Shown here one piece after another: positions 1-64,000 of a stretch of DNA of 64,000 bases. The translations under genes and the position numbers were made by a program. The stretch is taken from the NCBI GenBank assembly GCA_017503735.1, contig JAFVSN010000006.1:62001-126000 (forward strand), given 5' to 3'. The notes below the pieces were generated by a model. That model did no database searches. It had not been told where the DNA came from and saw only the letters and a program-made list of their open reading frames with translations. Numbering within the stretch: position 1 is the stretch's first letter; every line of letters starts with the position of its first letter. The stretch comes from Lachnospiraceae bacterium. Its GTDB lineage: Bacteria; Bacillota; Clostridia; Lachnospirales; Lachnospiraceae.

Positions 1-25
1 CGTGCCGTATCAATAGTAATCGCAT
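1..25 (-). CDS. Histidine phosphatase family protein, N-terminal fragment (cut by window edge)
   Basis: An ATG at 25-23 on the minus strand follows a GGGAG ribosome binding site and encodes MRLLLIRH before the window ends. This start is the usual opening of phosphoglycerate-mutase-like histidine phosphatases, whose catalytic histidine lies in an RHG motif at this position. The gene begins 9 bases after the stop of the acyltransferase-like gene upstream of it, so the two are probably cotranscribed. Only eight residues are visible, so the family call is an inference from the N-terminus. Confidence 0.5.
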
Positions 26-34
26 AATTTCTCC

Positions 35-748
35 CTATTCATTGAAGCAGACATCGTCTCCGAAGATCCGTGTCGCAGATTGGGTAAAGTTCTTCAAATC
101 TTCCTTCAAAATATCGCCGATATAATCAATCTGACAAGTCAATTTTGTAAACGGAAGCGGGATACGGTACTTATCCCAACGTTTTTTAAAGATAAACATC
201 CCTTTCTTCTGGAACCGTACGTAAACCATTGCCTTTTCTGCTTCCTGCGCTAACATGAACAGCAAACGCTTCGGTTTCCGGTATGGACCGTTTGGACCAT
301 CCATCGCTGCCGCCAACGTTAATCCGGACTGTTTGCTGTCCTCCTTTAAATCCTTCAGAAAAGAACGCATTTTAAGCCCGTCCGGCAAACGCATCGGAGC
401 TCCCCCGTAATGAGAAACCATTTCCGCAATATAGTCACCTCTACGCTCCGAAGTCACAATCACATGTACTTTTTTTTGAAATTTCTTAAGCTCTCTGAGC
501 AAAAGTTGCATACAAAAACTGTCTTCATGCCAAAAACCCAACATACGATTGGTATCAATATGTTCAATCCCCTGAAATTCTATCTTTGATGTATGTGCAA
601 CGATTCCGATATAAAAACGATACATCGCTACTACCACATGTTGTGTTCCTCTGCGCATCCACATCGGAAAATATTTTGCAATCCCATCTAAATGCATACC
701 TTTTTTTCTCTCTTTCGTCAGGTTAAACTCTGTTTCTACGGCGATCAC
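35..748 (-). CDS. Lysophospholipid acyltransferase-like protein (DUF374 type)
   Basis: The 237-residue product resembles the DUF374 group of lysophospholipid/lauroyl acyltransferases, which transfer fatty acyl chains in membrane or cell-envelope lipid synthesis. Visible signatures are GFWHEDSF near residue 72, the likely HxxxD-type active-site region, and DGPNGP near residue 150, matching the D-G-P-x-G-P block of the family. There is no obvious transmembrane segment, though residues 37-55 are hydrophobic. The start used is GTG at 748 with AAGGA seven bases upstream; an in-frame ATG at 697 is an alternative. It runs into the phosphatase gene at the window edge with 9 bases between them. The substrate cannot be read from the sequence. 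Confidence 0.6.
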   Translation of the reverse strand: MIAVETEFNLTKERKKGMHLDGIAKYFPMWMRRGTQHVVVAMYRFYIGIVAHTSKIEFQGIEHIDTNRMLGFWHEDSFCMQLLLRELKKFQKKVHVIVTSERRGDYIAEMVSHYGGAPMRLPDGLKMRSFLKDLKEDSKQSGLTLAAAMDGPNGPYRKPKRLLFMLAQEAEKAMVYVRFQKKGMFIFKKRWDKYRIPLPFTKLTCQIDYIGDILKEDLKNFTQSATRIFGDDVCFNE

Positions 749-806
749 CGTTTATTCCTTTGCATTATACCTCATTTTATACGCTATGTCAAAAAAATAT
801 AGAGTC

Positions 807-835
807 TTTTCAAATAAAATCTACTATGCTATAAT
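807..835 (+). promoter_or_regulatory. Sigma-A promoter for aroA
   Basis: TTTTCA at 807-812 and TATAAT at 830-835 are separated by 17 bases and face aroA, whose ATG is about 70 bases downstream. The -10 is perfect and the -35 weak. Confidence 0.55.
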
Positions 836-907
836 TTGAAAAGTATCGTTGTTTCGGTTTCGAACAAATTATGATTCAATACATTCATACGACAAAGGAG
901 ATTATTT

Positions 908-2224
908 ATGCCATCCGATTGTTATAAAATAACTCCCCCGCGCTGTCCGGACTCTTTTTCTGTCACGGTACCGGGTTCCAAAAGTATTACCAACCGTGCG
1001 CTGCTCCTTGCCGCCTTATCCGACGGAGCCTGCACCTTAAAAAATGCTTTATTTTCTTCCGATTCCAAAGCTCTCATTACCGCCTTACAGGAACTGGGTA
1101 TCTCCTGTACTGCCGATGAAACCTTAAAAGAAATCAACATTGTCGGTTGTAATGGCAGTCTGCCGAATCAGTCCGCAACCGTCAATGCCATGAGTGCCGG
1201 TACCGCAGCACGCTTTTTAACCGCACTTCTTGCCTTCAGCGACGGAATCTATACATTAGATGCTTCCGAACAAATGAAAAAAAGGCCCATGGCTCCCTTA
1301 ATCGATGCGTTACGTTCCCTCGGCATTTCCATCACGCCTCTCGGAGAAGAAGGACACCTTCCGTTGCGCATCGAAGGCGGACAAAAAAAGCTTACTACCA
1401 CTCCCGCACTCTCGGTTTCCATTGACCAGAGCAGCCAGTTTTTAAGCGCACTTATGATGACGGGGGTTTTGCTTCCAAAGGGACTTACGGTTACGCCTAC
1501 CGGTTCCCGTACTGCCATGTCCTATGTGCACATTACCGAACGCATGATGAAAGAATTCGGTGTCTCACCTATGCTTACTTCACAGGAAAACAAGGGTACA
1601 ACCTATCGGATTCCGGGCGATGTTTCCTATCACAGCCGGAACTATTACATCGAACCGGACCTTTCCGGTGCATGTTACTTTTATGCCGCCGCTGTTTTGC
1701 TAGGCATTTCTGTAACCGTAACCGGCGTTCATAAAGATTCCATGCAGGGCGACTTACGTTTTATACTTGCATTGGAACAATTCGGATGTACCGTTACCGA
1801 TACCCCGGAGGGCATTTGTGTAACCGGTCCGGAAACCAAGCACTATCCGGGACTTGACATTACCATGAGTGATTTTTCCGACCAAACCATGACCATGGCA
1901 GTTTTAGCTTTGTTTGCGGACTCCCCGACCCACATCCGTGGCGTTGGCCACATTCGCTCTCAGGAATGTGATCGTATGACTGCAACCATCAACGAAATCA
2001 AACGATTGGGCGGCGATGCAAAAGAAGATGAGGACGGCACCGGCCTGATTATTACACCGGCTACACTTCACGGTGCACGAATCGAGACCTATGACGACCA
2101 TCGTATGGCAATGGCCTTTTCCCTGGTCGGCCTGCGGGTAGAAGGCGTCGAAATCGACAATCCTTCCTGCTGCAAAAAAACCTTTGAAAACTATTTTGAA
2201 CTATTTGGTCGGTATCTGGCATAA
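908..2224 (+). CDS. aroA: 3-phosphoshikimate 1-carboxyvinyltransferase (EPSP synthase)
   Basis: This 438-residue enzyme joins phosphoenolpyruvate to shikimate-3-phosphate in the shikimate pathway to chorismate. The N-terminal PGSKSITNRALLLAAL block binds shikimate-3-phosphate, NAMSAGTAARFLTALLA holds the PEP-loop region, and FSDQTMTMAV, RSQECDRM and TYDDHRMAMAF are the conserved C-terminal catalytic blocks. Length fits the family. It has a good AAAGGAG site before ATG 908 and its own promoter. It stands alone: no other aro genes flank it, and it is followed by a terminator shared with the convergent azlCD pair. Confidence 0.95.
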   Translation: MPSDCYKITPPRCPDSFSVTVPGSKSITNRALLLAALSDGACTLKNALFSSDSKALITALQELGISCTADETLKEINIVGCNGSLPNQSATVNAMSAGTAARFLTALLAFSDGIYTLDASEQMKKRPMAPLIDALRSLGISITPLGEEGHLPLRIEGGQKKLTTTPALSVSIDQSSQFLSALMMTGVLLPKGLTVTPTGSRTAMSYVHITERMMKEFGVSPMLTSQENKGTTYRIPGDVSYHSRNYYIEPDLSGACYFYAAAVLLGISVTVTGVHKDSMQGDLRFILALEQFGCTVTDTPEGICVTGPETKHYPGLDITMSDFSDQTMTMAVLALFADSPTHIRGVGHIRSQECDRMTATINEIKRLGGDAKEDEDGTGLIITPATLHGARIETYDDHRMAMAFSLVGLRVEGVEIDNPSCCKKTFENYFELFGRYLA

Positions 2225-2261
2225 AACAAAATCTCATACGCAGTTTTCTATCCCATAAAGA

Positions 2262-2286
2262 AACGGGCCCTCTGATGAGGTCCCGT
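2262..2286. terminator. Terminator between aroA and azlD
   Basis: AACGGGCCCTC pairs with GAGGTCCCGTT (one mismatch, 3-4 nt loop) and is followed on the plus strand by a T-rich tract at 2287-2300. It lies between two convergent genes and mainly serves aroA. Confidence 0.7.
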
Positions 2287-2298
2287 TCGTCTTTTCTT

Positions 2299-2604
2299 TT
2301 ATAAAAACAACTCCACAAGAAATACCGCCACGCAGCCTCCCATGGCTACTTTGAACAGATTTCCGTCAAAATAAGCAATCAACAATGCAACAATAAAACC
2401 GACCGTTGCCGAAATCATACTGGCAGTAGCTGTCAGAATTGCCGGGAAGGTCATGACCGCCAATGTAACATAAGGAACATAATGTAAAAAAGACCGTATG
2501 TATTTATTGGTAATGTTTCTCCGTATTAACGTCATCGGCAGCGCACGAATCAGATAAGTCACACCTGCCGCCACCAACAAATAAATATAAAAATTATCCT
2601 TCAT
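2299..2604 (-). CDS. azlD: AzlD family small subunit of branched-chain amino acid exporter
   Basis: This product of about 101 residues has four hydrophobic segments, and the ALPMTLIRR motif typical of AzlD is visible near residue 27. AzlD works with AzlC as a two-component LIV-E-type exporter of branched-chain amino acids in the cytoplasmic membrane. The ATG at 2604 overlaps the last codons of azlC by 11 bases (ATGAAGGATAA), so translation is coupled. A GTG five codons further upstream is also possible. Confidence 0.85.
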   Translation of the reverse strand: MKDNFYIYLLVAAGVTYLIRALPMTLIRRNITNKYIRSFLHYVPYVTLAVMTFPAILTATASMISATVGFIVALLIAYFDGNLFKVAMGGCVAVFLVELFL

Positions 2605-3364
2605 TTGTATTGTCCCCACTTTCTTCTATCGGGTGTACATAGGCCGCAATTCCTGCAATCACCACCGTCAAAATCAATATCCGCATACCGGAGGATAACG
2701 GAATCCATTTTGACAACCAGGTAAACAAAGCACTTGCTGCCATAGAAGTAAGCACAAGCACCGCAATCACTTTATTCTTTCTGGCCGGCGGTATAATAAT
2801 TGCAAGGAACATACCGTATAAAGCAACACTCATGGCACTGGCTACATTGGAAGGAAGAATATTTCCGACCACAGCCCCGAGAAACGTCCCTAATACCCAA
2901 CCCGGAGAAGCCACACAGGCAGCCCCGTAAGAATACCAAGGATTTAACTTGCCGTCTACCGTGGAAGAAATTCCAAAAATCTCATCGGTAATAAAATAAG
3001 AAATTGCCAACCGATGGGAAAACTTTAATTTCTCGGAAACCTTTTGGGACAACGCACAAGACATAAGCAAATAACGTAAATTAATCACAAGCTGGGTAAT
3101 TGCCATTTCCATATAGCCGGAGCCTGCCGCAATTACCGTCATCATGGCAAACTCCCCCGCAGAAGCATGCATGGTAAAAGACATAAACGCCGACTGTAAC
3201 GGTGTCAGTCCGATATTTTTTGCTGTAATACCAAGGGTAAATGCCACTGCAAAATACCCCAGTCCGATGGGTACTCCGTGCCGCATTCCTTTTAAAAACC
3301 AAGTCCGGTTTTCCTGTCGTTTCTTATAGTTCATAGGTATCTTCAATCCTTCTGTTAATTTCAT
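2594..3364 (-). CDS. azlC: AzlC family branched-chain amino acid exporter, large subunit
   Basis: The product has about 256 residues and several membrane segments. The family block GMRHGVPIGLGYFAVAFTLG lies near residue 25 and PLQSAFMSFTMHASAGEFA near residue 53. With AzlD it forms a branched-chain amino acid exporter. The ATG at 3364 is used; a second in-frame ATG at 3334 would still leave the conserved region intact, and neither has a strong ribosome binding site at ideal distance. The gene is followed directly by overlapping azlD, which supports the functional pair. Confidence 0.85.
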   Translation of the reverse strand: MKLTEGLKIPMNYKKRQENRTWFLKGMRHGVPIGLGYFAVAFTLGITAKNIGLTPLQSAFMSFTMHASAGEFAMMTVIAAGSGYMEMAITQLVINLRYLLMSCALSQKVSEKLKFSHRLAISYFITDEIFGISSTVDGKLNPWYSYGAACVASPGWVLGTFLGAVVGNILPSNVASAMSVALYGMFLAIIIPPARKNKVIAVLVLTSMAASALFTWLSKWIPLSSGMRILILTVVIAGIAAYVHPIEESGDNTNEG

Positions 3365-3403
3365 CAAAACATTCCGGTACTACCAATTCTCCATAGGTAT
3401 CCT

Positions 3404-4369
3404 TTAACCGCGAATCAACCATGCCGCCGCAAAGGCAACCACAATCTGCACAATAGCAAATTTAAATACGGTCTGGGTATTGGACCATCCCAGATTCTTT
3501 CGCACATGATCATGAAGCGGGGTTCTTGTATTCTTCAGAATACGGATTTTTAAAAAGCGCAACAATGCTACCTTCACAAGACCCAAACCGCCATCCAACA
3601 CCAGAACAATCGCGAACGGTATGTATAACAATACATGACCGCTTTGAAGGGCAATAATTGCAATAAACAGTCCCATGGCCCGGGAACCTGCATCTCCCAT
3701 CATCATACGGCTCGGCGTAGCATTATACCAAAGATAACCAAGTAAGCACGCCACCATCAAAAGCGTCATGTAACGATAATCTTCTCCCAATCTCGTAGCC
3801 TCTGCCGTAAAGTAAAAACTCATCAAAGTAACACTGGTCAGGGTTGCGGACAAACCGTCCACACCGTCCGCACAGTTCGTCACATTAATGGATACCCATA
3901 CAAGAAGCGTTACCAAAATACCGAACACAATCTTCGGAATCACAATCTGCATATCCAGACATGCAATGGACAGAGTCGAACCGTTAAAATTGATGTAGGT
4001 AACCGCTACCATCACAGAAATTATCAAATCCAAAATACCTTTTTTATATTCTCCCCACGGTGCCTTGGAGCAATCATCCAAAAATCCGGTAAGCATGGCT
4101 GCCACCGTGAGAATCACATAGATCGAACGTTCTCTGTCAAGGGGCAGGAACACGAATACCGTTACCGCAAAAATCAGTATAAAAACAAACCCGGCTCCAC
4201 GCGGTTTCCCTTGCGAAAGTTTTCCGTCTACAGCAAAATCTCTGCCACCGTCCCGCGGTAAAAGATTTCCGCAACAATGCAACAGAATACAAGTCAAGCC
4301 GTACGCCGCCAGTACTCCGATAAATGAACTGATTCCCTGATTCATTCCATGAAATAATAACTGTAACAT
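3404..4369 (-). CDS. MraY-like phospho-MurNAc-pentapeptide / glycosyl-1-phosphate transferase
   Basis: This is an integral membrane protein of about 321 residues in the polyprenyl-phosphate sugar-1-phosphate transferase family. Visible motifs are DDCSK in the first cytoplasmic loop, NCADGVDGLSATL, GDAGSRAMG, and PLHDHVRKNLGWS near the C-terminus. The histidine block and the NxxDGxDGL block match MraY, which makes lipid I from UDP-MurNAc-pentapeptide. The ATG at 4369 (AAGGA seven bases upstream) gives the usual MraY length; the longer reading frame adds a non-conserved tail. It is not in a division/cell-wall cluster here, only next to a secreted amidase, so it may be a second MraY paralogue or a teichoic-acid-type enzyme. 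Confidence 0.75.
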   Translation of the reverse strand: MLQLLFHGMNQGISSFIGVLAAYGLTCILLHCCGNLLPRDGGRDFAVDGKLSQGKPRGAGFVFILIFAVTVFVFLPLDRERSIYVILTVAAMLTGFLDDCSKAPWGEYKKGILDLIISVMVAVTYINFNGSTLSIACLDMQIVIPKIVFGILVTLLVWVSINVTNCADGVDGLSATLTSVTLMSFYFTAEATRLGEDYRYMTLLMVACLLGYLWYNATPSRMMMGDAGSRAMGLFIAIIALQSGHVLLYIPFAIVLVLDGGLGLVKVALLRFLKIRILKNTRTPLHDHVRKNLGWSNTQTVFKFAIVQIVVAFAAAWLIRG

Positions 4370-4466
4370 CTTTTTTTCCTTCCTTCTAAAGAAACGTTCC
4401 TCTCCCAATATTCCGTCTTGCCGTACATCCGAAACTTCCCCGCGTACATTATACTTTTTTTGCACA

Positions 4467-4510
4467 AAGAAAGCAACCGTTTCTTTTCACAAAGTTTCGG
4501 TTGCTTTCTT
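4467..4510 (-). terminator. Terminator of the LysM amidase gene
   Basis: AAGAAAGCAACCG at 4467-4479 pairs perfectly with CGGTTGCTTTCTT at 4498-4510. On the minus strand it follows the amidase stop by about 30 bases and is followed by a T-rich stretch (TTTTTTT in 4455-4462). Confidence 0.7.
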
Positions 4511-4541
4511 AAAATCTCTGTTAAAGTGACAAAAAAACACT

Positions 4542-6251
4542 TTAAGATACCGGGATAATCAATACACTTCCGATATGAATCAAATTCTTATCCTTAATCT
4601 TGTTTGCCTGTACGATAGCATCTACCTTCACTCCGTATTTTCCGGCAATTATAGATAGGGTATCCCCTTTTTTTACTGTATACTTCTGCTCTTTCTGCTC
4701 ATACACCGCCACACTTTCAATATAGGTTTTGGCTGCCGTTGCTATGGCGTTTGCAAGTTTCTCACGATTGGATGACTTGAGCAAATACTCATAATCCTCC
4801 GGATTTGTTAAAAACGCCGACTCAAGCAACACCGCCGGACAAGCGGTCAATCTGGTAAGCGATAAATTCGCCTTTCGTATGGTGCGCTTTGCGTATCCCA
4901 TTGTTTCATTAACGGATGTATTTATAATCCCGGCTGCATCCTGCACATCGTTATAAGAATAAAACGTTAAGAATCCGGCGGACTTTTTAAAATCCGACGT
5001 AATTCCCATGGCATTTCCGTGAATGGAAATCGACAAGTCCGGTTTTATCCTCCGAATCAAATCAACCCGCTCATTTAACGAATAAAACACATCAGTTTCT
5101 CTTACCGTTACCACAGTGGCGCCCATTTCCTCCAATGCCTTCTTCGTTCTTAAAGTTAAATCAAGATTTACTTTCTTTTCCGTAGGTCCGGCGCCCCCCA
5201 TGGCACCTACGGTTCCGGGATCTGTTCCCCCGTGACCGGCATCCAGTAAGATAACCGCTCCCGCCAAAGAACCTTTTTTTACTAAAACCGGTGCATATTT
5301 TAACGAAAAACACATAGTTCCGTTCTCTGTTGTTACATCAAACCCACATAACTTATCCCCGTCATATAACGTATATGTATAAATCGCCTTTCCGTTCCCG
5401 TCCGTTTTTGCGGATACGGATTTTACCAACGGATTTTCCGGTACAGACACTGTTCCGCCTGCAGTCGTATCGTATAATACAAATTTCACGGTATTTCCGT
5501 CTATCTGTACATCATACAACGCATCCATCTTCATGGAAAATGTGGTTTCCACCGTATGGGAAGAAGCATTGTATTTCATTACAGACTTATTTACCCCATT
5601 CTTCGGATAAGCGTAAGGATACACCTTTACCGCCGACTTCGGCACATACGTTCCGTCCGGTAACTTATAATAATTGCCCCACTCACCGACAATCCGGAAT
5701 GTGGTATTTTTTGTCAGCGGCAGATAATCGATGTTTGCCTCTCCCGGTGAAGCATTCGGCATGGTGTAAGGTAAAATCAGTTCTCCCATCTTGTTGCTGA
5801 TTGCTTTATAGGTTGAAGTCGTTCCTCCTCCGGAACTTCCCGTAGCTTTTTTTCGTGTTACATTCAAACGATACTCCTGTTCCCCGTTTTGAAACAAAAA
5901 CTCATTTTTCCCTATGTTAAGTGTGACATATACCGTAAAAAAACCATGTTCCGTCGTTGTTACCGTTTCTCCGTTCATTGTCAACGGGTAACGATAATCA
6001 CAGGCACCCAATATACTGATTTTCGATGCCGTCGTGGAATAGTTATTTGTATTCGGCATCGCAATCACAATCCGTTTCGGATTCTCATATCCCAACATAT
6101 CCTCCGCAGCATATACGGTCTCCCACACATCCTTCCCCAAAAAAGTCCCGGCTATCACATCCGGCACTCCACCGGCTCCTACAGCAACCGCCAAAGCCAT
6201 TACTCCCAGACGTTTCCATATCGCTCTATGGAATCTTTTGTTCTTTCTCAT
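4542..6251 (-). CDS. Secreted N-acetylmuramoyl-L-alanine amidase with LysM domain
   Basis: The product of about 569 residues starts with a signal sequence (basic MRKNKRF followed by a hydrophobic run to about residue 30). A long N-terminal region of unknown fold precedes an Amidase_3 catalytic domain (roughly residues 330-515). That domain has LLDAGHGGTDPG with the zinc histidine, an E in the EKKVNLDLT block, SISIHGNA with the second histidine, and LLESAFLTN with the catalytic glutamate. The last 45 residues (YTVKKGDTLSIIAGKYGV) are a LysM peptidoglycan-binding domain. It should cleave the amide bond between MurNAc and L-alanine outside the membrane. The start at 6251 has AAAGGATG upstream and removes nine unlikely leading residues. 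Confidence 0.85.
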   Translation of the reverse strand: MRKNKRFHRAIWKRLGVMALAVAVGAGGVPDVIAGTFLGKDVWETVYAAEDMLGYENPKRIVIAMPNTNNYSTTASKISILGACDYRYPLTMNGETVTTTEHGFFTVYVTLNIGKNEFLFQNGEQEYRLNVTRKKATGSSGGGTTSTYKAISNKMGELILPYTMPNASPGEANIDYLPLTKNTTFRIVGEWGNYYKLPDGTYVPKSAVKVYPYAYPKNGVNKSVMKYNASSHTVETTFSMKMDALYDVQIDGNTVKFVLYDTTAGGTVSVPENPLVKSVSAKTDGNGKAIYTYTLYDGDKLCGFDVTTENGTMCFSLKYAPVLVKKGSLAGAVILLDAGHGGTDPGTVGAMGGAGPTEKKVNLDLTLRTKKALEEMGATVVTVRETDVFYSLNERVDLIRRIKPDLSISIHGNAMGITSDFKKSAGFLTFYSYNDVQDAAGIINTSVNETMGYAKRTIRKANLSLTRLTACPAVLLESAFLTNPEDYEYLLKSSNREKLANAIATAAKTYIESVAVYEQKEQKYTVKKGDTLSIIAGKYGVKVDAIVQANKIKDKNLIHIGSVLIIPVS

Positions 6252-6329
6252 ACGCTCATCCTTTCCGTAACCCATCACACAACCGTTGTATTTGTTCCCT
6301 CATCCACTATTTCGGAAATAAATACAAGC

Positions 6330-6351
6330 AAAGGCAGGAAATCCTGCCTTT
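6330..6351 (-). terminator. Terminator of the GntR-ABC operon
   Basis: AAAGGCAGGA and TCCTGCCTTT form a perfect 10-bp stem with a 2-nt spacer about 75 bases after the permease stop on the minus strand. The U tract is weak, so strength is uncertain. Confidence 0.5.
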
Positions 6352-6425
6352 GTTTTCCTACAGATTCAGTTTAACATAAAATGCACGGTACTACAAGTAC
6401 GAGAAATTATTACCATTTTTACAAT

Positions 6426-7202
6426 TTAATTTAGATTTAACTTTTTCTTCAACAGATGACACGTTACAAAAAACTCAACCACCGCCAACAGCACCATCCA
6501 CAAAATGCTGATTATGTAAAGAGGAGTCATATCCGATAGAGATATTATAAAAAATTCCGCATCCATGAATCCCGCAATTCCGCAGATTATGGCAATAACC
6601 AGTACCACAAACAGTTCCAGGCCAAAGGAAATTGCACAATAAGCAATCACCGATGCCACAATCCTATAATTACCGAACAACTGCCCGATTGCAATGGAAA
6701 GATAATACTGTAGTGTCTGATACAAAGCACTGAACAACAGCATCACAAAGAATACCGGCAACACCATCCCCATTTCCTTTGTCAGGAAAGATACTATTTC
6801 AGAGAATGTACTCCATTCCACATGCCCTACCACAAAAACACAGAGCAAGGACAAAATGCTCAATACGATTGTAATCGTCTGCCAACATAAAGCCACCAGT
6901 AGTTTTGCAACTACCAGATGCTCTACTTTTGCCGGTAATGTAAACGTCAAATAGCCCTCATCGGATACCATATTTTTATAGAACCGCACGACAGCCATAC
7001 CGGTACTGCAAAAGATAACCCCGCATAATGTAAGTACATATAATACAAGGAACGCGCCCTCCCCCATCTTATAAAATACATTTTCAATCGGGATGGCATG
7101 AACAATAACCGCAAGCACCGTCATTGCACCAAGCACAAGATAAAATAAACCATATCTTCTTACGGTTGCAATCCACTCATGTTTTAATAATTTTCCTAAC
7201 AT
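6426..7202 (-). CDS. ABC transporter permease
   Basis: This 258-residue integral membrane protein has about six hydrophobic segments, of the ABC-2 type seen with YtrB/CcmA-like ATPases. It overlaps the upstream ATPase gene by 7 bases and is third in a gntR-ATPase-permease operon. The N-terminus LLKHEWIATVRRYG is typical of these permeases. Family members export or respond to cell-envelope stress compounds; no substrate can be assigned here. Confidence 0.8.
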   Translation of the reverse strand: MLGKLLKHEWIATVRRYGLFYLVLGAMTVLAVIVHAIPIENVFYKMGEGAFLVLYVLTLCGVIFCSTGMAVVRFYKNMVSDEGYLTFTLPAKVEHLVVAKLLVALCWQTITIVLSILSLLCVFVVGHVEWSTFSEIVSFLTKEMGMVLPVFFVMLLFSALYQTLQYYLSIAIGQLFGNYRIVASVIAYCAISFGLELFVVLVIAIICGIAGFMDAEFFIISLSDMTPLYIISILWMVLLAVVEFFVTCHLLKKKLNLN

Positions 7203-7903
7203 TTAAATTCCTCCCTAAACAAAGCATCTACAGAACGATCATATTTCTCACGGATTTCTTCTACCTCGGCATGGCGGATTACTTCGCCTCCCCTGATAAA
7301 CACAACTTCATCCAATACCTTCTCCACCTCTGCAATCAAGTGAGTGGAGATTAACACCGTTGCCCCTTCCGCATAGTTTGAGATAATGGTACGCAATATG
7401 TAATCTCTGGCTGCAGGATCGACACCCGCAATCGGTTCATCCAGACAATACAAATCCGCTTCCCGGCTCATTACCAGTACCAGCTGTACCTTCTCCTTCA
7501 TTCCTTTGGACATAGTCTTAAATTTCTGCTTCGCATTAAGCCCCAAACTTTCTAACATTGCATAAGCTTTTTCTTTGTGAAAATCCGCGTAAAAATCCCC
7601 GTAAAAATCAATCATCTGCGTTATGGTCATCCAGTTGCTCAAATAATTGTTATCCGGAAGATACGATACTCTTGCTTTTGTCTCCGGGCCGGGTGCCGTT
7701 CCGTTAATCAGTACTTCTCCTGCCGTCGGCACCAACAGACCGTTTAACAACTTAATCAATGTTGTTTTTCCGCTTCCGTTCGGTCCCACAAGACCAATAA
7801 TCTTCCCACGCTCCAACTTTAAATCCACTTGTTTTAACGCCATAGAATTCTTATATTTTTTTGAAAGTCCCCGACATTCTACTACATATCTTTCTTCGTT
7901 CAT
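7196..7903 (-). CDS. ABC transporter ATP-binding protein
   Basis: This 235-residue nucleotide-binding subunit has Walker A GPNGSGKTT near residue 39, a Q-loop-equivalent at YLPDNNYL, the signature MSKGMKEKVQLVL, Walker B LYCLDEP and H-loop ISTH. The signature is the SKGMKEK variant common to YtrB/BcrA-like ATPases. It pairs with the downstream permease (7-base overlap) and sits 30 bases after the GntR regulator gene, so expression is probably controlled by that protein. Confidence 0.9.
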   Translation of the reverse strand: MNEERYVVECRGLSKKYKNSMALKQVDLKLERGKIIGLVGPNGSGKTTLIKLLNGLLVPTAGEVLINGTAPGPETKARVSYLPDNNYLSNWMTITQMIDFYGDFYADFHKEKAYAMLESLGLNAKQKFKTMSKGMKEKVQLVLVMSREADLYCLDEPIAGVDPAARDYILRTIISNYAEGATVLISTHLIAEVEKVLDEVVFIRGGEVIRHAEVEEIREKYDRSVDALFREEFKC

Positions 7904-7933
7904 ACTTCCTCCGCTCCGGTATTTACCTTTCCC

Positions 7934-8308
7934 TTATTCTTTTTCTGCTTCCGTAATCGCCTGATTCAACAGTTGACGAACCTCCTCGGCCGAGAGCCCC
8001 ATTTGTATCATTTCACAATAAAACTCCTTTGCCCGCTGTTTCGCCCCTGACAAGCGTAAGCCTGCAATCAATCCCTTATCTTCCGAGACAAATCGGCCAC
8101 TGGTTCGTTGGGTATATAAAAGCCCCTGTCGTTCCAATTCAGCCAACGCACGTTGCATGGTATTGGGATTCACCGCCGCATCCGCCGCCAGCTCTCTGAC
8201 ACTTGCCATTCGCTGACCCGGTTGATACTCTCCCGACATAATCTTTTGCCTGATGATATCAACCAATTGCAAATACACACTTCGTTCAGACGAAATCTCC
8301 CATGCCAT
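7934..8308 (-). CDS. GntR/YtrA family transcriptional regulator
   Basis: This 124-residue regulator has an N-terminal winged helix (SVYLQLVDIIRQKIMSGEY...RMASVRELAADAAVNPNTMQRALAELERQG) and a short C-terminal dimerisation tail, as in the YtrA subfamily that controls ABC transporter operons. The start chosen is ATG 8308, 8 bases after AAGGAGATG; the 15 residues encoded further upstream overlap the operator and are probably not translated. A 24-bp dyad at 8340-8363 sits just upstream of the gene and is the likely autoregulatory site. Confidence 0.85.
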   Translation of the reverse strand: MAWEISSERSVYLQLVDIIRQKIMSGEYQPGQRMASVRELAADAAVNPNTMQRALAELERQGLLYTQRTSGRFVSEDKGLIAGLRLSGAKQRAKEFYCEMIQMGLSAEEVRQLLNQAITEAEKE

Positions 8309-8339
8309 CCGCTCATCTCCTTTCAGCGTTGTTTGTATG

Positions 8340-8363
8340 CTTGTACTAAGCACTTAATACAAG
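8340..8363. promoter_or_regulatory. Probable GntR/YtrA operator
   Basis: CTTGTACTAAG and CTTAATACAAG form an 11+11 bp dyad with a CA centre (one mismatched pair). It lies directly upstream of the regulator's ribosome binding site, where YtrA-type repressors bind. The link to this regulator is inferred from position. Confidence 0.6.
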
Positions 8364-8416
8364 TATACATTACTGTAATCCCTTTGTCAACTCCTTTTAT
8401 TCATTTATTGTACTTA

Positions 8417-8445
8417 TTGACAAGAGATATGCTCTTTCGTATAAT
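8417..8445 (+). promoter_or_regulatory. Sigma-A promoter for nhaC-like gene
   Basis: Consensus TTGACA (8417-8422) and TATAAT (8440-8445) with 17-base spacing. The antiporter ATG is 56 bases downstream of the -10. Confidence 0.85.
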
Positions 8446-8500
8446 ATTTTTGTAAGTATTTTACAAATCTACGGTCTACAAAAGAAAGGAGTTTCCTTAC

Positions 8501-10099
8501 ATGAAAAAACGAGCTACTTCCGTGATTGCGATGTTTACTATGATTGCATCGGTTCTCATGGCAATCATCGTTACCGCAACCGGTACGACAACCACGGCCA
8601 CCTTCTGGTCACTGGTTCCGCCGATTATCGCAATTGCATTGGCACTTATTACAAAAGAAGTGTACTCTTCTTTATTCCTCGGCATCGTTGTCGGCAGTAT
8701 TCTTGCCTGCAACCGTTCCGCTACGGTTGCCGTTGACCACGTAGTCAGTGACGGCTTAATCGCAGCAATCGAAGACACCGCAGGAATTTTTCTTTTCCTT
8801 GTTATCTTAGGTATTCTTGTTGCTTTAATTAACAAAGCCGGCGGAAGCGCTGCTTTCGGGCGTTGGGCACAGACCCATATCAAAACCCGCATCGGAGCTC
8901 AATTTGCCACTTTTGCTTTGGGTATTCTTATTTTTATTGATGACTATTTTAACTGTCTGACTGTTGGTTCGGTAATGCTTCCTGTAACCGATAACCATAA
9001 AATATCCCGAGCAAAGCTCAGTTATTTAATCGACGCCACTGCCGCTCCGATTTGTATGATTGCACCGATCAGTTCCTGGGCTGCTGCGGTTTCGGAATAT
9101 ACAAAGGGTACCGGCATGAACGGATTCGAATTATTTGTAAAGGCAATTCCGTATAACTTTTATTCCCTTTTGACCTTTGTATTCATTATTGTACTCGTTT
9201 TATCCAAGCGGGATTTCGGTCCGATGGCGAAACACGAAAAGAATGCCTTGGAAAAAGGTGACTTGTTTTCCACCGAAGAACGCGTAAACGGCTCGGAAAA
9301 CGAAACCAACGCAAAAGGTCGCGTATTAGACTTAGTATTACCTATTCTTCTTTTGATTGCAGTATCTGTTTATGCACTGATTTATAACGGAGGCTTTTTT
9401 AATGCCGATTCTACCAATCACGGCAATCTCATCGGAGCATTTTCCGACACCACTGCCGGAACCGCACTTCCGTGGGGCGCAATCATTGCTCTTATTGTAA
9501 TTGTGGCTTACCTGGTTTGTCGCAAACTGATTACCTTTAAAGATGCCATGGACTGCGTCCCGAAGGGATTTACCGCCATGGTACCGGCAATCACCATTCT
9601 TACCTTTGCCACCGCATTAAAAAATATTACATCTACCTTATTGCAATCCGATGTCTTTGTTAAGACAGTTATGGATAGCGGGTTAAAGAACTTCACCAGT
9701 CTTCTGCCGGCAGTTATTTTCCTGATTGCCTGCCTGTTGGCCTTTGCTACCGGCACCTCCTGGGGCACCTTCGGTATCTTAATCCCGATCGTCTGCAATA
9801 TGTTTGACCCGAGCAATCCGATTTTCTATATCGGTATGTCCGCGTGTCTGGCAGGTGCGGTATGCGGTGACCATTGTTCCCCGATCAGCGACACCACGAT
9901 TATGTCCTCGGCCGGAGCCCAATGTGTCCATGTAAATCATGTGTCCACACAGCTTCCGTACGCAATTACCGTGGCTGCAATCAGTTTTGTATGTTTCCTT
10001 GTTGCAGGCTTTGTACAAAGCGCACTCCTGTGTCTTGCACTGGGTGCTGTACTGATTCTCGGATTCTTTGCCGTACTCCGCCTGATTCAAAAAAGGTGA
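8501..10099 (+). CDS. NhaC family Na+/H+ antiporter
   Basis: This 532-residue membrane protein has roughly twelve hydrophobic segments. Conserved blocks of the NhaC/YuiF antiporter superfamily are visible: FIDDYFNCLTVGSVMLPVTD near residue 145, IDATAAPICMIAPISSWAA near 178, TGTSWGTFGILIPI near 417 and GDHCSPISDTTIMSSAGAQC near 455. The acidic DD pair in the first block is the expected ion-binding region. It would exchange Na+ (or an organic anion) for protons in the cytoplasmic membrane. It has its own consensus promoter and an AAAGGAG site. Confidence 0.85.
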   Translation: MKKRATSVIAMFTMIASVLMAIIVTATGTTTTATFWSLVPPIIAIALALITKEVYSSLFLGIVVGSILACNRSATVAVDHVVSDGLIAAIEDTAGIFLFLVILGILVALINKAGGSAAFGRWAQTHIKTRIGAQFATFALGILIFIDDYFNCLTVGSVMLPVTDNHKISRAKLSYLIDATAAPICMIAPISSWAAAVSEYTKGTGMNGFELFVKAIPYNFYSLLTFVFIIVLVLSKRDFGPMAKHEKNALEKGDLFSTEERVNGSENETNAKGRVLDLVLPILLLIAVSVYALIYNGGFFNADSTNHGNLIGAFSDTTAGTALPWGAIIALIVIVAYLVCRKLITFKDAMDCVPKGFTAMVPAITILTFATALKNITSTLLQSDVFVKTVMDSGLKNFTSLLPAVIFLIACLLAFATGTSWGTFGILIPIVCNMFDPSNPIFYIGMSACLAGAVCGDHCSPISDTTIMSSAGAQCVHVNHVSTQLPYAITVAAISFVCFLVAGFVQSALLCLALGAVLILGFFAVLRLIQKR

Positions 10100-10106
10100 T
10101 GCATCA

Positions 10107-10135
10107 TTCACATTTTACGGAAATTATGGTACACT
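10107..10135 (+). promoter_or_regulatory. Probable promoter of flavin reductase gene
   Basis: TTCACA (10107-10112) and TACACT (10130-10135) are 17 bases apart, between the antiporter stop and the flavin reductase start. Confidence 0.5.
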
Positions 10136-10165
10136 ATAGAAAAGAAAATGAAAGAAGGATTTTTC

Positions 10166-10669
10166 ATGCACACATTTCAACCGTATCCGGCAGACATGCT
10201 GGAACTGAATCCGTTTACGAAAATCGGAAAAGAATGGATGTTAATTACAGCCGGCAACAAAGAAAAAGCCAACACCATGACCGCTTCCTGGGGAGGCTTA
10301 GGCATTATGTGGGGCAAAAACGTTGCCTACGTCTTTGTACGTGACAGTCGCTATACCAAAGAATTCATCGATGCAAGCGATACCTTTTCCCTTACCTTTT
10401 TCGGGGAACAGCATCCGGCACTGAAATATCTCGGTACCGTATCCGGCAGAGTCGAGGACAAAATCGCGGGTGCACGTTTCAACCTAAACTACAGCGATGA
10501 CACCCCGTTTATCGATGAAGGCAACCTCGTTTTCATCTGCAAAAAACTTTCTGCCACCCGCATGACCGCGGATCAATTCATCGACCCGAAGCTTGTGGAT
10601 ATGTTCTACAAAGACGGCGATATGCACACCATGTATGTAGGCGAGATTACACAGATTTTAGCCAGATAA
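10166..10669 (+). CDS. Flavin reductase family protein (flavoredoxin-like)
   Basis: This FMN-binding split-barrel protein has about 167 residues. The block NTMTASWGGLGIMWGKNVAYVFVRDSRYT binds the flavin in this family, and FSLTFF follows as in flavoredoxin-type proteins. It probably carries electrons or reduces small substrates using FMN. ATG 10166, preceded by AAGAAGGA at good distance, is preferred to the ATG six codons upstream, which lies before the ribosome binding site. A strong terminator closes the transcript. Confidence 0.8.
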   Translation: MHTFQPYPADMLELNPFTKIGKEWMLITAGNKEKANTMTASWGGLGIMWGKNVAYVFVRDSRYTKEFIDASDTFSLTFFGEQHPALKYLGTVSGRVEDKIAGARFNLNYSDDTPFIDEGNLVFICKKLSATRMTADQFIDPKLVDMFYKDGDMHTMYVGEITQILAR

Positions 10670-10678
10670 CAAAACAAA

Positions 10679-10717
10679 ACGGCCGATTGCGACATACTCA
10701 ATACCGCAATCGGCCGT
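10679..10717 (+). terminator. Terminator of the flavin reductase gene
   Basis: A perfect 13-bp stem (ACGGCCGATTGCG with CGCAATCGGCCGT) with a 13-nt loop is followed by CTTTTCTTT. It starts 10 bases after the stop codon. Confidence 0.9.
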
Positions 10718-10807
10718 CTTTTCTTTACATACCGGTACGTTCCGTAAGGTTATGTATCATCTCTTTCATCAGACTCGGTAAAACCGGTCTTCCGAATTAT
10801 TGTTCTT

Positions 10808-13132
10808 TTACAATTTCCGATACAAGTCACAGATTCTATCGTATTGTGCCAATAAACGCTGTTGCTTGTCGTACAATTCTTCCGGCATACTATCTCTTGT
10901 CATCTGCTCCATCTCGTATGCCAAATCCCCTAATTCCGTTGCACCGACGGAATACGCATTGTTTTTAAACCCATGAATGCGGATACAATAATTTTTAAAA
11001 TCCTTTTCTTCACTATACTTCAATAACTCTGACTTTATCGGTAGATTTACAAACGTTTCAAACAACTCCATAAAAAGCGCTTCATCACCTCCGCACAACA
11101 TCAAACTTTTCCCATAATCAAACTCAGGGAAGCACTTTGTAAGTTTCGAAAACGCTTTTACACTAACGGGAGCCGGTTCCGCAACACCGTCTTCGTCTCC
11201 TTGTACCGATTCAACGTTCTTTGTAACGACCTCCGTTTGCGTCCGTTTTTCATCGCTTTGTCCTAACGGGCAAATCAGATCCGCCGGTAAATGTTTCAAT
11301 AACATCTTGTCCAATTTCTCCGGCAAAATCGGTTTCGACAGGAAATCATCAAACCCTTCCCGTAAATACCGCTCTCTGTCACCCTTGATGGCATTTGCCG
11401 TCAACATCACAACCGGAATTCCCTCACAAAGGTTTTCCGTTTTCATTACATGCAATGTTTCAATTCCGTCCATTCCCGGCATCATATGATCCAAAAACAC
11501 AAGGTGCACCTTCTCCTTTTTCAGGAACTCCAGACACTCCACACCGCTTTGCGCTTCTATTACCTGAATCTTTGTATGCTTCATCAACTCCCTGACAACC
11601 TTCAAGTTCATTGTATGGTCGTCAACAACCAGTACCTTTGCTTCCGGTGCCTCAAATCCGGAACGATATACATTCCGTGCCTGAAGAAATCTCGTTCGAA
11701 AATTTCCCAAAGGTTCCTTGTTTATCACTTTTTGCATCAGCTCAAAGGAAAACTCGCTTCCCTTTTCATATTCACTATGCACGTTCAGTTCACTGCCCAT
11801 TAACTCTAAAAGCTGTTGCACGATATTGATTCCGAGGCCGGTTCCCTCTATCTCCCGGTTCCGCTCCATATCAACCCGCCGATATGCCTGTTTCACCTTA
11901 TCAATATCTTCCGGTTTGATTCCGATTCCGGTGTCTTTTACGCTACAATACAATTTGTAATCTTCCCCGACCGCTTCTCCCGTTATCTTTAGCGTAACGG
12001 TTCCCCGTTCTGTATATTTCACCGCATTGGTAAGCAGATTCAACAAAATCTGACGGATTCGCTTATCGTCTCCGAAATACTCCGAAGGAATCTCCGGTGC
12101 AATATCAAAATCGAAGGCCAATCTCTTGTCTCCTGTCTTCAGGGAAATCATGTTATAAATATCATTCAAAAGGCTTCCCATCTCGTACCGTACCGGCACC
12201 AGTTCCATCATTCCGGATTCAATCTTAGACGAATCCAGAATATCATTCACAATACTAAGAAGCAACATGGCAGAATCTTTCACATCACCGGCATACTGCT
12301 TCGTCACATCCTCATCGCTTTCCCGCAAAATCATTTCGTTCATGCCGATTAATGAATTGATCGGTGTTCGAATTTCATGAGATACTCTGGCCAGAAACTG
12401 CGTCTTGGCATGATTTGCCCGCTCGGCTTCTTCTTTTGCCTTCTCCAATTCTGCAGTCAGTTTTACCTTCTCCAGACTCCCGCTCACAATTTTATAAATA
12501 CTGCCGCATACCACTATGAACGCAATATACGCAAGACACCGAGGAATCACAAAATAAAGCATAAGACTGAATGCCGGATTCTCATTCACTTTCGTCAGCG
12601 TAAAAATCCCGTCTACGATATAGTTCTGTACTTTGTCCTGCGTTAAAAGAACCATATTGGCATCACATAAACCGTACCGGTAGCCGCCGTATACAGTAAT
12701 CACGGTACTGATGATTGCCATACCGTATACAGAACGAGTCAGACGTTTTGACGAATACAACATCGCATACAGAAGAGGCAAAATCGTTGCCAACATAACA
12801 TGGTAAGTAAGATATACCCCCATTATGGTGAGTACGGTAAACACACTAAGCAGAATAAAAAACTTTATTTTCCGGTTTGACAAAGGGACCAGCCTCGTCA
12901 CCACAAACATGATAAAATAAATAATCACAGACGCAATATAAGCCTTTTGCATCAAACTCTGTTCAATTACAAATACTCCCGTCAGATTTAATACAAACGC
13001 TACCGTAAATACAAGCATCATGATGGAGAAACAACGCATCACATATTTATTTGCAATGTACTCATTATCTTCGATGTAAACCGAAATTTCATCCTTTTTT
13101 CCTTTCATTTTTTCCTTCGATTGAAATTTCAT
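10808..13132 (-). CDS. Membrane-bound hybrid histidine kinase (HisKA-HATPase-REC-HPt)
   Basis: This 774-residue signalling protein has an N-terminal membrane region with about six hydrophobic segments (residues 30-215), then a short coiled coil. HisKA follows with the phospho-histidine in FLARVSHEIRTPINS near residue 250, then HATPase (NLLTNAVKYTERG, DTGIGI, GTGLGINIV). A receiver domain has VLVVDDHTMN and the aspartate in VFLDHMMPGMDG. The C-terminal HPt domain carries histidine in IRIHGFKNNAYS near residue 720. All four phosphorelay elements are present in one chain. There is no response regulator gene next to it. GGAGGAGG precedes the ATG. The sensed signal is unknown. Confidence 0.88.
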   Translation of the reverse strand: MKFQSKEKMKGKKDEISVYIEDNEYIANKYVMRCFSIMMLVFTVAFVLNLTGVFVIEQSLMQKAYIASVIIYFIMFVVTRLVPLSNRKIKFFILLSVFTVLTIMGVYLTYHVMLATILPLLYAMLYSSKRLTRSVYGMAIISTVITVYGGYRYGLCDANMVLLTQDKVQNYIVDGIFTLTKVNENPAFSLMLYFVIPRCLAYIAFIVVCGSIYKIVSGSLEKVKLTAELEKAKEEAERANHAKTQFLARVSHEIRTPINSLIGMNEMILRESDEDVTKQYAGDVKDSAMLLLSIVNDILDSSKIESGMMELVPVRYEMGSLLNDIYNMISLKTGDKRLAFDFDIAPEIPSEYFGDDKRIRQILLNLLTNAVKYTERGTVTLKITGEAVGEDYKLYCSVKDTGIGIKPEDIDKVKQAYRRVDMERNREIEGTGLGINIVQQLLELMGSELNVHSEYEKGSEFSFELMQKVINKEPLGNFRTRFLQARNVYRSGFEAPEAKVLVVDDHTMNLKVVRELMKHTKIQVIEAQSGVECLEFLKKEKVHLVFLDHMMPGMDGIETLHVMKTENLCEGIPVVMLTANAIKGDRERYLREGFDDFLSKPILPEKLDKMLLKHLPADLICPLGQSDEKRTQTEVVTKNVESVQGDEDGVAEPAPVSVKAFSKLTKCFPEFDYGKSLMLCGGDEALFMELFETFVNLPIKSELLKYSEEKDFKNYCIRIHGFKNNAYSVGATELGDLAYEMEQMTRDSMPEELYDKQQRLLAQYDRICDLYRKL

Positions 13133-13204
13133 TTTTGCCTCCTCCTTCCGTCTGTCCTGCTTAGCAAAAGCAGGCCGTCTCCATGACGACCCGCCCTATT
13201 TTAC

Positions 13205-14488
13205 CTACTTTACTTCAATCTTCTCTTTTCCGCCCATATACGGCTGTAAAGCCTTCGGAATATTGATACTTCCGTCCTCATTTAAGTTATTCTCAAGGAA
13301 CGCAATCAGCATACGCGGCGGAGCCACCACAGTATTATTCAACGTATGAGCAAAGTACTTTCCATCCGCACCGTTGACACGAATCTTCAAACGACGCGCC
13401 TGCGCATCCCCAAGGTTAGAACAGCTACCAACCTCGAAATACTTCTTCTGACGCGGAGACCATGCTTCAACATCAATGGACTTCACCTTAAGGTCAGCTA
13501 AATCACCGGAACAGCACTCTAAGGTTCTTACCGGAATATCCATGGTACGGAACAAATCTACGGTATTCTGCCACAGCTTATCAAACCAAACCGGGGATTC
13601 CTCCGGCTTACAAACTACGATCATCTCCTGCTTTTCAAACTGATGAATACGATATACGCCACGCTCCTCAATACCGTGAGCACCCTTTTCCTTACGGAAG
13701 CACGGAGAATAGCTGGTCAGGGTATGCGGTAAAGACTCTTCCTGTAAAATCGTATCAATATACTTTCCGATCATGGAATGCTCACTGGTACCGATCAGGT
13801 ACAAATCTTCACCTTCGATCTTATACATCATGGCATCCATTTCCGCAAAGCTCATAACCCCGGTCACTACGTTGCTACGAATCATAAACGGCGGAATACA
13901 ATAGGTAAAACCTCTGTCAATCATAAAATCGCGCGCGTAGGAAATAATCGCGGAATGAAGTCTTGCAATATCACCCATCAGGTAATAGAACCCGTTCCCG
14001 GCTACCTTTCTTGCCGCATCCAGGTCAATGCCGTTTAATTTTTCCATAATATCGGTATGGTACGGAATCTCAAACTCCGGCACCACCGGTTCTCCGTATC
14101 GCTGTACTTCCACGTTTTCACTATCATCCTTACCGATCGGTACACTCGGATCAATGATATTCGGGATGGTCATCATAATTTTTAAAACTTTCTCGGAAAG
14201 CTCTGCTTCCTTTGCCTCTAACTCGGAAAGACGCACTGCAAACTCTTCTACCTGCTTCTTCTTTGCCTCTGCTTCTTCCTTTAAGCCCTTTGCCATAAGG
14301 CCGCCGATTTCCTTGGAAATACGCTTTCTGTCCGCACGAAGGTTATCTGCCTCCTGCTGGGTCGCGCGTGCTTCCTTATCAAGTTCGATTACCTCATCTA
14401 CAAGCGGAAGCTTAGAATCCTGAAACTTATTACGGATATTCTGCTTCACAATTTCCGGGTTCTCTCTCACAAATTTAAGATCTAACAT
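13205..14488 (-). CDS. serS: Seryl-tRNA synthetase
   Basis: This class II synthetase of 427 residues charges tRNA-Ser with serine. The N-terminal MLDLKFVRENPEIVKQN region begins the long tRNA-binding coiled coil (about residues 25-105). Motif 2 (SYSPCFRKEKGAHGIEERGVYRIHQFEKQE) and motif 3 (LNNTVVAPPRMLIAFLENN) are clear, as is the serine-site TGTSE-like LIGTSEHSM. The start at 14488 follows AGGAGGA by 7 bases; the upstream in-frame extension lies in the leader. Expression is controlled by a T-box leader. Confidence 0.96.
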   Translation of the reverse strand: MLDLKFVRENPEIVKQNIRNKFQDSKLPLVDEVIELDKEARATQQEADNLRADRKRISKEIGGLMAKGLKEEAEAKKKQVEEFAVRLSELEAKEAELSEKVLKIMMTIPNIIDPSVPIGKDDSENVEVQRYGEPVVPEFEIPYHTDIMEKLNGIDLDAARKVAGNGFYYLMGDIARLHSAIISYARDFMIDRGFTYCIPPFMIRSNVVTGVMSFAEMDAMMYKIEGEDLYLIGTSEHSMIGKYIDTILQEESLPHTLTSYSPCFRKEKGAHGIEERGVYRIHQFEKQEMIVVCKPEESPVWFDKLWQNTVDLFRTMDIPVRTLECCSGDLADLKVKSIDVEAWSPRQKKYFEVGSCSNLGDAQARRLKIRVNGADGKYFAHTLNNTVVAPPRMLIAFLENNLNEDGSINIPKALQPYMGGKEKIEVK

Positions 14489-14623
14489 AGTATGTCCTCC
14501 TGTAACATATATTTTCTTTTTAATACCTAACCATTCTCCCACCGTCTCCTGACCGTTGTACCTATAATGAAACTGACTCATCCCTTATCTCTGGACGTTT
14601 TTTCTTTCCGTGACAAACAAAAA

Positions 14624-14831
14624 CCGTCCCACAGCATAAGCCATGGGACGGAGTGTAATCCGCGTTGCCACCCACATTGCCGGTTTCCCGACCACTCGTG
14701 TACGCTGTACGGGGCGTTCCCCGGGCTTTCACCCTGACTCCGAAGGTGGAAAGAATCTTTTGCTTATCTGCTTACACCAACCGCAGACTCTCTGAAAAGC
14801 ATAAAACTCGTAGCCTTCATCATTATCATTG
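14624..14831 (-). promoter_or_regulatory. T-box leader (tRNA-Ser sensing) of serS
   Basis: On the minus strand the leader shows the Stem I AGAGAGTCTGCGGTTGGTGTAAG pattern (positions about 14800-14770), then TTTCCACC with a UCC serine codon at 14750-14748 as the likely specifier followed by a purine. The T-box core GGGTGGCAACGCGG lies at 14673-14660. A terminator stem (14651-14624, CCGTCCCA with TGGGACGG then a U tract) follows. Uncharged tRNA-Ser would pair with the specifier and T-box and prevent termination. The pairing model is established for T-boxes; the specifier assignment is my reading. Confidence 0.9.
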
Positions 14832-14837
14832 CACTAT

Positions 14838-14866
14838 ATTATACCGCAAACTATTGCAAAATGCAA
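14838..14866 (-). promoter_or_regulatory. Promoter of the serS T-box leader
   Basis: On the minus strand TTGCAT (14866-14861) and TATAAT (14843-14838) are separated by exactly 17 bases, placing the start of transcription near 14831. Confidence 0.8.
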
Positions 14867-14870
14867 GAAC

Positions 14871-15806
14871 CTATTCTTCTGCCGGTTCCGTTTTTTCTTC
14901 CGTCGAAACGTTCTTTTCCACATTTAGATAAGGATTTCCGTTTGACGCTGTTACATTTGCAAACTTTCTTTTATATACTTCCGTATTCTGTACAAACTTT
15001 AACAGCTCCGTCGGAAACTTTACCGTGCCCGGTCCAAACGGATTGACCACCAAACCGGTATGTCCTTTTTCCACATAATGAATAATTCCCGGAAGGAAAA
15101 ATGCCACAACCTGTCTCGGTTGTCCCTTGCTGAATGCATCCTTCCATGCAGACAAAGCAAACTGATCCGTAAACGCCGGAAATACCGTTTTTTCCGGGTC
15201 CTCAAGATCCTTCAACGAGCGGAAACCAACCGGCGCATCCTTCCCGTATCCAAAAGTTCCGTCTTCCTGTAACATTGGCGGACATCCCATATAAAGCGGA
15301 ATCAAAAACTTCGTTTCACATAACTCGTATAACAAAACGTCCATGTATATTTTATTGGTATAGAGACGAGCATACTCCATCATCAGACCAAGCAATCTCG
15401 GATTCTCCACAATCCGGTTCGGAACCGTTTCATCCACCGGCTTTACACTGCTCAGTACCGCAAAACGTTGTACTTCTTCCTCTTTCTCCACATCAATACA
15501 GATTCCGACTCTTCCGTTTTTTGCCGATTCCAGCATTTCACGCGGACCTGCTTCAAGTGCTAATACATGCACCTCACGGACCGGTTCATCCGGCTGGTAC
15601 AAATACATTGTATCGCCTTCTCTTATCTTTCCGTGAATGGTTCCGAGCACAATCACGCCCTGCAAACGGCTGGTCTCATAAACTTCCTCTACTAAAAAAC
15701 TATTCCGGTAGGTCCGTCTTTTCTTTTCCTTTGCATACTCTGTAGACAAAGTCTCCGCCTTCCGTGCCTGTTTATTCCCGTGGAACCAGGACCTTTTCTT
15801 TCCCAT
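14871..15806 (-). CDS. SseB-like protein with N-terminal EF-Tu-domain-2-like barrel
   Basis: The 311-residue product has two parts. Residues about 35-110 (VEEVYETSRLQGVIVLGTIHGKIREGDTMYLY...VLALEAGPREMLESAKNGRVGICID) look like the beta-barrel domain 2 of translational GTPases. Residues about 135-285 resemble the SseB N-terminal domain: KFLIPLYMG, VFPAFTDQFALSAW and LVVNPFGPGTVKFP. SseB overproduction was linked to enhanced serine sensitivity in E. coli; the biochemical role is unknown. No GTPase domain is present. The gene overlaps the end of tcdA by 35 bases and lies just upstream of serS, a suggestive but unproven link. The domain reading is by eye. Confidence 0.65.
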   Translation of the reverse strand: MGKKRSWFHGNKQARKAETLSTEYAKEKKRRTYRNSFLVEEVYETSRLQGVIVLGTIHGKIREGDTMYLYQPDEPVREVHVLALEAGPREMLESAKNGRVGICIDVEKEEEVQRFAVLSSVKPVDETVPNRIVENPRLLGLMMEYARLYTNKIYMDVLLYELCETKFLIPLYMGCPPMLQEDGTFGYGKDAPVGFRSLKDLEDPEKTVFPAFTDQFALSAWKDAFSKGQPRQVVAFFLPGIIHYVEKGHTGLVVNPFGPGTVKFPTELLKFVQNTEVYKRKFANVTASNGNPYLNVEKNVSTEEKTEPAEE

Positions 15807-16500
15807 TGTCTTTCTCCTCTCGCAACAAATCTTTGATTACTTCCCCGGCAATTAACAGCCCTGCCACCGGTGGAACAAACGATATACTTCCCGGTACAGA
15901 GCATTCCGGATTTTTTATAGGTTCCTCTTTTGAAAACAAAACTTTCAAATGGGTAATTCCCCGTTTTTTCAATTCTCTTCGCATTACCTTTGCCAGAGGA
16001 CAAACGGAAGTCTTACTGATATCCGCTATTTCAAACCGGGAAGCATCCAACTTATTTCCGGTTCCCATACAACTGATAATCGGAACGCCCGCTTCTTTTG
16101 CCCTCTTTACAAGCTCCAACTTTGCGGTTACGGTATCCACCGCATCCACCACATAATCATAACAGGAAAAATCAAATTCATCCGCAGACTCCGGTAAGAA
16201 GAAACAATCCCTGCATTCCACCTTCATTTCGGGATGAACGGAATACAGCCTTTGTGCCATCACTTCCGTCTTTTTCTGGCCGATCGTATCGTAGGTTGCG
16301 ATAATCTGACGGTTGATGTTACTCTCGCTTACCACATCTTTATCAACCAACGTCAGCATTCCCACTCCGGCACGTCCCAAGGCTTCTGCCACATATCCGC
16401 CTACACCTCCGATGCCAAATACCGCTACATGCATCCCGGCAAGCCGGTCCACACCGTCTTTGCCGATTAAATATGCCGTCCGCTCCATGGATTCCTTCAT
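15772..16500 (-). CDS. tcdA: tRNA threonylcarbamoyladenosine dehydratase (TcdA/CsdL, ThiF/E1-like)
   Basis: This 242-residue E1-like enzyme cyclises t6A to ct6A at tRNA position 37 using ATP. The nucleotide loop is VFGIGGVGGYVAEALGRAGVG near residue 27, followed by DKDVVSESNINRQ and the VVDAVDTVTAKL block. SGMGTGNKLD-like SCMGTGNKLD and RRELKKRGI are characteristic of TcdA rather than MoeB. ATG 16500 after GGGAG is preferred over the longer frame, whose extra residues fall in a terminator hairpin. It overlaps the SseB-like gene by 35 bases, implying one transcript. Confidence 0.88.
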   Translation of the reverse strand: MKESMERTAYLIGKDGVDRLAGMHVAVFGIGGVGGYVAEALGRAGVGMLTLVDKDVVSESNINRQIIATYDTIGQKKTEVMAQRLYSVHPEMKVECRDCFFLPESADEFDFSCYDYVVDAVDTVTAKLELVKRAKEAGVPIISCMGTGNKLDASRFEIADISKTSVCPLAKVMRRELKKRGITHLKVLFSKEEPIKNPECSVPGSISFVPPVAGLLIAGEVIKDLLREEKDNGKEKVLVPRE

Positions 16501-16525
16501 ATTACTTCTCCCGTTTTTCCTAATA

Positions 16526-16568
16526 AAATGAGGCTGACGCAATAGTGTATCCTGCACCAGCCCCATTT
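16526..16568 (-). terminator. Terminator downstream of nrdD
   Basis: AAATGAGGCTG (16526-16536) pairs with CAGCCCCATTT (16558-16568) with one mismatch, and the minus strand continues with TTTTATT. It separates nrdD from tcdA. Confidence 0.65.
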
Positions 16569-16611
16569 ACTATTTTACACTGATTCCGACTCTTTTGCAA
16601 GTCATTTCGTC

Positions 16612-19011
16612 TTAACGTAAACTCTGAACATATCCTTTGATATCGGATGCATTGACATACTTCTTCACTTCACCGTTATTTACAACAACAAGGGTCGGTG
16701 CCTGCATGATGCCGTACTTATCCACCATATCCAGTTCTTCTTCCGCATCTACAGTCTCATATGTTACCTCTTTTAAGAACTCCTTGGCAATCTTACAATT
16801 CGGACAAGTCTTTGTGGTGAACAAATAGATACCGTCACCCTTCTTCTCCGGTGCAGAACCTTCTTCTGCCTTTGCATGCAACTGACCATCCAAAGTAATG
16901 CGGTTCGTTGCCTGATCTAACGGATCTTCCATGGTTCTGGACTGTCCCAAATCATACAATCTGCGGTTCTTATACTCTTGTGTCTTACCTTCGTTCCAGT
17001 TCTGTACCGGACGATAGTAACCGGTAATTCTGGAGTATACCTCTGCCTTTGCACCACAGTGCGGGCAGGTCCACTGCTCACCCGCGAGATAACCGTGGGT
17101 CTTACAAATGGAGTACGTAGGGGATAAGGAGTAGTACGGCAACTTGTAGTTCTTCGCAATGGTACGAACTAACTTTGCAGCAGCCTCCCAATCCGGAAGC
17201 TTCTCACCTAAGAACGCATGGAATACGGTACCGGAGGTATACAAGGTCTGCAACTCATCCTGAATATCCAGTGCATCGAATAAATCTGCGGTATAATCTA
17301 CCGGCAAGTGGGAGCTGTTGGTATAGTACGGGGTATCTCCCGGATTTCCTGCCGTAATAATCTCCGGATATTTCTTCTTATCATGCTTTGCCAAACGATA
17401 ACTGGTAGACTCTGCCGGTGTTGCTTCCAAATTATACAAATCACCGTATTCTACCTGATAATCGCTCAAACGCTCACGCATATGATTGAGCACGCGTTTT
17501 GTAAACTCCTGACACTCTTCATTGGTCATATCCTTGCCGATCCACTTTGCATTGAGGCCCGCTTCATTCATACCAAGCAGACCGATGGTAGAAAAGTGGT
17601 TCTCGAATGTGCCGAGATAACGCTTGGTATACGGATATAATCCCTCGTTCAAAAGCTTTGTGATTACGCTTCTCTTTACCTTTAAGGAACGTGCGGAAAT
17701 ATCCATCATACGATCAAGACGGGCATAAAAATCTTCTTCGCTATTCGACAAATATGCAATACGCGGCATATTAATCGTAACAACACCGATGGAACCGGTA
17801 CTCTCGCCGGAACCGAAGAAACCGCCGGTCTTTTTCCGAAGCTCACGGAGGTCAAGACGCAGACGACAGCACATGGAACGAACATCGCTCGGCTCCATAT
17901 CACTGTTAATATAGTTGGAGAAATACGGGGTACCGTACTTCGATGTCATCTCAAACAATAAACGGTTGTTTTCCGTGTCGGACCAGTCAAAATCACTGGT
18001 AATGGAATAGGTCGGAATCGGATACTGGAAACCACGTCCGTTGGCATCACCCTCTACCATAATTTCGATAAATGCCTTATTTACCATATCCATTTCTTTC
18101 TTACAATCGCCGTAGGTGAAATCCTGCTCTACGCCGCCTACAATACACGGAAGATTTGCCAGGTCTGCCGGAACCGTCCAGTCTAAGGTAATATTAGAGA
18201 ACGGTGCCTGGGTACCCCAACGACTCGGTGTATTTACACCATAAATAAAGGATGAAATGCACTGTTTCACTTCTTTGTAAGAAAGATTGTCAATCTTTAC
18301 AAACGGTGCCAAATAGGTATCAAAGGAAGAAAATGCCTGTGCACCAGCCCACTCGTTCTGCATAATACCGAGGAAATTTACCATTTGATTACAAAGGGTA
18401 GAAAGATGTTTTGCCGGAGAAGACGTAATCTTACCCGGAATACCGCCAAGGCCCTCCTGAATCAGCTGCTTTAAGGACCATCCTGCACAATAACCGGTCA
18501 ACATGGACAAATCATGGATATGAATGTCTGCCTGACGATGTGCGTTTGCAATCTCCTCATCGTAGATTTCGGACAGCCAGTAATTTGCGGTAATGGCACC
18601 GGAATTGTGAAGAATCAAACCGCCTACGGAATAGGTCACGGTAGAATTCTCCTTTACTCTCCAGTCTTCTTCTTTTACATAACTGTTTACGATGTCTTTA
18701 TAGTCCAAAATGGTGGACTTCATGTTACGAATCTTTTCACGATTCTTACGATACAAGATATAGGCCTTTGCTACATCGGTGTATCCGGTATGTTCCAATA
18801 CATGCTCTACACTGTCCTGTATATCTTCCACCGTAATGGTATTGTCTTTTACCTTCTCCTGGAAACTGGAAGTAACACGCAACGCAAGCAAATTAATAAT
18901 CTCGTCCGTATAGGACTTATTGGTTGCATGGAATGCCTTCGTAATTGCATCACTGATTTTGGAAAGATTAAATTCAGCAATCTCACCGTCTCGTTTTACT
19001 ACATTAATCAT
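16612..19011 (-). CDS. nrdD: Anaerobic ribonucleoside-triphosphate reductase with fused glutaredoxin-like domain
   Basis: This 799-residue class III reductase makes deoxyribonucleotides without oxygen. Residues 1-90 are an ATP-cone allosteric domain. The catalytic body holds conserved cysteines (MCCRLRLDLRELRKKTGG), and a C-terminal zinc site is visible as CKTHGYLAGEQWTCPHCG. The glycyl radical is in RITGYYRPVQNW near residue 690. After the radical site, residues about 730-799 form a thioredoxin/glutaredoxin fold with CPNC (FTTKTCPNCKIAKEFL) and cis-proline in MQAPTLVVV. The activase gene nrdG is not adjacent. Paired NrdR boxes lie upstream. The ATG follows GGGAG by 8 bases. Confidence 0.95.
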   Translation of the reverse strand: MINVVKRDGEIAEFNLSKISDAITKAFHATNKSYTDEIINLLALRVTSSFQEKVKDNTITVEDIQDSVEHVLEHTGYTDVAKAYILYRKNREKIRNMKSTILDYKDIVNSYVKEEDWRVKENSTVTYSVGGLILHNSGAITANYWLSEIYDEEIANAHRQADIHIHDLSMLTGYCAGWSLKQLIQEGLGGIPGKITSSPAKHLSTLCNQMVNFLGIMQNEWAGAQAFSSFDTYLAPFVKIDNLSYKEVKQCISSFIYGVNTPSRWGTQAPFSNITLDWTVPADLANLPCIVGGVEQDFTYGDCKKEMDMVNKAFIEIMVEGDANGRGFQYPIPTYSITSDFDWSDTENNRLLFEMTSKYGTPYFSNYINSDMEPSDVRSMCCRLRLDLRELRKKTGGFFGSGESTGSIGVVTINMPRIAYLSNSEEDFYARLDRMMDISARSLKVKRSVITKLLNEGLYPYTKRYLGTFENHFSTIGLLGMNEAGLNAKWIGKDMTNEECQEFTKRVLNHMRERLSDYQVEYGDLYNLEATPAESTSYRLAKHDKKKYPEIITAGNPGDTPYYTNSSHLPVDYTADLFDALDIQDELQTLYTSGTVFHAFLGEKLPDWEAAAKLVRTIAKNYKLPYYSLSPTYSICKTHGYLAGEQWTCPHCGAKAEVYSRITGYYRPVQNWNEGKTQEYKNRRLYDLGQSRTMEDPLDQATNRITLDGQLHAKAEEGSAPEKKGDGIYLFTTKTCPNCKIAKEFLKEVTYETVDAEEELDMVDKYGIMQAPTLVVVNNGEVKKYVNASDIKGYVQSLR

Positions 19012-19080
19012 ACATATATCTCCCTTCGTAACATTATGTTCTCTTTTGTACTTTCAAGACATCATCTCCGTACACTCATT

Positions 19081-19109
19081 ATATTACCATTATCTCTTGT
19101 GGTAGTCAA
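19081..19109 (-). promoter_or_regulatory. Promoter of nrdD
   Basis: Minus strand TTGACT (19109-19104), 17 bases, then TAATAT (19086-19081). It lies between the NrdR boxes and the nrdD start. Confidence 0.8.
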
Positions 19110-19117
19110 GAGAAAAA

Positions 19118-19164
19118 CCACCATATCTTGAAAAAATTTTTATTTTTTCTTCAAGATATAGTGG
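19118..19164. promoter_or_regulatory. Pair of NrdR boxes
   Basis: Two 16-bp sites, 19118-19133 (CCACCATATCTTGAAA) and 19149-19164 (read on the minus strand CCACTATATCTTGAAG), match the NrdR consensus pattern ACACWATATATWGTGT at most core positions. Their centres are 31 bp apart, the three-helical-turn spacing typical of NrdR operators. They sit directly upstream of the -35 of nrdD. NrdR itself is not in the window. Confidence 0.7.
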
Positions 19165-19259
19165 TTCATTTTTAAAAGATAGTCCAAAAGTCCTATTCAG
19201 TTTTTTCACTAAAATGTCGCCGGAAATTGACAACTCCCCACACAGTGCGCCTCCTGCCC

Positions 19260-20534
19260 TTACGGAGCTTCGTTCCCGAACAGTTGCCCGTACAAATCTT
19301 TCGGCACATACGCCTTCACGGAAGTTCCTTCTGCCACATACTCCTCGGACAACAATTCTCCGTACTTCCGTATCAATGCCAGTTTATTTCCTTCGGAATA
19401 AGAAATCACACATTCCACATACACCTTGTTGTCCCGAAGCAGTTCCGCAATCACACAAAGAAGCTCCGGTAACCCGGTTCTTTGTTTTGCACTGATTTTT
19501 ACCACCCGGTCTGCCTTTAAATCTTTGCATCCTTCCGGCGTTGTCAATAAATCCTGTTTATTAAAGGCCGTAATGACCGGTTTATCTTTTACGCCCAGAT
19601 TCCGTAACGTTTCATATACAATGTGCATTTGTGCATCCACATCCGGATTGGAAGCATCCACAACATGTAGTATCATATCCGCATACTTTGCTTCCTCTAA
19701 CGTTGAACGAAACGCATCAATCAAATGATGGGGAAGCTTTCGAATAAATCCAACCGTATCGGTTAAAAGAACCTGTTCCCCGCTTTCCAGCTTAAGCACC
19801 CTTGTGGTGGTATCTAACGTGGCAAATAACTTATTCTCTTCCAGCACTCCGGCATCTGTCAATGTATTTAATAGTGTGGACTTTCCTGCATTGGTATAGC
19901 CTACAATGGCAAGCACCGGAGTTCTGTTTCTTTCCCGCATTGCCCGTGCCACTTCTCTGTTTTTCTTTACCTGCTCCAATTCCCGGTTAAGCTGAGAAAT
20001 TCTTGCTTTGATGAGCCGACGATCCATTTCAAGCTTTTTCTCACCCGGACCTCTGGTTCCGATTCCGCCGGAAGCCCCTGCTGCACCGCCACCGATACGG
20101 GACATGGCACTGTAACTTCCGATCAATCGGGTTGCGCGGTACTTTAATTGCGCCAATTCTACTTGAAGTTTGCCCTCCCCGGTCCGCGCATGCTGTGCAA
20201 AAATATCAAGAATCACCATGGTACGATCCATTACCTTGCACTCCAACGCATCTTCCAAATTCTTCATTTGGGCCGGCGATAATTCATCATCACAAACAAT
20301 GCCGTCGGCATCATGAAGTGCCAACAGCATTGCGATTTCTTCTATTTTACCTTTTCCTATATAGGTCCCCGGATGAACAGACTCCCGGTTCTGAATTACC
20401 GTTTCCACAGTTTCCGCACCAGCTGTCTTTACAAGTTCTGCTAATTCCGCCAAGGACATTTCCGTATCATCACCGTCGGACACCCGAACCCCGACCAGAA
20501 TGACACGCTCTTTTTCTTCTTTATTCTCTATCAT
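19260..20534 (-). CDS. hflX: GTPase HflX
   Basis: This 424-residue ribosome-associated GTPase splits or rescues stalled ribosomes. The N-terminal HflX domain contains YIGKGKIEEI and GIVCDDELSPAQMKNLE; a central coiled coil (LIKARISQLNRELEQVKKNREVARAMRER) follows GGIGTRGPGEKKLE. The G domain has G1 GYTNAGKSTLLN, G2/G3 TLDTTTR and DTVGFIRKLPHHLI, and G4 NKQD. The start at 20534 (GAGGTAGGT upstream) places it 7 bases after the TPR lipoprotein gene, so it is probably last in a three-gene operon. Confidence 0.93.
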   Translation of the reverse strand: MIENKEEKERVILVGVRVSDGDDTEMSLAELAELVKTAGAETVETVIQNRESVHPGTYIGKGKIEEIAMLLALHDADGIVCDDELSPAQMKNLEDALECKVMDRTMVILDIFAQHARTGEGKLQVELAQLKYRATRLIGSYSAMSRIGGGAAGASGGIGTRGPGEKKLEMDRRLIKARISQLNRELEQVKKNREVARAMRERNRTPVLAIVGYTNAGKSTLLNTLTDAGVLEENKLFATLDTTTRVLKLESGEQVLLTDTVGFIRKLPHHLIDAFRSTLEEAKYADMILHVVDASNPDVDAQMHIVYETLRNLGVKDKPVITAFNKQDLLTTPEGCKDLKADRVVKISAKQRTGLPELLCVIAELLRDNKVYVECVISYSEGNKLALIRKYGELLSEEYVAEGTSVKAYVPKDLYGQLFGNEAP

Positions 20535-20541
20535 ACCTACC

Positions 20542-21717
20542 TCATGATTCCTCTCGTATCCGTGTAGCAAGAAACTCCAACTCGGTACGAATCTTTGTAT
20601 CCTCCGGATACTTATTCCGATACGCTACTGCTTTTTCATATGCAGTATTAAATTCCCCCATTTTTTCAAAAATAACAACTTCATTAAACCAAAGTTGCTT
20701 TCCGTGAAGGGGATCGGAAAGTTTCTGACCGGCACCGATAATCTCCAATGCCTCCGCATACTTTTCTTGCTTCATCAGACAGATTCCCATTTGATTGTAC
20801 GCAGCAGCATCTTTTGCTCCGCTTCCGTCAATATACTGCTTATAATGATATACCGCTTCACCGTAATTGGAACGGGAATGATAAATCTCTCCGATATAGT
20901 AGTGGGCATCTTCATAGCCGTTTTCCGTTGCAGACATCAGTAACGGAAGTGCCTCTTCGTATGCCCCGCAAAAATACTGCGCCTTTGCAATATAATATGT
21001 ATCCTCTTCGGAAGGATTCTCAATTCCGGTAATTACCTGCAGCAATTCCAATTGTTCTGCCTGCTTCCCCAACTTTTCCAAAACATTATATTTTCCGAAA
21101 TACAAGTCAAAATTTTCCGGTTCCAAACGAATTGCTTCATCATAATCCGCCAGACTTTTTTCATAGTCTCCCTGCACGTAACTCATATAGGCCCTGGCAC
21201 GATAACCGGCAGCATAATCCGTTTGTTCCTTTAATAATTCATCGTATACCGCAATCGCAGCAGAAAAATCTCCCTCACATTCCAATGCATCCGCAAGATA
21301 CATCCGAATATCCGCATTTAATTCCGAAAGTAAGGGTTCCGCCAATGCCTTATCAAAATAGGTCTTCGCTTCGGTGTACTTTCCTTCTTCATAATAAGAA
21401 ATCCCAATAGCACGCCATGCACGTTTATTATTCTTCCTGGTTAATTCCAAATCCCGCTCTACCACTGCGGACTCCAATGCCGTTCTGGCTTCCGGATACC
21501 GTCCCAATGCTACATAGGCATGCCCTTGTTCAATATAATATTCTGCTTTCTCCGGATTCTCCTCCAGTGCCTTTGAATAATACAATAATGCATTTTCAAA
21601 ATCCTGCTTTAAAAATGCCTCTTGTCCCATTTCAAAATACTCCGGACCTTTTCCGCATCCCCCAAGCATTACCAGCATTCCTATGCTTATGGCTACCATG
21701 AAATAACGCCCATGCAT
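20542..21717 (-). CDS. TPR-repeat lipoprotein
   Basis: This 391-residue exported protein has a lipobox: hydrophobic SIGMLVMLGGC with lipid-attachment cysteine near residue 21. The remainder is a run of about nine tetratricopeptide repeats (for example ALLYYSKALEENPEKAEYYIEQGHAYVALGRYPEA, read in sections), a helical scaffold for protein-protein contacts on the outer face of the membrane. It sits between a cysteine-rich cytoplasmic protein gene and hflX with gaps of 17 and 7 bases. No catalytic domain is visible. Confidence 0.8.
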   Translation of the reverse strand: MHGRYFMVAISIGMLVMLGGCGKGPEYFEMGQEAFLKQDFENALLYYSKALEENPEKAEYYIEQGHAYVALGRYPEARTALESAVVERDLELTRKNNKRAWRAIGISYYEEGKYTEAKTYFDKALAEPLLSELNADIRMYLADALECEGDFSAAIAVYDELLKEQTDYAAGYRARAYMSYVQGDYEKSLADYDEAIRLEPENFDLYFGKYNVLEKLGKQAEQLELLQVITGIENPSEEDTYYIAKAQYFCGAYEEALPLLMSATENGYEDAHYYIGEIYHSRSNYGEAVYHYKQYIDGSGAKDAAAYNQMGICLMKQEKYAEALEIIGAGQKLSDPLHGKQLWFNEVVIFEKMGEFNTAYEKAVAYRNKYPEDTKIRTELEFLATRIREES

Positions 21718-21734
21718 CTCCTACTTCCTCCTGT

Positions 21735-22685
21735 TTACGGCCATACCTCTTTTCTCGGCTTGCTTACTGTAATTACTTTATTTGCCTGCAAATTCGTCGT
21801 CAACATAAAGCGCACCTCATCCCGATACTCCGGTTTTGCGAAATAATACGCATAGGTATCAATCAAAAGGAATATATTTGCGCTCCGTCCTTCTAACTTA
21901 AACTGATTGAATCCCATCGGAACATAAGTATTCCAAATTTCATCCGGGGAAATATTCGTCGGATTATTCTTCTTAATATATAAAGAAGACTTCTCTCCAT
22001 ACTCACAATACCAGGTCGGCATCTCAATCTGCTTGTCTGCCGGCAGATTACGGTTTGCAAGACAAATCTCCTCCTGCTTTGCCACAAAACGATAGTGTTC
22101 CCCTCTGCGCGGACAATTCGGTACGCAGCAGGCATTTACCAAAAGCTCACACTTTTCCTTTTTCTTAATCTGCTTCAACAAATCAAAATCATGATTCAGA
22201 TTATAATCCAATACAACCAAATTATAATCTTTATCCAATTCCGCATTCAATTCATCAATATCTTTGATTTCTTTACAGGTAGAACTGGTAATCTTATAGT
22301 CCGGATAACACTCCCTAATGTACTCCTCCAAAAGCGGAGAAACCACAATAACCTCATTCATTCCGTTATTTGCTTCCAAAAGGCAGAAATTACAATACGG
22401 ATCTGCCAAATCTTCTTCCGTAATCAACGGATTGGTATAAGTAAAACGAATCGGAATCCCTTCCGCATTAATCGCTTTAATTACCTGACGAACAAACTCC
22501 GCGCTACACTGGTCTCCGCCGTTAAATCTGCCTCCGTTCCATTTGGATGTCGGAAATTCACCAAAAAAAGATGCAATTTCCAACCCCTCTCTGAAATATT
22601 CCGGCACCTGCTTAATCATATCCACAAGCAACATATTCACCGGGAAATTTGCCCGTAATCCCGGAAGATGAAACTTAACCTTCAT
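21735..22685 (-). CDS. Conserved protein of unknown function, TIM-barrel/U32-peptidase-like
   Basis: The 316-residue cytoplasmic product is not one I recognise with confidence. It begins MKVKFHLPGLRANFPVN after AAGGAGAG. Features are a cysteine cluster (DPYCNFCLLEA; ELLVNACCVPNCPRRGEHY), a strand-like VLDYNLNHDFDLLKQIK, and a late FKLEGR. The Cys-rich EVLVN..C..NCP block followed by FKLEGR recalls U32-family (YhbU/V, TrhP/RlhA-like) proteins, where such cysteines hold an Fe-S cluster. It has its own promoter and leads the operon with the TPR lipoprotein and hflX. Confidence 0.5.
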   Translation of the reverse strand: MKVKFHLPGLRANFPVNMLLVDMIKQVPEYFREGLEIASFFGEFPTSKWNGGRFNGGDQCSAEFVRQVIKAINAEGIPIRFTYTNPLITEEDLADPYCNFCLLEANNGMNEVIVVSPLLEEYIRECYPDYKITSSTCKEIKDIDELNAELDKDYNLVVLDYNLNHDFDLLKQIKKKEKCELLVNACCVPNCPRRGEHYRFVAKQEEICLANRNLPADKQIEMPTWYCEYGEKSSLYIKKNNPTNISPDEIWNTYVPMGFNQFKLEGRSANIFLLIDTYAYYFAKPEYRDEVRFMLTTNLQANKVITVSKPRKEVWP

Positions 22686-22756
22686 ATCCTTCTCTCCTTG
22701 TTCTTCTTTCAATTTATCCTCCACAAAGGAACTGTTTTCTTTTTATTACCGCCTTT

Positions 22757-22785
22757 ATTATAGCACAACCCATCGTGAACCGCAA
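22757..22785 (-). promoter_or_regulatory. Promoter of the unknown-TPR-hflX operon
   Basis: Minus strand TTGCGG (22785-22780), 17-base spacer, TATAAT (22762-22757), about 70 bases before the start codon. Confidence 0.75.
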
Positions 22786-22794
22786 GAAAAGCCT

Positions 22795-24417
22795 TTATTG
22801 CAACCACACTTCGTCCAACCAGTTAATCCGTCGCTCAATCCAGCTCAGTATTACCTCTGCCGCATCGGTGGCCCAACTTTGTTTTTTGTTCAAATCGCTT
22901 TTATACTCCGCCAAAAAAGCTCTCTCGTTTTCAAGACAAGCCGCCAGGTCACCTTCGGATTGTACCCGGGTCCAGTTCTCCCGTACAATTTCCATAAACC
23001 AATCCTGCTTTGCCAGAATCACAAACCACGGATTGGAACGGTCTCCGTATTTTTCCACAAAATCCATATCATCATAGGTTGCCGCATAATAATGTCCTTC
23101 CGGACTCCCCTGACAAGTCCAGTCAAAATCCCATGGACAAAGGAAGGTCAACTTCGGAAATTTACTTTTCTCCGAAAAGTCGATACACATATAAAAGCTT
23201 CCCTCTCCTCTGTCACGGTCCCGCATAATCTCATACAAACTGTACATACCGGCCACCGATTGCAAATCCATCACGGCTTCCACGGTATCCTTGGCATTTG
23301 TGTACTCCGAAGGAACCAGTTGATACTCTTCATTAAAACAAAGGTAATTTCCCTTTTCGCATGCCTCATATACCAAACGGAACAAATTCTTAATATAAGT
23401 CGAAATAAACTTGGTCTGTTCCTCCGAGGTAACATCCGACTTAATGGAATAATTGGCATAAGACAACTGCAATGTTGCTCCTTCCACATCCGTCACCTGC
23501 GCCTTTTCGTAATTCATACGGAAAAACGGGTGTTCCGCCGCCTTTGCGTAATTGTCGATTTCCAACAAATAACCGATTTCCGTTCCGGTTTCTTCCGGCT
23601 TCGGTTCGTAAAGATCAATTCGCTTTTTATTTACCTGAGACTGCTCACACAATAAATACACGCCTTTAAACACGTCATTTACATAAAGATGTACCAAATG
23701 GGAATCGGAACAATAATACTTTTCTCCCAAAAGCACACTGCCCATTCGGAAGGCAATCTCATCTCGCACCAGGGCTTCATCGCCACGAAGCAACACCCAG
23801 CTTTTAAACTTTGCCCCATCGTTTAGCCCTAACAGATTCTGTTTTTTCTCAAACTTAATCCGGTACGGCACTTCGTATTTCTGTACCTTTTCTTCATCGC
23901 CGTAATATGCACTGGAATTTCCCCGTATCCTTATTCCCGCAACCAAATCTCTCAATTCATGCTCTGCATCAACGTTTCCCACCGTCACTTCACAATTCAG
24001 ATACTCGCTTCTTGAAAGAATCGGTTGCCCGTTTTCCGTCTTCACACTGATTACCGGAATCGTTTCGGAAGAAGCAAACACCAACGGCTCTAAGGTGGGA
24101 GTCGGAATCGGTGTCGCTGTCGGTTCCGGTGTAGCCGTCGGCTCCGATGTCGGTTCCGGCGTTGCGGTCAGCTCCGGCGTCGGCTCTGCCTCCGGTTGCG
24201 AAGTTACTGTCACGTTCTGATCCGGTTCCGCTGTCGGCAACAGCTCCACCCCCGGTGCCTTCGATACTCCGGACGGCTCCCGATTCTTTTCGGTTTCTCT
24301 TCCGCATCCGTTACACAAACAAATTCCGATCCCAAATATTATTAACAGCACGACCGAAACAGGTTTCACTCCATTGCCTGGCCACGGACATTTTCTTCCA
24401 TTCTCTCTCCGTTGCAT
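22795..24417 (-). CDS. CotH-kinase-domain lipoprotein
   Basis: The 540-residue product has a hydrophobic signal ending in a likely lipobox (ICLCNGC, cysteine near residue 37). A Thr-Pro-Glu linker of about 60 residues (TPEPTSEPTATPEPTATP) follows, then a CotH domain from about residue 110. CotH features are GIRIRGNSSAYYG, YRIKFEKKQNLLGLNDGAKFKSWVLL, VHLYVNDVFKGVYLLCEQ and the late CPWDFDWTCQG. CotH proteins are atypical protein kinases; in Bacillus CotH phosphorylates spore coat proteins, but many Clostridia have surface-anchored CotH proteins with unknown targets. It follows the EETKA-repeat amidase gene by 20 bases, suggesting joint action at the cell wall. Confidence 0.82.
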   Translation of the reverse strand: MQRRENGRKCPWPGNGVKPVSVVLLIIFGIGICLCNGCGRETEKNREPSGVSKAPGVELLPTAEPDQNVTVTSQPEAEPTPELTATPEPTSEPTATPEPTATPIPTPTLEPLVFASSETIPVISVKTENGQPILSRSEYLNCEVTVGNVDAEHELRDLVAGIRIRGNSSAYYGDEEKVQKYEVPYRIKFEKKQNLLGLNDGAKFKSWVLLRGDEALVRDEIAFRMGSVLLGEKYYCSDSHLVHLYVNDVFKGVYLLCEQSQVNKKRIDLYEPKPEETGTEIGYLLEIDNYAKAAEHPFFRMNYEKAQVTDVEGATLQLSYANYSIKSDVTSEEQTKFISTYIKNLFRLVYEACEKGNYLCFNEEYQLVPSEYTNAKDTVEAVMDLQSVAGMYSLYEIMRDRDRGEGSFYMCIDFSEKSKFPKLTFLCPWDFDWTCQGSPEGHYYAATYDDMDFVEKYGDRSNPWFVILAKQDWFMEIVRENWTRVQSEGDLAACLENERAFLAEYKSDLNKKQSWATDAAEVILSWIERRINWLDEVWLQ

Positions 24418-24437
24418 ACTTTCACTCCTATACTACT

Positions 24438-25895
24438 TTAATACAACGTCTGCAACCACTCGTAAATTTCTTCCGCCATTACCTTAGCATACTCTTCACC
24501 GTAGGCATCCAAAGCCGCGTTATCACTTTCATTGGAAATAAAGCCCAACTCCACAATCATACTGGTCATTAACGCACGACGGTTAATTGCAAAATCTTCC
24601 GTAAAACTATCTCTGGAACCATACTTCAAACCACGATTCTTCATTCCGCCCACATTTTTAATTGCCTGTAACATTCCGTTAGCCAGACGCACCGCATCGG
24701 ACGGCTGGGTACTATGCACCCAGATTTCTACACCGCCGACTTTGTTACTCATCTCCCCCTTCTCATAAAACGCATTTCTATGAAAAGAAATCAACGCATC
24801 CACATCCAAAGAATTGGCAATAAAGGTCCGGTCATAAAGTTCCAAAAACTTATCTTCTTCTCTTGTCATAATCACCTTGACACCATAGGCTTCCAATTCC
24901 TTTTGTACTAACTTTGCCATCCAAAGATTGTCATCCTTTTCCATGCGCAAAGTTCCGTCTGCCTGCTCCAACACAGCTCCGCCATCATAATCTCCGTGTC
25001 CGGCATCAATACACACCGTGTATTGCTCCGGTGCGGCCGTCGGTCTCGGGGTGGCCGTCGGTCTTGGAGTCGCTGTCGGCAACAATTCCTCATCAGACGC
25101 AACCGCTGACACACTTGCTCCCAAGGAAAGTCGGCTTACTTCCGCTTCTGCAAGTGACAAATCTGTCTGCAGGGACGCAGACACTGCCTGTACCGACTTT
25201 AATTCTTTCGATAACCCGAACAAACAAACAGCCAATACAATCACAGCCACTGCCAATGCCGTACCCATGATTCCGAACAGCCCCACGAAAAACTTCTTTA
25301 TTGGCATCGGAGTATCCTCTGCTTTTGCATCTTCAGCCTTTCCGGACTCCGACTCCGCTTCCTTCCATTCCCGAACCACCGGCATCGTACTTCCGGTCGT
25401 GGCGCGATTCTTCTTTTCCCGCTTCGGTTCTTCCGTAGGCTCCGTAGTCTTTGGCTCCTCTACCTTGGATACCTCCGGCTTGGTCTCTTCCGCTTCAGTT
25501 TCCTCTGTCTTGGTTTCCTCAGCCTTGGTTTCCTCCGTCTTAGTTTCCTCAGTCTTGGTTTTCTCAGTCTTGGTTTCCTCAGCCTTGGTTTCCTCAGTCT
25601 TAGGTTCCTCAGCCTTGGTTTCCTCCGTCTTAGTTTCCTCAGCCTTGGTTTCCTCAGCCTTGGTTTCCTCAGCCTTGGTTTCCTCAGCCTTGGTTTCCTC
25701 AGCCTTGGTTTCCTCAGCCTTGGTTTCCTCAGCCTTGGTTTCTTCAGCCTTGGTTTCCTCCGTCTTAGTTTCCTCAGTCTTTTCTTCTTGCTTAACCTCG
25801 TCTTCCTTCACAGAATCCGCAACTGCATTTTCGGAAACCAACTCCTTCTTTTCATCAATTTCCTTCTTCTCATTCGTTTTCTTCTTTGATGCCAT
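24438..25895 (-). CDS. Membrane-anchored N-acetylmuramoyl-L-alanine amidase with EETKA repeat
   Basis: The 485-residue product has three parts. A highly charged N-terminus (residues about 35-150) is built of roughly twenty 5-residue units of type (A/T)EETK. One membrane segment follows (FFVGLFGIMGTALAVAVIVL, near residue 215), then after a Thr-Pro linker an Amidase_3 domain from about residue 300. That domain shows VCIDAGHGDYDGGA, the E of EKDDNLWMAK, ISFHRNAF and the C-terminal glutamate in MIVELGFISNESD. The repeat precedes the membrane segment, so it should face the cytoplasm while the enzyme acts on peptidoglycan outside. The ribosome binding site is weak (AGGGG 11 bases upstream). Confidence 0.85.
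   Translation of the reverse strand: MASKKKTNEKKEIDEKKELVSENAVADSVKEDEVKQEEKTEETKTEETKAEETKAEETKAEETKAEETKAEETKAEETKAEETKAEETKTEETKAEEPKTEETKAEETKTEKTKTEETKTEETKAEETKTEETEAEETKPEVSKVEEPKTTEPTEEPKREKKNRATTGSTMPVVREWKEAESESGKAEDAKAEDTPMPIKKFFVGLFGIMGTALAVAVIVLAVCLFGLSKELKSVQAVSASLQTDLSLAEAEVSRLSLGASVSAVASDEELLPTATPRPTATPRPTAAPEQYTVCIDAGHGDYDGGAVLEQADGTLRMEKDDNLWMAKLVQKELEAYGVKVIMTREEDKFLELYDRTFIANSLDVDALISFHRNAFYEKGEMSNKVGGVEIWVHSTQPSDAVRLANGMLQAIKNVGGMKNRGLKYGSRDSFTEDFAINRRALMTSMIVELGFISNESDNAALDAYGEEYAKVMAEEIYEWLQTLY
25470..25785 (-). repeat. Coding 15-bp tandem repeat (EETKA units)
   Basis: On the plus strand units close to TCCTCAGCCTTGGTT recur every 15 bases, about twenty times with A/T variation in one codon and one proline variant. 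The unit is a whole number of codons, so copy-number change would keep the frame. It encodes the charged N-terminal tail of the amidase. Confidence 0.85.
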
Positions 25896-25971
25896 CTCTG
25901 TTTATACCCCTGTTTCCACTTATCATTTTCGTAACATAATGCGCTTCCTTCATAATCACACTACTCTTTTT

Positions 25972-26000
25972 ATCATACCACAATGTGACAAAAATCGCAA
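25972..26000 (-). promoter_or_regulatory. Promoter of the amidase-cotH operon
   Basis: Minus strand TTGCGA (26000-25995), 17 bases, TATGAT (25977-25972). It lies about 75 bases before the amidase start. Confidence 0.6.
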
Positions 26001-26050
26001 GAAACCTCCCACTATTTTCTCACAAAAACCACTGTTGCTTTTTGGAAAAA

Positions 26051-26500
26051 CACGAGGTCCGGGGGGCCTCGGTTCTGGGACGGACCGAAGTGAAACGAAG
26101 ACGACTTCGATCCTCGGGGCGTGAGTGCTTGCGCTCTATCTACTTGACTAGAATAATGCGCAAGACGTCCCACAACGTCCAGTGGACGTTGGTACTGGGA
26201 CAGACCGAGCCGGCAGGCGAGAAGCGCACGAGGTCCAGTGGACCTCGGTAATGCGCCGACCGGAGCGAAGCGGAGACCGAACCCATGCATGTTTGCATGG
26301 GTTCCGTGAGCGCTTGCGCAATATTAATAAGACTAGAAAACCAGCGCAAGACGGGGCGCACGAGGTCCGGTGGACCTCGGTAATGCGCCGACCGGAGCGA
26401 AGCGGAGACTTCGAACCAATACGGAACGTATTGGTTCGTAAGCGCTTGCGCTTACAAAAAAATAAGAACCGGTCGTTTGACCGATTCTTATTTTTTACAA
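26051..26500. repeat. Array of structured hairpin modules beside tRNA-Gly
   Basis: No gene is present in this 450-bp stretch. Four copies of a nested hairpin (module A) lie at 26051-26081, 26167-26201, 26224-26256 and 26356-26388. Each is followed by a conserved 20-21 bp block (26082-26102, 26202-26223, 26257-26277, 26389-26409; consensus near GACCGGAGCGAAGCGGAGAC). Three then carry a locus-specific segment, a clear palindrome in two of them (26278-26306, 26412-26438), and a GTGAGCGCTTGCGC ... GCGCAAGAC block. The last such block ends in the tRNA-Gly 3' sequence. Copies 3 and 4 are near-identical over 54 bases. Confidence 0.8.
26461..26492 (-). terminator. Terminator of tRNA-Gly
   Basis: A 14-bp stem (26461-26474 with 26479-26492, one G-U-type mismatch) and a 4-nt loop are flanked by A/T tracts on both sides. 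It begins 8 bases after the tRNA 3' end on the minus strand. Confidence 0.85.
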
Positions 26501-26571
26501 GCGCAAGACGGGATTCGAACCCGCGACCCTCGCCTTGGCAAGGCGATACTCCACCACTGAGCCACTTGCGC
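26500..26571 (-). tRNA. tRNA-Gly (GCC)
   Basis: The minus strand folds into a complete cloverleaf. The acceptor is GCGCAAG with CTTGCGC, and the D arm is GCTC..GAGT around AGTGGTGGA. The anticodon arm TCGCC TTGCCAA GGCGA has anticodon GCC at 26539-26537, and the T arm is CGCGGGTTCGAATCCCG. The discriminator base is U and CCA is not encoded. It has its own promoter and terminator. Confidence 0.97.
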
Positions 26572-26612
26572 GTTTCTTATGAATTACCGGCGTTCCCGCT
26601 CGGTACTCTCCT

Positions 26613-26641
26613 ACTATACACCCTCGCGACCGATTTGTCAA
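26613..26641 (-). promoter_or_regulatory. Promoter of tRNA-Gly
   Basis: Minus strand TTGACA (26641-26636), 17 bases, TATAGT (26618-26613), about 40 bases before the tRNA. Confidence 0.85.
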
Positions 26642-26741
26642 CAAAAAATTAAAAGTTTAAATATTTTGAATAATTCATCTATTTGATGACATTTTCTATT
26701 TTTTCTTTCGGTCATTTCTATCTCGTATGATATAGTCTGCC

Positions 26742-27686
26742 CTAAACCAATCCGGTTATCCACTGTGAAAACAAAATCATCAACGGAATACACGCGATAC
26801 TGGCTATCGTCGTTACCGTAAACACATTGGAAGCTGTCTTGGTATCTCCGCCAAACCGATTGGCAAATAACATTCCGTTGGCACCACTCGGACATGCAGA
26901 CAAAATGAGAATCGTCGTCTTCAATTTTTCATCAAAAGGAAGGAACAATAAAACAAATATCATAAAAAACGGAACCGCAAGACACTTCATGGCACTTACA
27001 ACATAAACTCTTCCTTTTTTCAAAGCACCTAACAAATCCCCCTGGGCAATATAAATACCGGAAACAATCATGGCGAGAGGTGTATTCATGGAAGAAATAT
27101 ATCCCACGGCAGACTTTATCTGCTTCGGTAACGGAATCCGTAAAAAATAAACCAAAAGTCCGATAACAATGCAAAACATCGTCGGTGTCAGAAACGGCTT
27201 TAACTTTTCCCTAAAACTGCGTTTTTCTCCGCTCTTTCCGCGCATCAGCGCAAGGCCGTAAGTCCATACAAACAAATTAAACATGGTAATATAGGTGGTA
27301 CAATAAATCACACCGATATTTCCGAACACCGCTTCCGCCAAAGGAATCCCCATAAATCCGCAGTTCGTAAAAATCACCGTAAACCGTTCCGTGGAAAAGC
27401 TTTCTTTGTTACTGCCCGGTTTCAACACATAAGACACAACAATACCGATGATAATACTGATCGCGGAAAGAATAAAACCCAGTAACATATTTTTTGTAAT
27501 CGTGGCATCATACTCCATGCTGTAGGTATCCAAAATCAAAAGCGGTGCCACCACATACAATACAACACCTGCCATCTGGCGGTTTCCTTCATCGGTAATT
27601 AAACCGATTTTATATAAAATCATACCGGTGACCAATAACAAAAACATAACCACCACCTGATTTGTAAGAATTCCAGCCAGTTCCAT
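26742..27686 (-). CDS. AEC (auxin efflux carrier) family transporter
   Basis: This 314-residue membrane protein has about ten hydrophobic segments in the two-bundle AEC pattern. The N-terminal bundle begins VVVMFLLLVTGMILYKIGLIT. The central FTNCGFMGIPLAEAVFG and the C-terminal LSACPSGANGMLFANRFGGD are family hallmarks. Bacterial members export or import small organic anions such as malate. Its substrate is not deducible. It is a single gene with a GGAAG-type ribosome binding site and no visible partner. Confidence 0.85.
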   Translation of the reverse strand: MELAGILTNQVVVMFLLLVTGMILYKIGLITDEGNRQMAGVVLYVVAPLLILDTYSMEYDATITKNMLLGFILSAISIIIGIVVSYVLKPGSNKESFSTERFTVIFTNCGFMGIPLAEAVFGNIGVIYCTTYITMFNLFVWTYGLALMRGKSGEKRSFREKLKPFLTPTMFCIVIGLLVYFLRIPLPKQIKSAVGYISSMNTPLAMIVSGIYIAQGDLLGALKKGRVYVVSAMKCLAVPFFMIFVLLFLPFDEKLKTTILILSACPSGANGMLFANRFGGDTKTASNVFTVTTIASIACIPLMILFSQWITGLV

Positions 27687-27713
27687 TCTCTCTTACTTCC
27701 TTTCCGTCCACAC

Positions 27714-27742
27714 TTTACATTTTTCCTGTCTTATGTTACAAT
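27714..27742 (+). promoter_or_regulatory. Promoter of the DUF4250 gene
   Basis: TTTACA (27714-27719), 17 bases, TACAAT (27737-27742), followed by an AAAGGAGAG site and ATG 27777. Confidence 0.7.
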
Positions 27743-27776
27743 TTAGCCGCATTCTTAATGAAAGGAGAGCCTTCCG

Positions 27777-27953
27777 ATGAATTTACCGAAAGACCCTGTT
27801 ATCTTACTTAGTTATATCAATACCCAGTTGCGGGATAACTATGCAAGCCTTATGGAATTTTGCCGATTCAACGACTGCACCCCGGAAGAAATCATCCGGC
27901 TACTGGAACACATCGATTATCATTATGACCCGGACACCAATCAGTTCTGTTAA
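27777..27953 (+). CDS. Small DUF4250 family protein
   Basis: A 58-residue protein starts at ATG 27777 after AAAGGAGAG. The sequence MNLPKDPVILLSYINTQLRD, the central helix and the end HYDPDTNQFC match the DUF4250 pattern (N-L-P-x-D-P start, N-Q-F end). It looks like a small all-helical cytoplasmic protein; no function is known for the family. It ends 11 bases before the convergent hisF stop. It is too short for most gene-length cutoffs. Confidence 0.85.
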   Translation: MNLPKDPVILLSYINTQLRDNYASLMEFCRFNDCTPEEIIRLLEHIDYHYDPDTNQFC

Positions 27954-27964
27954 TTCCCCCGCTC

Positions 27965-28726
27965 CTATAAGCGGACACTGACGTTTCTTCCTCGAAGATA
28001 CTCTTTCACTTCGTTGATTTCCAATTCTTTATAGTGGAACAACGATGCCGCTAAAGCCGCATCGGCCTTTCCTTCCGTCAGGGCATCGTAAAAATGCGCC
28101 TTTGTTCCGGCTCCGCCGGATGCAATGACCGGAACGGAAACCGCCTCCGCAATCTGTCTGGTCAATTCCAAATCATAACCGTCCTTGGTGCCATCCTTAT
28201 CCATGCTGGTAACAAGAAATTCTCCCGCACCCAACTTGTGCGCTTCGATTGCCCATTCCACCGCATCGATTCCCATATCAACACGTCCGCCGTTTTTATA
28301 AATATTCCAACCGGAACCGTCTTCTCTCCGCTTTGCATCGATTGCCACAACAACACACTGGCTCCCGAATTTATCCGCCGCATCCGCAATCAGACGCGGG
28401 TTTAAAATTGCCGCGGTATTTACCGCAATCTTATCGGCACCCTCACGTAAAATTTCCTTAAAATCATCCACGGTACGGATTCCTCCGCCTACTGTAAACG
28501 GAATAAACACACGCTCCGCTACACGACGCACCATATCAAGTTTAATGGCACGGGCATCGGAAGAAGCGGTAATATCCAAAAACACCAACTCATCCGCACC
28601 TGCCGCATCATAAGCCGCACCAACCTCTACCGGATCTCCCGCATCTCTTAAATTCACGAAATTAATTCCTTTTACCACTCTGCCGTTATGTACATCCAAA
28701 CACGGAATAATACGCTTTGTAAACAT
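27965..28726 (-). CDS. hisF: Imidazole glycerol phosphate synthase, cyclase subunit
   Basis: This 253-residue TIM-barrel enzyme combines PRFAR with ammonia from HisH to give imidazole glycerol phosphate and [25 protein letters not shown] holds the catalytic aspartate (position 11), and VAIDAKRRE holds the second around position 130. Phosphate-site glycines are in TVGGGI and ASGGAG. ATG 28726 after AAGGAG gives the family length. It starts 10 bases after hisH. Confidence 0.96.
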
Positions 28727-28736
28727 CGTTCTCTCC

Positions 28737-29342
28737 TTACAGTTCAACAAAATTTTTCAAAATAGTCAGACCCACTTCTCCGCTCTTCTCCGGATGGAAC
28801 TGACAGGCAAACACATTATCCTTCTCTACCGAGGCATGCACCGTCACACCGTATTCTGTCGTAGCTGCCACGATGTCCGGGTCCTCTGCCTGTAAATAAT
28901 AGGAATGAACAAAATATACATACGGATCTGCCGGAAGATTACGAAACAGTTTTGCATTTTCTTTTACAGCCAAAGAATTCCAACCCATATGCGGCACCTT
29001 AAGCTCCGGCGCATCCGGAATCCGCTTAATTCCGCCCTTCAACAAAGAAAGTCCTTTGCAACCTTCTTTTTCCTCACTGTATTCAAACAACAACTGCAAA
29101 CCGAGACAAATTCCGAGAAACGGGGTTCCCTTCTCCACAACCTTGTAAATAGTATCAACCAAACCAAAGCTGTGAAGTTTCTCCATCGCCTCACCGAACG
29201 CTCCTACGCCCGGCAAAATCACCTTATCCGCTTGCAGAATCAGGTCAGCATCTCTGGTTACAACAGGTTCTGCTCCTACCTTAATCAATGCCTTTTCCAC
29301 ACTCTTTAAATTCCCGGCATCATAATCAATAATCGCTATCAT
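28737..29342 (-). CDS. hisH: Imidazole glycerol phosphate synthase, glutaminase subunit
   Basis: This 201-residue class I glutamine amidotransferase supplies ammonia to His[20 protein letters not shown] is the N-terminus, the nucleophile cysteine is in [13 protein letters not shown] near residue 79, and the His-Glu pair is in [11 protein letters not shown] near residue 182. ATG 29342 follows AGGAGGG; the longer frame runs through the upstream terminator. hisH and hisF form a two-gene unit without other his genes in the window. Confidence 0.96.
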
Positions 29343-29363
29343 ATACCCTCCTAAAAAAACTAC

Positions 29364-29384
29364 TGTCGGGGACAAGCCCCGACA
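29364..29384 (-). terminator. Terminator of the cheV-zinc-ribbon operon
   Basis: TGTCGGGG and CCCCGACA form a perfect 8-bp stem with a 5-nt loop, followed on the minus strand by AGTAGTTTTTTT. It sits between the zinc-ribbon gene and hisH. Confidence 0.85.
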
Positions 29385-29403
29385 ACAGCGCATTTTCATT
29401 TCA

Positions 29404-31440
29404 TTATTCCAAATTTTCTATCGCATCATAAACTTTTGTACTGTATTCCACTTGAGATTCGGACTGGATAATCTCCATTGCCTCCTGCTCGGTCAGCATA
29501 AAGCTTGCACTGACCTTTTCCAAAATCTTTTTACGAACCGAATCCAAATCCGTATCTACATCCAAATCAACCGCAAGATCAATATACTTTTCATAACGTT
29601 GCAATCCCTTCAGCAAGGAATCCAACGCCCGCGGTTTATCATTCATTCCGTAATAGTTCTCGTAAGAATTCAACTGTTTCTGTACATACATTACGGTCAT
29701 AATGCGGTCATATAACAAAATATCCTCGTCTTTAATCTCTAATCCGTAAATTTCATTATAGGCCAAAGTATATTCTTTTCGATTAAATTCACGTTCCGCA
29801 TTCTGTATACTGATGGAATAGGAAACCATACCGGTTCCCACAATCACCGCCATAGCAATCATTGCAAAGAAAACAAATACAATGGTCGCTCCCGCACGAT
29901 TGATACGGGTACTTTCCATTTCTTCCAGCAAAAGCTTTGCTTCTTCCATCTTTTTCGCTTTTTTCTGGGCTTTTTTCTCGTTCTTTACACGCTGCTTCTC
30001 CAGCTTTTCCTGGCGCTGTTGCTCCTTTTTCTCTGCTTGTAACGCCTCTTTTTCTTCCTTGGAACGGGCTTTTTCTTCTTCTTTCTTTTGTTTTGCCGCC
30101 TCTAACTCTTCCTTCGTCGGTTGTGGTTTTATCTTGGAAGGATCCACCTTAACATTATCGAACAACTTATGGTAAAGCGTTGCAAAACGTCCCGGAGTCT
30201 TCTCAACCTTCTCAGCCTTCTCAGCCTTCTCGACTTTCTTTGTATTGGTCGACACAGCTTTCGATGTCGGAACCGCTTCCGGCTGTCCTCCGTCCAACGC
30301 CGCTCCGATTTCCTCATCCAACACTTCCGGCTCGGCACCGAACTCGAATATACCACCGAACAAGTCAGCCATATCATCCGATTCTGCAACAGTTTCCTGT
30401 GCTGTCGCAACGTTTTCCTCTGATGCACCGAATAAATCAGAAAAATCGCCGAATTCCGTTGCCGGAACCTCTTCTGCTGCCGCTTCTTCCTCCGTACCGC
30501 CAAACAAATCCGCAAAATCGCCGAACTCGGTTGCCGGAACTTCTTCCGCTACCGGTTCTGCTTCCTCACCGCCGAACAAATCCGCAAAATCACCGAACTC
30601 GGTTGCCGGAACCTCTTCCTCTACCGGTTCTGCTTCCTCACCGCCGAACAAATCCGCAAAATCACCGAATTCCGTCACCGGCTCTTCCTCCGGAGTTTCC
30701 ACAATACCGCTGAACATATCCGCCGACTCGTCAAACTCAGCCGCCGAAATAATCTCCGGTTCCTTCATCTCCGGTTCCTTCGGAGCATCCGCTCCCCGTT
30801 CATCCTCTATCATTCCGAATAAGTTCGCAATATCATCCTCTTCAGACACCGGAACTTCTTCTTCAACATCCTCATTCGGGTCTTCCTGCTCTTCTCCGAA
30901 GAACATCGGCATCTCTTCTTCCGGTTCTGTTTCCTCGGAAAGTGAATCCGCTTCCCATGCCGGCATATCATTTAACTCTTCCGCCAACATCCGGTCAACC
31001 GTACTTTCATCCACGTCTTCAAATATACTGTAGTTTTTCAAATCCGGAAGTTCGGTTGTTGCATCAAAGAATGTTCCGAACACATCCTCCATGGGACTTT
31101 CTTCCGGTACTTCTTCCTCAGTTGCTTCCGGTGTCTGTTCCGGCACTTCTTCCGGTGCACCCATAAAGTCCTGCAAGAACTCATCCCAAACTTCTTCTTC
31201 CGACGTTTCTTCTTTTACAGGAACCTCCGTTTCCTTCGTTTCAGGCATGGAAACAAGAGAGCTTGCCTCCTTTTTCGAGTAAACAATCTCCCTTCGTTCC
31301 GGTTCCTCTGTCATAACCGCACTGAGTAAGCTGTCCAGATATGACTCCGAATCCTTCGCAGTATTCAATTTGCTCAAACACTCCTCACAGTACTCCGCTC
31401 CATCCGGAATCTCTGTGCCACAACTTTTGCATCTTGCCAT
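29404..31440 (-). CDS. Zinc-ribbon membrane protein with acidic EFGDFADLFGG repeats
   Basis: The 678-residue product starts with a zinc ribbon (CKSCGTEIPDGAEYCEEC, residues 4-21). A very acidic, disordered-looking region to about residue 395 contains repeats around (T/P)EFGDFADLFGG, four near-perfect and several degenerate (DDIANLFGMI, ESADMFSGI, DDMADLFGGI). A Lys/Glu/Gln coiled coil (about 420-515) is followed by one membrane segment (ATIVFVFFAMIAMAVIVGTGM) and a C-terminal external domain of about 125 residues. ATG 31440 follows AAAGGTG; a GTG further upstream is inside the ribosome binding site. It is 24 bases after cheV, so a role near the chemotaxis machinery or cell pole is possible. 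No known function. Confidence 0.7.
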   Translation of the reverse strand: MARCKSCGTEIPDGAEYCEECLSKLNTAKDSESYLDSLLSAVMTEEPERREIVYSKKEASSLVSMPETKETEVPVKEETSEEEVWDEFLQDFMGAPEEVPEQTPEATEEEVPEESPMEDVFGTFFDATTELPDLKNYSIFEDVDESTVDRMLAEELNDMPAWEADSLSEETEPEEEMPMFFGEEQEDPNEDVEEEVPVSEEDDIANLFGMIEDERGADAPKEPEMKEPEIISAAEFDESADMFSGIVETPEEEPVTEFGDFADLFGGEEAEPVEEEVPATEFGDFADLFGGEEAEPVAEEVPATEFGDFADLFGGTEEEAAAEEVPATEFGDFSDLFGASEENVATAQETVAESDDMADLFGGIFEFGAEPEVLDEEIGAALDGGQPEAVPTSKAVSTNTKKVEKAEKAEKVEKTPGRFATLYHKLFDNVKVDPSKIKPQPTKEELEAAKQKKEEEKARSKEEKEALQAEKKEQQRQEKLEKQRVKNEKKAQKKAKKMEEAKLLLEEMESTRINRAGATIVFVFFAMIAMAVIVGTGMVSYSISIQNAEREFNRKEYTLAYNEIYGLEIKDEDILLYDRIMTVMYVQKQLNSYENYYGMNDKPRALDSLLKGLQRYEKYIDLAVDLDVDTDLDSVRKKILEKVSASFMLTEQEAMEIIQSESQVEYSTKVYDAIENLE

Positions 31441-31464
31441 ATACTGCACCTTTCAGATAGGATC

Positions 31465-32364
31465 CTACTTCCACAAAATTTTATCAATTGCTTCTACCAG
31501 ATAACCGATTTCCGGCTTGGAAAGCTGTGCATCCGCACCCAATGCTTCGCCTTTTCTTCGCATCTCATCATTTACCAAAGAGGAGAAAATCACCACCGGA
31601 ATATGAGCAAACGCAGAAGAATCCTTTACTAACTTCGTAAGACGATGACCATCCATCTGCGGCATCTCGATATCTGTAATAATCAACTTTACTTTCTGTT
31701 CTAAGGCGCCTTCCGCCTTATATTCGTTTAACTTATCCCATGCTTCCTGTCCGTTCATGGTCATGGTAATATTGGAATAGCCTGCTTTCGAAAGACTTTC
31801 GCTAATCAATTTTCCCAATAACGGAGAATCCTCCGCAATCAAAATCGGAGCCGCATTTCTCTGTCTCGGTCCCAACTGATCAATGTCCGAAACCTTAAGC
31901 CCCGTCTCCGGGCTGATATCGGAAATAATCTTTTCAAAATCCAAAATAACAATGAGCTTGCCTTCTAATTTGATAATGCCGGTGGCAATTCCGCTTCCGT
32001 TATTGTTTAATGTCGCATCCGGCTTGGAAATTTCTGCCCAAGACACACGGGAAATACCGACTACGCTATGTACATGAAACCCAATGTTTAACTTATTAAA
32101 ATTTGTAACAATAAACATATCCTTTCCGGTATCCGATGCAGGCATATGTAAATGCTTTGCCAAATCTACAATCGTAATAATCTCATCACGTGGCATAAAA
32201 ATACCTTCGATACAAGGATGTGCATTCGGAATCGGCGTCGGATTCTTATAAGGAAGAATCTCACGCACCTTTGCCACATTAATTCCGTAAAAATTGTTTC
32301 CGATACGGAACTCCAATATTTCCAGTTCATTTGTTCCGCTTTCTAATAAAATTCCTGTATCCAT
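31465..32364 (-). CDS. cheV: Chemotaxis coupling protein CheV (CheW-REC)
   Basis: The 299-residue protein joins a CheW coupling domain (about residues 10-160: LEFRIGNNFYGINVAKVREIL, NAHPCIEGIFMPRDEIITIVDLAKHL) to a receiver domain (about 175-299). The receiver has ILIAEDSPLLGKL, phospho-acceptor aspartate in LIITDIEMPQMDGHRL, and lysine in LSKPEI. CheV links receptors to the CheA kinase and adapts to phosphorylation. GGAGGTAG precedes ATG. With the chemoreceptor at 49.8-51.5 kb it shows that the organism is chemotactic. Confidence 0.95.
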   Translation of the reverse strand: MDTGILLESGTNELEILEFRIGNNFYGINVAKVREILPYKNPTPIPNAHPCIEGIFMPRDEIITIVDLAKHLHMPASDTGKDMFIVTNFNKLNIGFHVHSVVGISRVSWAEISKPDATLNNNGSGIATGIIKLEGKLIVILDFEKIISDISPETGLKVSDIDQLGPRQRNAAPILIAEDSPLLGKLISESLSKAGYSNITMTMNGQEAWDKLNEYKAEGALEQKVKLIITDIEMPQMDGHRLTKLVKDSSAFAHIPVVIFSSLVNDEMRRKGEALGADAQLSKPEIGYLVEAIDKILWK

Positions 32365-32478
32365 CTGCGCTACCTCCGTTCCTGGTTGCTACTTCATACC
32401 GTATATTATGCTTATATTATACTTCAAATCAGTAAAAAAATCAAACATTTTCTGAATTTTGTAAAAATTTTCTTGCAC

Positions 32479-33249
32479 TTATTTTATTTTCAATAACACC
32501 GAATCTTCCTTCCCGCTGATATTTCGTAAAACCGTCAGATTCATGCTGTCCGTCGCCACATCCTTCTCGCACTCGAACACCAGCACACAGGTCTTTGTTT
32601 CTCCCGGTTTATAGGTTGCCGTATAAGAAGTATAAAAATCCTCATCCAAAAGAGTCAGACTCGGTCGAATGGTTTTGCTGCCGATACGCAACGTATAAAC
32701 AAAGTCCTTCGATGCCCCTTTATTTAAAGACAACGTTGCTCCCGTACCGGATTGATTGGTTATCTCAAACTTTAAAACAACCAGTTTCTTTCCGTCTTCC
32801 GCCACTGCAAACAAACCGCCGTTTCCTTGATACAACATTGTGGTTTCATGACCGGCATACCGGAAGAAAAACTCATCCTTTCCCATCAGTTCCGTTAAAT
32901 CCTGCATGGTAAGCTCTGTATTGTCCGGCATTACCGTCGGTGTCGGTTTTCCGGTGTCATCCGGAGTATCCTCTTCACCGGCAGAAGGGGTAGTTTCCTC
33001 CTTCTCTGTATTTGGCGCCAACGTAGGACGCGGAGTCGGTGTTGCTAACTCTGCCCATACTTTTTCCTGTTCTTCCCTGTCAAGCAACGTGTCGGTAGCC
33101 TGGGTGCCGTGCTTAATCAAAACCCCTGCGGCGTACTCCGCAACCATGTCCATCTCACCATCCGTAATATCCAACGGCTCGTAACATCCCGCAAACGTTG
33201 CCAACATACAAACGCTTACCAACACTCCGATGTACTTTTTCAATTTCAT
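32479..33249 (-). CDS. Lipoprotein of unknown function with DUF5067/TelA-like beta domain
   Basis: This 256-residue exported lipoprotein has signal MKKLKKYIG-like MKLKKYIGVLVSVCMLATFAGC with the lipid cysteine at residue 22. A Thr/Pro/Glu-rich linker (about 75-115) leads to a C-terminal beta-rich domain (about 145-256) with VVLKFEITNQSGTGATLSLNKGASKDF and KPGETKTCVLVFECEKD. This resembles the immunoglobulin-like domains often attached to clostridial lipoproteins that carry a large charged block. GGAGG lies 8 bases before ATG 33249. No catalytic motif is visible. Confidence 0.6.
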   Translation of the reverse strand: MKLKKYIGVLVSVCMLATFAGCYEPLDITDGEMDMVAEYAAGVLIKHGTQATDTLLDREEQEKVWAELATPTPRPTLAPNTEKEETTPSAGEEDTPDDTGKPTPTVMPDNTELTMQDLTELMGKDEFFFRYAGHETTMLYQGNGGLFAVAEDGKKLVVLKFEITNQSGTGATLSLNKGASKDFVYTLRIGSKTIRPSLTLLDEDFYTSYTATYKPGETKTCVLVFECEKDVATDSMNLTVLRNISGKEDSVLLKIK

Positions 33250-33324
33250 GGCATGCACCTCCATCGTTCTTTATCCTATCACCTATTTTACACCTTTTTC
33301 CGCCAAATGTAAACGTTTATCCGC

Positions 33325-34794
33325 TTATCTGCCTTTCTTCGCAACCGGTTCGCAGGTCAAATCTACACCAAGCTTTTTGAAAACTCCCAAATCCACCTCG
33401 GACAACATTACCGAAGTATGCACCTGGCATCCTCTTAACTCCGGTAATTTACTCATGGCAAGACGGGCATTCTCATCATCTACTGCGGAAATTGCTAAGG
33501 CTATCAACACTTCATCCGTGTGCAAACGCGGGTTCTTGCTTCCCAGATATCCCACCTTTAACGCCTGAATCGGCTCAATGGCACTCGGAGAAATCAAATG
33601 GGTATCGTGGTCCACTTCCGCAAGATATTTCAATGCATTGAGCAAAAGTGCAGCAGAAGCTCCCAATAGCGATGTTGTCTTAGATGTAATAATCGTACCG
33701 TCTGCAAGTTCGATGGCTGCTGTCGGCACGCCCAACAACTCCGCACGCTTTTTGGCTGCCACAGTCACCGCACGGTCATCCGTCGTTACCTTCGATTGCT
33801 TTAACAAAAGCTCGATTTTGTATACTTCATTTTCGGTGTCCTCACCTTTTGCCAGCTTATTTAACGCACGGTAATACCGGCGGATTACTTCCATTTTTGA
33901 TGCCTGACAGCAAACCTCATCGTCCACGATGCAATTTCCCGCCATATTAACACCCATATCTGTCGGAGACTTGTATAAATTTTCCCCGTAAATCTCATCA
34001 AACACCGCATTCAATACCGGGAAAATCTCAATATCACGGTTATAGTTTACGGTCGTAACCCCGTATGCTTCCAAATGGAACGGGTCAATCATATTCACAT
34101 CGTTTAAATCTGCCGTGGCTGCTTCATACGCCAAATTTACCGGATGCTTCAACGGCAAGTTCCAAATCGGGAAAGTCTCAAACTTTGCGTATCCCGCTTT
34201 GATGCCCCGCTTATTTTCGTGATATAACTGAGATAGGCAAGTGGCCATTTTCCCGCTTCCCGGTCCCGGTGCGGTAACAACCACAAGAGGACGGCTGGTC
34301 TGAATATAATCATTCTTTCCGAAGCCCTCGTCGCTGACGATATGAGCCACATTGGTCGGGTACCCCTCAATAACATAGTGACGATATACCTTAATCCCCT
34401 TTTTCTCTAACTTTTCCTTAAACAAATCCGCAGCGGCTTGTCCGGCATATTTGGTCACCACCACGCTTCCTACGTACAGGCCGCAGTTGCGATAGCCTTC
34501 CACCAGACGAACCACATCCTCGTCATAGGTAATTCCTAAATCTTCCCGCTTTTTATTTTGTTCAATCGAATCTGCACCGATGACAATCACTACTTCCGCA
34601 GAATCCGCAAGCTTTAAAAGCATCTTCAACTTACTGTCCGGTTCAAAGCCCGGCAAAACTCTGGCTGCGTGATAATCATCCAACAGCTTCCCGCCGAACT
34701 CCAGATACAGTTTATCTCCGAACTTTTCGATACGCTTCATGATATATTCCGATTGCATCTTCAAATATTTGTCGTTGTCAAATCCGATTTTCAT
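33325..34794 (-). CDS. DUF1846 domain-containing protein
   Basis: The 489-residue protein matches DUF1846 from end to end: MKIGFDNDKYLKMQSEYIMK at the start, IVIGADSIEQNKKREDLGITYD, and a P-loop-like TAPGPGSGKMATCLSQLYHE near residue 180. The family is soluble, conserved in Firmicutes, and structurally characterised without an assigned reaction; the GPGSGK motif suggests nucleotide binding. It is a single gene between a lipoprotein and mntP. Confidence 0.9.
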   Translation of the reverse strand: MKIGFDNDKYLKMQSEYIMKRIEKFGDKLYLEFGGKLLDDYHAARVLPGFEPDSKLKMLLKLADSAEVVIVIGADSIEQNKKREDLGITYDEDVVRLVEGYRNCGLYVGSVVVTKYAGQAAADLFKEKLEKKGIKVYRHYVIEGYPTNVAHIVSDEGFGKNDYIQTSRPLVVVTAPGPGSGKMATCLSQLYHENKRGIKAGYAKFETFPIWNLPLKHPVNLAYEAATADLNDVNMIDPFHLEAYGVTTVNYNRDIEIFPVLNAVFDEIYGENLYKSPTDMGVNMAGNCIVDDEVCCQASKMEVIRRYYRALNKLAKGEDTENEVYKIELLLKQSKVTTDDRAVTVAAKKRAELLGVPTAAIELADGTIITSKTTSLLGASAALLLNALKYLAEVDHDTHLISPSAIEPIQALKVGYLGSKNPRLHTDEVLIALAISAVDDENARLAMSKLPELRGCQVHTSVMLSEVDLGVFKKLGVDLTCEPVAKKGR

Positions 34795-34878
34795 ATCGCT
34801 TGCCCTCTCTTTTTACTGTTCTCTTCTCCCGCTAAAACAACCGGTTCCGTGCGCAATCCGGCCATATATTCCGGAGCG

Positions 34879-35436
34879 TTATAATACGCCGAGATGCTCC
34901 AATAAAATCTTGGTCCCCAATAAAATCAAAACAATACCGCCGAACAATTCTGCCTTCGATTTATACTTTGCCCCGAAGTGATTGCCCAGCTTTACTCCCA
35001 CAGCGGATAACAAAAAAGTGGTCACGCCGATGAACAATACCGCCCAACCGATTTGCACCCGCATAAACGCAAAAGAAACGCCCACAGCCAACGCATCAAT
35101 ACTGGTTGCGATTGCCATAGGGAACATTGCTTTAAACCCAAAAGAAGAGTTCAGCTCTTCTTCCTCCTCCCGGGATTCTCTTATCATGTTAAAACCAATG
35201 ATTCCCAAAAGTACAAAGGCCACCCAATGATCGAAGGATTCTATGTATTTTGCAAAACTACTGCCGAACAAATAACCGAGAAGCGGCATTCCGGCCTGAA
35301 ACCCTCCGAAGTATAACCCTACGATAAGCCCGTGCTTCAGTAACACTTTTTTGACGGATAACCCTTTGCAAATCGCCACCGCGAACGCATCCATGGACAA
35401 TCCTACCGCTGTCCAAAACAAATCAAAAAGACTCAT
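34879..35436 (-). CDS. mntP: Manganese efflux pump MntP
   Basis: This 185-residue membrane protein has six hydrophobic segments and the paired acidic motifs of Mnt[17 protein letters not shown] near residue 10 and [14 protein letters not shown] near residue 112. MntP exports Mn(II) and protects against manganese overload. It has its own consensus promoter and a short leader; the yybP-ykoY Mn riboswitch common upstream of mntP elsewhere is not present in the roughly 20-base leader. Confidence 0.93.
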
Positions 35437-35461
35437 AAAAAACCTCCGTTACATAAAATCT

Positions 35462-35490
35462 AGTCTACACGATTTTTATAGCAGTGTCAA
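35462..35490 (-). promoter_or_regulatory. Promoter of mntP
   Basis: Minus strand TTGACA (35490-35485), 17 bases, TAGACT (35467-35462), about 25 bases upstream of the start codon. Confidence 0.8.
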
Positions 35491-35598
35491 TATTTCGCTT
35501 TGTTATTTTTCCGTAAAAAAGGGGTGCAATTTGTCTGTTTTTCTGTTATACTCTCCATAAAGATTTTTTTACCCGTATCATAACACAGGGAGGACATT

Positions 35599-36219
35599 AT
35601 GGGACTTATACTGGGCCTTGGCATTCCGTTACTCATCGGCGGTATCGGACTGATTTTATTGATTTGTACCGTTTTATTTTTTTACAGAAAAGCAAAAAAT
35701 ACGATGCAGGATTTCTTCGGCACGGACGACTTAAAACAATTGATAGAAACCCGGAACGAAGAAGTTGCCAACACTCCGAAATCCGTTTCCGGTATGACTG
35801 CGGTTTATGCCCCTGCCATTCAGGCCGATTTCCCGGAGCTCAATCTTGTGGAATTAAAAGGAATTGCCGAACAACATCTAAAAAATCATCTTTCCGAGAG
35901 AAAGGAACTGGCCGGTATCCTGATCCACAGAACCGAAATCAAAGATTATACGAAACGATCCGGCACCTGTGTCATTGTGTTTCAATCCGGTGTACAGTAC
36001 CTGACCGGAACCCAAAAAGTACAAACCCGTTACAACACCCATATGATGTATGTACAGGATGCTGCCGAATACGGCTATGCCAACGGTTACAGCACCGAAT
36101 GTCCGCACTGTGGCGCAGCCATTTCGGACTTAGGCCGGAAATTCTGCGACTACTGCGGTTCCGAGGTTGTCCCGATTAACATCCATGTTTGGGAACTGCA
36201 CAAAATAGAAGAAGCATAA
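35599..36219 (+). CDS. Membrane-anchored zinc-ribbon protein
   Basis: The 206-residue product has one N-terminal membrane segment (residues 3-31). A mid domain of about 110 residues (SVSGMTAVYAPAIQADFPELNLVELKGIAEQHLKNHL; VQTRYNTHMMYVQD) recalls the Tim44/ribosomal-L45-like fold. The C-terminal zinc ribbon is CPHCGAAISDLGRKFCDYCG. It begins after GGAGG at good spacing. It stands alone and converges with the SGNH hydrolase genes. Function unknown; the fold suggestion is tentative. Confidence 0.6.
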   Translation: MGLILGLGIPLLIGGIGLILLICTVLFFYRKAKNTMQDFFGTDDLKQLIETRNEEVANTPKSVSGMTAVYAPAIQADFPELNLVELKGIAEQHLKNHLSERKELAGILIHRTEIKDYTKRSGTCVIVFQSGVQYLTGTQKVQTRYNTHMMYVQDAAEYGYANGYSTECPHCGAAISDLGRKFCDYCGSEVVPINIHVWELHKIEEA

Positions 36220-36220
36220 A

Positions 36221-36261
36221 AAGAGCGGGTCTGCGTAATGTGAATGCGCAGACCCGCTCTT
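36221..36261. terminator. Terminator hairpin at the 36-kb convergent junction
   Basis: A perfect 15-bp stem (36221-36235 with 36247-36261) with an 11-nt loop lies 1 base after the zinc-ribbon stop codon. The T run is on the minus-strand side (TTTTTATG), so it fits best as a terminator for leftward transcripts from the SGNH genes and may work both ways. Confidence 0.75.
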
Positions 36262-36280
36262 GCGATTTGAGACTCTCCAA

Positions 36281-36464
36281 AAAATAGTTGAGGATTCTGT
36301 TGTTTATTTTTTAAGCGCAACGCTCCGTCAAACTTCCTCTAAGAACGACTAGGACGCTCGGGAGCGACCTCGCGCCCAGTCTTTTCTAAGAGGTGATTTC
36401 GACTGCGCTAAAAGCGCGCCCCTTCGGGAAATCAAAAATAAACAACAGAATCCTCAACTATTTT
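36281..36464. repeat. 31-bp perfect inverted repeat around the 116-bp element
   Basis: The arms 36281-36311 and 36434-36464 are perfect reverse complements over 31 bases and enclose 122 bases. Outside them, 36256-36267 pairs with 36482-36493 and 36239-36252 with 36511-36524, giving three nested shells. The arm sequence is not seen elsewhere in the window. Confidence 0.95.
36316..36431 (-). repeat. 116-bp structured element, copy 1
   Basis: Read on the minus strand this copy aligns without gaps to 57400-57515 with about 9 differences in 116 bases. It has internal hairpin potential (CGCTCCCGAGCG; GCGCTTTTAGCGC; CCTCTTAG with CTTAGAGG) and no open reading frame. It occupies the centre of the nested inverted repeats between two convergent genes. 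Confidence 0.9.
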
Positions 36465-36547
36465 ATGCTACAGTGTTATATAATCGCAAGAGCCCGCCAC
36501 GCCCGGAGCCTCTGCGCATTCACATCTTATGCATCACACCCGCTATC

Positions 36548-37879
36548 TTACTTCGTATAACCAAAAGCATAGATGGTAAACGTTTTATCTTCCTGGCCTT
36601 CCGCCATACGGATTTCCACGGTATGTTCCGCAGCTTCCTTCTCGTCAACAAGAAGTACAACGTTAGAGCTTCCCCAGCCGCCGGCACCGTTTACGGTCAT
36701 TACCTTCTCACCGTCCACATAAACATCTGCGCTTCCGCACTCACCGCCGCCTTGCTTACAGTTCAGCAACAGATTCTTACAAGTCAATGTCATCCGAAAC
36801 GGCTCATTTCCTGCAGAGGCATCATACTTCCAGTTGTCCGGGAAAGAGTGTCCGCCTTTCACCTGGAATCCCTGTCCGTTGGAGTCCGTCAAAGAAAAAG
36901 CGCCCGGAACAATGGTCACATCCGTAGTTTTTGCCGTAATCATTTCCATACCGGAGAAGTCTCTTCCCTTTACGGCGGTTTCCGGAATCGCATTCATCTC
37001 TTCCGGCTCTTCCCCATCCACCTGACGAAGAAGTTCCATAATAAAATCACACATTACGGTATGTCCGTAGTTATTCGGATGATACTCATCCGCGAAAAAT
37101 TTATTCTTTGCCATATACCGCTTCGTAATTGCCGGAGAAATACCATCCTTTACGCAAACCATCGGAATATCATAGTGTTTTGCAATCGGAATATGCTCTC
37201 CCTGAACGTTCCACATATCGTTTCTTACAGCAAAAATCATGATTACCGCAGCATCATTGTCCTGAGAAAGCACATCATACACCATGCTCTCGTAGCCACG
37301 GCCCCTGGTCACTTCGCCGTAGTCGTTTACCTCATACTCAATTAAAAACAAATCCGGCTCCGCTCCCAATGCATCCACAACATCCCGTTGAAAACGAATG
37401 ACACCGAGAGACGACGGGGTACCGCTGAGTCCCGCATTTACATAATTGATGTTCTCGCCGCCGTTGACACCATAGGTCTTACCAAAGGCCTCCGCAAACA
37501 GATATGCATATCCTTTGCTCATAGGATACGCATTACCGCCTTCGGTAATGGAACCGCCCAAGGTAGCAATGTTTACGGTTTCACCGTTTCTTGCCTTCTC
37601 AAGCACCTTCTTTAACCGCGCATTGTTGCCGGTAGACATTACGGAATTCTCCAGCATCTGCTGATACCAGTCGATTTCAGGCGTCGGAGTTACCGTCGGC
37701 TTCGGCGTCGCGGTCGGCTCCGGAGTTGCCGTAGGTTCCGGCGTCGGTTCCGGTGTCGCAATCGGCTCTGCCGTCACAGCCGGTGTTGTATTTTCCGGTT
37801 CAACCGGTGTTTCTTTGTTACATGCAGCAAAAACAATCGTTGCCGCGCACGCAAGTAATACCACTATTTTTTTCTTCAT
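36548..37879 (-). CDS. Secreted lipoprotein SGNH/GDSL-type hydrolase
   Basis: The 443-residue product has a signal with lipobox (VVLLACAATIVFAAC, cysteine near residue 18) and a TPEPT linker to about residue 65. An SGNH esterase domain follows: block I ATLGGSITEGGNA with nucleophile serine, VNAGLSGTPSS with the glycine block, VNDYG with the asparagine, and DEYHPNNYGH with the catalytic Asp-His. A C-terminal beta domain of about 130 residues (GNEPFRMTLTCKNLLLNC, ADVYVDGEKVMTVNG) resembles the non-catalytic jelly-roll of carbohydrate deacetylases. It probably deacetylates polysaccharide. AAAGGATT precedes ATG 37879. The next gene upstream is a paralogue. Confidence 0.8.
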   Translation of the reverse strand: MKKKIVVLLACAATIVFAACNKETPVEPENTTPAVTAEPIATPEPTPEPTATPEPTATPKPTVTPTPEIDWYQQMLENSVMSTGNNARLKKVLEKARNGETVNIATLGGSITEGGNAYPMSKGYAYLFAEAFGKTYGVNGGENINYVNAGLSGTPSSLGVIRFQRDVVDALGAEPDLFLIEYEVNDYGEVTRGRGYESMVYDVLSQDNDAAVIMIFAVRNDMWNVQGEHIPIAKHYDIPMVCVKDGISPAITKRYMAKNKFFADEYHPNNYGHTVMCDFIMELLRQVDGEEPEEMNAIPETAVKGRDFSGMEMITAKTTDVTIVPGAFSLTDSNGQGFQVKGGHSFPDNWKYDASAGNEPFRMTLTCKNLLLNCKQGGGECGSADVYVDGEKVMTVNGAGGWGSSNVVLLVDEKEAAEHTVEIRMAEGQEDKTFTIYAFGYTK

Positions 37880-37933
37880 TATTTCAATCCTTTCACCAGA
37901 CAAAATCGATGACTATGCCACCGCACCGTTTTC

Positions 37934-39646
37934 CTATTCTTCCTCCGGTGCTTTATATCCGAAGCCCAAAATCGTAAATTTTTTATCCTTTGTTTCCGGA
38001 TTCTTCCGGATTTCTACCGTATGTACGATATTTTCTCTGCCACGGTACGCAATCTGAGCCGTGCTGTGGGTCCAGCCAACCGCATGCGGGTCCGCCGTCA
38101 ACACAAATTCTCCGTCCACATAAATGTCCGCTTTTCCGAATTCCATACTTCCGGTATCCTTGGTAATCACCAACAAATACGGACTTTTTATCTTGATTAC
38201 AAACGGCTCGTCCCCGGTCTCTCCCGTTGCGGTCCAGTTGTTCGGGAACATCGGTGTGCGGTAATTGTCCAGATTCATCTCAACATAATGTAAATCCGTA
38301 TCCGATTCCGTAAAAGCACCGCAGGAAATTTCCGCGTCGTCAAAACCATCCAAACGATCCAGCAAACGCACATTCACAAATTCCGGCTTAAATACCGGTT
38401 CCAGTGCCCGGTAATCCGGTTCCGCGCCTGCCGGACTTTCGTCTGCCTTTGCAAACAAATAATCCAGACCGTCCGCCATAATACGATGACCGTCGCTGGT
38501 CGGATGGTAAATGTCGTAGAAGAAACGGTTCTTGGAAATAATACGTCCCCCGTCAGCCGGAAGATAGAACTGCTCCACCACGGAATCTCTTGTACTTACC
38601 ATCGGCAACTCGTAACGCACACCTACCGGAGACAAACGTTCCTGCAGGTTCCAGTCATTTTCAAACACGGAAAACAATAAAATCACCGCCGGTGCATTGT
38701 CCGAGAACAAAATCTTACGAACTAACGTCTCATAGCAGTCACCTTTGGTTTCGTCACCTTCGTCGTTTACCGCAAACTCTACCACTACAATATCCGGTTT
38801 AGCGCCTCTGCCGAGGACATCTCTTTCATAACGAATCATCCCCAGTTCCGAAGAAGTACCGCCCACTCCCGCCTTGGTATAATGCACGTTATCTCCTTTT
38901 GCAAACCGCGCACAGAACCGGTCGTATGCCACCTTGGAATAACAGGTCTTCTGACTCGGGGTTGCACCTGCCCCCTCCGTAATAGAACCGCCGATAAAAG
39001 CAATCGTTACATCCTCTCCGGCCTTTGCCTTTTCAATGGCACGCTTTAAACGGACATTGTTTCCGAGAGACACAAAAGACTTGGCAATCATCTCCTGATA
39101 CGCCGGACTGTCAAAATCCACCGGGGCATCCGGAATAAACTCCGGTGCGGTATAACCGTCATTTAAATACAGACAGACATGAATGGTTGCTACTTCCCAA
39201 TCGCTTGGAAACTCAAACGCAAACTGACCCACACAAAAGTCGTCCTCACTCCATGTAATCTCAGACAGAGGAATTACGATCTCGGAACCGTTGGTTACTA
39301 CCTTTGTCACATGTCTGGTTCCGCTCTTATACATATCGGTTTTCCCGTACATATGTAACACAAATCCCGCTTCCTGTGTTTTATTTTCACAAGCCACGGA
39401 CACTCCCACAGAATGCACCAGCTTACGGAACCCTTCGGAAGAATTGAGCAAAGATAAAATCTCCTCATCCTCCACTTTTCCGATGGTTTTTGCGTAATTT
39501 GCCAGTCTTCCGTTATCTAAAAACAAGGAGCTTACACTTCCCCCTTCCGGCTTTTTGTAAGCCTCTATGGTCTTGTCATACAACACATAAATACTCGGAC
39601 GCTTTTTTGTAGGGTCCTTTGGTGCTTTCGGTCCGCCGTTACTCAT
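37934..39646 (-). CDS. Intracellular SGNH/GDSL-type hydrolase, paralogue of the secreted one
   Basis: The 570-residue protein has no signal peptide (MSNGGPKAPKDPTKKRPS). An N-terminal beta domain of about 185 residues precedes an SGNH domain: AFIGGSITEGAGA, TKAGVGGTSSELGMIRYERD, VEFAVNDEG and YDIYHPTSDGH. The C-terminal jelly-roll-like domain has EPFVIKIKSPYLLVI and KADIYVDGEFVLTAD. Catalytic and C-terminal domains match the neighbouring lipoprotein in order, showing tandem duplication with different targeting. It likely acts on oligosaccharide esters imported into the cell. Confidence 0.78.
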   Translation of the reverse strand: MSNGGPKAPKDPTKKRPSIYVLYDKTIEAYKKPEGGSVSSLFLDNGRLANYAKTIGKVEDEEILSLLNSSEGFRKLVHSVGVSVACENKTQEAGFVLHMYGKTDMYKSGTRHVTKVVTNGSEIVIPLSEITWSEDDFCVGQFAFEFPSDWEVATIHVCLYLNDGYTAPEFIPDAPVDFDSPAYQEMIAKSFVSLGNNVRLKRAIEKAKAGEDVTIAFIGGSITEGAGATPSQKTCYSKVAYDRFCARFAKGDNVHYTKAGVGGTSSELGMIRYERDVLGRGAKPDIVVVEFAVNDEGDETKGDCYETLVRKILFSDNAPAVILLFSVFENDWNLQERLSPVGVRYELPMVSTRDSVVEQFYLPADGGRIISKNRFFYDIYHPTSDGHRIMADGLDYLFAKADESPAGAEPDYRALEPVFKPEFVNVRLLDRLDGFDDAEISCGAFTESDTDLHYVEMNLDNYRTPMFPNNWTATGETGDEPFVIKIKSPYLLVITKDTGSMEFGKADIYVDGEFVLTADPHAVGWTHSTAQIAYRGRENIVHTVEIRKNPETKDKKFTILGFGYKAPEEE

Positions 39647-39802
39647 TTTCTTCTCCTTCCCGGCAATTGTTTTTCATAAAACTACCGCCTCCGTTTTGTA
39701 ACCGTTTTCACACTTACTTCACAGCATTTACTATACACGATTTTTTGTTAAAATTCAATTCCGAAAGCACCACTTTTTACAAGTTACTCTATCCTTCAAC
39801 TC

Positions 39803-40699
39803 TCACGATTCTTCTCCCATACCGCTTACTTCATAGCGGATTTGTAGCACCGTTTGCCCTATCCCGTATTCTTTGCAACAATCTTTTACCTGTTCATACA
39901 AAAGCATCATATCTTCCGGGGAAATCTCCTCGTACAACACCAATTCCGCTTCCGCATTCCGGTCTTCCCCATTCATGGAAAATACCCGCAGTGCTTCCAG
40001 GTTACCGAATGCGTTCAGTTCCGTCAACCGTTCCCGCAATTCGAAGTACTCCCGCTTCTCTAACGGCGAGCGCACGGTGAGCACGGAAAAAATATGGTTG
40101 AGATTGCGAACCGCACCGGCAAAAACCACAAAGGTCATTCCGATGGAAAGAAAGGAATCCAAAACCGGGAGATCATAAAAGCACATAACGACACCTACCA
40201 CAAACACCGTCATCCAGGTAAGCACATCCTCCAACATATGGGTGCTGATGGTTTTTTCATTAATGTTCTTTCCTTTGGCCGTCAACAACATAGCTGCTCC
40301 GTTTATTAAAATGCCGAACACCGCAAACAAAATCATACCCCGCCCGTCAATGGAACGGGGATAAAAAAAGCGTTGTACCGATGTCACAATCAATACCACG
40401 CCGCCCATCAAAAGAATGAGATTGTTAATCAGCCCCGCTACCACGGAAAACCTTCGATAGCCGAAATGATACCTCTCATTGGACGGTTTTTTTGAAATTT
40501 TCTCCATTCTCCACGCCATCCCTAACGCAATGCAATCTCCGAAATCATGCATGGCATCGGAAAGAATCGTCACACTCCCCGTCACTACACTTCCCCAGAT
40601 TTCCACAAGGGTAAACATCATATTCAAAAGGAACGCCACCATAATCCGGTTTTCGGATTTTCGGATTCGTTCCCGACCTCTCGCTTTCTTTTTCTCCAT
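39803..40699 (-). CDS. Cation diffusion facilitator family metal transporter
   Basis: This 298-residue membrane protein has six hydrophobic segments and the CDF metal site: DAMHDFGDCIALG (HxxxD) in helix 2 and HMLEDVLTWMTVFVVG (HxxxD) in helix 5. A C-terminal cytoplasmic domain of about 80 residues (LRVFSMNGEDRNAEAELVLYEE) follows. It exports Zn(II), Co(II), Mn(II) or Fe(II) in exchange for protons. The start codon directly abuts the U-tract of a hairpin, and no clear ribosome binding site is seen outside the stem. Confidence 0.88.
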   Translation of the reverse strand: MEKKKARGRERIRKSENRIMVAFLLNMMFTLVEIWGSVVTGSVTILSDAMHDFGDCIALGMAWRMEKISKKPSNERYHFGYRRFSVVAGLINNLILLMGGVVLIVTSVQRFFYPRSIDGRGMILFAVFGILINGAAMLLTAKGKNINEKTISTHMLEDVLTWMTVFVVGVVMCFYDLPVLDSFLSIGMTFVVFAGAVRNLNHIFSVLTVRSPLEKREYFELRERLTELNAFGNLEALRVFSMNGEDRNAEAELVLYEEISPEDMMLLYEQVKDCCKEYGIGQTVLQIRYEVSGMGEES

Positions 40700-40703
40700 A
40701 AAA

Positions 40704-40757
40704 AGGGACCGCCCTTTCCTACACTTACATTACAGTGTATTCCGATTGGCGGTCCCT
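40704..40757 (-). terminator. Hairpin and U-tract directly before the CDF start codon
   Basis: AGGGACCGCC (40704-40713) pairs perfectly with GGCGGTCCCT (40748-40757). On the minus strand the stem is followed by TTTTT and then at once by the CDF ATG at 40699. It lies 9 bases after the CAP-domain gene and may be its terminator, or a control element for the CDF gene. Confidence 0.75.
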
Positions 40758-40766
40758 GTTCTTCTT

Positions 40767-41507
40767 TTAGTAAATAAACAACTGGGTGAAATATTTTACA
40801 CCCTTAGCATTCTGCCGGTAGCCGACACCGAGCTCCGTGAACTTCTCATTCAGGATATTCGCTCGATGTCCGGCAGAATTCATCCAAGCATTTACTACTT
40901 CTTCCGGTGTCTTTTGGCCCCAGGCAATGTTCTCTCCGGAATAACGGTAAGAAATACCGTGTTCCGCAAACACGCTGGAAAAATATCTTCCGTCCGGGCG
41001 GGTATGTGAAAAGGATTTTTCAATCTCTACGGCACGTACCTGTGCCGCTTCACTTAACTTCGCGGAATACTTAACCGGAGCAAGCCCCGCTGCCGCGCGA
41101 TGCTCATTTACCAGTTCCGTAATCCGTAAGCCGTATACGTACGCCTGATTCTGTCCCTCCGGTGCCACCTCGGGGCTTTCTTCCGGAGTCTCCGGTACTT
41201 CCGGCAAATTCGGGATATTTACATCCGGAAGTTCCACTTCCGGCAGATTTCCCTCCGGTGCTTCCGGCAGTTCCGGTAACTCCGGCAATCCTATCCCCGG
41301 TAAATTGTTGCATCCGAATTTCGAAAGCAACTCCCGGATAGAATCATAATTCCCATTTATCTGTTGTAACTTATCTTTCCACTCTTCCATCGTATTGCAG
41401 CAAAAACGATTTGTCTTTACCGGAACCACCGCTGCCTGTGCTTCCGACACGCCTCCCGTTGCAATTAACAGCGCTGCCGCAATTGCACATACGCTTATTT
41501 TTCTCAT
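40767..41507 (-). CDS. Secreted CAP (SCP/PR1) domain protein
   Basis: This 246-residue protein has a cleavable signal (MRKISVCAIAAALLIATGGVSEAQA). A short helical region is followed by a Pro-Glu-Leu linker (about 70-120, repeats of LPEVPE type), then a CAP domain (about 125-246). CAP motifs are LVNEHRAAAGLAPVKYS, FSHTRPDGRYFSS, SGENIAWGQKTPEEVVNAWMNS and GHRANILNEKFTELGVGY. Such YkwD-like proteins are secreted in Clostridia; their biochemical role is largely unknown. AAAGGAG lies before ATG 41507. Confidence 0.88.
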   Translation of the reverse strand: MRKISVCAIAAALLIATGGVSEAQAAVVPVKTNRFCCNTMEEWKDKLQQINGNYDSIRELLSKFGCNNLPGIGLPELPELPEAPEGNLPEVELPDVNIPNLPEVPETPEESPEVAPEGQNQAYVYGLRITELVNEHRAAAGLAPVKYSAKLSEAAQVRAVEIEKSFSHTRPDGRYFSSVFAEHGISYRYSGENIAWGQKTPEEVVNAWMNSAGHRANILNEKFTELGVGYRQNAKGVKYFTQLFIY

Positions 41508-41628
41508 CTGTTTCTCCTTTCATTCCTTCCATCCTGTTACAATTCCCCATTATGGCACGGGCCCCGCCACACCCGCTATCCTACCACAAAAGCCCCCAGA
41601 AAGTACATAGGAGAAGCATGGAAAAAGA

Positions 41629-41645
41629 CGCAGGATTTTCCTGCG
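41629..41645 (-). terminator. Terminator of the tyrosine phosphatase gene
   Basis: CGCAGGA and TCCTGCG pair around a 3-nt loop, followed on the minus strand by TCTTTTTCC. Confidence 0.7.
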
Positions 41646-41727
41646 CCTTTCCTTTCATATCTTTCTCACTATATTCTACAGCCTGCTCTGAAGCGGTACG
41701 TTTTCTTTAGGATTCTACCCTGTATTC

Positions 41728-42180
41728 TCACTTCATCAATTCCTTTAACAGTGCCTCACAGCCCTTTACCACATCCCGGTAAGTGGTGGCAAAATCCCCG
41801 GTATACCACGGGTCCGCCACATCAAAACTCTCCCCTGCAAATGACAGTAACTTATATATCTTGCCATCCGGGTCTCCGTCCGCAATGCGGTTCATATTGC
41901 GGATATTGGCCGTATCCATACCGATTAAATAATCATAATAGTCATAGTCAGCCTTTGTCATCTGCACCGCCCGGTGCGGAACTACCGGCACACCCCGGAA
42001 TCGCAGCTCATTCACCGTACCGTAGTGGGGTGAATTCCCGATCTCTTCTCTGCTGGTTGCCGCAGAATTAATTTCAAACAGATGCTCTAAGTGAGCCTGC
42101 TTTACCAAATGGGTCATGACGCTTTCCGCCATGGTGGAACGGCAAATATTGCCGTGGCATACAAACAGTATTTTAAACAA
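41728..42180 (-). CDS. Low-molecular-weight protein tyrosine phosphatase
   Basis: The product of about 150 residues has the phosphate-binding loop CHGNICRS (C-x4-x-R-S form) at positions 8-15 and the general-acid DPWYTGDF near residue 120. These enzymes dephosphorylate tyrosine, or arginine in YwlE-type members. No ATG exists in the expected place. TTG at 42180 gives the classic start MFKILFVCHGNICRS and has GGAGG 11 bases upstream, so it is used; the longer frame also begins with TTG and adds about 30 unconserved residues. Confidence 0.85.
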   Translation of the reverse strand: MFKILFVCHGNICRSTMAESVMTHLVKQAHLEHLFEINSAATSREEIGNSPHYGTVNELRFRGVPVVPHRAVQMTKADYDYYDYLIGMDTANIRNMNRIADGDPDGKIYKLLSFAGESFDVADPWYTGDFATTYRDVVKGCEALLKELMK

Positions 42181-42356
42181 ATATTTTAAAACCTCCGATT
42201 TTCCTTGCTTTCTCAGTAAAAACAATACTCTGTTCCATTTTACATAATCCACAAAAACACGGATGCAGTACAATTATATCATACATGGGTCTCCAATTCT
42301 ATATATTTGTAATCGAAATCCATATATTTATTTGCCCCTTTAAACATCATGACATA

Positions 42357-42398
42357 AAAAAGCACCATTCGGAAGAATACCTCACGTTTGGTGCTTTT
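42357..42398 (-). terminator. Terminator of the toxin-antitoxin operon
   Basis: AAAAAGCACCA and TGGTGCTTTT form a 10-bp stem with a 21-nt loop containing a small inner stem. It lies 13 bases after the toxin stop. Confidence 0.75.
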
Positions 42399-42410
42399 AC
42401 TATTTTCTTG

Positions 42411-42707
42411 TTATCTCACTCCCTCATAGTGTGTCCACATACGAATTATCTTTACCGTTCCTTCGTATTTCACACCGTCCACAATAACCGAATCTGCATA
42501 TACTTGATATACCAAACGATGTCGGATGTTGATTCTTCTCGAAAGTATTCCGTCCAAATTTCCTACTAGCTTCTCATAGCATGGAGGATTTTGATATGGA
42601 TTTTCTCTGATTACATCTACCAAGGCTTTTGCCTTATTGGAGATTCCGCTTTTTTTAAGATTTTCTAAATCTTTTAATGCCTGTTTCGTAAAAACGATTC
42701 TGTACAT
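42411..42707 (-). CDS. YoeB/RelE superfamily toxin (Txe type)
   Basis: The 98-residue mRNA interferase-like toxin begins MYRIVFTKQALKDLENLKKSG. Family blocks are NPPCYEKLVGNLDGILSRRINIRHRLVYQV and the C-terminal VKIIRMWTHYEG, which holds the conserved aromatic/histidine pair. It cuts mRNA at the ribosome in this family. Its ATG overlaps the antitoxin stop by one base (TAATG), so the two are translationally coupled. Confidence 0.9.
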   Translation of the reverse strand: MYRIVFTKQALKDLENLKKSGISNKAKALVDVIRENPYQNPPCYEKLVGNLDGILSRRINIRHRLVYQVYADSVIVDGVKYEGTVKIIRMWTHYEGVR

Positions 42708-42955
42708 TACCAGTTCACCATTTCTTCTGAAATGCAATCTTCTAAAGACTCTTTTGCTCCTTCCACAATCGATTTCGTCATTCCCGGAATAGAATCCAAA
42801 TACAAAGTCTCCTGAATCGCACTCCAATCACTCTCTGATATGAGAACAGCATTTGCCCGTTTTCCCACAATTAATGCAGGTTCGTGAAACCTATTGACAG
42901 CCTCTACAAGATTGTAAAGATCCTTTCTTGCATTTGTAATATTAATGGTTGACAT
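42707..42955 (-). CDS. Phd/YefM family antitoxin
   Basis: The 82-residue antitoxin begins MSTINITNARKDLYNLVEAVN, followed by EPALIVGKRANAVLISESDWSAIQETLYL, the typical YefM DNA-binding dimer region, then an acidic C-terminal toxin-neutralising tail. ATG 42955 follows AGGAG; the longer frame lacks a ribosome binding site. It should repress its own promoter with the toxin as co-repressor. Confidence 0.9.
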   Translation of the reverse strand: MSTINITNARKDLYNLVEAVNRFHEPALIVGKRANAVLISESDWSAIQETLYLDSIPGMTKSIVEGAKESLEDCISEEMVNW

Positions 42956-43012
42956 AATTAAATCTCCTATAATCTTAATATAATCTGAGCATAACAAAAC
43001 CTGCTCATCCAC

Positions 43013-43238
43013 CTTACTCCCTTAGATTAAAAATCCAAAGTTGCTGCCAAGACCCTACTTTTGTAAAGCTTATGGCTATTTTTACATAATCTGTTTTCAC
43101 CTTTACATGCGCATAAAACTAACTTTCTCAATCATTCTTTAAAACATTTTCAAAATATTCAATAAATACTATGCAAAATATATTATATGCAAATTCCTCT
43201 TATCTTAGTTGAATGATGAGATTTCTTATGTCATCTTT
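43013..43238. other. Intergenic leader upstream of toxin-antitoxin pair, no gene seen
   Basis: Together with the promoter and following bases this AT-rich stretch holds no convincing coding sequence on either strand. Short open frames lack ribosome binding sites. If the promoter at 43239-43267 drives the toxin-antitoxin operon, this would be a leader of about 275 bases. Confidence 0.4.
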
Positions 43239-43267
43239 ATTATAACGTACGTTTTTGCGTACGTCAA
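43239..43267 (-). promoter_or_regulatory. Promoter with palindromic operator in its spacer
   Basis: Minus strand TTGACG (43267-43262), 17 bases, TATAAT (43244-43239). The spacer contains a perfect inverted repeat, ACGTACG (43245-43251) and CGTACGT (43258-43264), separated by 6 bases. It faces the toxin-antitoxin genes. Confidence 0.7.
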
Positions 43268-43444
43268 GTATTTTTTACATGGTATACAAAAAATTTTTCT
43301 TAAAAGCCCAAAAGAGTGTTTCTCTGTTTTTTCTGCAAAGATTACTAAAATCAAAATGGTGATGCTCTGTTCCATGATGCGATATTTTAATAATATCGTA
43401 CTCTTCATTCTTCTTGCCGTATTTTCTCCGTCCTACACACCTAT

Positions 43445-43486
43445 AACAAAGAGCAGCCGTCACAAATGTGGCGGCTGCTCTTTGTT
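43445..43486. terminator. Strong bidirectional-type terminator
   Basis: A perfect 15-bp stem (AACAAAGAGCAGCCG with CGGCTGCTCTTTGTT), extended by inner CAC/GTG pairs, follows the esterase stop by about 30 bases on the minus strand. Confidence 0.8.
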
Positions 43487-43515
43487 ACTATATCTGATAT
43501 CCCCTCAAACACCGA

Positions 43516-45114
43516 TTATCTCGTAAACTGGGAAATAAACTTCCAAGCGTTCTCGTTGGTATGATGTCTGCACTCATGTACCTGCTCGCTGACGCTGGCA
43601 AATGCGGTACGGCAAACGCCGTCCTCACTGTCAAAGTAGTGGATGGTCAGGTCGCTTCCGCGGGAATCATCGTGAACTACCTCAACGCGGTCACCCTCGA
43701 TACCCCAAATCGGCTGTGCCCAATTATCCTTGTCAGCGTAAGACAACTGATCAAACTTTTTCTTTAACTTGTTGGTCTCTGCACAATACTGAATGCGCTC
43801 CAAACCGGACTCTGCCTGGAATGCAAGCTCCGGTAAATGAGACTTCTCGCCGCCGGAGTAGAAAATCGGTACCGGAACGTCGGTGTTGAACCGTCCGCTG
43901 TTGGACTGTGCCATCGGATTGTTCTTTACCGGGAACAATGCACTGGCCGGAGCAAGTCCTGCAAAAGCTTCCGGATACTCCTGATACATATTCCAGGTCT
44001 TGCCGCTACCCATGGAGAAGCCCGTTGCATAAATGCGCTTCTCGTCGATGTTATACTTTTTCTTTAAGTCCTCGATTACTTCCATTACCTCGGTTGCGGT
44101 TACGTTCTGATGATTCTCTAAGGATACGAACAGGAAGCCGTATCTGTGGGCAATCTCATACCAGCCTGCTACAAAGGTTAAGTACATGGAGGTGTCTCCG
44201 CCGCCGTGGAAGCCCATCATAAGCGGTGCCGGACCATTGTCAAACAAATCATTGTTATAATATGCAAAATAACCTACCGGATGGGTCTCGGTATCTTTGA
44301 ACTGTCCCATATTATCCGGAGAGGTCTTAACGATAACACAGCCTGCTTCCTCGGTCATATTCATTGCCGGGAAATCCGGTTCGATTTCCATCTTACCGCA
44401 CCACATCTTAAACTTGCGTACGAATGCCTTAAAATCAGCCTTATAATCAGCTTCAGCCTTCACAAGAAGATTCTCACAGTTCTTAAATGCAGCGTTTACT
44501 TCGTCGGAGTTGCCTACGCTTAAAATACCGATATCGGTACGCTCCACCTGCGGAACCACAGAAAGCTTTTCCATGGAACACATGGCCGGAGTAATCTCGC
44601 CCGGTCCCCACAAATACTCACCGTTAAGCGTCTTAAGTAAATTCTTAGCCACATAATCTGCAGATGCACCGTAGCTGTAAATATCTGCTCTGAAAATCGC
44701 ACCACGGATAAAGAAGCCCTTAAACTCTCTCTTAAAGAAATCATGTTGTTCTACGATACCGTCCTCGTAACGCGGGTCCATCTTTACCTCGGCAATCAAA
44801 GAAGCATATAACTCCTCTGTGGCATTGGCCCAACCGCCCTCACAAGTCGGATATACGAAAAGAACACTGCTGTCTACCGCAGATGCGATATCTGCCAAAC
44901 CGCTCTTCTTCGCAAATGCAATGGCATCTTCCATGCTCTGTCTGTTCTCCTCAAATACAAGAAGAAGCGGTGCGCGGAAGGTGTAATTGTTCACCTGACC
45001 GTCAATCTCCGTTGCCGGAAGAAACGCTTTCAAATAAAACTTTTCGTAAGTGTGCTCCCAATACTTACCACCGTCGGCCATCTTTGTCACCAACGGGCGC
45101 TCCATAATACCCAT
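43516..45114 (-). CDS. Alpha/beta hydrolase, PHB-depolymerase/feruloyl-esterase-like, no signal peptide
   Basis: The 532-residue protein has a long N-terminal region of unknown fold (residues 1-270) and a C-terminal alpha/beta-hydrolase domain. The oxyanion region is PLMMGFHGGGDTSMYL near residue 298 and the nucleophile serine is in YATGFSMGSGKTWN near residue 365. Candidate acid and histidine residues lie in the last 100 residues (DRVEVVHDDSRGSD; QVHECRHHT). The arrangement matches depolymerase/esterase enzymes that are usually secreted, but no signal is present, so it should act in the cytoplasm. GGAGG is 8 bases before ATG. Confidence 0.7.
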   Translation of the reverse strand: MGIMERPLVTKMADGGKYWEHTYEKFYLKAFLPATEIDGQVNNYTFRAPLLLVFEENRQSMEDAIAFAKKSGLADIASAVDSSVLFVYPTCEGGWANATEELYASLIAEVKMDPRYEDGIVEQHDFFKREFKGFFIRGAIFRADIYSYGASADYVAKNLLKTLNGEYLWGPGEITPAMCSMEKLSVVPQVERTDIGILSVGNSDEVNAAFKNCENLLVKAEADYKADFKAFVRKFKMWCGKMEIEPDFPAMNMTEEAGCVIVKTSPDNMGQFKDTETHPVGYFAYYNNDLFDNGPAPLMMGFHGGGDTSMYLTFVAGWYEIAHRYGFLFVSLENHQNVTATEVMEVIEDLKKKYNIDEKRIYATGFSMGSGKTWNMYQEYPEAFAGLAPASALFPVKNNPMAQSNSGRFNTDVPVPIFYSGGEKSHLPELAFQAESGLERIQYCAETNKLKKKFDQLSYADKDNWAQPIWGIEGDRVEVVHDDSRGSDLTIHYFDSEDGVCRTAFASVSEQVHECRHHTNENAWKFISQFTR

Positions 45115-45622
45115 AAAACTTACCTCCTAATCATTCCTTCTTTTTGATCGGCAAAGCAATTCCTCTGTGCCGCAGCCAAGAACAAAAAAATCTTGCTCGC
45201 ACAGTTTCCGTTGTCCTACCTCTAAGGGACATTTTACCACAAAACAAGGTCAGATTCAATCATTAATTTGAATTCTAATCTAAGAATTATTTGAGATTTT
45301 TGCTGTTTTACGCGTTGGGCACTTTCCACAAAAATCGGGACGATTTTCGGTAGATTTGACGAATAGACTTTTATTGCATTAGGCTTTGAGTCGAGGTATA
45401 ATAGTCTTATGACAGAGAATTGCTTTTTCCGATACAGCGCACGTATCGAAGCATACTTTTCGCTCTGTTTCTTCGGTGAAGTCCCACCGAAAGTTTCACA
45501 TTTATAAAGCAGACAGAAGAAAACAATACGTTTGCCTTGCATTTTCCGTCCAATGCCCCTATAATAAAGGCAAAGGAATGTGTGCTTCTTTCTGCAATGT
45601 ACAATGAAAGAAAGGAGTATAC
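45115..45622. other. 508-bp intergenic region with two spaced promoters
   Basis: Divergent spacer between the esterase (minus) and the Rpn-type gene (plus). It contains two TTGCAT-17-TATAAT promoters reading rightward (45374-45402 and 45537-45565) and a hairpin TTCGGTG/CACCGAA at about 45476-45496. A 33-codon frame begins at ATG 45409 without a ribosome binding site. No gene is supported. Confidence 0.6.
45537..45565 (+). promoter_or_regulatory. Promoter of the Rpn-type nuclease gene
   Basis: TTGCAT (45537-45542), 17 bases, TATAAT (45560-45565), with the GAAAGGAG site and ATG 45623 downstream. Confidence 0.75.
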
Positions 45623-46600
45623 ATGACAGAAAACACATACATTTCCGATGCATTAGAGGGAAATGACAACAAGGACCGTTTAGATACGGAGGTAAAAAAA
45701 GTACTAAGCGATAAGACGGTACTGGCTTGGATTTTAAAGTACACCACTGCCGAGTTTAAACGATACTCTATCGAAAGGATAAAAACGTGTATCGAAGGGA
45801 CTCCGGAGGTGGGCACTCATCCGTTGAATCCAAAGTCCAAACACAAAGACAAACACGCCAATAAGTCTCCGAAGAACTATAAGAGTAGCCAGTCTCCGGA
45901 GGCCATTACCGGAAGCGATACCGTAGATAAAGTACCGGGCGAAGGGCAGGTATACTATGACATTCGTTTTTACGCGGTTACGCCTACCAAGGAACGCATT
46001 AAGCTGATACTAAATGTAGAGGCACAAAAGGCTCTCTCATTAAAGTATGACCTTGTTACAAGGGGGATTTTTTACGCTGCCCGTATGATTTCTGCCCAAA
46101 AGGGTACGGAATTTACAAAAAGCAATTATGATGATATAAAGAAAGTATATTCCATCTGGATTTGCGTGGAAGTTCCCAGAAACATAGAATATACCATAAC
46201 ATCCTATCGGATGGACAAGAAAGTACTTTTCGGTAATCCCAGGAGACGCTTCCGCTATGACTTGATGGAAGTTGTTATGATATGTCTCGGCAGAGAAGAA
46301 ACGGCTAACACCGGAACTAAACTACACGGTATGCTAAGTACTTTACTTTCACGAAAGCTGACCCCAAAAGAAAAGGAAAAACATTTAGCTACAGAATATG
46401 ATTTTGAAACATCAACAGAACTGGAAGGAGAGTTGAAGCAGATGTGTAATTATAGCGATTTGATTGAAGAGAAAGGTATTGAAAAAGGCAAGCTAAGCAC
46501 TCTGATTGCCTTGGTTCAAGACGGTCTTCTTTCTGTGGAAGAAGCTGCAAAACGTGCGGAACTGACCGTTGAAGACTTCAAAAAACTCTTGACAAATTAG
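45623..46600 (+). CDS. Rpn/PD-(D/E)XK nuclease family protein
   Basis: The 325-residue product resembles the Rpn (recombination-promoting nuclease/transposase_31-like) proteins found in multiple copies in Lachnospiraceae. The likely nuclease core is GEGQVYYDIRFYAVTP followed by RIKLILNVEAQKALSLKY, giving D...ExQK-type active residues. YDLVTRGIFYAARMISAQKG and VYSIWICVEVPR are family blocks. The C-terminal helices (LIEEKGIEKGKLSTLIALVQDGLLSVEEAAKRAEL) are the usual RpnC tail. It has no visible transposon ends. These proteins are fast-evolving and some act in phage defence; that role is unproven here. Confidence 0.78.
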   Translation: MTENTYISDALEGNDNKDRLDTEVKKVLSDKTVLAWILKYTTAEFKRYSIERIKTCIEGTPEVGTHPLNPKSKHKDKHANKSPKNYKSSQSPEAITGSDTVDKVPGEGQVYYDIRFYAVTPTKERIKLILNVEAQKALSLKYDLVTRGIFYAARMISAQKGTEFTKSNYDDIKKVYSIWICVEVPRNIEYTITSYRMDKKVLFGNPRRRFRYDLMEVVMICLGREETANTGTKLHGMLSTLLSRKLTPKEKEKHLATEYDFETSTELEGELKQMCNYSDLIEEKGIEKGKLSTLIALVQDGLLSVEEAAKRAELTVEDFKKLLTN

Positions 46601-46656
46601 AAGTATGCCGAAATCGCCAGTCTAAAATCCCTTTTAGAAACCAAATAATAATACAC

Positions 46657-46700
46657 AAGCTCTTGCCGATCCTAAGTATCCTATGCATCGACAAGAGCTT
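46657..46700. terminator. Terminator between Rpn gene and GH10 remnant
   Basis: AAGCTCTTG (46657-46665) pairs with CAAGAGCTT (46692-46700), with further inner pairs (GATC/GATC region) and TTTTTCGTTTT on the plus strand. Confidence 0.75.
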
Positions 46701-46718
46701 TTTCGTTTTCACGTTCTC

Positions 46719-47405
46719 TTACTCTCCCACTTCAAATCCCGCATCCAGATATGCCTGCAACACTTCATAGTAAACATCCTTCGGTGTGTCATAACCTTCA
46801 AACAACAACGGGGTAAACTCCTTCAGCCATGACGTATTATCCGCAATTCCCCAGATTGTTAAGGATGTAATATTTCCGCCGTCTCTCTTGATTTCCAGTA
46901 AGTCCGTAAACACCTTTTTGAACCGCTCCCGTCGTTCCTTTTCACTGTTTCGCTGAGGGTTCCGAATGGTAATATCCAACTCCGTAATCTGTACTTCCAG
47001 CCCTTCCGATAAAAACATCTTTACCGTATCCGTAAAGGTATTCGCATCCTCCGGCCAGTAAACATCCATATGTCCCTGCATACCGATACCGTCACAGATT
47101 TTTCCGTCGGAATTAATAAATTTCACAATGGAAATCAGTGCCTCCGGCGTATTGGCATACCAGTTCACCACAAAGGTATTGTAATCATTAAAAATCAACG
47201 ATACTTTATCCCGGATTCCGAAATCCCGGAGAACATCGTCTGCCACCTGATACGCCAACTTTACAAAGGACGGCTTAAGCCCCTGTTCCCCGTACACCAT
47301 AAGCCAGTCGGAAGTCGTCGGATCGGAATGAAAATATTCATTCACCACATCCCATGCATACACCAGATGACCGTATTCGTGATTGTACACATAATTTTTC
47401 TGCAA
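46719..47405 (-). pseudogene. GH10 endo-1,4-beta-xylanase, C-terminal fragment
   Basis: About 228 codons match only the second half of a glycoside hydrolase family 10 barrel. The acid/base glutamate is in VYAWDVVNEYF and the nucleophile glutamate in VQITELDITIR; NDYNTF, GIGMQGH and LTIWGIADN are also visible. A complete GH10 domain needs about 130-150 more residues before WDVVNE. Just upstream on the minus strand are stop codons and unrelated sequence, so the 5' half and any signal peptide are lost. The open frame starts with TTG and no ribosome binding site. Confidence 0.85.
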
Positions 47406-47448
47406 TATTCAAGTCTAATCTCTTTCTATTTCATATAAGAATGGAGCT

Positions 47449-47491
47449 TTCCGCCAGTACCTTTGCCTTTTCTTTGGAGTCTGCCACCGCC
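47449..47491. repeat. 43-bp copy of an internal piece of the SIMPL gene
   Basis: This segment is identical to 48170-48212 except for one base, in the same orientation. The source codes for the SIMPL central helix; the copy sits upstream of the truncated xylanase without any reading frame context. It marks a rearrangement joint. Confidence 0.85.
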
Positions 47492-47579
47492 CCTCCTCTT
47501 TTTTCCATTACATTTTTGTTCTTTCCGCATATACTAAATATGAACACCACTTGTTTTGTTCAAAAATGTTTTTGTTTTA

Positions 47580-47608
47580 TTGACATTAGAGTTTTTCTAT
47601 GTTATATT
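47580..47608 (+). promoter_or_regulatory. Promoter of the structured RNA at 47.6 kb
   Basis: TTGACA (47580-47585), 17 bases, TATATT (47603-47608), with the first hairpin of the RNA starting 11 bases downstream. Confidence 0.8.
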
Positions 47609-47614
47609 GAGTGT

Positions 47615-47785
47615 AGAGGATAGCAGCATTGACTGGCTATCGTTGGTGATGAAGCGATTGACTGTGTCGGCAAGCAGCCGTTCGTGGAACCAGCCCTTGG
47701 GTTAAGCGACAACCTCAAACCGAATAGGTTCCTCGGAACCGAAAGAAAACGCTTTTTAGGACCTTGCACATGCGGGGTCCTCATT
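47615..47785 (+). ncRNA. Candidate structured non-coding RNA with own promoter and terminator
   Basis: About 170 bases contain several hairpins in series. GATAGC/GCTATC pairs at 47619-47641, CGGC/GCCG at 47668-47680, and GGTTC-CTCG-GAACC at 47727-47740. A terminator-like AGGACC/GGTCCT stem at 47758-47781 is followed by CATTGTTT. AAGCG (47652 and 47704) can pair with CGCTT (47750-47754) over distance. No open frame is present. The hairpin series gave me a weak impression of the raiA-motif RNA class of Clostridia, which I cannot confirm. Confidence 0.6.
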
Positions 47786-47977
47786 GTTTATAAAGGGGGA
47801 GACAAATCTTGAAGGTAAGATATCCTTTGAACAAGTGAAAAAAGCTCAGTTATACGAAGAAATGGTACGACCTCGTCTGGAAGCTTTAATTCATTTGAAG
47901 AATTCCTTGGATAATGACTTCACTCTCTACTCGTTCCAACCCAAGATGTATCCGTTTGCCACCACCATCAAGGCCGA
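47784..47977 (+). other. Open-frame remnant downstream of the structured RNA
   Basis: An open frame runs from a TTG at 47784 through FEQVKKAQLYEEMVRPRLEAL and NSLDNDFTLYSFQPKMYPF, with a GGGGGAG site nearby. It then reads into the antisense of the SIMPL gene, so any natural C-terminus is missing. The composition looks protein-like but I do not recognise it. It may be a truncated gene or chance. Confidence 0.25.
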
Positions 47978-48633
47978 TTACCCTATCTCCCACACCACCG
48001 TAACCGTATCCGTCACATCAATATCGTCCGGTTCGATATCCATGCAGTAGCTGTCCTCTTCAAAATCCGACGCACTTCTGACACTGTACTCCACCGGTGC
48101 GGAGAAGATTTCCAACTCGCCCCAGGAATAATCGATTTTTACGATGTCACCAAGGGCTACGCCTGCGGCTTCCGCCAGTACCTTTGCCTTTTCTTTGGAG
48201 TCTGCCACTGCCTTAGCTAACAATTTGTTTTTGGCTGCTTCCATGTCTTTTACGGTGTAGTTAATACGAAACTCCGGATTTACATCCGTCTGTGCCAGTG
48301 CGTACAACACCCGTCCCAACCTATCATGATCCGCATCAAATTCCAACTTCATGTTGTGGGTGAATCGATATCCTACAAAGCGGTGTTTCCAGTCGTTGTT
48401 TTTATCCCGATACCCCTCGCGCTCCGTATCCACCGAAAAACTCAAAGTCTTTAGGTCCCCGCGGGCAAAACCTAACCGTTCGAAGCAATCCTTCAATCCT
48501 CCGTTTGTATCGATGATTGACGAAGTGCCTCCTCGTAAGTTGCACACACCTTTCCCGTGTCCAACAACAACCGAATCATGTCCGGTTTTACCGGCAGCTT
48601 CCCTTTTCCTGTTACTCTCATTGTTTTTTCCAT
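47978..48633 (-). pseudogene. SIMPL domain protein gene with a frameshift
   Basis: The gene starts at ATG 48633 after AAAGGAGAG: MEKTMRVTGKGKLPVKPDMI, then ATYEEALRQSSIQTED and a TGA stop near 48495. The following frame continues the family sequence at once: LKDCFERLGFARGDLKTLSF, YRDKNNDWKHRFVGY, then on to TVTVVWEIG at 47978. One missing base near 48495-48501 explains it. SIMPL (DUF541) proteins are secreted or cytoplasmic proteins of uncertain role. The natural 3' end is intact. A sequencing error is possible; if real, the gene is inactive or recently broken. Confidence 0.8.
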
Positions 48634-48651
48634 ATGATTCTCTCCTTTCTC

Positions 48652-48762
48652 TTACTCTCCGATTTCCTCTACAACCTCATCCAGTTCGTTTGCGTCACAG
48701 GAGCATACAAATCTCCCGTCCTTGTAAATCTCATAATGTCCGTTTACGTTGCGTACTTCCAT
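48652..48762 (-). CDS. Small 36-residue protein upstream of SIMPL gene
   Basis: ATG 48762 follows AAAGGAGCG and encodes MEVRNVNGHYEIYKDGRFVC, then a CDANELDEVVEEIGE tail. The pattern is a beta hairpin with a CSC motif and an acidic helix. The stop is 18 bases before the SIMPL start, in one apparent operon. It is too short for automatic calling. I do not know the family; the good ribosome binding site and coding-like composition support it. Confidence 0.6.
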   Translation of the reverse strand: MEVRNVNGHYEIYKDGRFVCSCDANELDEVVEEIGE

Positions 48763-48832
48763 GATAACCGCTCCTTTCGTTACAATCCGTCTGTGTCAAT
48801 CCTTCTATTCTCCGGTTCTTCTACGAAAAGAA

Positions 48833-48869
48833 AAGAACCAAGATAAGGATTGTTCCTATCTTGGTTCTT
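48833..48869 (-). terminator. Terminator of the 270-residue membrane protein gene
   Basis: A perfect 13-bp stem (AAGAACCAAGATA with TATCTTGGTTCTT) and an 11-nt loop, then TTCTTTTCG on the minus strand. Confidence 0.85.
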
Positions 48870-48914
48870 AGTTTATATCATGTTCTGTACAATAAAACGT
48901 ACTTTAGACCTTTT

Positions 48915-49727
48915 CTATTTTCGCAACGTTCCGAAAAATACCTGATCAAAGAAATCCTTGGTTATTTCCGGACCAAGTTCCTTCTTAAAGACATCCGTGG
49001 AGATTCCGCCTTTTTCAATCAAACCATCCGTATACGCTAAGGTAATGTTCTTTTTCTCGGTCTTCTGTTCTTCGGTCAGTTCCGGCAATGCTTTTGCGTG
49101 GTCCAGATAAACCCGGATGCTTTCCCGAAGCATCTTCTCCGTATCCGCATCGTTCTTCGGTTTTCCGGCCTTGTAGGCATCCACACTGAGCAGGTGCTCG
49201 TACCAAGCCTCGGAAGCTTCGAAATCCTCCAAATGGTCGTAACCGGCAATCACATCGGAAAGCTTTCCGATTAACTTCATATACTCCTCATCCTTTTCCT
49301 GTACCACATCATAGAATTCCAGGTAGGATTTCCGGTTGGACAAAATATACATGTAGTCTGCCGATATGAGCGGTACATTTTTATCCTTTGGTGTAATCAC
49401 AATGGTGGCCATTTGCATCAAACCTAACATATTCACGCGCATAACGGAAAGATTGCCCAGTTCTTCAATGTTATACTGTTCCACCTTAAATTTCATAACC
49501 CCGTACATTTTCATTTCTTCGTATTCTTCCGGGCTGATTTGCGTCACGGTATAAGTCTTGTTCAATTCTTCCAACACCGCATCAATACTGCGATTCATTG
49601 CTTTTATATTCCGGGAAGCGTTCACTGCTACTATAATAATCAAAATAGCAAGCAAGCCGCCGATAATCCCCAAAATCACACGCCCCACCTTCCTTTTTCC
49701 TTTGGTCTTTCGTTCTTTCTTTGTCAT
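48915..49727 (-). CDS. Membrane-anchored protein of unknown function
   Basis: The 270-residue product has a strongly basic start (KKERKTKGKRKVGR), one membrane segment (residues about 17-37) and an external domain of about 230 residues rich in charged helices. Segments such as MATIVITPKDKNVPLISADYMYILSNRKSYLEFYDVV look like a soluble alpha/beta fold with an acidic substrate pocket. I saw a faint likeness to ferredoxin-dependent bilin-reductase-type proteins (P-L-x-S-x-D-x-x-Y then a Y-x-E-F-Y-D strand) but cannot support a function. It lies between a chemoreceptor gene and the SIMPL operon. Confidence 0.55.
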   Translation of the reverse strand: MTKKERKTKGKRKVGRVILGIIGGLLAILIIIVAVNASRNIKAMNRSIDAVLEELNKTYTVTQISPEEYEEMKMYGVMKFKVEQYNIEELGNLSVMRVNMLGLMQMATIVITPKDKNVPLISADYMYILSNRKSYLEFYDVVQEKDEEYMKLIGKLSDVIAGYDHLEDFEASEAWYEHLLSVDAYKAGKPKNDADTEKMLRESIRVYLDHAKALPELTEEQKTEKKNITLAYTDGLIEKGGISTDVFKKELGPEITKDFFDQVFFGTLRK

Positions 49728-49769
49728 ATGTACCGACTCCTCTCTTTCTTGACAGCTTTTTCCTGCCTG

Positions 49770-51494
49770 TTACTCCAATTTAAACTTATTTACCTCCTGG
49801 TTCAGATTCAGCGCAATTTCTTTATTTTTATCCGCTTCGCTTTCGATTTCCGCTACATTCATCGTAAGTTCTACAGACCGCTCCGTTACATCCCCGACAC
49901 CGGACGTACACTCATTTAATGCCGTTCTGACTGCTTCTACCGATTCCTTAATCGCATCCATGTTAGTCTTTAACTTGGCACTTCGCTCTGCGAAGTCCTG
50001 CATAATCCGGTTGAGACTGTCTACATCCCCCTGATAGCTTTCACTGATTCCAAGTAATCTTTCGTATCCCTTCATGGCAGTTTCATCCATGAAAGCAAGC
50101 ATAACCGCTGCCTCTTTTGCAAGGTCGTTTACCGCCTGAATTACCTCGGCACTTACCTTCTGAATCGAGGTTGCCGCATCCGCAGAATCCGTTGCCAGCT
50201 TACTGATTTCATCTGCCACTACCGCAAATCCGCGACCGGCTTCTCCGGCTCTTGCCGCTTCAATGCTTGCATTTAATGCCAGCAAATTGGTTTGCTCCGA
50301 AATATTTAAAATATTCGCGGTCAGTATACTGATTTCTTCTACTGCCTTTGATTTTTCGATTTTATCGTTTACCTCAGCCGCCATCACATCGGCTTTTTCT
50401 CTTGCCTGCGCCCGTTCCTCTGTCGCACTTCGATAAATTTCTTCCGCATTCTTACGGATATGCTCCGAAGAAGCACTTCCTTCGTCAGCCTGATCGGAAA
50501 TGGCACCGATGAACTCATATGCTTGTACGATTGCTTCCGTAATCTGATTTAAGGAATAATTGGTCTGCTCCATGGAAGCACTCATTTCTTCCATAAATGC
50601 GGACACATCGGAAATACTGATTTCTGCCTGGGACAGTTTTCTTACAATACTTCCCGAAGAAGCATCCAACTTTAAAGAGTTGTCCGAAATTACCAGCATA
50701 ATATTCCTGATATACGAAAGCAGTGCATTTATATTGTCGGCAATTGCTTCTATCTCATCACCGCTCTTAATCTCAAATTTCTTTGTTAAATCTCCTTCAT
50801 CGTTTACCAGCTCTACCATCTTTTGGTCAACCTGTTTGAGCCCTCGCATCATGGCATGTATCACGATACCGATTACAATAAGACCGATAAGCAATGCCAC
50901 CACTGCGATAACAGCAATCTGTGTCATGGAATTGCTTAACCGTTCCGACACAGGGTATGCATCATAATCACAACCAAGTATCGCAATCACCGCGCCGGTA
51001 CTGTCATATATCGGCTTGTACACGGAAATCAGATGTCCGTCTACGGTTACATCAATATAATCCTGTACATATTCTTCTCCCGCAAAGCATCCTTTCAGTT
51101 CCTCGTAAGAGACTTCAAACTCTTCTCCGTAATCGGCTCTTTCCTCCGACAAATCCGTATCGATACCGTAATATACCGAAGTTCCGTCCGTATGTAGCGT
51201 GTACAAATATTCCACTCCGTAAGACTGTTGTACCTCACTTAAGGCATTCCACATTGTTTGGTACTCCTCACTATCTTCACAGCCCTCTTCCAGCCCCTTT
51301 AACACATCACCGTCGATTAACTTAACTGCCATCTTAGATACCATGTCTGCCTGTTCCACTCCCATAGCAACCATACCGTCTTCCATGCGCTTATAGGAAC
51401 ATACCCCGAGAACCGCACACAATGCCGTTACCAAAAGAGCCACCGGTACGAGAATCTTAACACGAATACTGATTTTCTTCTTGTTTTTTTTCAT
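49770..51494 (-). CDS. Methyl-accepting chemotaxis protein
   Basis: This 574-residue receptor has a membrane helix near residues 10-32 and an external Cache-type sensor domain ([45 protein letters not shown]) to about residue 190. The second membrane helix ([23 protein letters not shown]) is followed by HAMP, then a long signalling coiled coil. The hairpin tip [31 protein letters not shown] is classic. It should sense a small molecule and control CheA. ATG 51494 follows GGAGGGG by 4 bases; twelve further residues in frame are unlikely. The ligand is unknown. Confidence 0.94.
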
Positions 51495-51610
51495 AACGCC
51501 CCTCCATTTTTCATTTTCGTGCAAAAACATCTAGGTTTATTTTCTTATTATACTACATTTTTTGCTCTTTGTGAAGTAATTTTCTAAAAATATGTGCTAA
51601 CAGAACAAAA

Positions 51611-51636
51611 AGGTCACTCTATGCAAAGAGTGACCT
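51611..51636 (-). terminator. Terminator of the cobalamin-riboswitch operon
   Basis: AGGTCACTCT and AGAGTGACCT form a perfect 10-bp stem with a 6-nt loop, followed on the minus strand by TTTTTGTT. Confidence 0.9.
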
Positions 51637-51647
51637 CCTGTAATCCT

Positions 51648-52166
51648 TTAATTCCGTTGCATCCCTTGTTCCATTTTCTTTAATATCAGAACAATCGGTA
51701 CAATCAACAGCCCGCAAATCAGATTGCTGGTACCGTGTATCATATCAAAAGGAAAACCTGCAACAATCCACGCAATCATCCCTTTGAAATTTAATCCGAA
51801 TAACAGTGCCTGAACCGGAGCATACAATATTCCGAACCCGTACCCGTGTAAAGCATTGACAATCGAGTATACCACCACTGCCACCGGCTTCGGCATTTTC
51901 TTCGGCAAAAGCATGGTAATGCCCCAAAGCACCGCCCAAATATATAAGTACGGTATCCACCAGGTTCCGAATCCCGCAAATATACCGTTTAACAGTACAT
52001 AAATGTAAATCGGATACAAAGCTTTTGCCCGATACACCACCGTAAAGGCAATGGTAAACACGCCCAACAGATGAATATTCGGTGCAAATTCCATAATCAC
52101 TTTCGACACATACATCAATGCTCCCAACATTGAAAATATGGCCATTTCCCGAATCGTCAGCTTCAT
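51648..52166 (-). CDS. ECF transporter S component, probably for a corrinoid or related compound
   Basis: This 172-residue membrane protein has about six hydrophobic segments. It starts MKLTIREMAIFSMLGALMYV, the usual opening of energy-coupling-factor substrate-binding subunits, and ends FPFDMIHGTSNLICGLLIVPIVLILKKM, with the FDxxHxxxN-type end of CbrT/QueT-like S components. Such subunits bind the substrate in the membrane and share a common ATPase/EcfT module encoded elsewhere. It overlaps the DUF4430 gene by one base (TAATG) and is under the same cobalamin riboswitch, which points to corrinoid uptake. Confidence 0.75.
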   Translation of the reverse strand: MKLTIREMAIFSMLGALMYVSKVIMEFAPNIHLLGVFTIAFTVVYRAKALYPIYIYVLLNGIFAGFGTWWIPYLYIWAVLWGITMLLPKKMPKPVAVVVYSIVNALHGYGFGILYAPVQALLFGLNFKGMIAWIVAGFPFDMIHGTSNLICGLLIVPIVLILKKMEQGMQRN

Positions 52167-52705
52167 TACTTCGATACCTTAAAGGAATACGTCTTTCCTT
52201 CTTCAATGTCAGTTGTATCTACCCCGCTCATGGCATAGTCGCCGTCCACATAAAATCCCCAGTAGGTCTGATCCACATCATAATCCGCAAGAATTCCGTT
52301 GACTTTCTTTACATAAAGTCCGTAAGCCCCCGCTTCGCCTTCAATCAGTCCTAAGTCAAGCAGAGCTTCACCTACCGTAGACTTATCGGTATGAATCACG
52401 AACTTTGTTTCGTTACCGTCCTTGTCTACTACAGAAAAGTCAAACGCCTTCTTTCCTTCTCCCAGTTCGGTCACATCACTTGCGACATCGCCTTCCTGCG
52501 TAGCATCTTCTCCGGATTCTGCATCCTGACCCTCTTCGATTTCATTTGCTGCATCCTCGGTTGCCGGTGCCGTAACCTTCGCATCCTGCTCCTTCGGGGA
52601 CTCTTCCTCGTCCTTCTTACATCCTACCGTAAACAATGCCATAGCCACAATCAGCATCATACAAAGGATACGTGATAACATCATGTTTCTAGTTTTTCTT
52701 TGCAT
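52166..52705 (-). CDS. DUF4430 lipoprotein (transcobalamin-like domain)
   Basis: The 179-residue product has a signal with lipobox (MLIVAMALFTVGC, cysteine near residue 29), an acidic linker to about residue 80, and a DUF4430 domain. FDFSVVDKDGNETKFVIHTDKSTVGEALLDLGLI and TYWGFYVDGDYAMSGVDTTDIEEGKTYSFKVS are typical. This domain resembles the C-terminal part of transcobalamin/intrinsic factor, which binds cobalamin. It probably captures corrinoid outside the membrane for the S component. ATG 52705 follows AAAGGAG by 8 bases. Confidence 0.82.
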   Translation of the reverse strand: MQRKTRNMMLSRILCMMLIVAMALFTVGCKKDEEESPKEQDAKVTAPATEDAANEIEEGQDAESGEDATQEGDVASDVTELGEGKKAFDFSVVDKDGNETKFVIHTDKSTVGEALLDLGLIEGEAGAYGLYVKKVNGILADYDVDQTYWGFYVDGDYAMSGVDTTDIEEGKTYSFKVSK

Positions 52706-52737
52706 ATCTTTTCTCCTTTTCATTGTATTTCCCCCTA

Positions 52738-52935
52738 CTTACCGGCACTCGCGGCGTACTGCTGTGGAGGAGCGTTTTTGTCCGGGTATTTCGACTCGGC
52801 ATTCCTTTTCTCACCTTCTCGGAATTCTCCAATGGCTTGTCCCGGAGGTTGTGGCGTCTCCGGTAGAAAAAAGTCTGGTACATGCCTCACGGCGACGGGC
52901 TCGTACAGGAGTTTCACCTGTTTCCCCGACACAAA
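52738..52935 (-). promoter_or_regulatory. Cobalamin riboswitch
   Basis: On the minus strand the 5' part GGGGAAACAGGTGAAACTCC then GAGCCCGTCGCCGTGAG (about 52930-52885) matches the P3/P4 core GGTGAAANTCC..GCCC-CGCCACTG of the class. AAGCCATTGGAG lies at about 52840-52829. The B12 box equivalent GCCGAGTCGAAATACCCGG is at about 52800-52779. A -10 TATAAT lies at 52950-52945. It precedes the DUF4430/ECF-S pair, so cobalamin should shut off expression. I did not resolve the expression platform. Confidence 0.85.
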
Positions 52936-53008
52936 AACAAAAAGATTATATCACAATTATTACAAAAAGGGAATCGGATTTTTATATCGGTTCCGATTCC
53001 CTCTCTTT

Positions 53009-55198
53009 TTACACTAAATACCGTTTCAATACCGCTTCCAATTCTTTTACTTCGATCGGTTTCGCCACATAATCACAGAAGCCCGCCGCCAACAATTCTT
53101 CCTTTGCACCGAATACCGCATTTGCGGTCAATGCAACAATCGGCGTGTCTTTACAGTAACCGTCCGGAAGTTTCCGGATTGCTTCCATTGTCTCTACACC
53201 GTCCATCTCCGGCATCATATGATCCATAAAAATCAAATCGTATTCCTTTTCCTGCACTTTTGCGATTGCTCCGGCTCCGCTGTCTACCAAATCCGTCTCC
53301 AGGCTATAAGGCTCCAATAATTTTTTTGCAATCGTCAGATTGAATGCATTATCATCCACTACCAATACTTTCTTTCCGACAATACACTCCACAGGAGTCG
53401 GTTGGAACGCCTTTCTGGCTTCCGATGACTTTGCGGAGTTTATATCCCAATTACGCAACGGAGTATCGTCTGCGACAGACTGAATCATAGTCATCGTAAA
53501 GGTAGTTCCTTTCCCGTATTCACTTTCCACGGTAATCGTACCGCCCATCAATTCACACAAACTTTTTGAAATAGCCAACCCGAGTCCGGTGCCTTTTATG
53601 GCACGGTTTTTCTTTGTATCCACTTGGGAAAACGTCGTAAACAGTTTCCCGATATCTTCTTCCTTTATGCCGATACCGGTATCCTTTACCTTATAAATCA
53701 TCCGGTAGGTATTATCATCCAAATATTCTCGGTCCACCAGCAATGTAATAGACCCTTCTTTAGTAAATTTCACCGCATTTCCCAAAATGTTAAGTAGTAC
53801 CTGTTTTATACGGGTCACGTCTCCGCAAAGTACTCTCGGTACATTCCGCCCGATTTCACATTCCAAACTTACTGCTTTGCCGGCAAGACGTACTCTTGTC
53901 ATATCCAAAACTTCCGCCAGTACTTCTCCCAGTTTATAATCCATATTGATAATTTCATACTTTCCGGCTTCGATTTTGGAAATATCCAAAATGTCATTGA
54001 TGATTCCCAAAAGTCCCTGTCCTGCACTGTGAATCTGCATTACAGACTCCCGGGTCTCATTTTCCAAATCCTCCCGCAACAATATTTCACTCATTCCGAT
54101 AATGGAATTCATCGGTGTACGTATTTCATGGCTCATATTGGCAAGAAACGCACTCTTTGCCGCATTTGCCTTATCTGCTTCTATCTTGGCCTGCCGGTAC
54201 TCCTCCGCATAATAAGCCGCTTTTTTTCTGTTCCGGTAGTTGGAGGTACAGAAATAAGCTACCACAACAAAAATTAACGTAGAAATCAAAATGTTACGAT
54301 ACAAATTGGTCCGTACTCTGGAAAACAAATCGTCTGTCGGTACCAGCATCACCACATACCAATCTCCGGATATATAATTTCGGAATACCTCACAGGACTT
54401 CCCGTCAATTGTCGCTTGAAAGGAATTCACCGTATTGCGGATTACCTGTCGCGCCACTTGTTGTTCATCCGTATTTTGATACTGCGCATCCGTAAGAAAA
54501 TTGACTCCTCGCATATCCGGGTTCGTATGCGCCACAACCAGTCCGTCTCCGGTCATTACAAATCCGTAACCGTAACCGTTTAAGTTTATATTTTCTGCCA
54601 GGTTCTGTATTTCTTCCAACGTAACATCCAATGCCAACACACTTTTTCTGTCCGACATCTGCTTACTCAGTGAAATGATAACATTTCCTGTCTGCGCATC
54701 CACATAAGGAGGAATCAGTGCAGCCTCCTCACTTTTTTTTGCCATAGTGTACCAAATACGCTCCTGAGGAACATAATCCGCATCCGGAACCCATCCCAAA
54801 CCATCCACATAAGTTCCGTCTACCACGCCGTATATTCCGGTAAAATTTTCGCTGACACGCTCTGCATATTTCACGGATTCTCTGACCAAATACGACTCAA
54901 TCTGTTTCGAATCCATCCCCTCCGCCAGCATGTATTCTACCCCTTCAATGGTAACCTCCAAGGTTTCCACTCCACGTAACAAGAAGTTATCTATCTTTTT
55001 TGTCCGCTCCTTGATTGCCGTTTCTCCCATGGTAATGGCATCTTCTTTGGTCAACGAATAAAAAGAACCAAAGGTATACACCACAATAAACGTCATCAAA
55101 ATCAACGTCACTACCAGTGTGGCAAAATACAACCATCGTTCCTTTCTTAGGCTTCTTATCTCTTTCTTTTTTTTGCTCCCGGTCTTTTGTATTTTCAC
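53009..55198 (-). CDS. Hybrid histidine kinase with dCache sensor (HisKA-HATPase-REC)
   Basis: The 729-residue protein has a membrane helix near residues 23-45 and a dCache external domain ([57 protein letters not shown]) to about 305. After a second membrane helix comes HisKA with [15 protein letters not shown] near residue 357. HATPase follows ([28 protein letters not shown]), then a C-terminal receiver ([22 protein letters not shown]). Start is GTG 55198 after AGGAGGA. No partner regulator is adjacent, and no HPt is present, so a separate phosphotransferase is expected. Confidence 0.9.
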
Positions 55199-55449
55199 CC
55201 GTATCCTCCTAAAAAGCGTTTTCCTCTACAGTAACCCTTATGATAAGTATATCAAAAACTTCTTTACTTTACAAGAGTGCATTGCTATTATTGTAAATTG
55301 TTATTATATTTTATATCAATACGTTTCAAACACTTGTTTTTCTTTCCACAGTCTGTTAAAATGCTTATATTGTAGCGTTATCTGTCATTCAATAAACGCG
55401 ATATATTCTTTCATTTTTCGTTATTATTCGTTAGGAAAGGAGTTCCCCT

Positions 55450-57174
55450 ATGAAAATGCTATGGAAACTGACCAAAGAGGCCGCCCGCTACAAGGTCCTC
55501 TATATTCTGGCGATATTATCTACACTGTTACTGACCGGTATAAATCTGACCGCTCCGAAATTGCTGTCTAAGATGACCGGTATCGTAGGAGGCGGCGTGG
55601 ATGATACTGCCCTAAAACAAATCGTATTCCTTGCCATCGGACTGTTGGTACTGTATTTGCTTCGTATTGTATTCCGTTTCTTAAATAACTATCTGGCCCA
55701 CAAAGCAGCCTGGTATCTGGTGGGGGATTTGCGTGACCGTTTATATAAAAAGCTCCAGAGTCTGGATTTAGGATTTTTCCACGACAAACAGACCGGTGAT
55801 TTAATGAGTCGCGTAGTCAACGATACGAGAGACTTTGAACTCCTTTACGCCCACATGATTCCGGATATGATAACAAATCTGGTGACCTTCGGCGGAGTCC
55901 TTACCATTCTTCTTGTAATCAACTGGAAGCTGGCTCTCATTACTTGTTTCCCGATTCCGTTAATCCTCATTTCCGGTGTGATTTTCGCAAAAAAAGTACG
56001 CCCGTTTTTTAAGGCGTCTCAGAAAAGCATGGGAGAACTGAACGCGAAGCTTCAGGACAATCTGTCCGGTCTTCACGAAATTCAGTCCTTCGGACAGGAG
56101 GAGGAGGAAGCGGCTCTGGTCAGCGAAAGCAACTTCACCCAGGTTCGTGCCATGCTCCGTGCCTTACGTGCCAGTGCCATTTTCCATCCGAGTGTGGAAT
56201 TTGTTTCTTCCATCGGTACGGTGCTTGTGGTTGCCGTAGGCGGTTATTTGGCTTATTTAGGCCAGTTATCCGTAGAGGATATTGTAGCTTTTGTTTTATA
56301 CTTATCCCTCTTCTACGCCCCGATATCAAGCCTTGCAAGCTGGCTCGAAAACCTCCAGCAGTCCCTTGCCGGTGCGGAACGTGTTACGTTAATTTTAGAT
56401 ACCCCGTCCGCTATCAAAAATAAAGAAGGTGCAAAGGATTTAGAAAACGTCTCCGGTGAAATTACGTTTCAGAACGTTTCCTTCCACTACAGTAATAAGG
56501 TGCCGGTATTAAAGAACATTTCCTTTACCTGTAAACCGGGACAGATGGTTGCCCTTGTGGGTCCCACCGGTGTAGGAAAAACCACCATTACCCAGCTTAT
56601 CTCCCGTTTCTATGATCCGGTGGATGGTTCGGTTCTGGTAGACGGGCAGGACGTCCGCGATGTCACCTTGGAGAGTCTTCGTAAAAACATTTCTCCGGTA
56701 CTGCAGGACACCTTCCTGTTCCACGGCTCCATCGCCGACAACATCGGCTACGCAAAACCGGATGCCACCCGTGAGGAAATCATCGCCGCCGCAAAGGCCG
56801 CTAACATCCACGAAGACATCCTACATATGCCGGAGGAATACGAAACCCAGGTCGGAGAACGGGGCCTGCGCCTCTCCGGCGGTCAGAAGCAGCGTGTTGC
56901 CATTGCCCGCGCCATCCTCCGCCAGTCTCCGATGATTATCTTAGACGAAGCCACCGCTTCCGTGGACGTACAGACCGAACGGCAAATCCAGGCTGCCATT
57001 AACAACATGGCAGGCAAGCGTACCATTGTTGCCATCGCCCACCGGTTATCCACCATAAAAAATGCGGACTTGATTTTAGTAATTCACGAAGGCGAAATCA
57101 AAGAACAGGGAAGTCATGAAGAACTGCTGGCTCTGGGCGGAATCTATGCGCAGATGCTAAAGGCGCAGGAGTAA
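55450..57174 (+). CDS. ABC exporter, fused permease-ATPase (MsbA/LmrA type)
   Basis: This 574-residue half-transporter has an N-terminal six-helix export domain (residues 15-310) and an ATPase domain. Walker A is VALVGPTGVGKTTI near residue 375, Q-loop SPVLQDTFLFHG, signature LSGGQKQRVAIARA, Walker B MIILDEATASVD and H-loop IAHRLST. It should work as a homodimer exporting a lipid, peptide or drug. It stands alone, has GGAAAGGAG upstream, and ends at the convergent junction containing the second 116-bp element. Confidence 0.92.
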   Translation: MKMLWKLTKEAARYKVLYILAILSTLLLTGINLTAPKLLSKMTGIVGGGVDDTALKQIVFLAIGLLVLYLLRIVFRFLNNYLAHKAAWYLVGDLRDRLYKKLQSLDLGFFHDKQTGDLMSRVVNDTRDFELLYAHMIPDMITNLVTFGGVLTILLVINWKLALITCFPIPLILISGVIFAKKVRPFFKASQKSMGELNAKLQDNLSGLHEIQSFGQEEEEAALVSESNFTQVRAMLRALRASAIFHPSVEFVSSIGTVLVVAVGGYLAYLGQLSVEDIVAFVLYLSLFYAPISSLASWLENLQQSLAGAERVTLILDTPSAIKNKEGAKDLENVSGEITFQNVSFHYSNKVPVLKNISFTCKPGQMVALVGPTGVGKTTITQLISRFYDPVDGSVLVDGQDVRDVTLESLRKNISPVLQDTFLFHGSIADNIGYAKPDATREEIIAAAKAANIHEDILHMPEEYETQVGERGLRLSGGQKQRVAIARAILRQSPMIILDEATASVDVQTERQIQAAINNMAGKRTIVAIAHRLSTIKNADLILVIHEGEIKEQGSHEELLALGGIYAQMLKAQE

Positions 57175-57224
57175 TCACGCACACAAAGTGAGCATAGAGG
57201 CATCTTTTAGAAAATTCTCCTTTC

Positions 57225-57300
57225 TCATGGTAAATTTATGCCATCAAGAAAAAATGTTGCCATGAGGACATGGCAGAACGCAATGTTCATGGTAAATATA
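57225..57300. repeat. Short direct repeats with a central palindrome
   Basis: TCATGGTAAATTTA (57225-57238) and TCATGGTAAATATA (57287-57300) match at 13 of 14 bases. Between them TGCCATG-AGGA-CATGGCA (57258-57275) is a perfect palindrome. They lie just outside the nested repeat shells and after the ABC gene. Confidence 0.75.
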
Positions 57301-57312
57301 GCTCATAAACAC

Positions 57313-57611
57313 CGGTGTCCCTGTACAGAACCAAAAGCTCGTTTTACGGGTATTTATACATGTAAAAAGACACGAGCCCCATAGACCTTGATTTTTTGCT
57401 TTCCCGAAGGGTCGCGTCCTTAGCGCAGTCGATATCGCCTCTTAGATAAGACTGGGCGCGAGGTCGCTCCCTAGCGTCCTAGTCGTTCTTAGAGGAAGAT
57501 TGACGGAGCGTTGCGATTTGCAAATAAATCAATGTCTATGGGGCTCGTGTCGATTACTATGCTAACTACAACCGTAAAACGAGCTAAGTTATTTTACCGG
57601 CAGGGACACCG
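57313..57611. repeat. Multi-shell inverted repeat enclosing the 116-bp element
   Basis: Nested arms are 57313-57323 with 57601-57611 (11 bp), 57336-57349 with 57572-57585 (14 bp), 57369-57386 with 57534-57551 (18 bp), and 57388-57394 with 57526-57532 (7 bp). All are perfect, separated by unpaired spacers. They surround the core at 57400-57515. No gene is present between the ABC exporter stop and the oxidoreductase stop. Confidence 0.95.
57400..57515 (+). repeat. 116-bp structured element, copy 2
   Basis: Aligned gap-free to the reverse complement of 36316-36431 with about 9 differences. Differences cluster near 57412-57420 and 57434-57449; the stretch GACTGGGCGCGAGGTCGCTCC is identical in both. 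No open frame; strong internal pairing. Confidence 0.9.
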
Positions 57612-57623
57612 TCCTAAAATCAT

Positions 57624-59615
57624 TTAAATATGGTTTGCCACCTCAAAGGCATCCCAAATGGCATACATAATGTTCGCTACCTTCTTGGCATCCCCAAGGA
57701 GATAAATCTCCGGTACGTCAAACTCTACCTCATGGTATAAGGAATTCTCCTCATTATATCCCACAGAAAGAATCACACTGTCGCAAGTCAGTTCCTTCGC
57801 ACCCTCCGGGGTTTCTACAGAAAGCTTTCCACCATTGTAACCGGTTACCTTTGCACTTGTAAGAATCTCTACATTGTTGAACGGAAGCAGTGCCGCCAGC
57901 ATATCGGAGTTGGAGTGACAAAGCGGGCCGTTTACCTTCATAATCTTATCCTGTGCCTCTACAATCGTTACCTTCTTGCCTGCCTGCGCCAGCCAGAGTG
58001 CAGTCTCACAGCCAACCAAACCACCACCTACCACTACCGTGGTGTCACCGCAATCCTTCTCTTTCATCAGCACTTGTGCTGCCGTATACACCTTTTCATC
58101 ATCCCCCAAGGAGAATACCTTCGGCGTGGAGCCGGTGGCCATGATTACGGTATCGTAATCGCCTGCAAGAATATCTTTCTTGGTAATCTCGGTGTTCAGA
58201 TGTACCTCAACCTTTAAACGGTCCATTTCCTGTGCGTACCAGTTTGCCAGAGCAATATCGTCTTCTTTAAACTTCGGAGCACCGCCCGGAAGTAAGTTAC
58301 CGCCAAGACGACCGCTCTTCTCAAACAATACCGGCTGATGTCCGCGGATAGCAAGCACTCTTGCCGCTTCACATCCGGCTACACCGCCACCTACCACAAG
58401 TACCTTCTTTTTCTGTAAAATCGGCTCATAGGCCATAGCACGCTCTCTTGCCGCCTGCGGATTTACCGCACAGTTAATCAAAGAATAAGTAGCAATACGT
58501 CCCATGCACCCCTCATGACAGGAAATACACGGACGAATCTGGCAGGTTCTGCCGGAACGAAGCTTGTTACAGTAATCCGGATCCGCAAGAAGCGGTCTGC
58601 CCAAAGAAATCATATCGCACTCGCCATTTTGCAGTGCTTCCAGTGCCGTATCCGGGTCATCCATACGTCCCGCACAAATCACCGGAATATCCACAACTTC
58701 CTTTACAATCTTACAGAACGGACGGAACAAACCCTTTTCCTGATACATCGGAGGATGACTCCACCACCAGGAATCATAAGAACCGGCATCCACGTCAAGA
58801 GCATCATAACCGTACTGTGCCAGAAGCTTTGCAGCTTCGATACCTTCCTCGATATCTCTTCCTTTTTCTTCATACTCTTCTCCCGGAAGCGCACCCTTTC
58901 TCCAGTCTTTAATCATACTCTTTACGCTGTAACGAAGGGTAACCGGGAAGTCCTTACCGCAGCGGGACTTAATTTCTTCCACAATTTCCTTTGCGAAACG
59001 AAGCCGGTTCTCTAAGGATCCGCCGTATTCGTCGGTTCTTAAGTTAAACATGGAAATCGCGAACTGATCTAACAAATAACCCTCATGAACCGCATGAATC
59101 TGGATACCGTCAAAGCCGCCGCGCATTGCATTGTATGCACCGTCACCGAAGGACTTTACGATACTGCGAATCTCCTCCTTCGTAATGGAACGGCACATCT
59201 TATCAAGCCAACGATGCGGAATCTCCGACGGAGCTACCGGAGGGAACTCACCCAGGTTCGTCGGAATGGTCACACGACCGAATCCGCCGGACATCTGTAA
59301 GAAAATCTTACTGCCGTAAGCGTGTACGCGCTCGGTCATCTCTTTACTGGTTCTCGTAAAATGCACCGCATTGTGAGTGGACACCGGAATAATGGACTGA
59401 TTCTGCGGTTCCACCTGTTGGTCACAGAAGGTAACGCCGGTAATAATGAGACCGGTACCGCCCTTTGCACGTTCTACATAATAATCAATACCGCGCTGAT
59501 TCCAGCCACCCTCGGCGTCGGAAAGACCAAGCGGTCCCATCGGTGCCATGGCAAAGCGGTTCTTAATCTCCACGTTACCGATTTTCACCGGGGTAAACAG
59601 TTCTTTGTACTTCAT
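57624..59615 (-). CDS. NADH:flavin oxidoreductase / 2,4-dienoyl-CoA reductase-like enzyme
   Basis: The 663-residue protein joins an Old Yellow Enzyme TIM barrel with FMN (residues 1-360: MKYKELFTPVKIGNVEIKNRF, HAVHEGYLLDQFAISMFNLRTDEYGG) to an Fe-S linker (CISCHEGCMGR, about 345-360; later CAVNP). The C-terminal FAD/NAD(P) module has VVGGGVAGCEAARVLA and VVGGGLVGCETALWLA. The layout matches FadH, enoate reductase and bile-acid BaiCD/BaiH enzymes, which reduce activated C=C bonds with NAD(P)H. The substrate is not identifiable. It has a promoter and an AAAGGAG site before ATG 59615. Confidence 0.88.
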   Translation of the reverse strand: MKYKELFTPVKIGNVEIKNRFAMAPMGPLGLSDAEGGWNQRGIDYYVERAKGGTGLIITGVTFCDQQVEPQNQSIIPVSTHNAVHFTRTSKEMTERVHAYGSKIFLQMSGGFGRVTIPTNLGEFPPVAPSEIPHRWLDKMCRSITKEEIRSIVKSFGDGAYNAMRGGFDGIQIHAVHEGYLLDQFAISMFNLRTDEYGGSLENRLRFAKEIVEEIKSRCGKDFPVTLRYSVKSMIKDWRKGALPGEEYEEKGRDIEEGIEAAKLLAQYGYDALDVDAGSYDSWWWSHPPMYQEKGLFRPFCKIVKEVVDIPVICAGRMDDPDTALEALQNGECDMISLGRPLLADPDYCNKLRSGRTCQIRPCISCHEGCMGRIATYSLINCAVNPQAARERAMAYEPILQKKKVLVVGGGVAGCEAARVLAIRGHQPVLFEKSGRLGGNLLPGGAPKFKEDDIALANWYAQEMDRLKVEVHLNTEITKKDILAGDYDTVIMATGSTPKVFSLGDDEKVYTAAQVLMKEKDCGDTTVVVGGGLVGCETALWLAQAGKKVTIVEAQDKIMKVNGPLCHSNSDMLAALLPFNNVEILTSAKVTGYNGGKLSVETPEGAKELTCDSVILSVGYNEENSLYHEVEFDVPEIYLLGDAKKVANIMYAIWDAFEVANHI

Positions 59616-59677
59616 AAGCTTTGTCTCCTTTGTAAAAGAATACACCCTATGTATTCGACTTCTAATTGATTAGAATC

Positions 59678-59706
59678 ATTATACTCCAAGAGCCTCAAAA
59701 AGCCAA
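59678..59706 (-). promoter_or_regulatory. Promoter of the OYE-type oxidoreductase gene
   Basis: Minus strand TTGGCT (59706-59701), 17 bases, TATAAT (59683-59678). Confidence 0.75.
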
Positions 59707-59709
59707 GTC

Positions 59710-62229
59710 TTAATTCTCACATTCCCGTAATCTTTCCACAATCGTTTGCTTTGCCACCATCCGGTACATTCCCAACGGTACCACAATTCCCAAAAGGACA
59801 AATACCGGTGTCACCACCATAAACGGAAGCACCGTAGGCCGATAGGTAAAGAACCAGAACATCCCTTCCATTGCCTTTTTCGCAAAAGGTGCCGACAACA
59901 AACTGACAACGGTTGCACACCCCACAGCACCTACCGCATACATCAGGCCCTCACAAACAAGCATACACATAAGCTGACGTCCCGTCATACCGATGGCCTG
60001 CAACATGGCAAACTCTCTCCTTCTGGTCAGAATTCCGGTTAAAATCGAATTAAAAAAATTCAATACTCCGATCATTCCCACAACAAAGCTTATCACAACT
60101 CCCACAAGAAAACACATCCTGCGCACGTCTTCAAATTCTTCCCGGATAGTAAACTTACTCTCATAATCGTATCCGGTCTCCAGATTTCCGGTATAGTGGT
60201 TTAAGAATTGCTCCATTGCTTCCTCTGCCGTATCCTCCACCTCAAAGGCTACACATAAAATATCCTCTCTTTCGCTATGCTCGCAAAGAGTTTCTGACGG
60301 CAACAAATAATAGTTGCCTCCGCTATAGCGATATCCCAGCGAATAAGGCACGGATACCACCGCTGCCACTTCATACTCATATACTCTGCCGCCGAAGTTT
60401 AAGGTAACCGCATCCCCCGGTTCTACCCAACGCCTAGGTCCCTCTACTGCTGCAATATAGTTTCCGTCAGGGTCATTTAATTTTGTCATATCCCCCTCGA
60501 TTGTTTCCACATACTTTAAGGCTCCTGCCTCCATTCCCAGCACCTGCGCCTGCCATTCCAGTCTTCCGTCATTACTTCTCGGTGCATATTCTAACAACAT
60601 CTCCACTGTCTCAGGCGACTCCCATATACTTTCCACCTTAACGAACTGTTCCTCCGTCATATATGCATGGGCTTCTCCATTCTTTGTCGCAAACACCCTT
60701 GCAACCGTGTCCACCCCGTTCTGTGCGGAAATCGTATCCACCACCTCTTGGGATACCGTCTGTTCCTCACAAAAATGTTTAAACTGAAAATATGCCGCAT
60801 CCGCAACTACAAAGTCTGCATTAAAAAAATTCGACACATACTTGTCCATATCGAAACCGCCCGTAAACACCACCGTCAGATTCAAGAGTACCACCGACAA
60901 TGCCATGGAAACAATCGTAATCACGGTTTTGCTTTTACTCCGTACCAGATTATCTTTTGCCATGGAAAGCAGAGAGCCGCTTCCTTTTCGTTTCTTTCCC
61001 GATTTTCCTTTTTTGCTTCCTTCCGTGTAACGAAGTGCCTCTACCGGAGACACCGTCGCTGCCACACGCCCCGGTCTGCGACAGGAAATCAGTACCGTAA
61101 TCATAGAAAAACCTGCGGCAAATAGAAAAATGAACGGATGAAACACAGCGTTTGCCGTTGCCACATTCATTTCCCCTAAAATAACCGGTGTCAGCTCAAC
61201 ACCCAAAAGCCACCCCAAAAGGGCACCTGCCGGAATACCGGCTGCACTGAGCAACAATGCCTGATTCCGGATGATACACCGGATCTGCTTCTGTGTGGTT
61301 CCGATAGTCTTTAATAAACCGTAAAAGCGGATTTCCCCCGCCACCGAAATCTGAAACACATTGTAAATAATCAGATACCCGGTTCCCATCATTAAAAGCA
61401 GAATAACAACGATGGCAATCACCGTTCCGAACTCCATATCATCAAACAACGTAGCACTCGTATAACCCCAGTTTGCTCCGAACCGAATCTCCTCCGGATT
61501 GTAGCCGTGCCTTACCAAAATCTCAACTAAATCATCCTCGATATGCATCGCATTCTTTAACATAACGTCCAATGTCCGGGAATCGTAAAGACCGGAACTA
61601 TCCATTTCCGTAATTCCCACACTGTATAATACTTCTTCCACTGTACTGTCCGGAAGCAGTACATGATTGGCCGGTGCCACCACATCGCTCTCCCACCAGC
61701 CGCACAAGGTAAAAGTCCGCTCCACCTGATGCTCTCCCACGCCGATGGATAGGGTAAATTCCGTCCCTAACTCCGGTTCAATTTCCAACATTGCCAACAC
61801 CGCCCGGTCCGTTGCTGCCTCATTGGTGCCCTCCTGCGGAAGCCGTCCCTCCGTCGGCATACAAAAACTCCATAAAGCGTAATTTTCATCGCTGTAGCCG
61901 ACTTCTACCGAAGCCTTTAAAAACGCATCGCCCTCTGCACTGCCGAGAACATGCCTTTCCCCGTACGCTTTTATCAGGGAATCCCTCTTTAACGTATCCA
62001 GTTGCTCCTTTGTCAGAAACTTAAAGCTTCCGTGAGCCCTGCCACCCGTCTGTCGAAAGTTCGACTCCTGTAAGGAATGATTTAAAGAGAGCAATACCGT
62101 AAACAAAACGGTAAACAATACGGTCGTCAACGCTATGGCGCAAATTGCCACAAGATTGCGGGATTTGGATGCCCGCAGACTTTTCCGGGACAGTTCCCGG
62201 ATACAGCTCCGATTTTCCACCTTCACCAT
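59710..62229 (-). CDS. FtsX-type ABC transporter permease
   Basis: This 839-residue membrane protein has two FtsX domains. An N-terminal helix (LVAICAIALTTVLFTVLFTVLLS, read as one segment near residue 28) is followed by an external MacB-like domain of about 220 residues. Three membrane segments follow near 290-410 (first FtsX), then a second external region and C-terminal FtsX segments (MCFLVGVVISFVVGMIGVLNFFN onward). The block FGLLKTIGTTQKQIR-like YGLLKTIGTTQKQIRCI and FAMLQAIGMTGRQL are the paired FtsX signatures. ATG 62229 lies 4 bases after the ATPase gene. It forms an antimicrobial-peptide-type or lipid-handling pump. Confidence 0.9.
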   Translation of the reverse strand: MVKVENRSCIRELSRKSLRASKSRNLVAICAIALTTVLFTVLFTVLLSLNHSLQESNFRQTGGRAHGSFKFLTKEQLDTLKRDSLIKAYGERHVLGSAEGDAFLKASVEVGYSDENYALWSFCMPTEGRLPQEGTNEAATDRAVLAMLEIEPELGTEFTLSIGVGEHQVERTFTLCGWWESDVVAPANHVLLPDSTVEEVLYSVGITEMDSSGLYDSRTLDVMLKNAMHIEDDLVEILVRHGYNPEEIRFGANWGYTSATLFDDMEFGTVIAIVVILLLMMGTGYLIIYNVFQISVAGEIRFYGLLKTIGTTQKQIRCIIRNQALLLSAAGIPAGALLGWLLGVELTPVILGEMNVATANAVFHPFIFLFAAGFSMITVLISCRRPGRVAATVSPVEALRYTEGSKKGKSGKKRKGSGSLLSMAKDNLVRSKSKTVITIVSMALSVVLLNLTVVFTGGFDMDKYVSNFFNADFVVADAAYFQFKHFCEEQTVSQEVVDTISAQNGVDTVARVFATKNGEAHAYMTEEQFVKVESIWESPETVEMLLEYAPRSNDGRLEWQAQVLGMEAGALKYVETIEGDMTKLNDPDGNYIAAVEGPRRWVEPGDAVTLNFGGRVYEYEVAAVVSVPYSLGYRYSGGNYYLLPSETLCEHSEREDILCVAFEVEDTAEEAMEQFLNHYTGNLETGYDYESKFTIREEFEDVRRMCFLVGVVISFVVGMIGVLNFFNSILTGILTRRREFAMLQAIGMTGRQLMCMLVCEGLMYAVGAVGCATVVSLLSAPFAKKAMEGMFWFFTYRPTVLPFMVVTPVFVLLGIVVPLGMYRMVAKQTIVERLRECEN

Positions 62230-62233
62230 ATCC

Positions 62234-62905
62234 TCACCCCCTGACCGTAACCTTACCGTCTTCAATACGCACGATGCGGTCTGCCATCTGGGCAATTTCC
62301 TCGTTATGGGTAATCATGACAATGGTCTGGCCAAACCGCTCTCCCGTCACCTTTAACAGTCCCATCACATCCAGACCGGTCTTACTGTCTAAGTTTCCCG
62401 TCGGTTCATCCGCCAGCAAAATCGCAGGTTTCGTTGCCAATGCTCTGGCAATTGCCACTCTCTGCTGCTGTCCTCCGGAAAGCTGGTTCGGCAGATTCCA
62501 AAGCTTCGCCTCCAATCCCAATGCTTCCACTACCCGGGTTATATATTCCTCATCCTCTTTGTTTCCGTCCAGCCTGATGGGAAGGACAATGTTTTCATAT
62601 ACATTTAACACCGGCACCAGATTGTAGTTTTGAAATACAAACCCGATTTTTCTACGTCGGAAAATCGTCAATTCCTCTTCCGTAAGCAACGATAACTCTT
62701 TTCCGTCCACCAACACCGTCCCCGCTGTAGGTCGGTCCAGTCCTCCTAACATATGTAGCAGCGTGGATTTTCCTGAGCCGGAAGATCCGACAATGGCCAC
62801 AAACTCTCCCTTTCCCACGGAAAAGCTGACACCATCCAGTGCGCGCACCTCCGTTTCACCGGTTCCGTAATACTTTTTTAAATCCTGTGTTTCCAGAATC
62901 ACCAT
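62234..62905 (-). CDS. ABC transporter ATP-binding protein (MacB/LolD type)
   Basis: The 223-residue ATPase has Walker A VGSSGSGKSTLLHML, Q-loop GFVFQNYNLVP, signature QLSGGQQQRVAIARAL, Walker B AILLADEPTGNLDS and H-loop MITHN. The QNYNLVPVLNVYENIVLP block is typical of FtsX-partner ATPases. It starts after GGAGGTAAGG, immediately downstream of a hairpin with a six-base U-tract, and leads into the FtsX gene. Confidence 0.94.
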   Translation of the reverse strand: MVILETQDLKKYYGTGETEVRALDGVSFSVGKGEFVAIVGSSGSGKSTLLHMLGGLDRPTAGTVLVDGKELSLLTEEELTIFRRRKIGFVFQNYNLVPVLNVYENIVLPIRLDGNKEDEEYITRVVEALGLEAKLWNLPNQLSGGQQQRVAIARALATKPAILLADEPTGNLDSKTGLDVMGLLKVTGERFGQTIVMITHNEEIAQMADRIVRIEDGKVTVRG

Positions 62906-62920
62906 ATCCTTACCTCCAAA

Positions 62921-62952
62921 AAAGTCTGTATTGCATTTACAACACAGACTTT
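62921..62952 (-). terminator. Hairpin and U-tract before the ABC ATPase ribosome binding site
   Basis: AAAGTCTGT and ACAGACTTT pair perfectly over 9 bp with a 14-nt loop. On the minus strand the stem ends in TTTTTT immediately followed by GGAGG of the ATPase gene. It separates the two-component genes from the ABC genes. Confidence 0.75.
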
Positions 62953-62959
62953 ATCACAC

Positions 62960-63005
62960 AAATCTTTCCACATTCTTTCCGAAATCTATCGGTTTTGAAA
63001 GATTT
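62960..63005. promoter_or_regulatory. Inverted repeat upstream of the ABC operon, possible regulator site
   Basis: AAATCTTTC (62960-62968) and GAAAGATTT (62997-63005) are perfect 9-bp arms 28 bases apart, with a related GAAATC (62981-62986) between. The site lies between the kinase gene and the ABC genes, where Bce-like response regulators bind. No promoter hexamers were convincingly found. Confidence 0.35.
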
Positions 63006-63010
63006 CCGTG

Positions 63011-63973
63011 TTAATCTCTCGGCAAAAACACCGAAACCACCGTTCCCCCCTCACTTCCGTCGGAAAACTTCACATAACCGCCTTGTCCGGCAATAATCCT
63101 GCGTACCAGATACAACCCGATTCCGATTCCCTCCGTTTCCGCTACCGCCGCGGAACGGTAAAACCGTCCGAACACCTTACTGCGTTCTTCCTCCGGTATT
63201 CCGATACCGGTATCCTCCACATCAATTTTCCAAAACATCTCATACGGAACCGCCCGGAGTGTCACCTTTCCGCCTTCCGGCGTATATTTTATGGCATTAT
63301 CCACAAGGTTTTCCAAGGCTTCTCCTGTCCACTTCACATCCAGCTTTATCTTTTGGGAAGTTTCCGCCCCTTCTACACAAAATGTGATTCCTTTTTCCCT
63401 TGCCCGCATCTCAAACTGTCCTGCTACCGTCTCCAACAAAACCGCCGGTTCGGTCTCACTTTTATGAAAGCGGAACACTCCCGTTTCCAGTCGGGAAGTC
63501 TTTACAAAGGCTTCCACGAAAAATTCCAGACGCTTCGCCTGACCCCGTAGCATTTCCACATAGGAACGCCCTTCCGTCGGCAGCTCCTGTTCCGCCAGAA
63601 GCTCCGTATACAAAAGCAGATTTGTAATCGGTGTTTTCGTCTGATGGGACAAATCGGAAATCAGTTGCTTGATTTCCTCCTTTTCCTCCGATACATTTTT
63701 TGCAGACAGTGCAGATGCCGAAAGATATTGCGAGAACTTTGCTTCCACCTCGGACAACAGGCTTTCGTCAAAGGAGGCAATCGAAAAACTCCCGTTAATC
63801 GCCGCGTTAAGCATCCCGTCCAACCGTTTCAACATGACCCGCTCCCGGTGGCGGTAGTACAAAACCACGCCTACGGAAAGCACTGCTCCTATGCATGCAA
63901 CCACACAAACGGCTACGCAGATACCAAACCAAGGCATTTGTTGCCCGCTCCCCACAAATTTTTCATGCCCCAT
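63011..63973 (-). CDS. Sensor histidine kinase of the FtsX-ABC module
   Basis: The 320-residue kinase has one N-terminal membrane segment (ICVAVCVVACIGAVLSVGVVLYY, about residues 18-40). The dimerisation helix has histidine in LISDLSHQTKTPITN near residue 110, then HATPase motifs NLVDNAIKYTPEGG, DTGIGI and IGIGLYLVRRII. The single-segment form without a large sensor domain fits kinases that sense through a neighbouring ABC transporter. Its ATG overlaps or abuts the stop of the regulator gene at the window end. Confidence 0.9.
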   Translation of the reverse strand: MGHEKFVGSGQQMPWFGICVAVCVVACIGAVLSVGVVLYYRHRERVMLKRLDGMLNAAINGSFSIASFDESLLSEVEAKFSQYLSASALSAKNVSEEKEEIKQLISDLSHQTKTPITNLLLYTELLAEQELPTEGRSYVEMLRGQAKRLEFFVEAFVKTSRLETGVFRFHKSETEPAVLLETVAGQFEMRAREKGITFCVEGAETSQKIKLDVKWTGEALENLVDNAIKYTPEGGKVTLRAVPYEMFWKIDVEDTGIGIPEEERSKVFGRFYRSAAVAETEGIGIGLYLVRRIIAGQGGYVKFSDGSEGGTVVSVFLPRD

Positions 63974-64000
63974 CTACTTTCCCTCCCATGTATATCCGAT
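63974..64000 (-). CDS. Response regulator, C-terminal end only (OmpR/PhoB type inferred)
   Basis: The last eight codons IGYTWEGK and TAG lie directly before the kinase ATG, as in operons where an OmpR-type regulator precedes its kinase; such regulators commonly end in G-x-G-Y-x-W/F. The rest lies beyond the window. Confidence 0.55.
   Translation of the reverse strand: MGYTWEGK

Follow-up and report, generated by a model that had tools for sequence, protein, structure and literature searches.

Long hairpin repeats with a conserved tip and site-specific arms in Lachnospiraceae

Two hairpins between convergent genes

The DNA analyzed here, referred to as the window, is a stretch of 64,000 nt from a Lachnospiraceae bacterium (GCA_017503735.1, contig JAFVSN010000006.1, positions 62,001-126,000), and it carries two related elements, copy A and copy B, whose features are listed in Table 1. 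An earlier note on this DNA had placed both between convergent genes, and the positions of the flanking open reading frames (ORFs) agree with this. By Pfam, the four neighbors are a zinc-ribbon protein, a GDSL lipase-like protein, an ABC transporter, and an NADH:flavin oxidoreductase, and none of them looks like a mobilizing enzyme. An Rfam search of the window matched a drum RNA (RF02958) at 47644-47757 (+), a cobalamin riboswitch at 52764-52955 (-), and a tRNA at 26500-26571 (-), all away from the element, and gave no match at the element itself.

Table 1. Positions, strands, and pairing of the two window hairpins and the adjacent ORFs
Feature	Position	Strand	Pairing or basis
ORFs beside copy A	35599-36219 (+), 36548-37903 (-)		
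Left outer arm, copy A	36238-36267		36238-36252 pairs with 36511-36525; 36256-36267 with 36482-36493
Left inner arm, copy A	36278-36311		Pairs with 36434-36467; 34 nt, 97% complementary
Conserved tip (type 1), copy A	36316-36431	-	Own-genome tip search, two-copy alignment, covariance model R1 match (L197)
Right inner arm, copy A	36434-36467		Pairs with 36278-36311
Right outer arm, copy A	36482-36525		Contains the recurrent base motif, - strand reading GGCTCCGGGCGTGGCGGGCTCTTGCGATT
ORFs beside copy B	55450-57174 (+), 57624-59645 (-)		
Left outer arm, copy B	57313-57349		57336-57349 pairs with 57572-57585; from 57313 with the stretch ending at 57611
Left inner arm, copy B	57369-57397		Pairs with 57523-57551; 29 nt, 93% complementary
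Conserved tip (type 1), copy B	57400-57515	+	Own-genome tip search, two-copy alignment
Right inner arm, copy B	57523-57551		Pairs with 57369-57397
Right outer arm, copy B	57572-57611		

The two 116-nt copies align without gaps and with exactly nine differences, as the note had estimated by hand. Its choice of these 116 bp as the unit has to be revised, since they form only the tip of a hairpin of about 220-400 nt. Likewise, its description of the flanks as unrelated holds between copies A and B but not within each copy, where one flank is for the most part the reverse complement of the other. The predicted folds of the two window hairpins have energies of -147 kcal/mol (321 nt; z, -10.3) and -146.3 kcal/mol (341 nt; z, -10.6). 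Six inverted repeats were found in the 64-kb window, and these two hairpins are the only ones of at least 25 nt within 500 nt; no tip-less inverted repeat of this size was present in the window. A further inverted repeat (36221-36235/36247-36261, with a loop of 11) overlaps the left outer arm of copy A and has a T-run on the minus strand. Short repeats like TACCATGAGAA...GCAATGGTAAAA, which are imperfect palindromes, stand beside the hairpin at 57200-57300 of the window and in the left flank of locus L019, where several follow in a row.

Gene context was determined in tip orientation for the 62 loci with sufficient flank, using ORFs called by a simple rule. This yielded 27 '+-', 24 '--', 7 '++', and 4 '-+' loci, with the right-hand gene directed at the element in 51 of the 62, and the convergent setting is thus frequent but not general. 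In other genera the context of 25 loci was mixed (9 '+-', 3 '--', 9 '++', 3 '-+', and one undetermined), and one locus of genome G367 (L227) has three tips between codirectional ORFs. By eye, and uncounted, the right end of the unit often adjoins A-rich sequence, namely, the T-run of the right-hand gene's terminator. A terminator scan restricted to loops of 3-8 gave no terminator-like match at 36150-36600 and one at 57258-57275, outside the arms, and simple scans of the two window copies detected neither a promoter nor a terminator at a common place.

Rfam searches of 20 further sources gave no match, and in six sources searched with E values up to 1 no match at the family cut-off overlapped a tip; a match to a known Rfam family, which the earlier note had named as a refutation, thus did not turn up in these searches. 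One family, TwoAYGGAY (RF01731, 78 bits), passes its cut-off in L208 of genome G381 at 1166-1330 (-), about 170 nt from the tip, and it is absent from the 20 sources and from the other five of the six. Matches to microRNA models lie over tips at scores far below the cut-offs (MIR1846 in L208, 29.9 of 77.5 bits; MIR2109 in L212, 23.3 of 100), and a long hairpin of any kind may yield them. By title and abstract opening, none of the openly licensed PMC papers among the matches listed describes such a repeat, a kind of family that is hard to find by words, and the family is apparently undescribed.

Copies, carriers, and occupied sites

The own genome of the window has 21 places with tip sequence at E values of at most 4.5e-9, 10 of them near full length with 88-100% identity and the rest diverged (71-77%) or partial. 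The earlier note was therefore right to reject chance, and the further copies on which its proposal depended are present in the own genome as well as in relatives. A tip search of 61 genomes, the own one included, revealed a match in 10, namely, nine of the 10 genomes of the genus and G035, a member of another genus with a weak partial match; within the genus, G008 had no match and G009 had one. An exact pattern retrieved 59 stretches from GTDB contigs, all from Lachnospiraceae MAGs and many from deer or water-buffalo gut by contig name. After removal of duplicates, the working set comprised 84 distinct tips, 74 of them with at least 170-200 nt on either side.

A covariance model of the tip, a check that the earlier note had proposed, was built from one alignment (A1, model R1) and run with strict filters. 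Because at most nine candidates were scored per genome, its copy numbers are minimum values and weak carriers may escape detection. It detected the tip in 24 of 397 genomes and 22 of 334 genera of the family sample, a patchy distribution, in four of 392 genomes of the order sample (all of the same family, one being the own genome), and, in the phylum sample of 398 genomes, in the own genome only. Phages and plasmids searched by blastn with the 57-kb tip gave no match, and viral contigs contained no exact match to a 23-base tip pattern; a second tip pattern matched one viral contig (L232), within a long phage ORF without a hairpin, and this match was taken as chance. In a hunt for an autonomous version, the base motif had eight matches in the own genome versus one for the control. 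Tips also occur close together: six lie within 45 kb on contig C6 of G367 (about 20-65 kb), and at L229, L230, and L231 pairs of tips stand about 220-360 nt apart, inverted (G035 and G398) or in tandem (G231), and whole hairpins can therefore pair mutually.

Recent copies were found in genome G676, which belongs to another genus, where four tips are 99-100% identical and 217-252 bp including the arms are shared at 93-99% identity; one pair shares 539 bp, a longer duplication. Since these copies have their arms in common, copying involved the entire hairpin, whether through transposition or some other form of duplication. The earlier note had proposed a mobile or selected element, and its mobile half gains from these whole-unit copies, although the mobility read from this comparison is confined to one lineage. 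In the genus of the window, non-orthologous copies are at most weakly similar in their stems, and there is accordingly no sign of recent movement.

From the right flanks of 16 own-genome loci and of the two window copies, 74 orthologous loci were fetched (30 of 54, 30 of 53, 9 of 9, and 5 of 5 matches; none for L003, L012, and L014). By blast, 20 of these have the tip and 54 do not. The empty sites that the note had suggested looking for do exist, as L181 and L188 have almost no intergenic DNA and no palindrome. Among the sites listed, others hold relics, i.e., a lone base motif (L183), a short tip-less hairpin (L168), a right arm (L162), or a base (L186), and a blast-negative site can hide a decayed element, apparently the case at L173. 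With some unoccupied sites nearly empty and others bearing relics, both gain and loss of the element are likely from this comparison. No target-site duplication was definable at the junctions read, where the species are too diverged. At the 36-kb site of a related genome (L117) there is a plain terminator-like hairpin, and its loop is similar to part of the outer arm.

Two kinds of enzyme were considered as drivers. No match to Y1_Tnp (PF01797) was found in the own genome (G000) or in the carriers G001, G004, G009, G090, G367, and G396, these genomes being partly incomplete, and PF01797 occurs in 11 of 22 genomes, including the tip-negative G008, G012, G014, G016, and G017. The distribution of RVT_1 does not track the element either, with no match in the carriers G004, G035, G367, and G398, again partly incomplete genomes. 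A Y1 transposase and a reverse transcriptase are thus unsupported by these searches, and a group II intron was rejected on the same four carriers and on the lack of an Rfam intron domain.

Paired arms and exchangeable tips

The arms of a copy match each other and not those of other copies. The own-arm pairing score was at least 21.5 in 73 of the 74 tips with enough flank, with a mean of 39.5, versus a mean of 11.3 and a maximum of 33.5 for arms of mismatched loci, a control in which related sites were left. The exception, L019, scored 9 and is disrupted on its left side. Among loci from other genera, 25 were scored; their own arms averaged 30.7 versus 9.7 for mismatched loci (control maximum, 34), and 22 of them scored at least 19.5, with L206, L213, and L220 lower.

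Stems and tips have different histories. Stem similarity was 5.73 for the 662 non-orthologous pairs with a tip identity above 0.9, compared with 5.43 for shuffled stems over all 2872 non-orthologous pairs and 13.06 for 54 orthologous pairs. A score of at least 12 was reached by 15 non-orthologous pairs versus one shuffled pair, and because these 15 retain some similarity, the stems look inherited but old; in the one higher pair, L108/L088, the shared part is instead extra tip sequence. Spacer-like acquisition of stems was dropped as an explanation, as stems are related at orthologous sites and shared by recent copies. Three types could be distinguished among 79 tips (38, 26, and 15 tips, respectively), and more than one type occurs in 13 of the 18 orthologous site groups; at the 57-kb site, a related genome (L124) has nearly the same arms as the window with a type 3 tip in place of type 1. 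Judged from these comparisons, exchange between copies would account for the mixed tips better than stepwise change.

Paired change was counted in the arms of 46 ortholog pairs (47 were listed and one was skipped), which are not mutually independent and give short stem alignments: 853 base pairs were unchanged, 221 were compensated, 131 had a single change, and 58 were broken in both. The compensated changes comprised 103 transitions and 118 transversions, and the single changes 42 G-T, 38 A-C, and 51 other mismatches. A less filtered count for 32 of the ortholog pairs gave 544 unchanged, 210 compensated, and 285 single, and here 0.279 of the stem pairs paired in both had changed (range by locus pair, 0-0.62). 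In the flanking genes, 2445 of 6385 fourfold-degenerate sites differed (0.383), with a transition:transversion ratio of 1169:1276. Given this similar spectrum and a change of 0.279 versus 0.383, stem pairs turn over almost as fast as neutral sites, and their spectrum is that of neutral change. Neighboring compensated changes numbered 71 versus 54.9 in shuffles, with no significance computed. In G676, where eight hairpins were found via an arm-derived pattern, each on both strands and one with two mismatches, two arm types differ at five of 23 positions, and all five differences are compensated.

Isolated arm mismatches comprised 92 G-T and 113 A-C, and those of the inner arms 26 and 27, respectively. 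With no G-T excess and no transition bias, the wobble and transition tests set back RNA-level selection on the arms. Divided by context, inner-arm mismatches were 5 G-T versus 13 A-C at '--' loci and 11 versus 7 at convergent loci, counts too small for a decision, and at '--' loci they would favor transcription of the opposite strand.

We fitted a 16-state model to the arm mismatch level, which was 11-13% for the innermost 20-32 nt and reached 20% when 44 nt were included. With selection for pairing only, the model predicted 0.036 (at 12% mismatches) and 0.050 (at 20%) changed pairs, five to eight times too low compared with the observed value, whereas arm-to-arm copying predicted 0.352 and 0.326, respectively. 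The predicted compensated:single ratio was 0.19-0.15 under selection and 1.29-0.64 under arm copying; the observed ratios were 0.74 (less filtered) and 1.69 (filtered), and within this model the less filtered value is still nearer to copying than to selection. As outlined in PMC8794818, template switching homogenizes the arms of inverted repeats and creates multi-base compensatory changes, and in hairpins it is a known process with the same outcome (PMC8604942, in outline).

The tip maintains its own fold. In an alignment of 39 distinct tips, mostly from other genera (A2, which was fitted to the model itself), all 33 modeled pairs had changed on both sides, and 95.6% of cells paired versus 28.9-46.3% with slid partners; 39 columns were invariant in 28 tips. 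On the strand that reads CCCGAAGGG first, conserved G-T pairs occupied 283 cells versus 17 for A-C (76 of 79 rows), and such one-strand G-T pairs fit a folded single strand, of DNA or RNA. Base-paired substitutions, a test put forward in the earlier note, are thus present in arms and tip, but they are not decisive for an RNA function, as template switching can yield covariation. A variant tip (L108, L088, and L022/L023) has about 80-100 extra GC-rich bases on the CCCGAAGGG side, which fold into further hairpins.

Interpretation and comparison with known systems

We judge it fairly probable that the hairpins form a nonautonomous palindromic DNA repeat family in which the tip is conserved and exchangeable and the site-specific arms are kept in step by arm copying. 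Comparison reveals multiple copies, tips that nearly always lie in hairpins, arms that evolve in pairs, recent copies with shared arms, occupied and unoccupied sites, and mixed tip types at one site. On this basis, the whole hairpin, tip and arms, would be copied around genomes and each copy would then stay at its site, where its arms would diverge from the arms at other sites yet stay alike. We infer that one arm is repeatedly copied onto the other by template switching when the hairpin forms in single-stranded DNA, the presumed active form, and that the tip, conserved in sequence and fold, passes from copy to copy by gene conversion and is recognized by a putative enzyme. More tentatively, the tip itself could be an active device, a conserved DNA structure that induces template switching by a replication or repair enzyme at the hairpin, so that the element would rewrite and repair its arms and swap its tips; it would then be a selfish, self-correcting palindrome that has spread in the family without a transposase of its own, a possibility that we put forward with considerable reserve.

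Much of the evidence on the tip could also be read as that of a structured noncoding RNA family, a 3'-end or small RNA in which the tip is the functional domain, the stem need only pair, and the copies are paralogous RNA genes or 3' untranslated region elements. The double-sided changes in every modeled tip pair, the high fraction of pairing cells, the invariant columns, the G-T pairs on one tip strand, and the position next to gene ends all agree with it. However, the tip alignment was fitted to the model, the arm mismatches show no wobble preference, transitions are no more favored among the compensated changes than at fourfold sites, the simple scans did not place a promoter or terminator at matching positions in the two window copies, and template switching can itself produce covariation (PMC8794818, in outline); we consider this reading rather unlikely. 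An intergenic position, a right-hand gene that mostly points at the element, and tips conserved across genera are what a fixed cis-acting DNA site would also show, selected and not mobile, such as a cruciform to which a nucleoid or recombination protein binds, or an insulator that separates transcription units. A site of this kind is hard to reconcile with the patchy carriers (including the absence from G008 and the single match in G009), with the lack of a tip at 54 of the 74 orthologous loci fetched, with the whole-unit copies in G676, and with the mixed context in other genera, and it seems improbable to us.

The uncoupling of tips and stems within the genus, together with the plain terminator-like hairpin of L117 at the 36-kb site, could in turn suggest that the tip alone is mobile and inserts into existing palindromes such as terminators, with the arms as the target. 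But the recent G676 copies bring their arms along, the unoccupied sites L181 and L188 have no palindrome, and the window offers no tip-less inverted repeat of at least 25 nt within 500 nt, and we regard tip-only movement as very improbable. A palindromic DNA repeat copied as a whole, with its arms kept alike by copying, is the reading that we prefer.

The family adds a repeat carried by 22 of the 334 genera sampled from a major gut lineage, and with it the survival of long DNA hairpins can be tested in nature. Compensatory changes are usually taken as strong evidence of RNA function. Arms that change as one unit near the neutral rate argue that DNA copying alone can give such changes, and pipelines that identify RNA genes by covariation could be misled by this element.

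Several known systems share part of this behavior. Prokaryotic MITEs are short, noncoding, inverted-repeat elements in multiple copies without a transposase of their own, and their ends are common to the copies and match a transposase. The hairpins resemble them as noncoding, inverted-repeat, multicopy elements. Arms are shared by the recent G676 copies, whereas each copy in the genus of the window has arms unrelated to those of the others; a target duplication was not found at the junctions read. Integron attC sites likewise have site-specific stems and a conserved fold, but their conserved boxes lie at the base, while the longest conserved part here is the tip.

REPINs are predicted to form hairpins in single-stranded DNA or mRNA (PMC3116915, in outline). 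According to PMC3733652, REPs are 20-40 bp long, mostly have an unpaired GTAG or CGTC tag, and are often found with RAYT transposases; their stems differ between subfamilies, and G-T pairs are frequent in them. The hairpins described here are likewise dispersed, extragenic, palindromic, multicopy, and nonautonomous. In contrast to REPs, their unit of about 220-400 nt (a 116-nt tip plus arms) is several times longer, the conserved part is the tip and the stems are site specific, the own genome has no Y1_Tnp match, and the arms have no G-T excess. A parallel for the arms is quasipalindrome correction, which shares with them the homogenization of arms and the compensatory multi-base changes; that process acts on any hairpin, whereas here it would be the regular evolution of a repeat family with a conserved tip.
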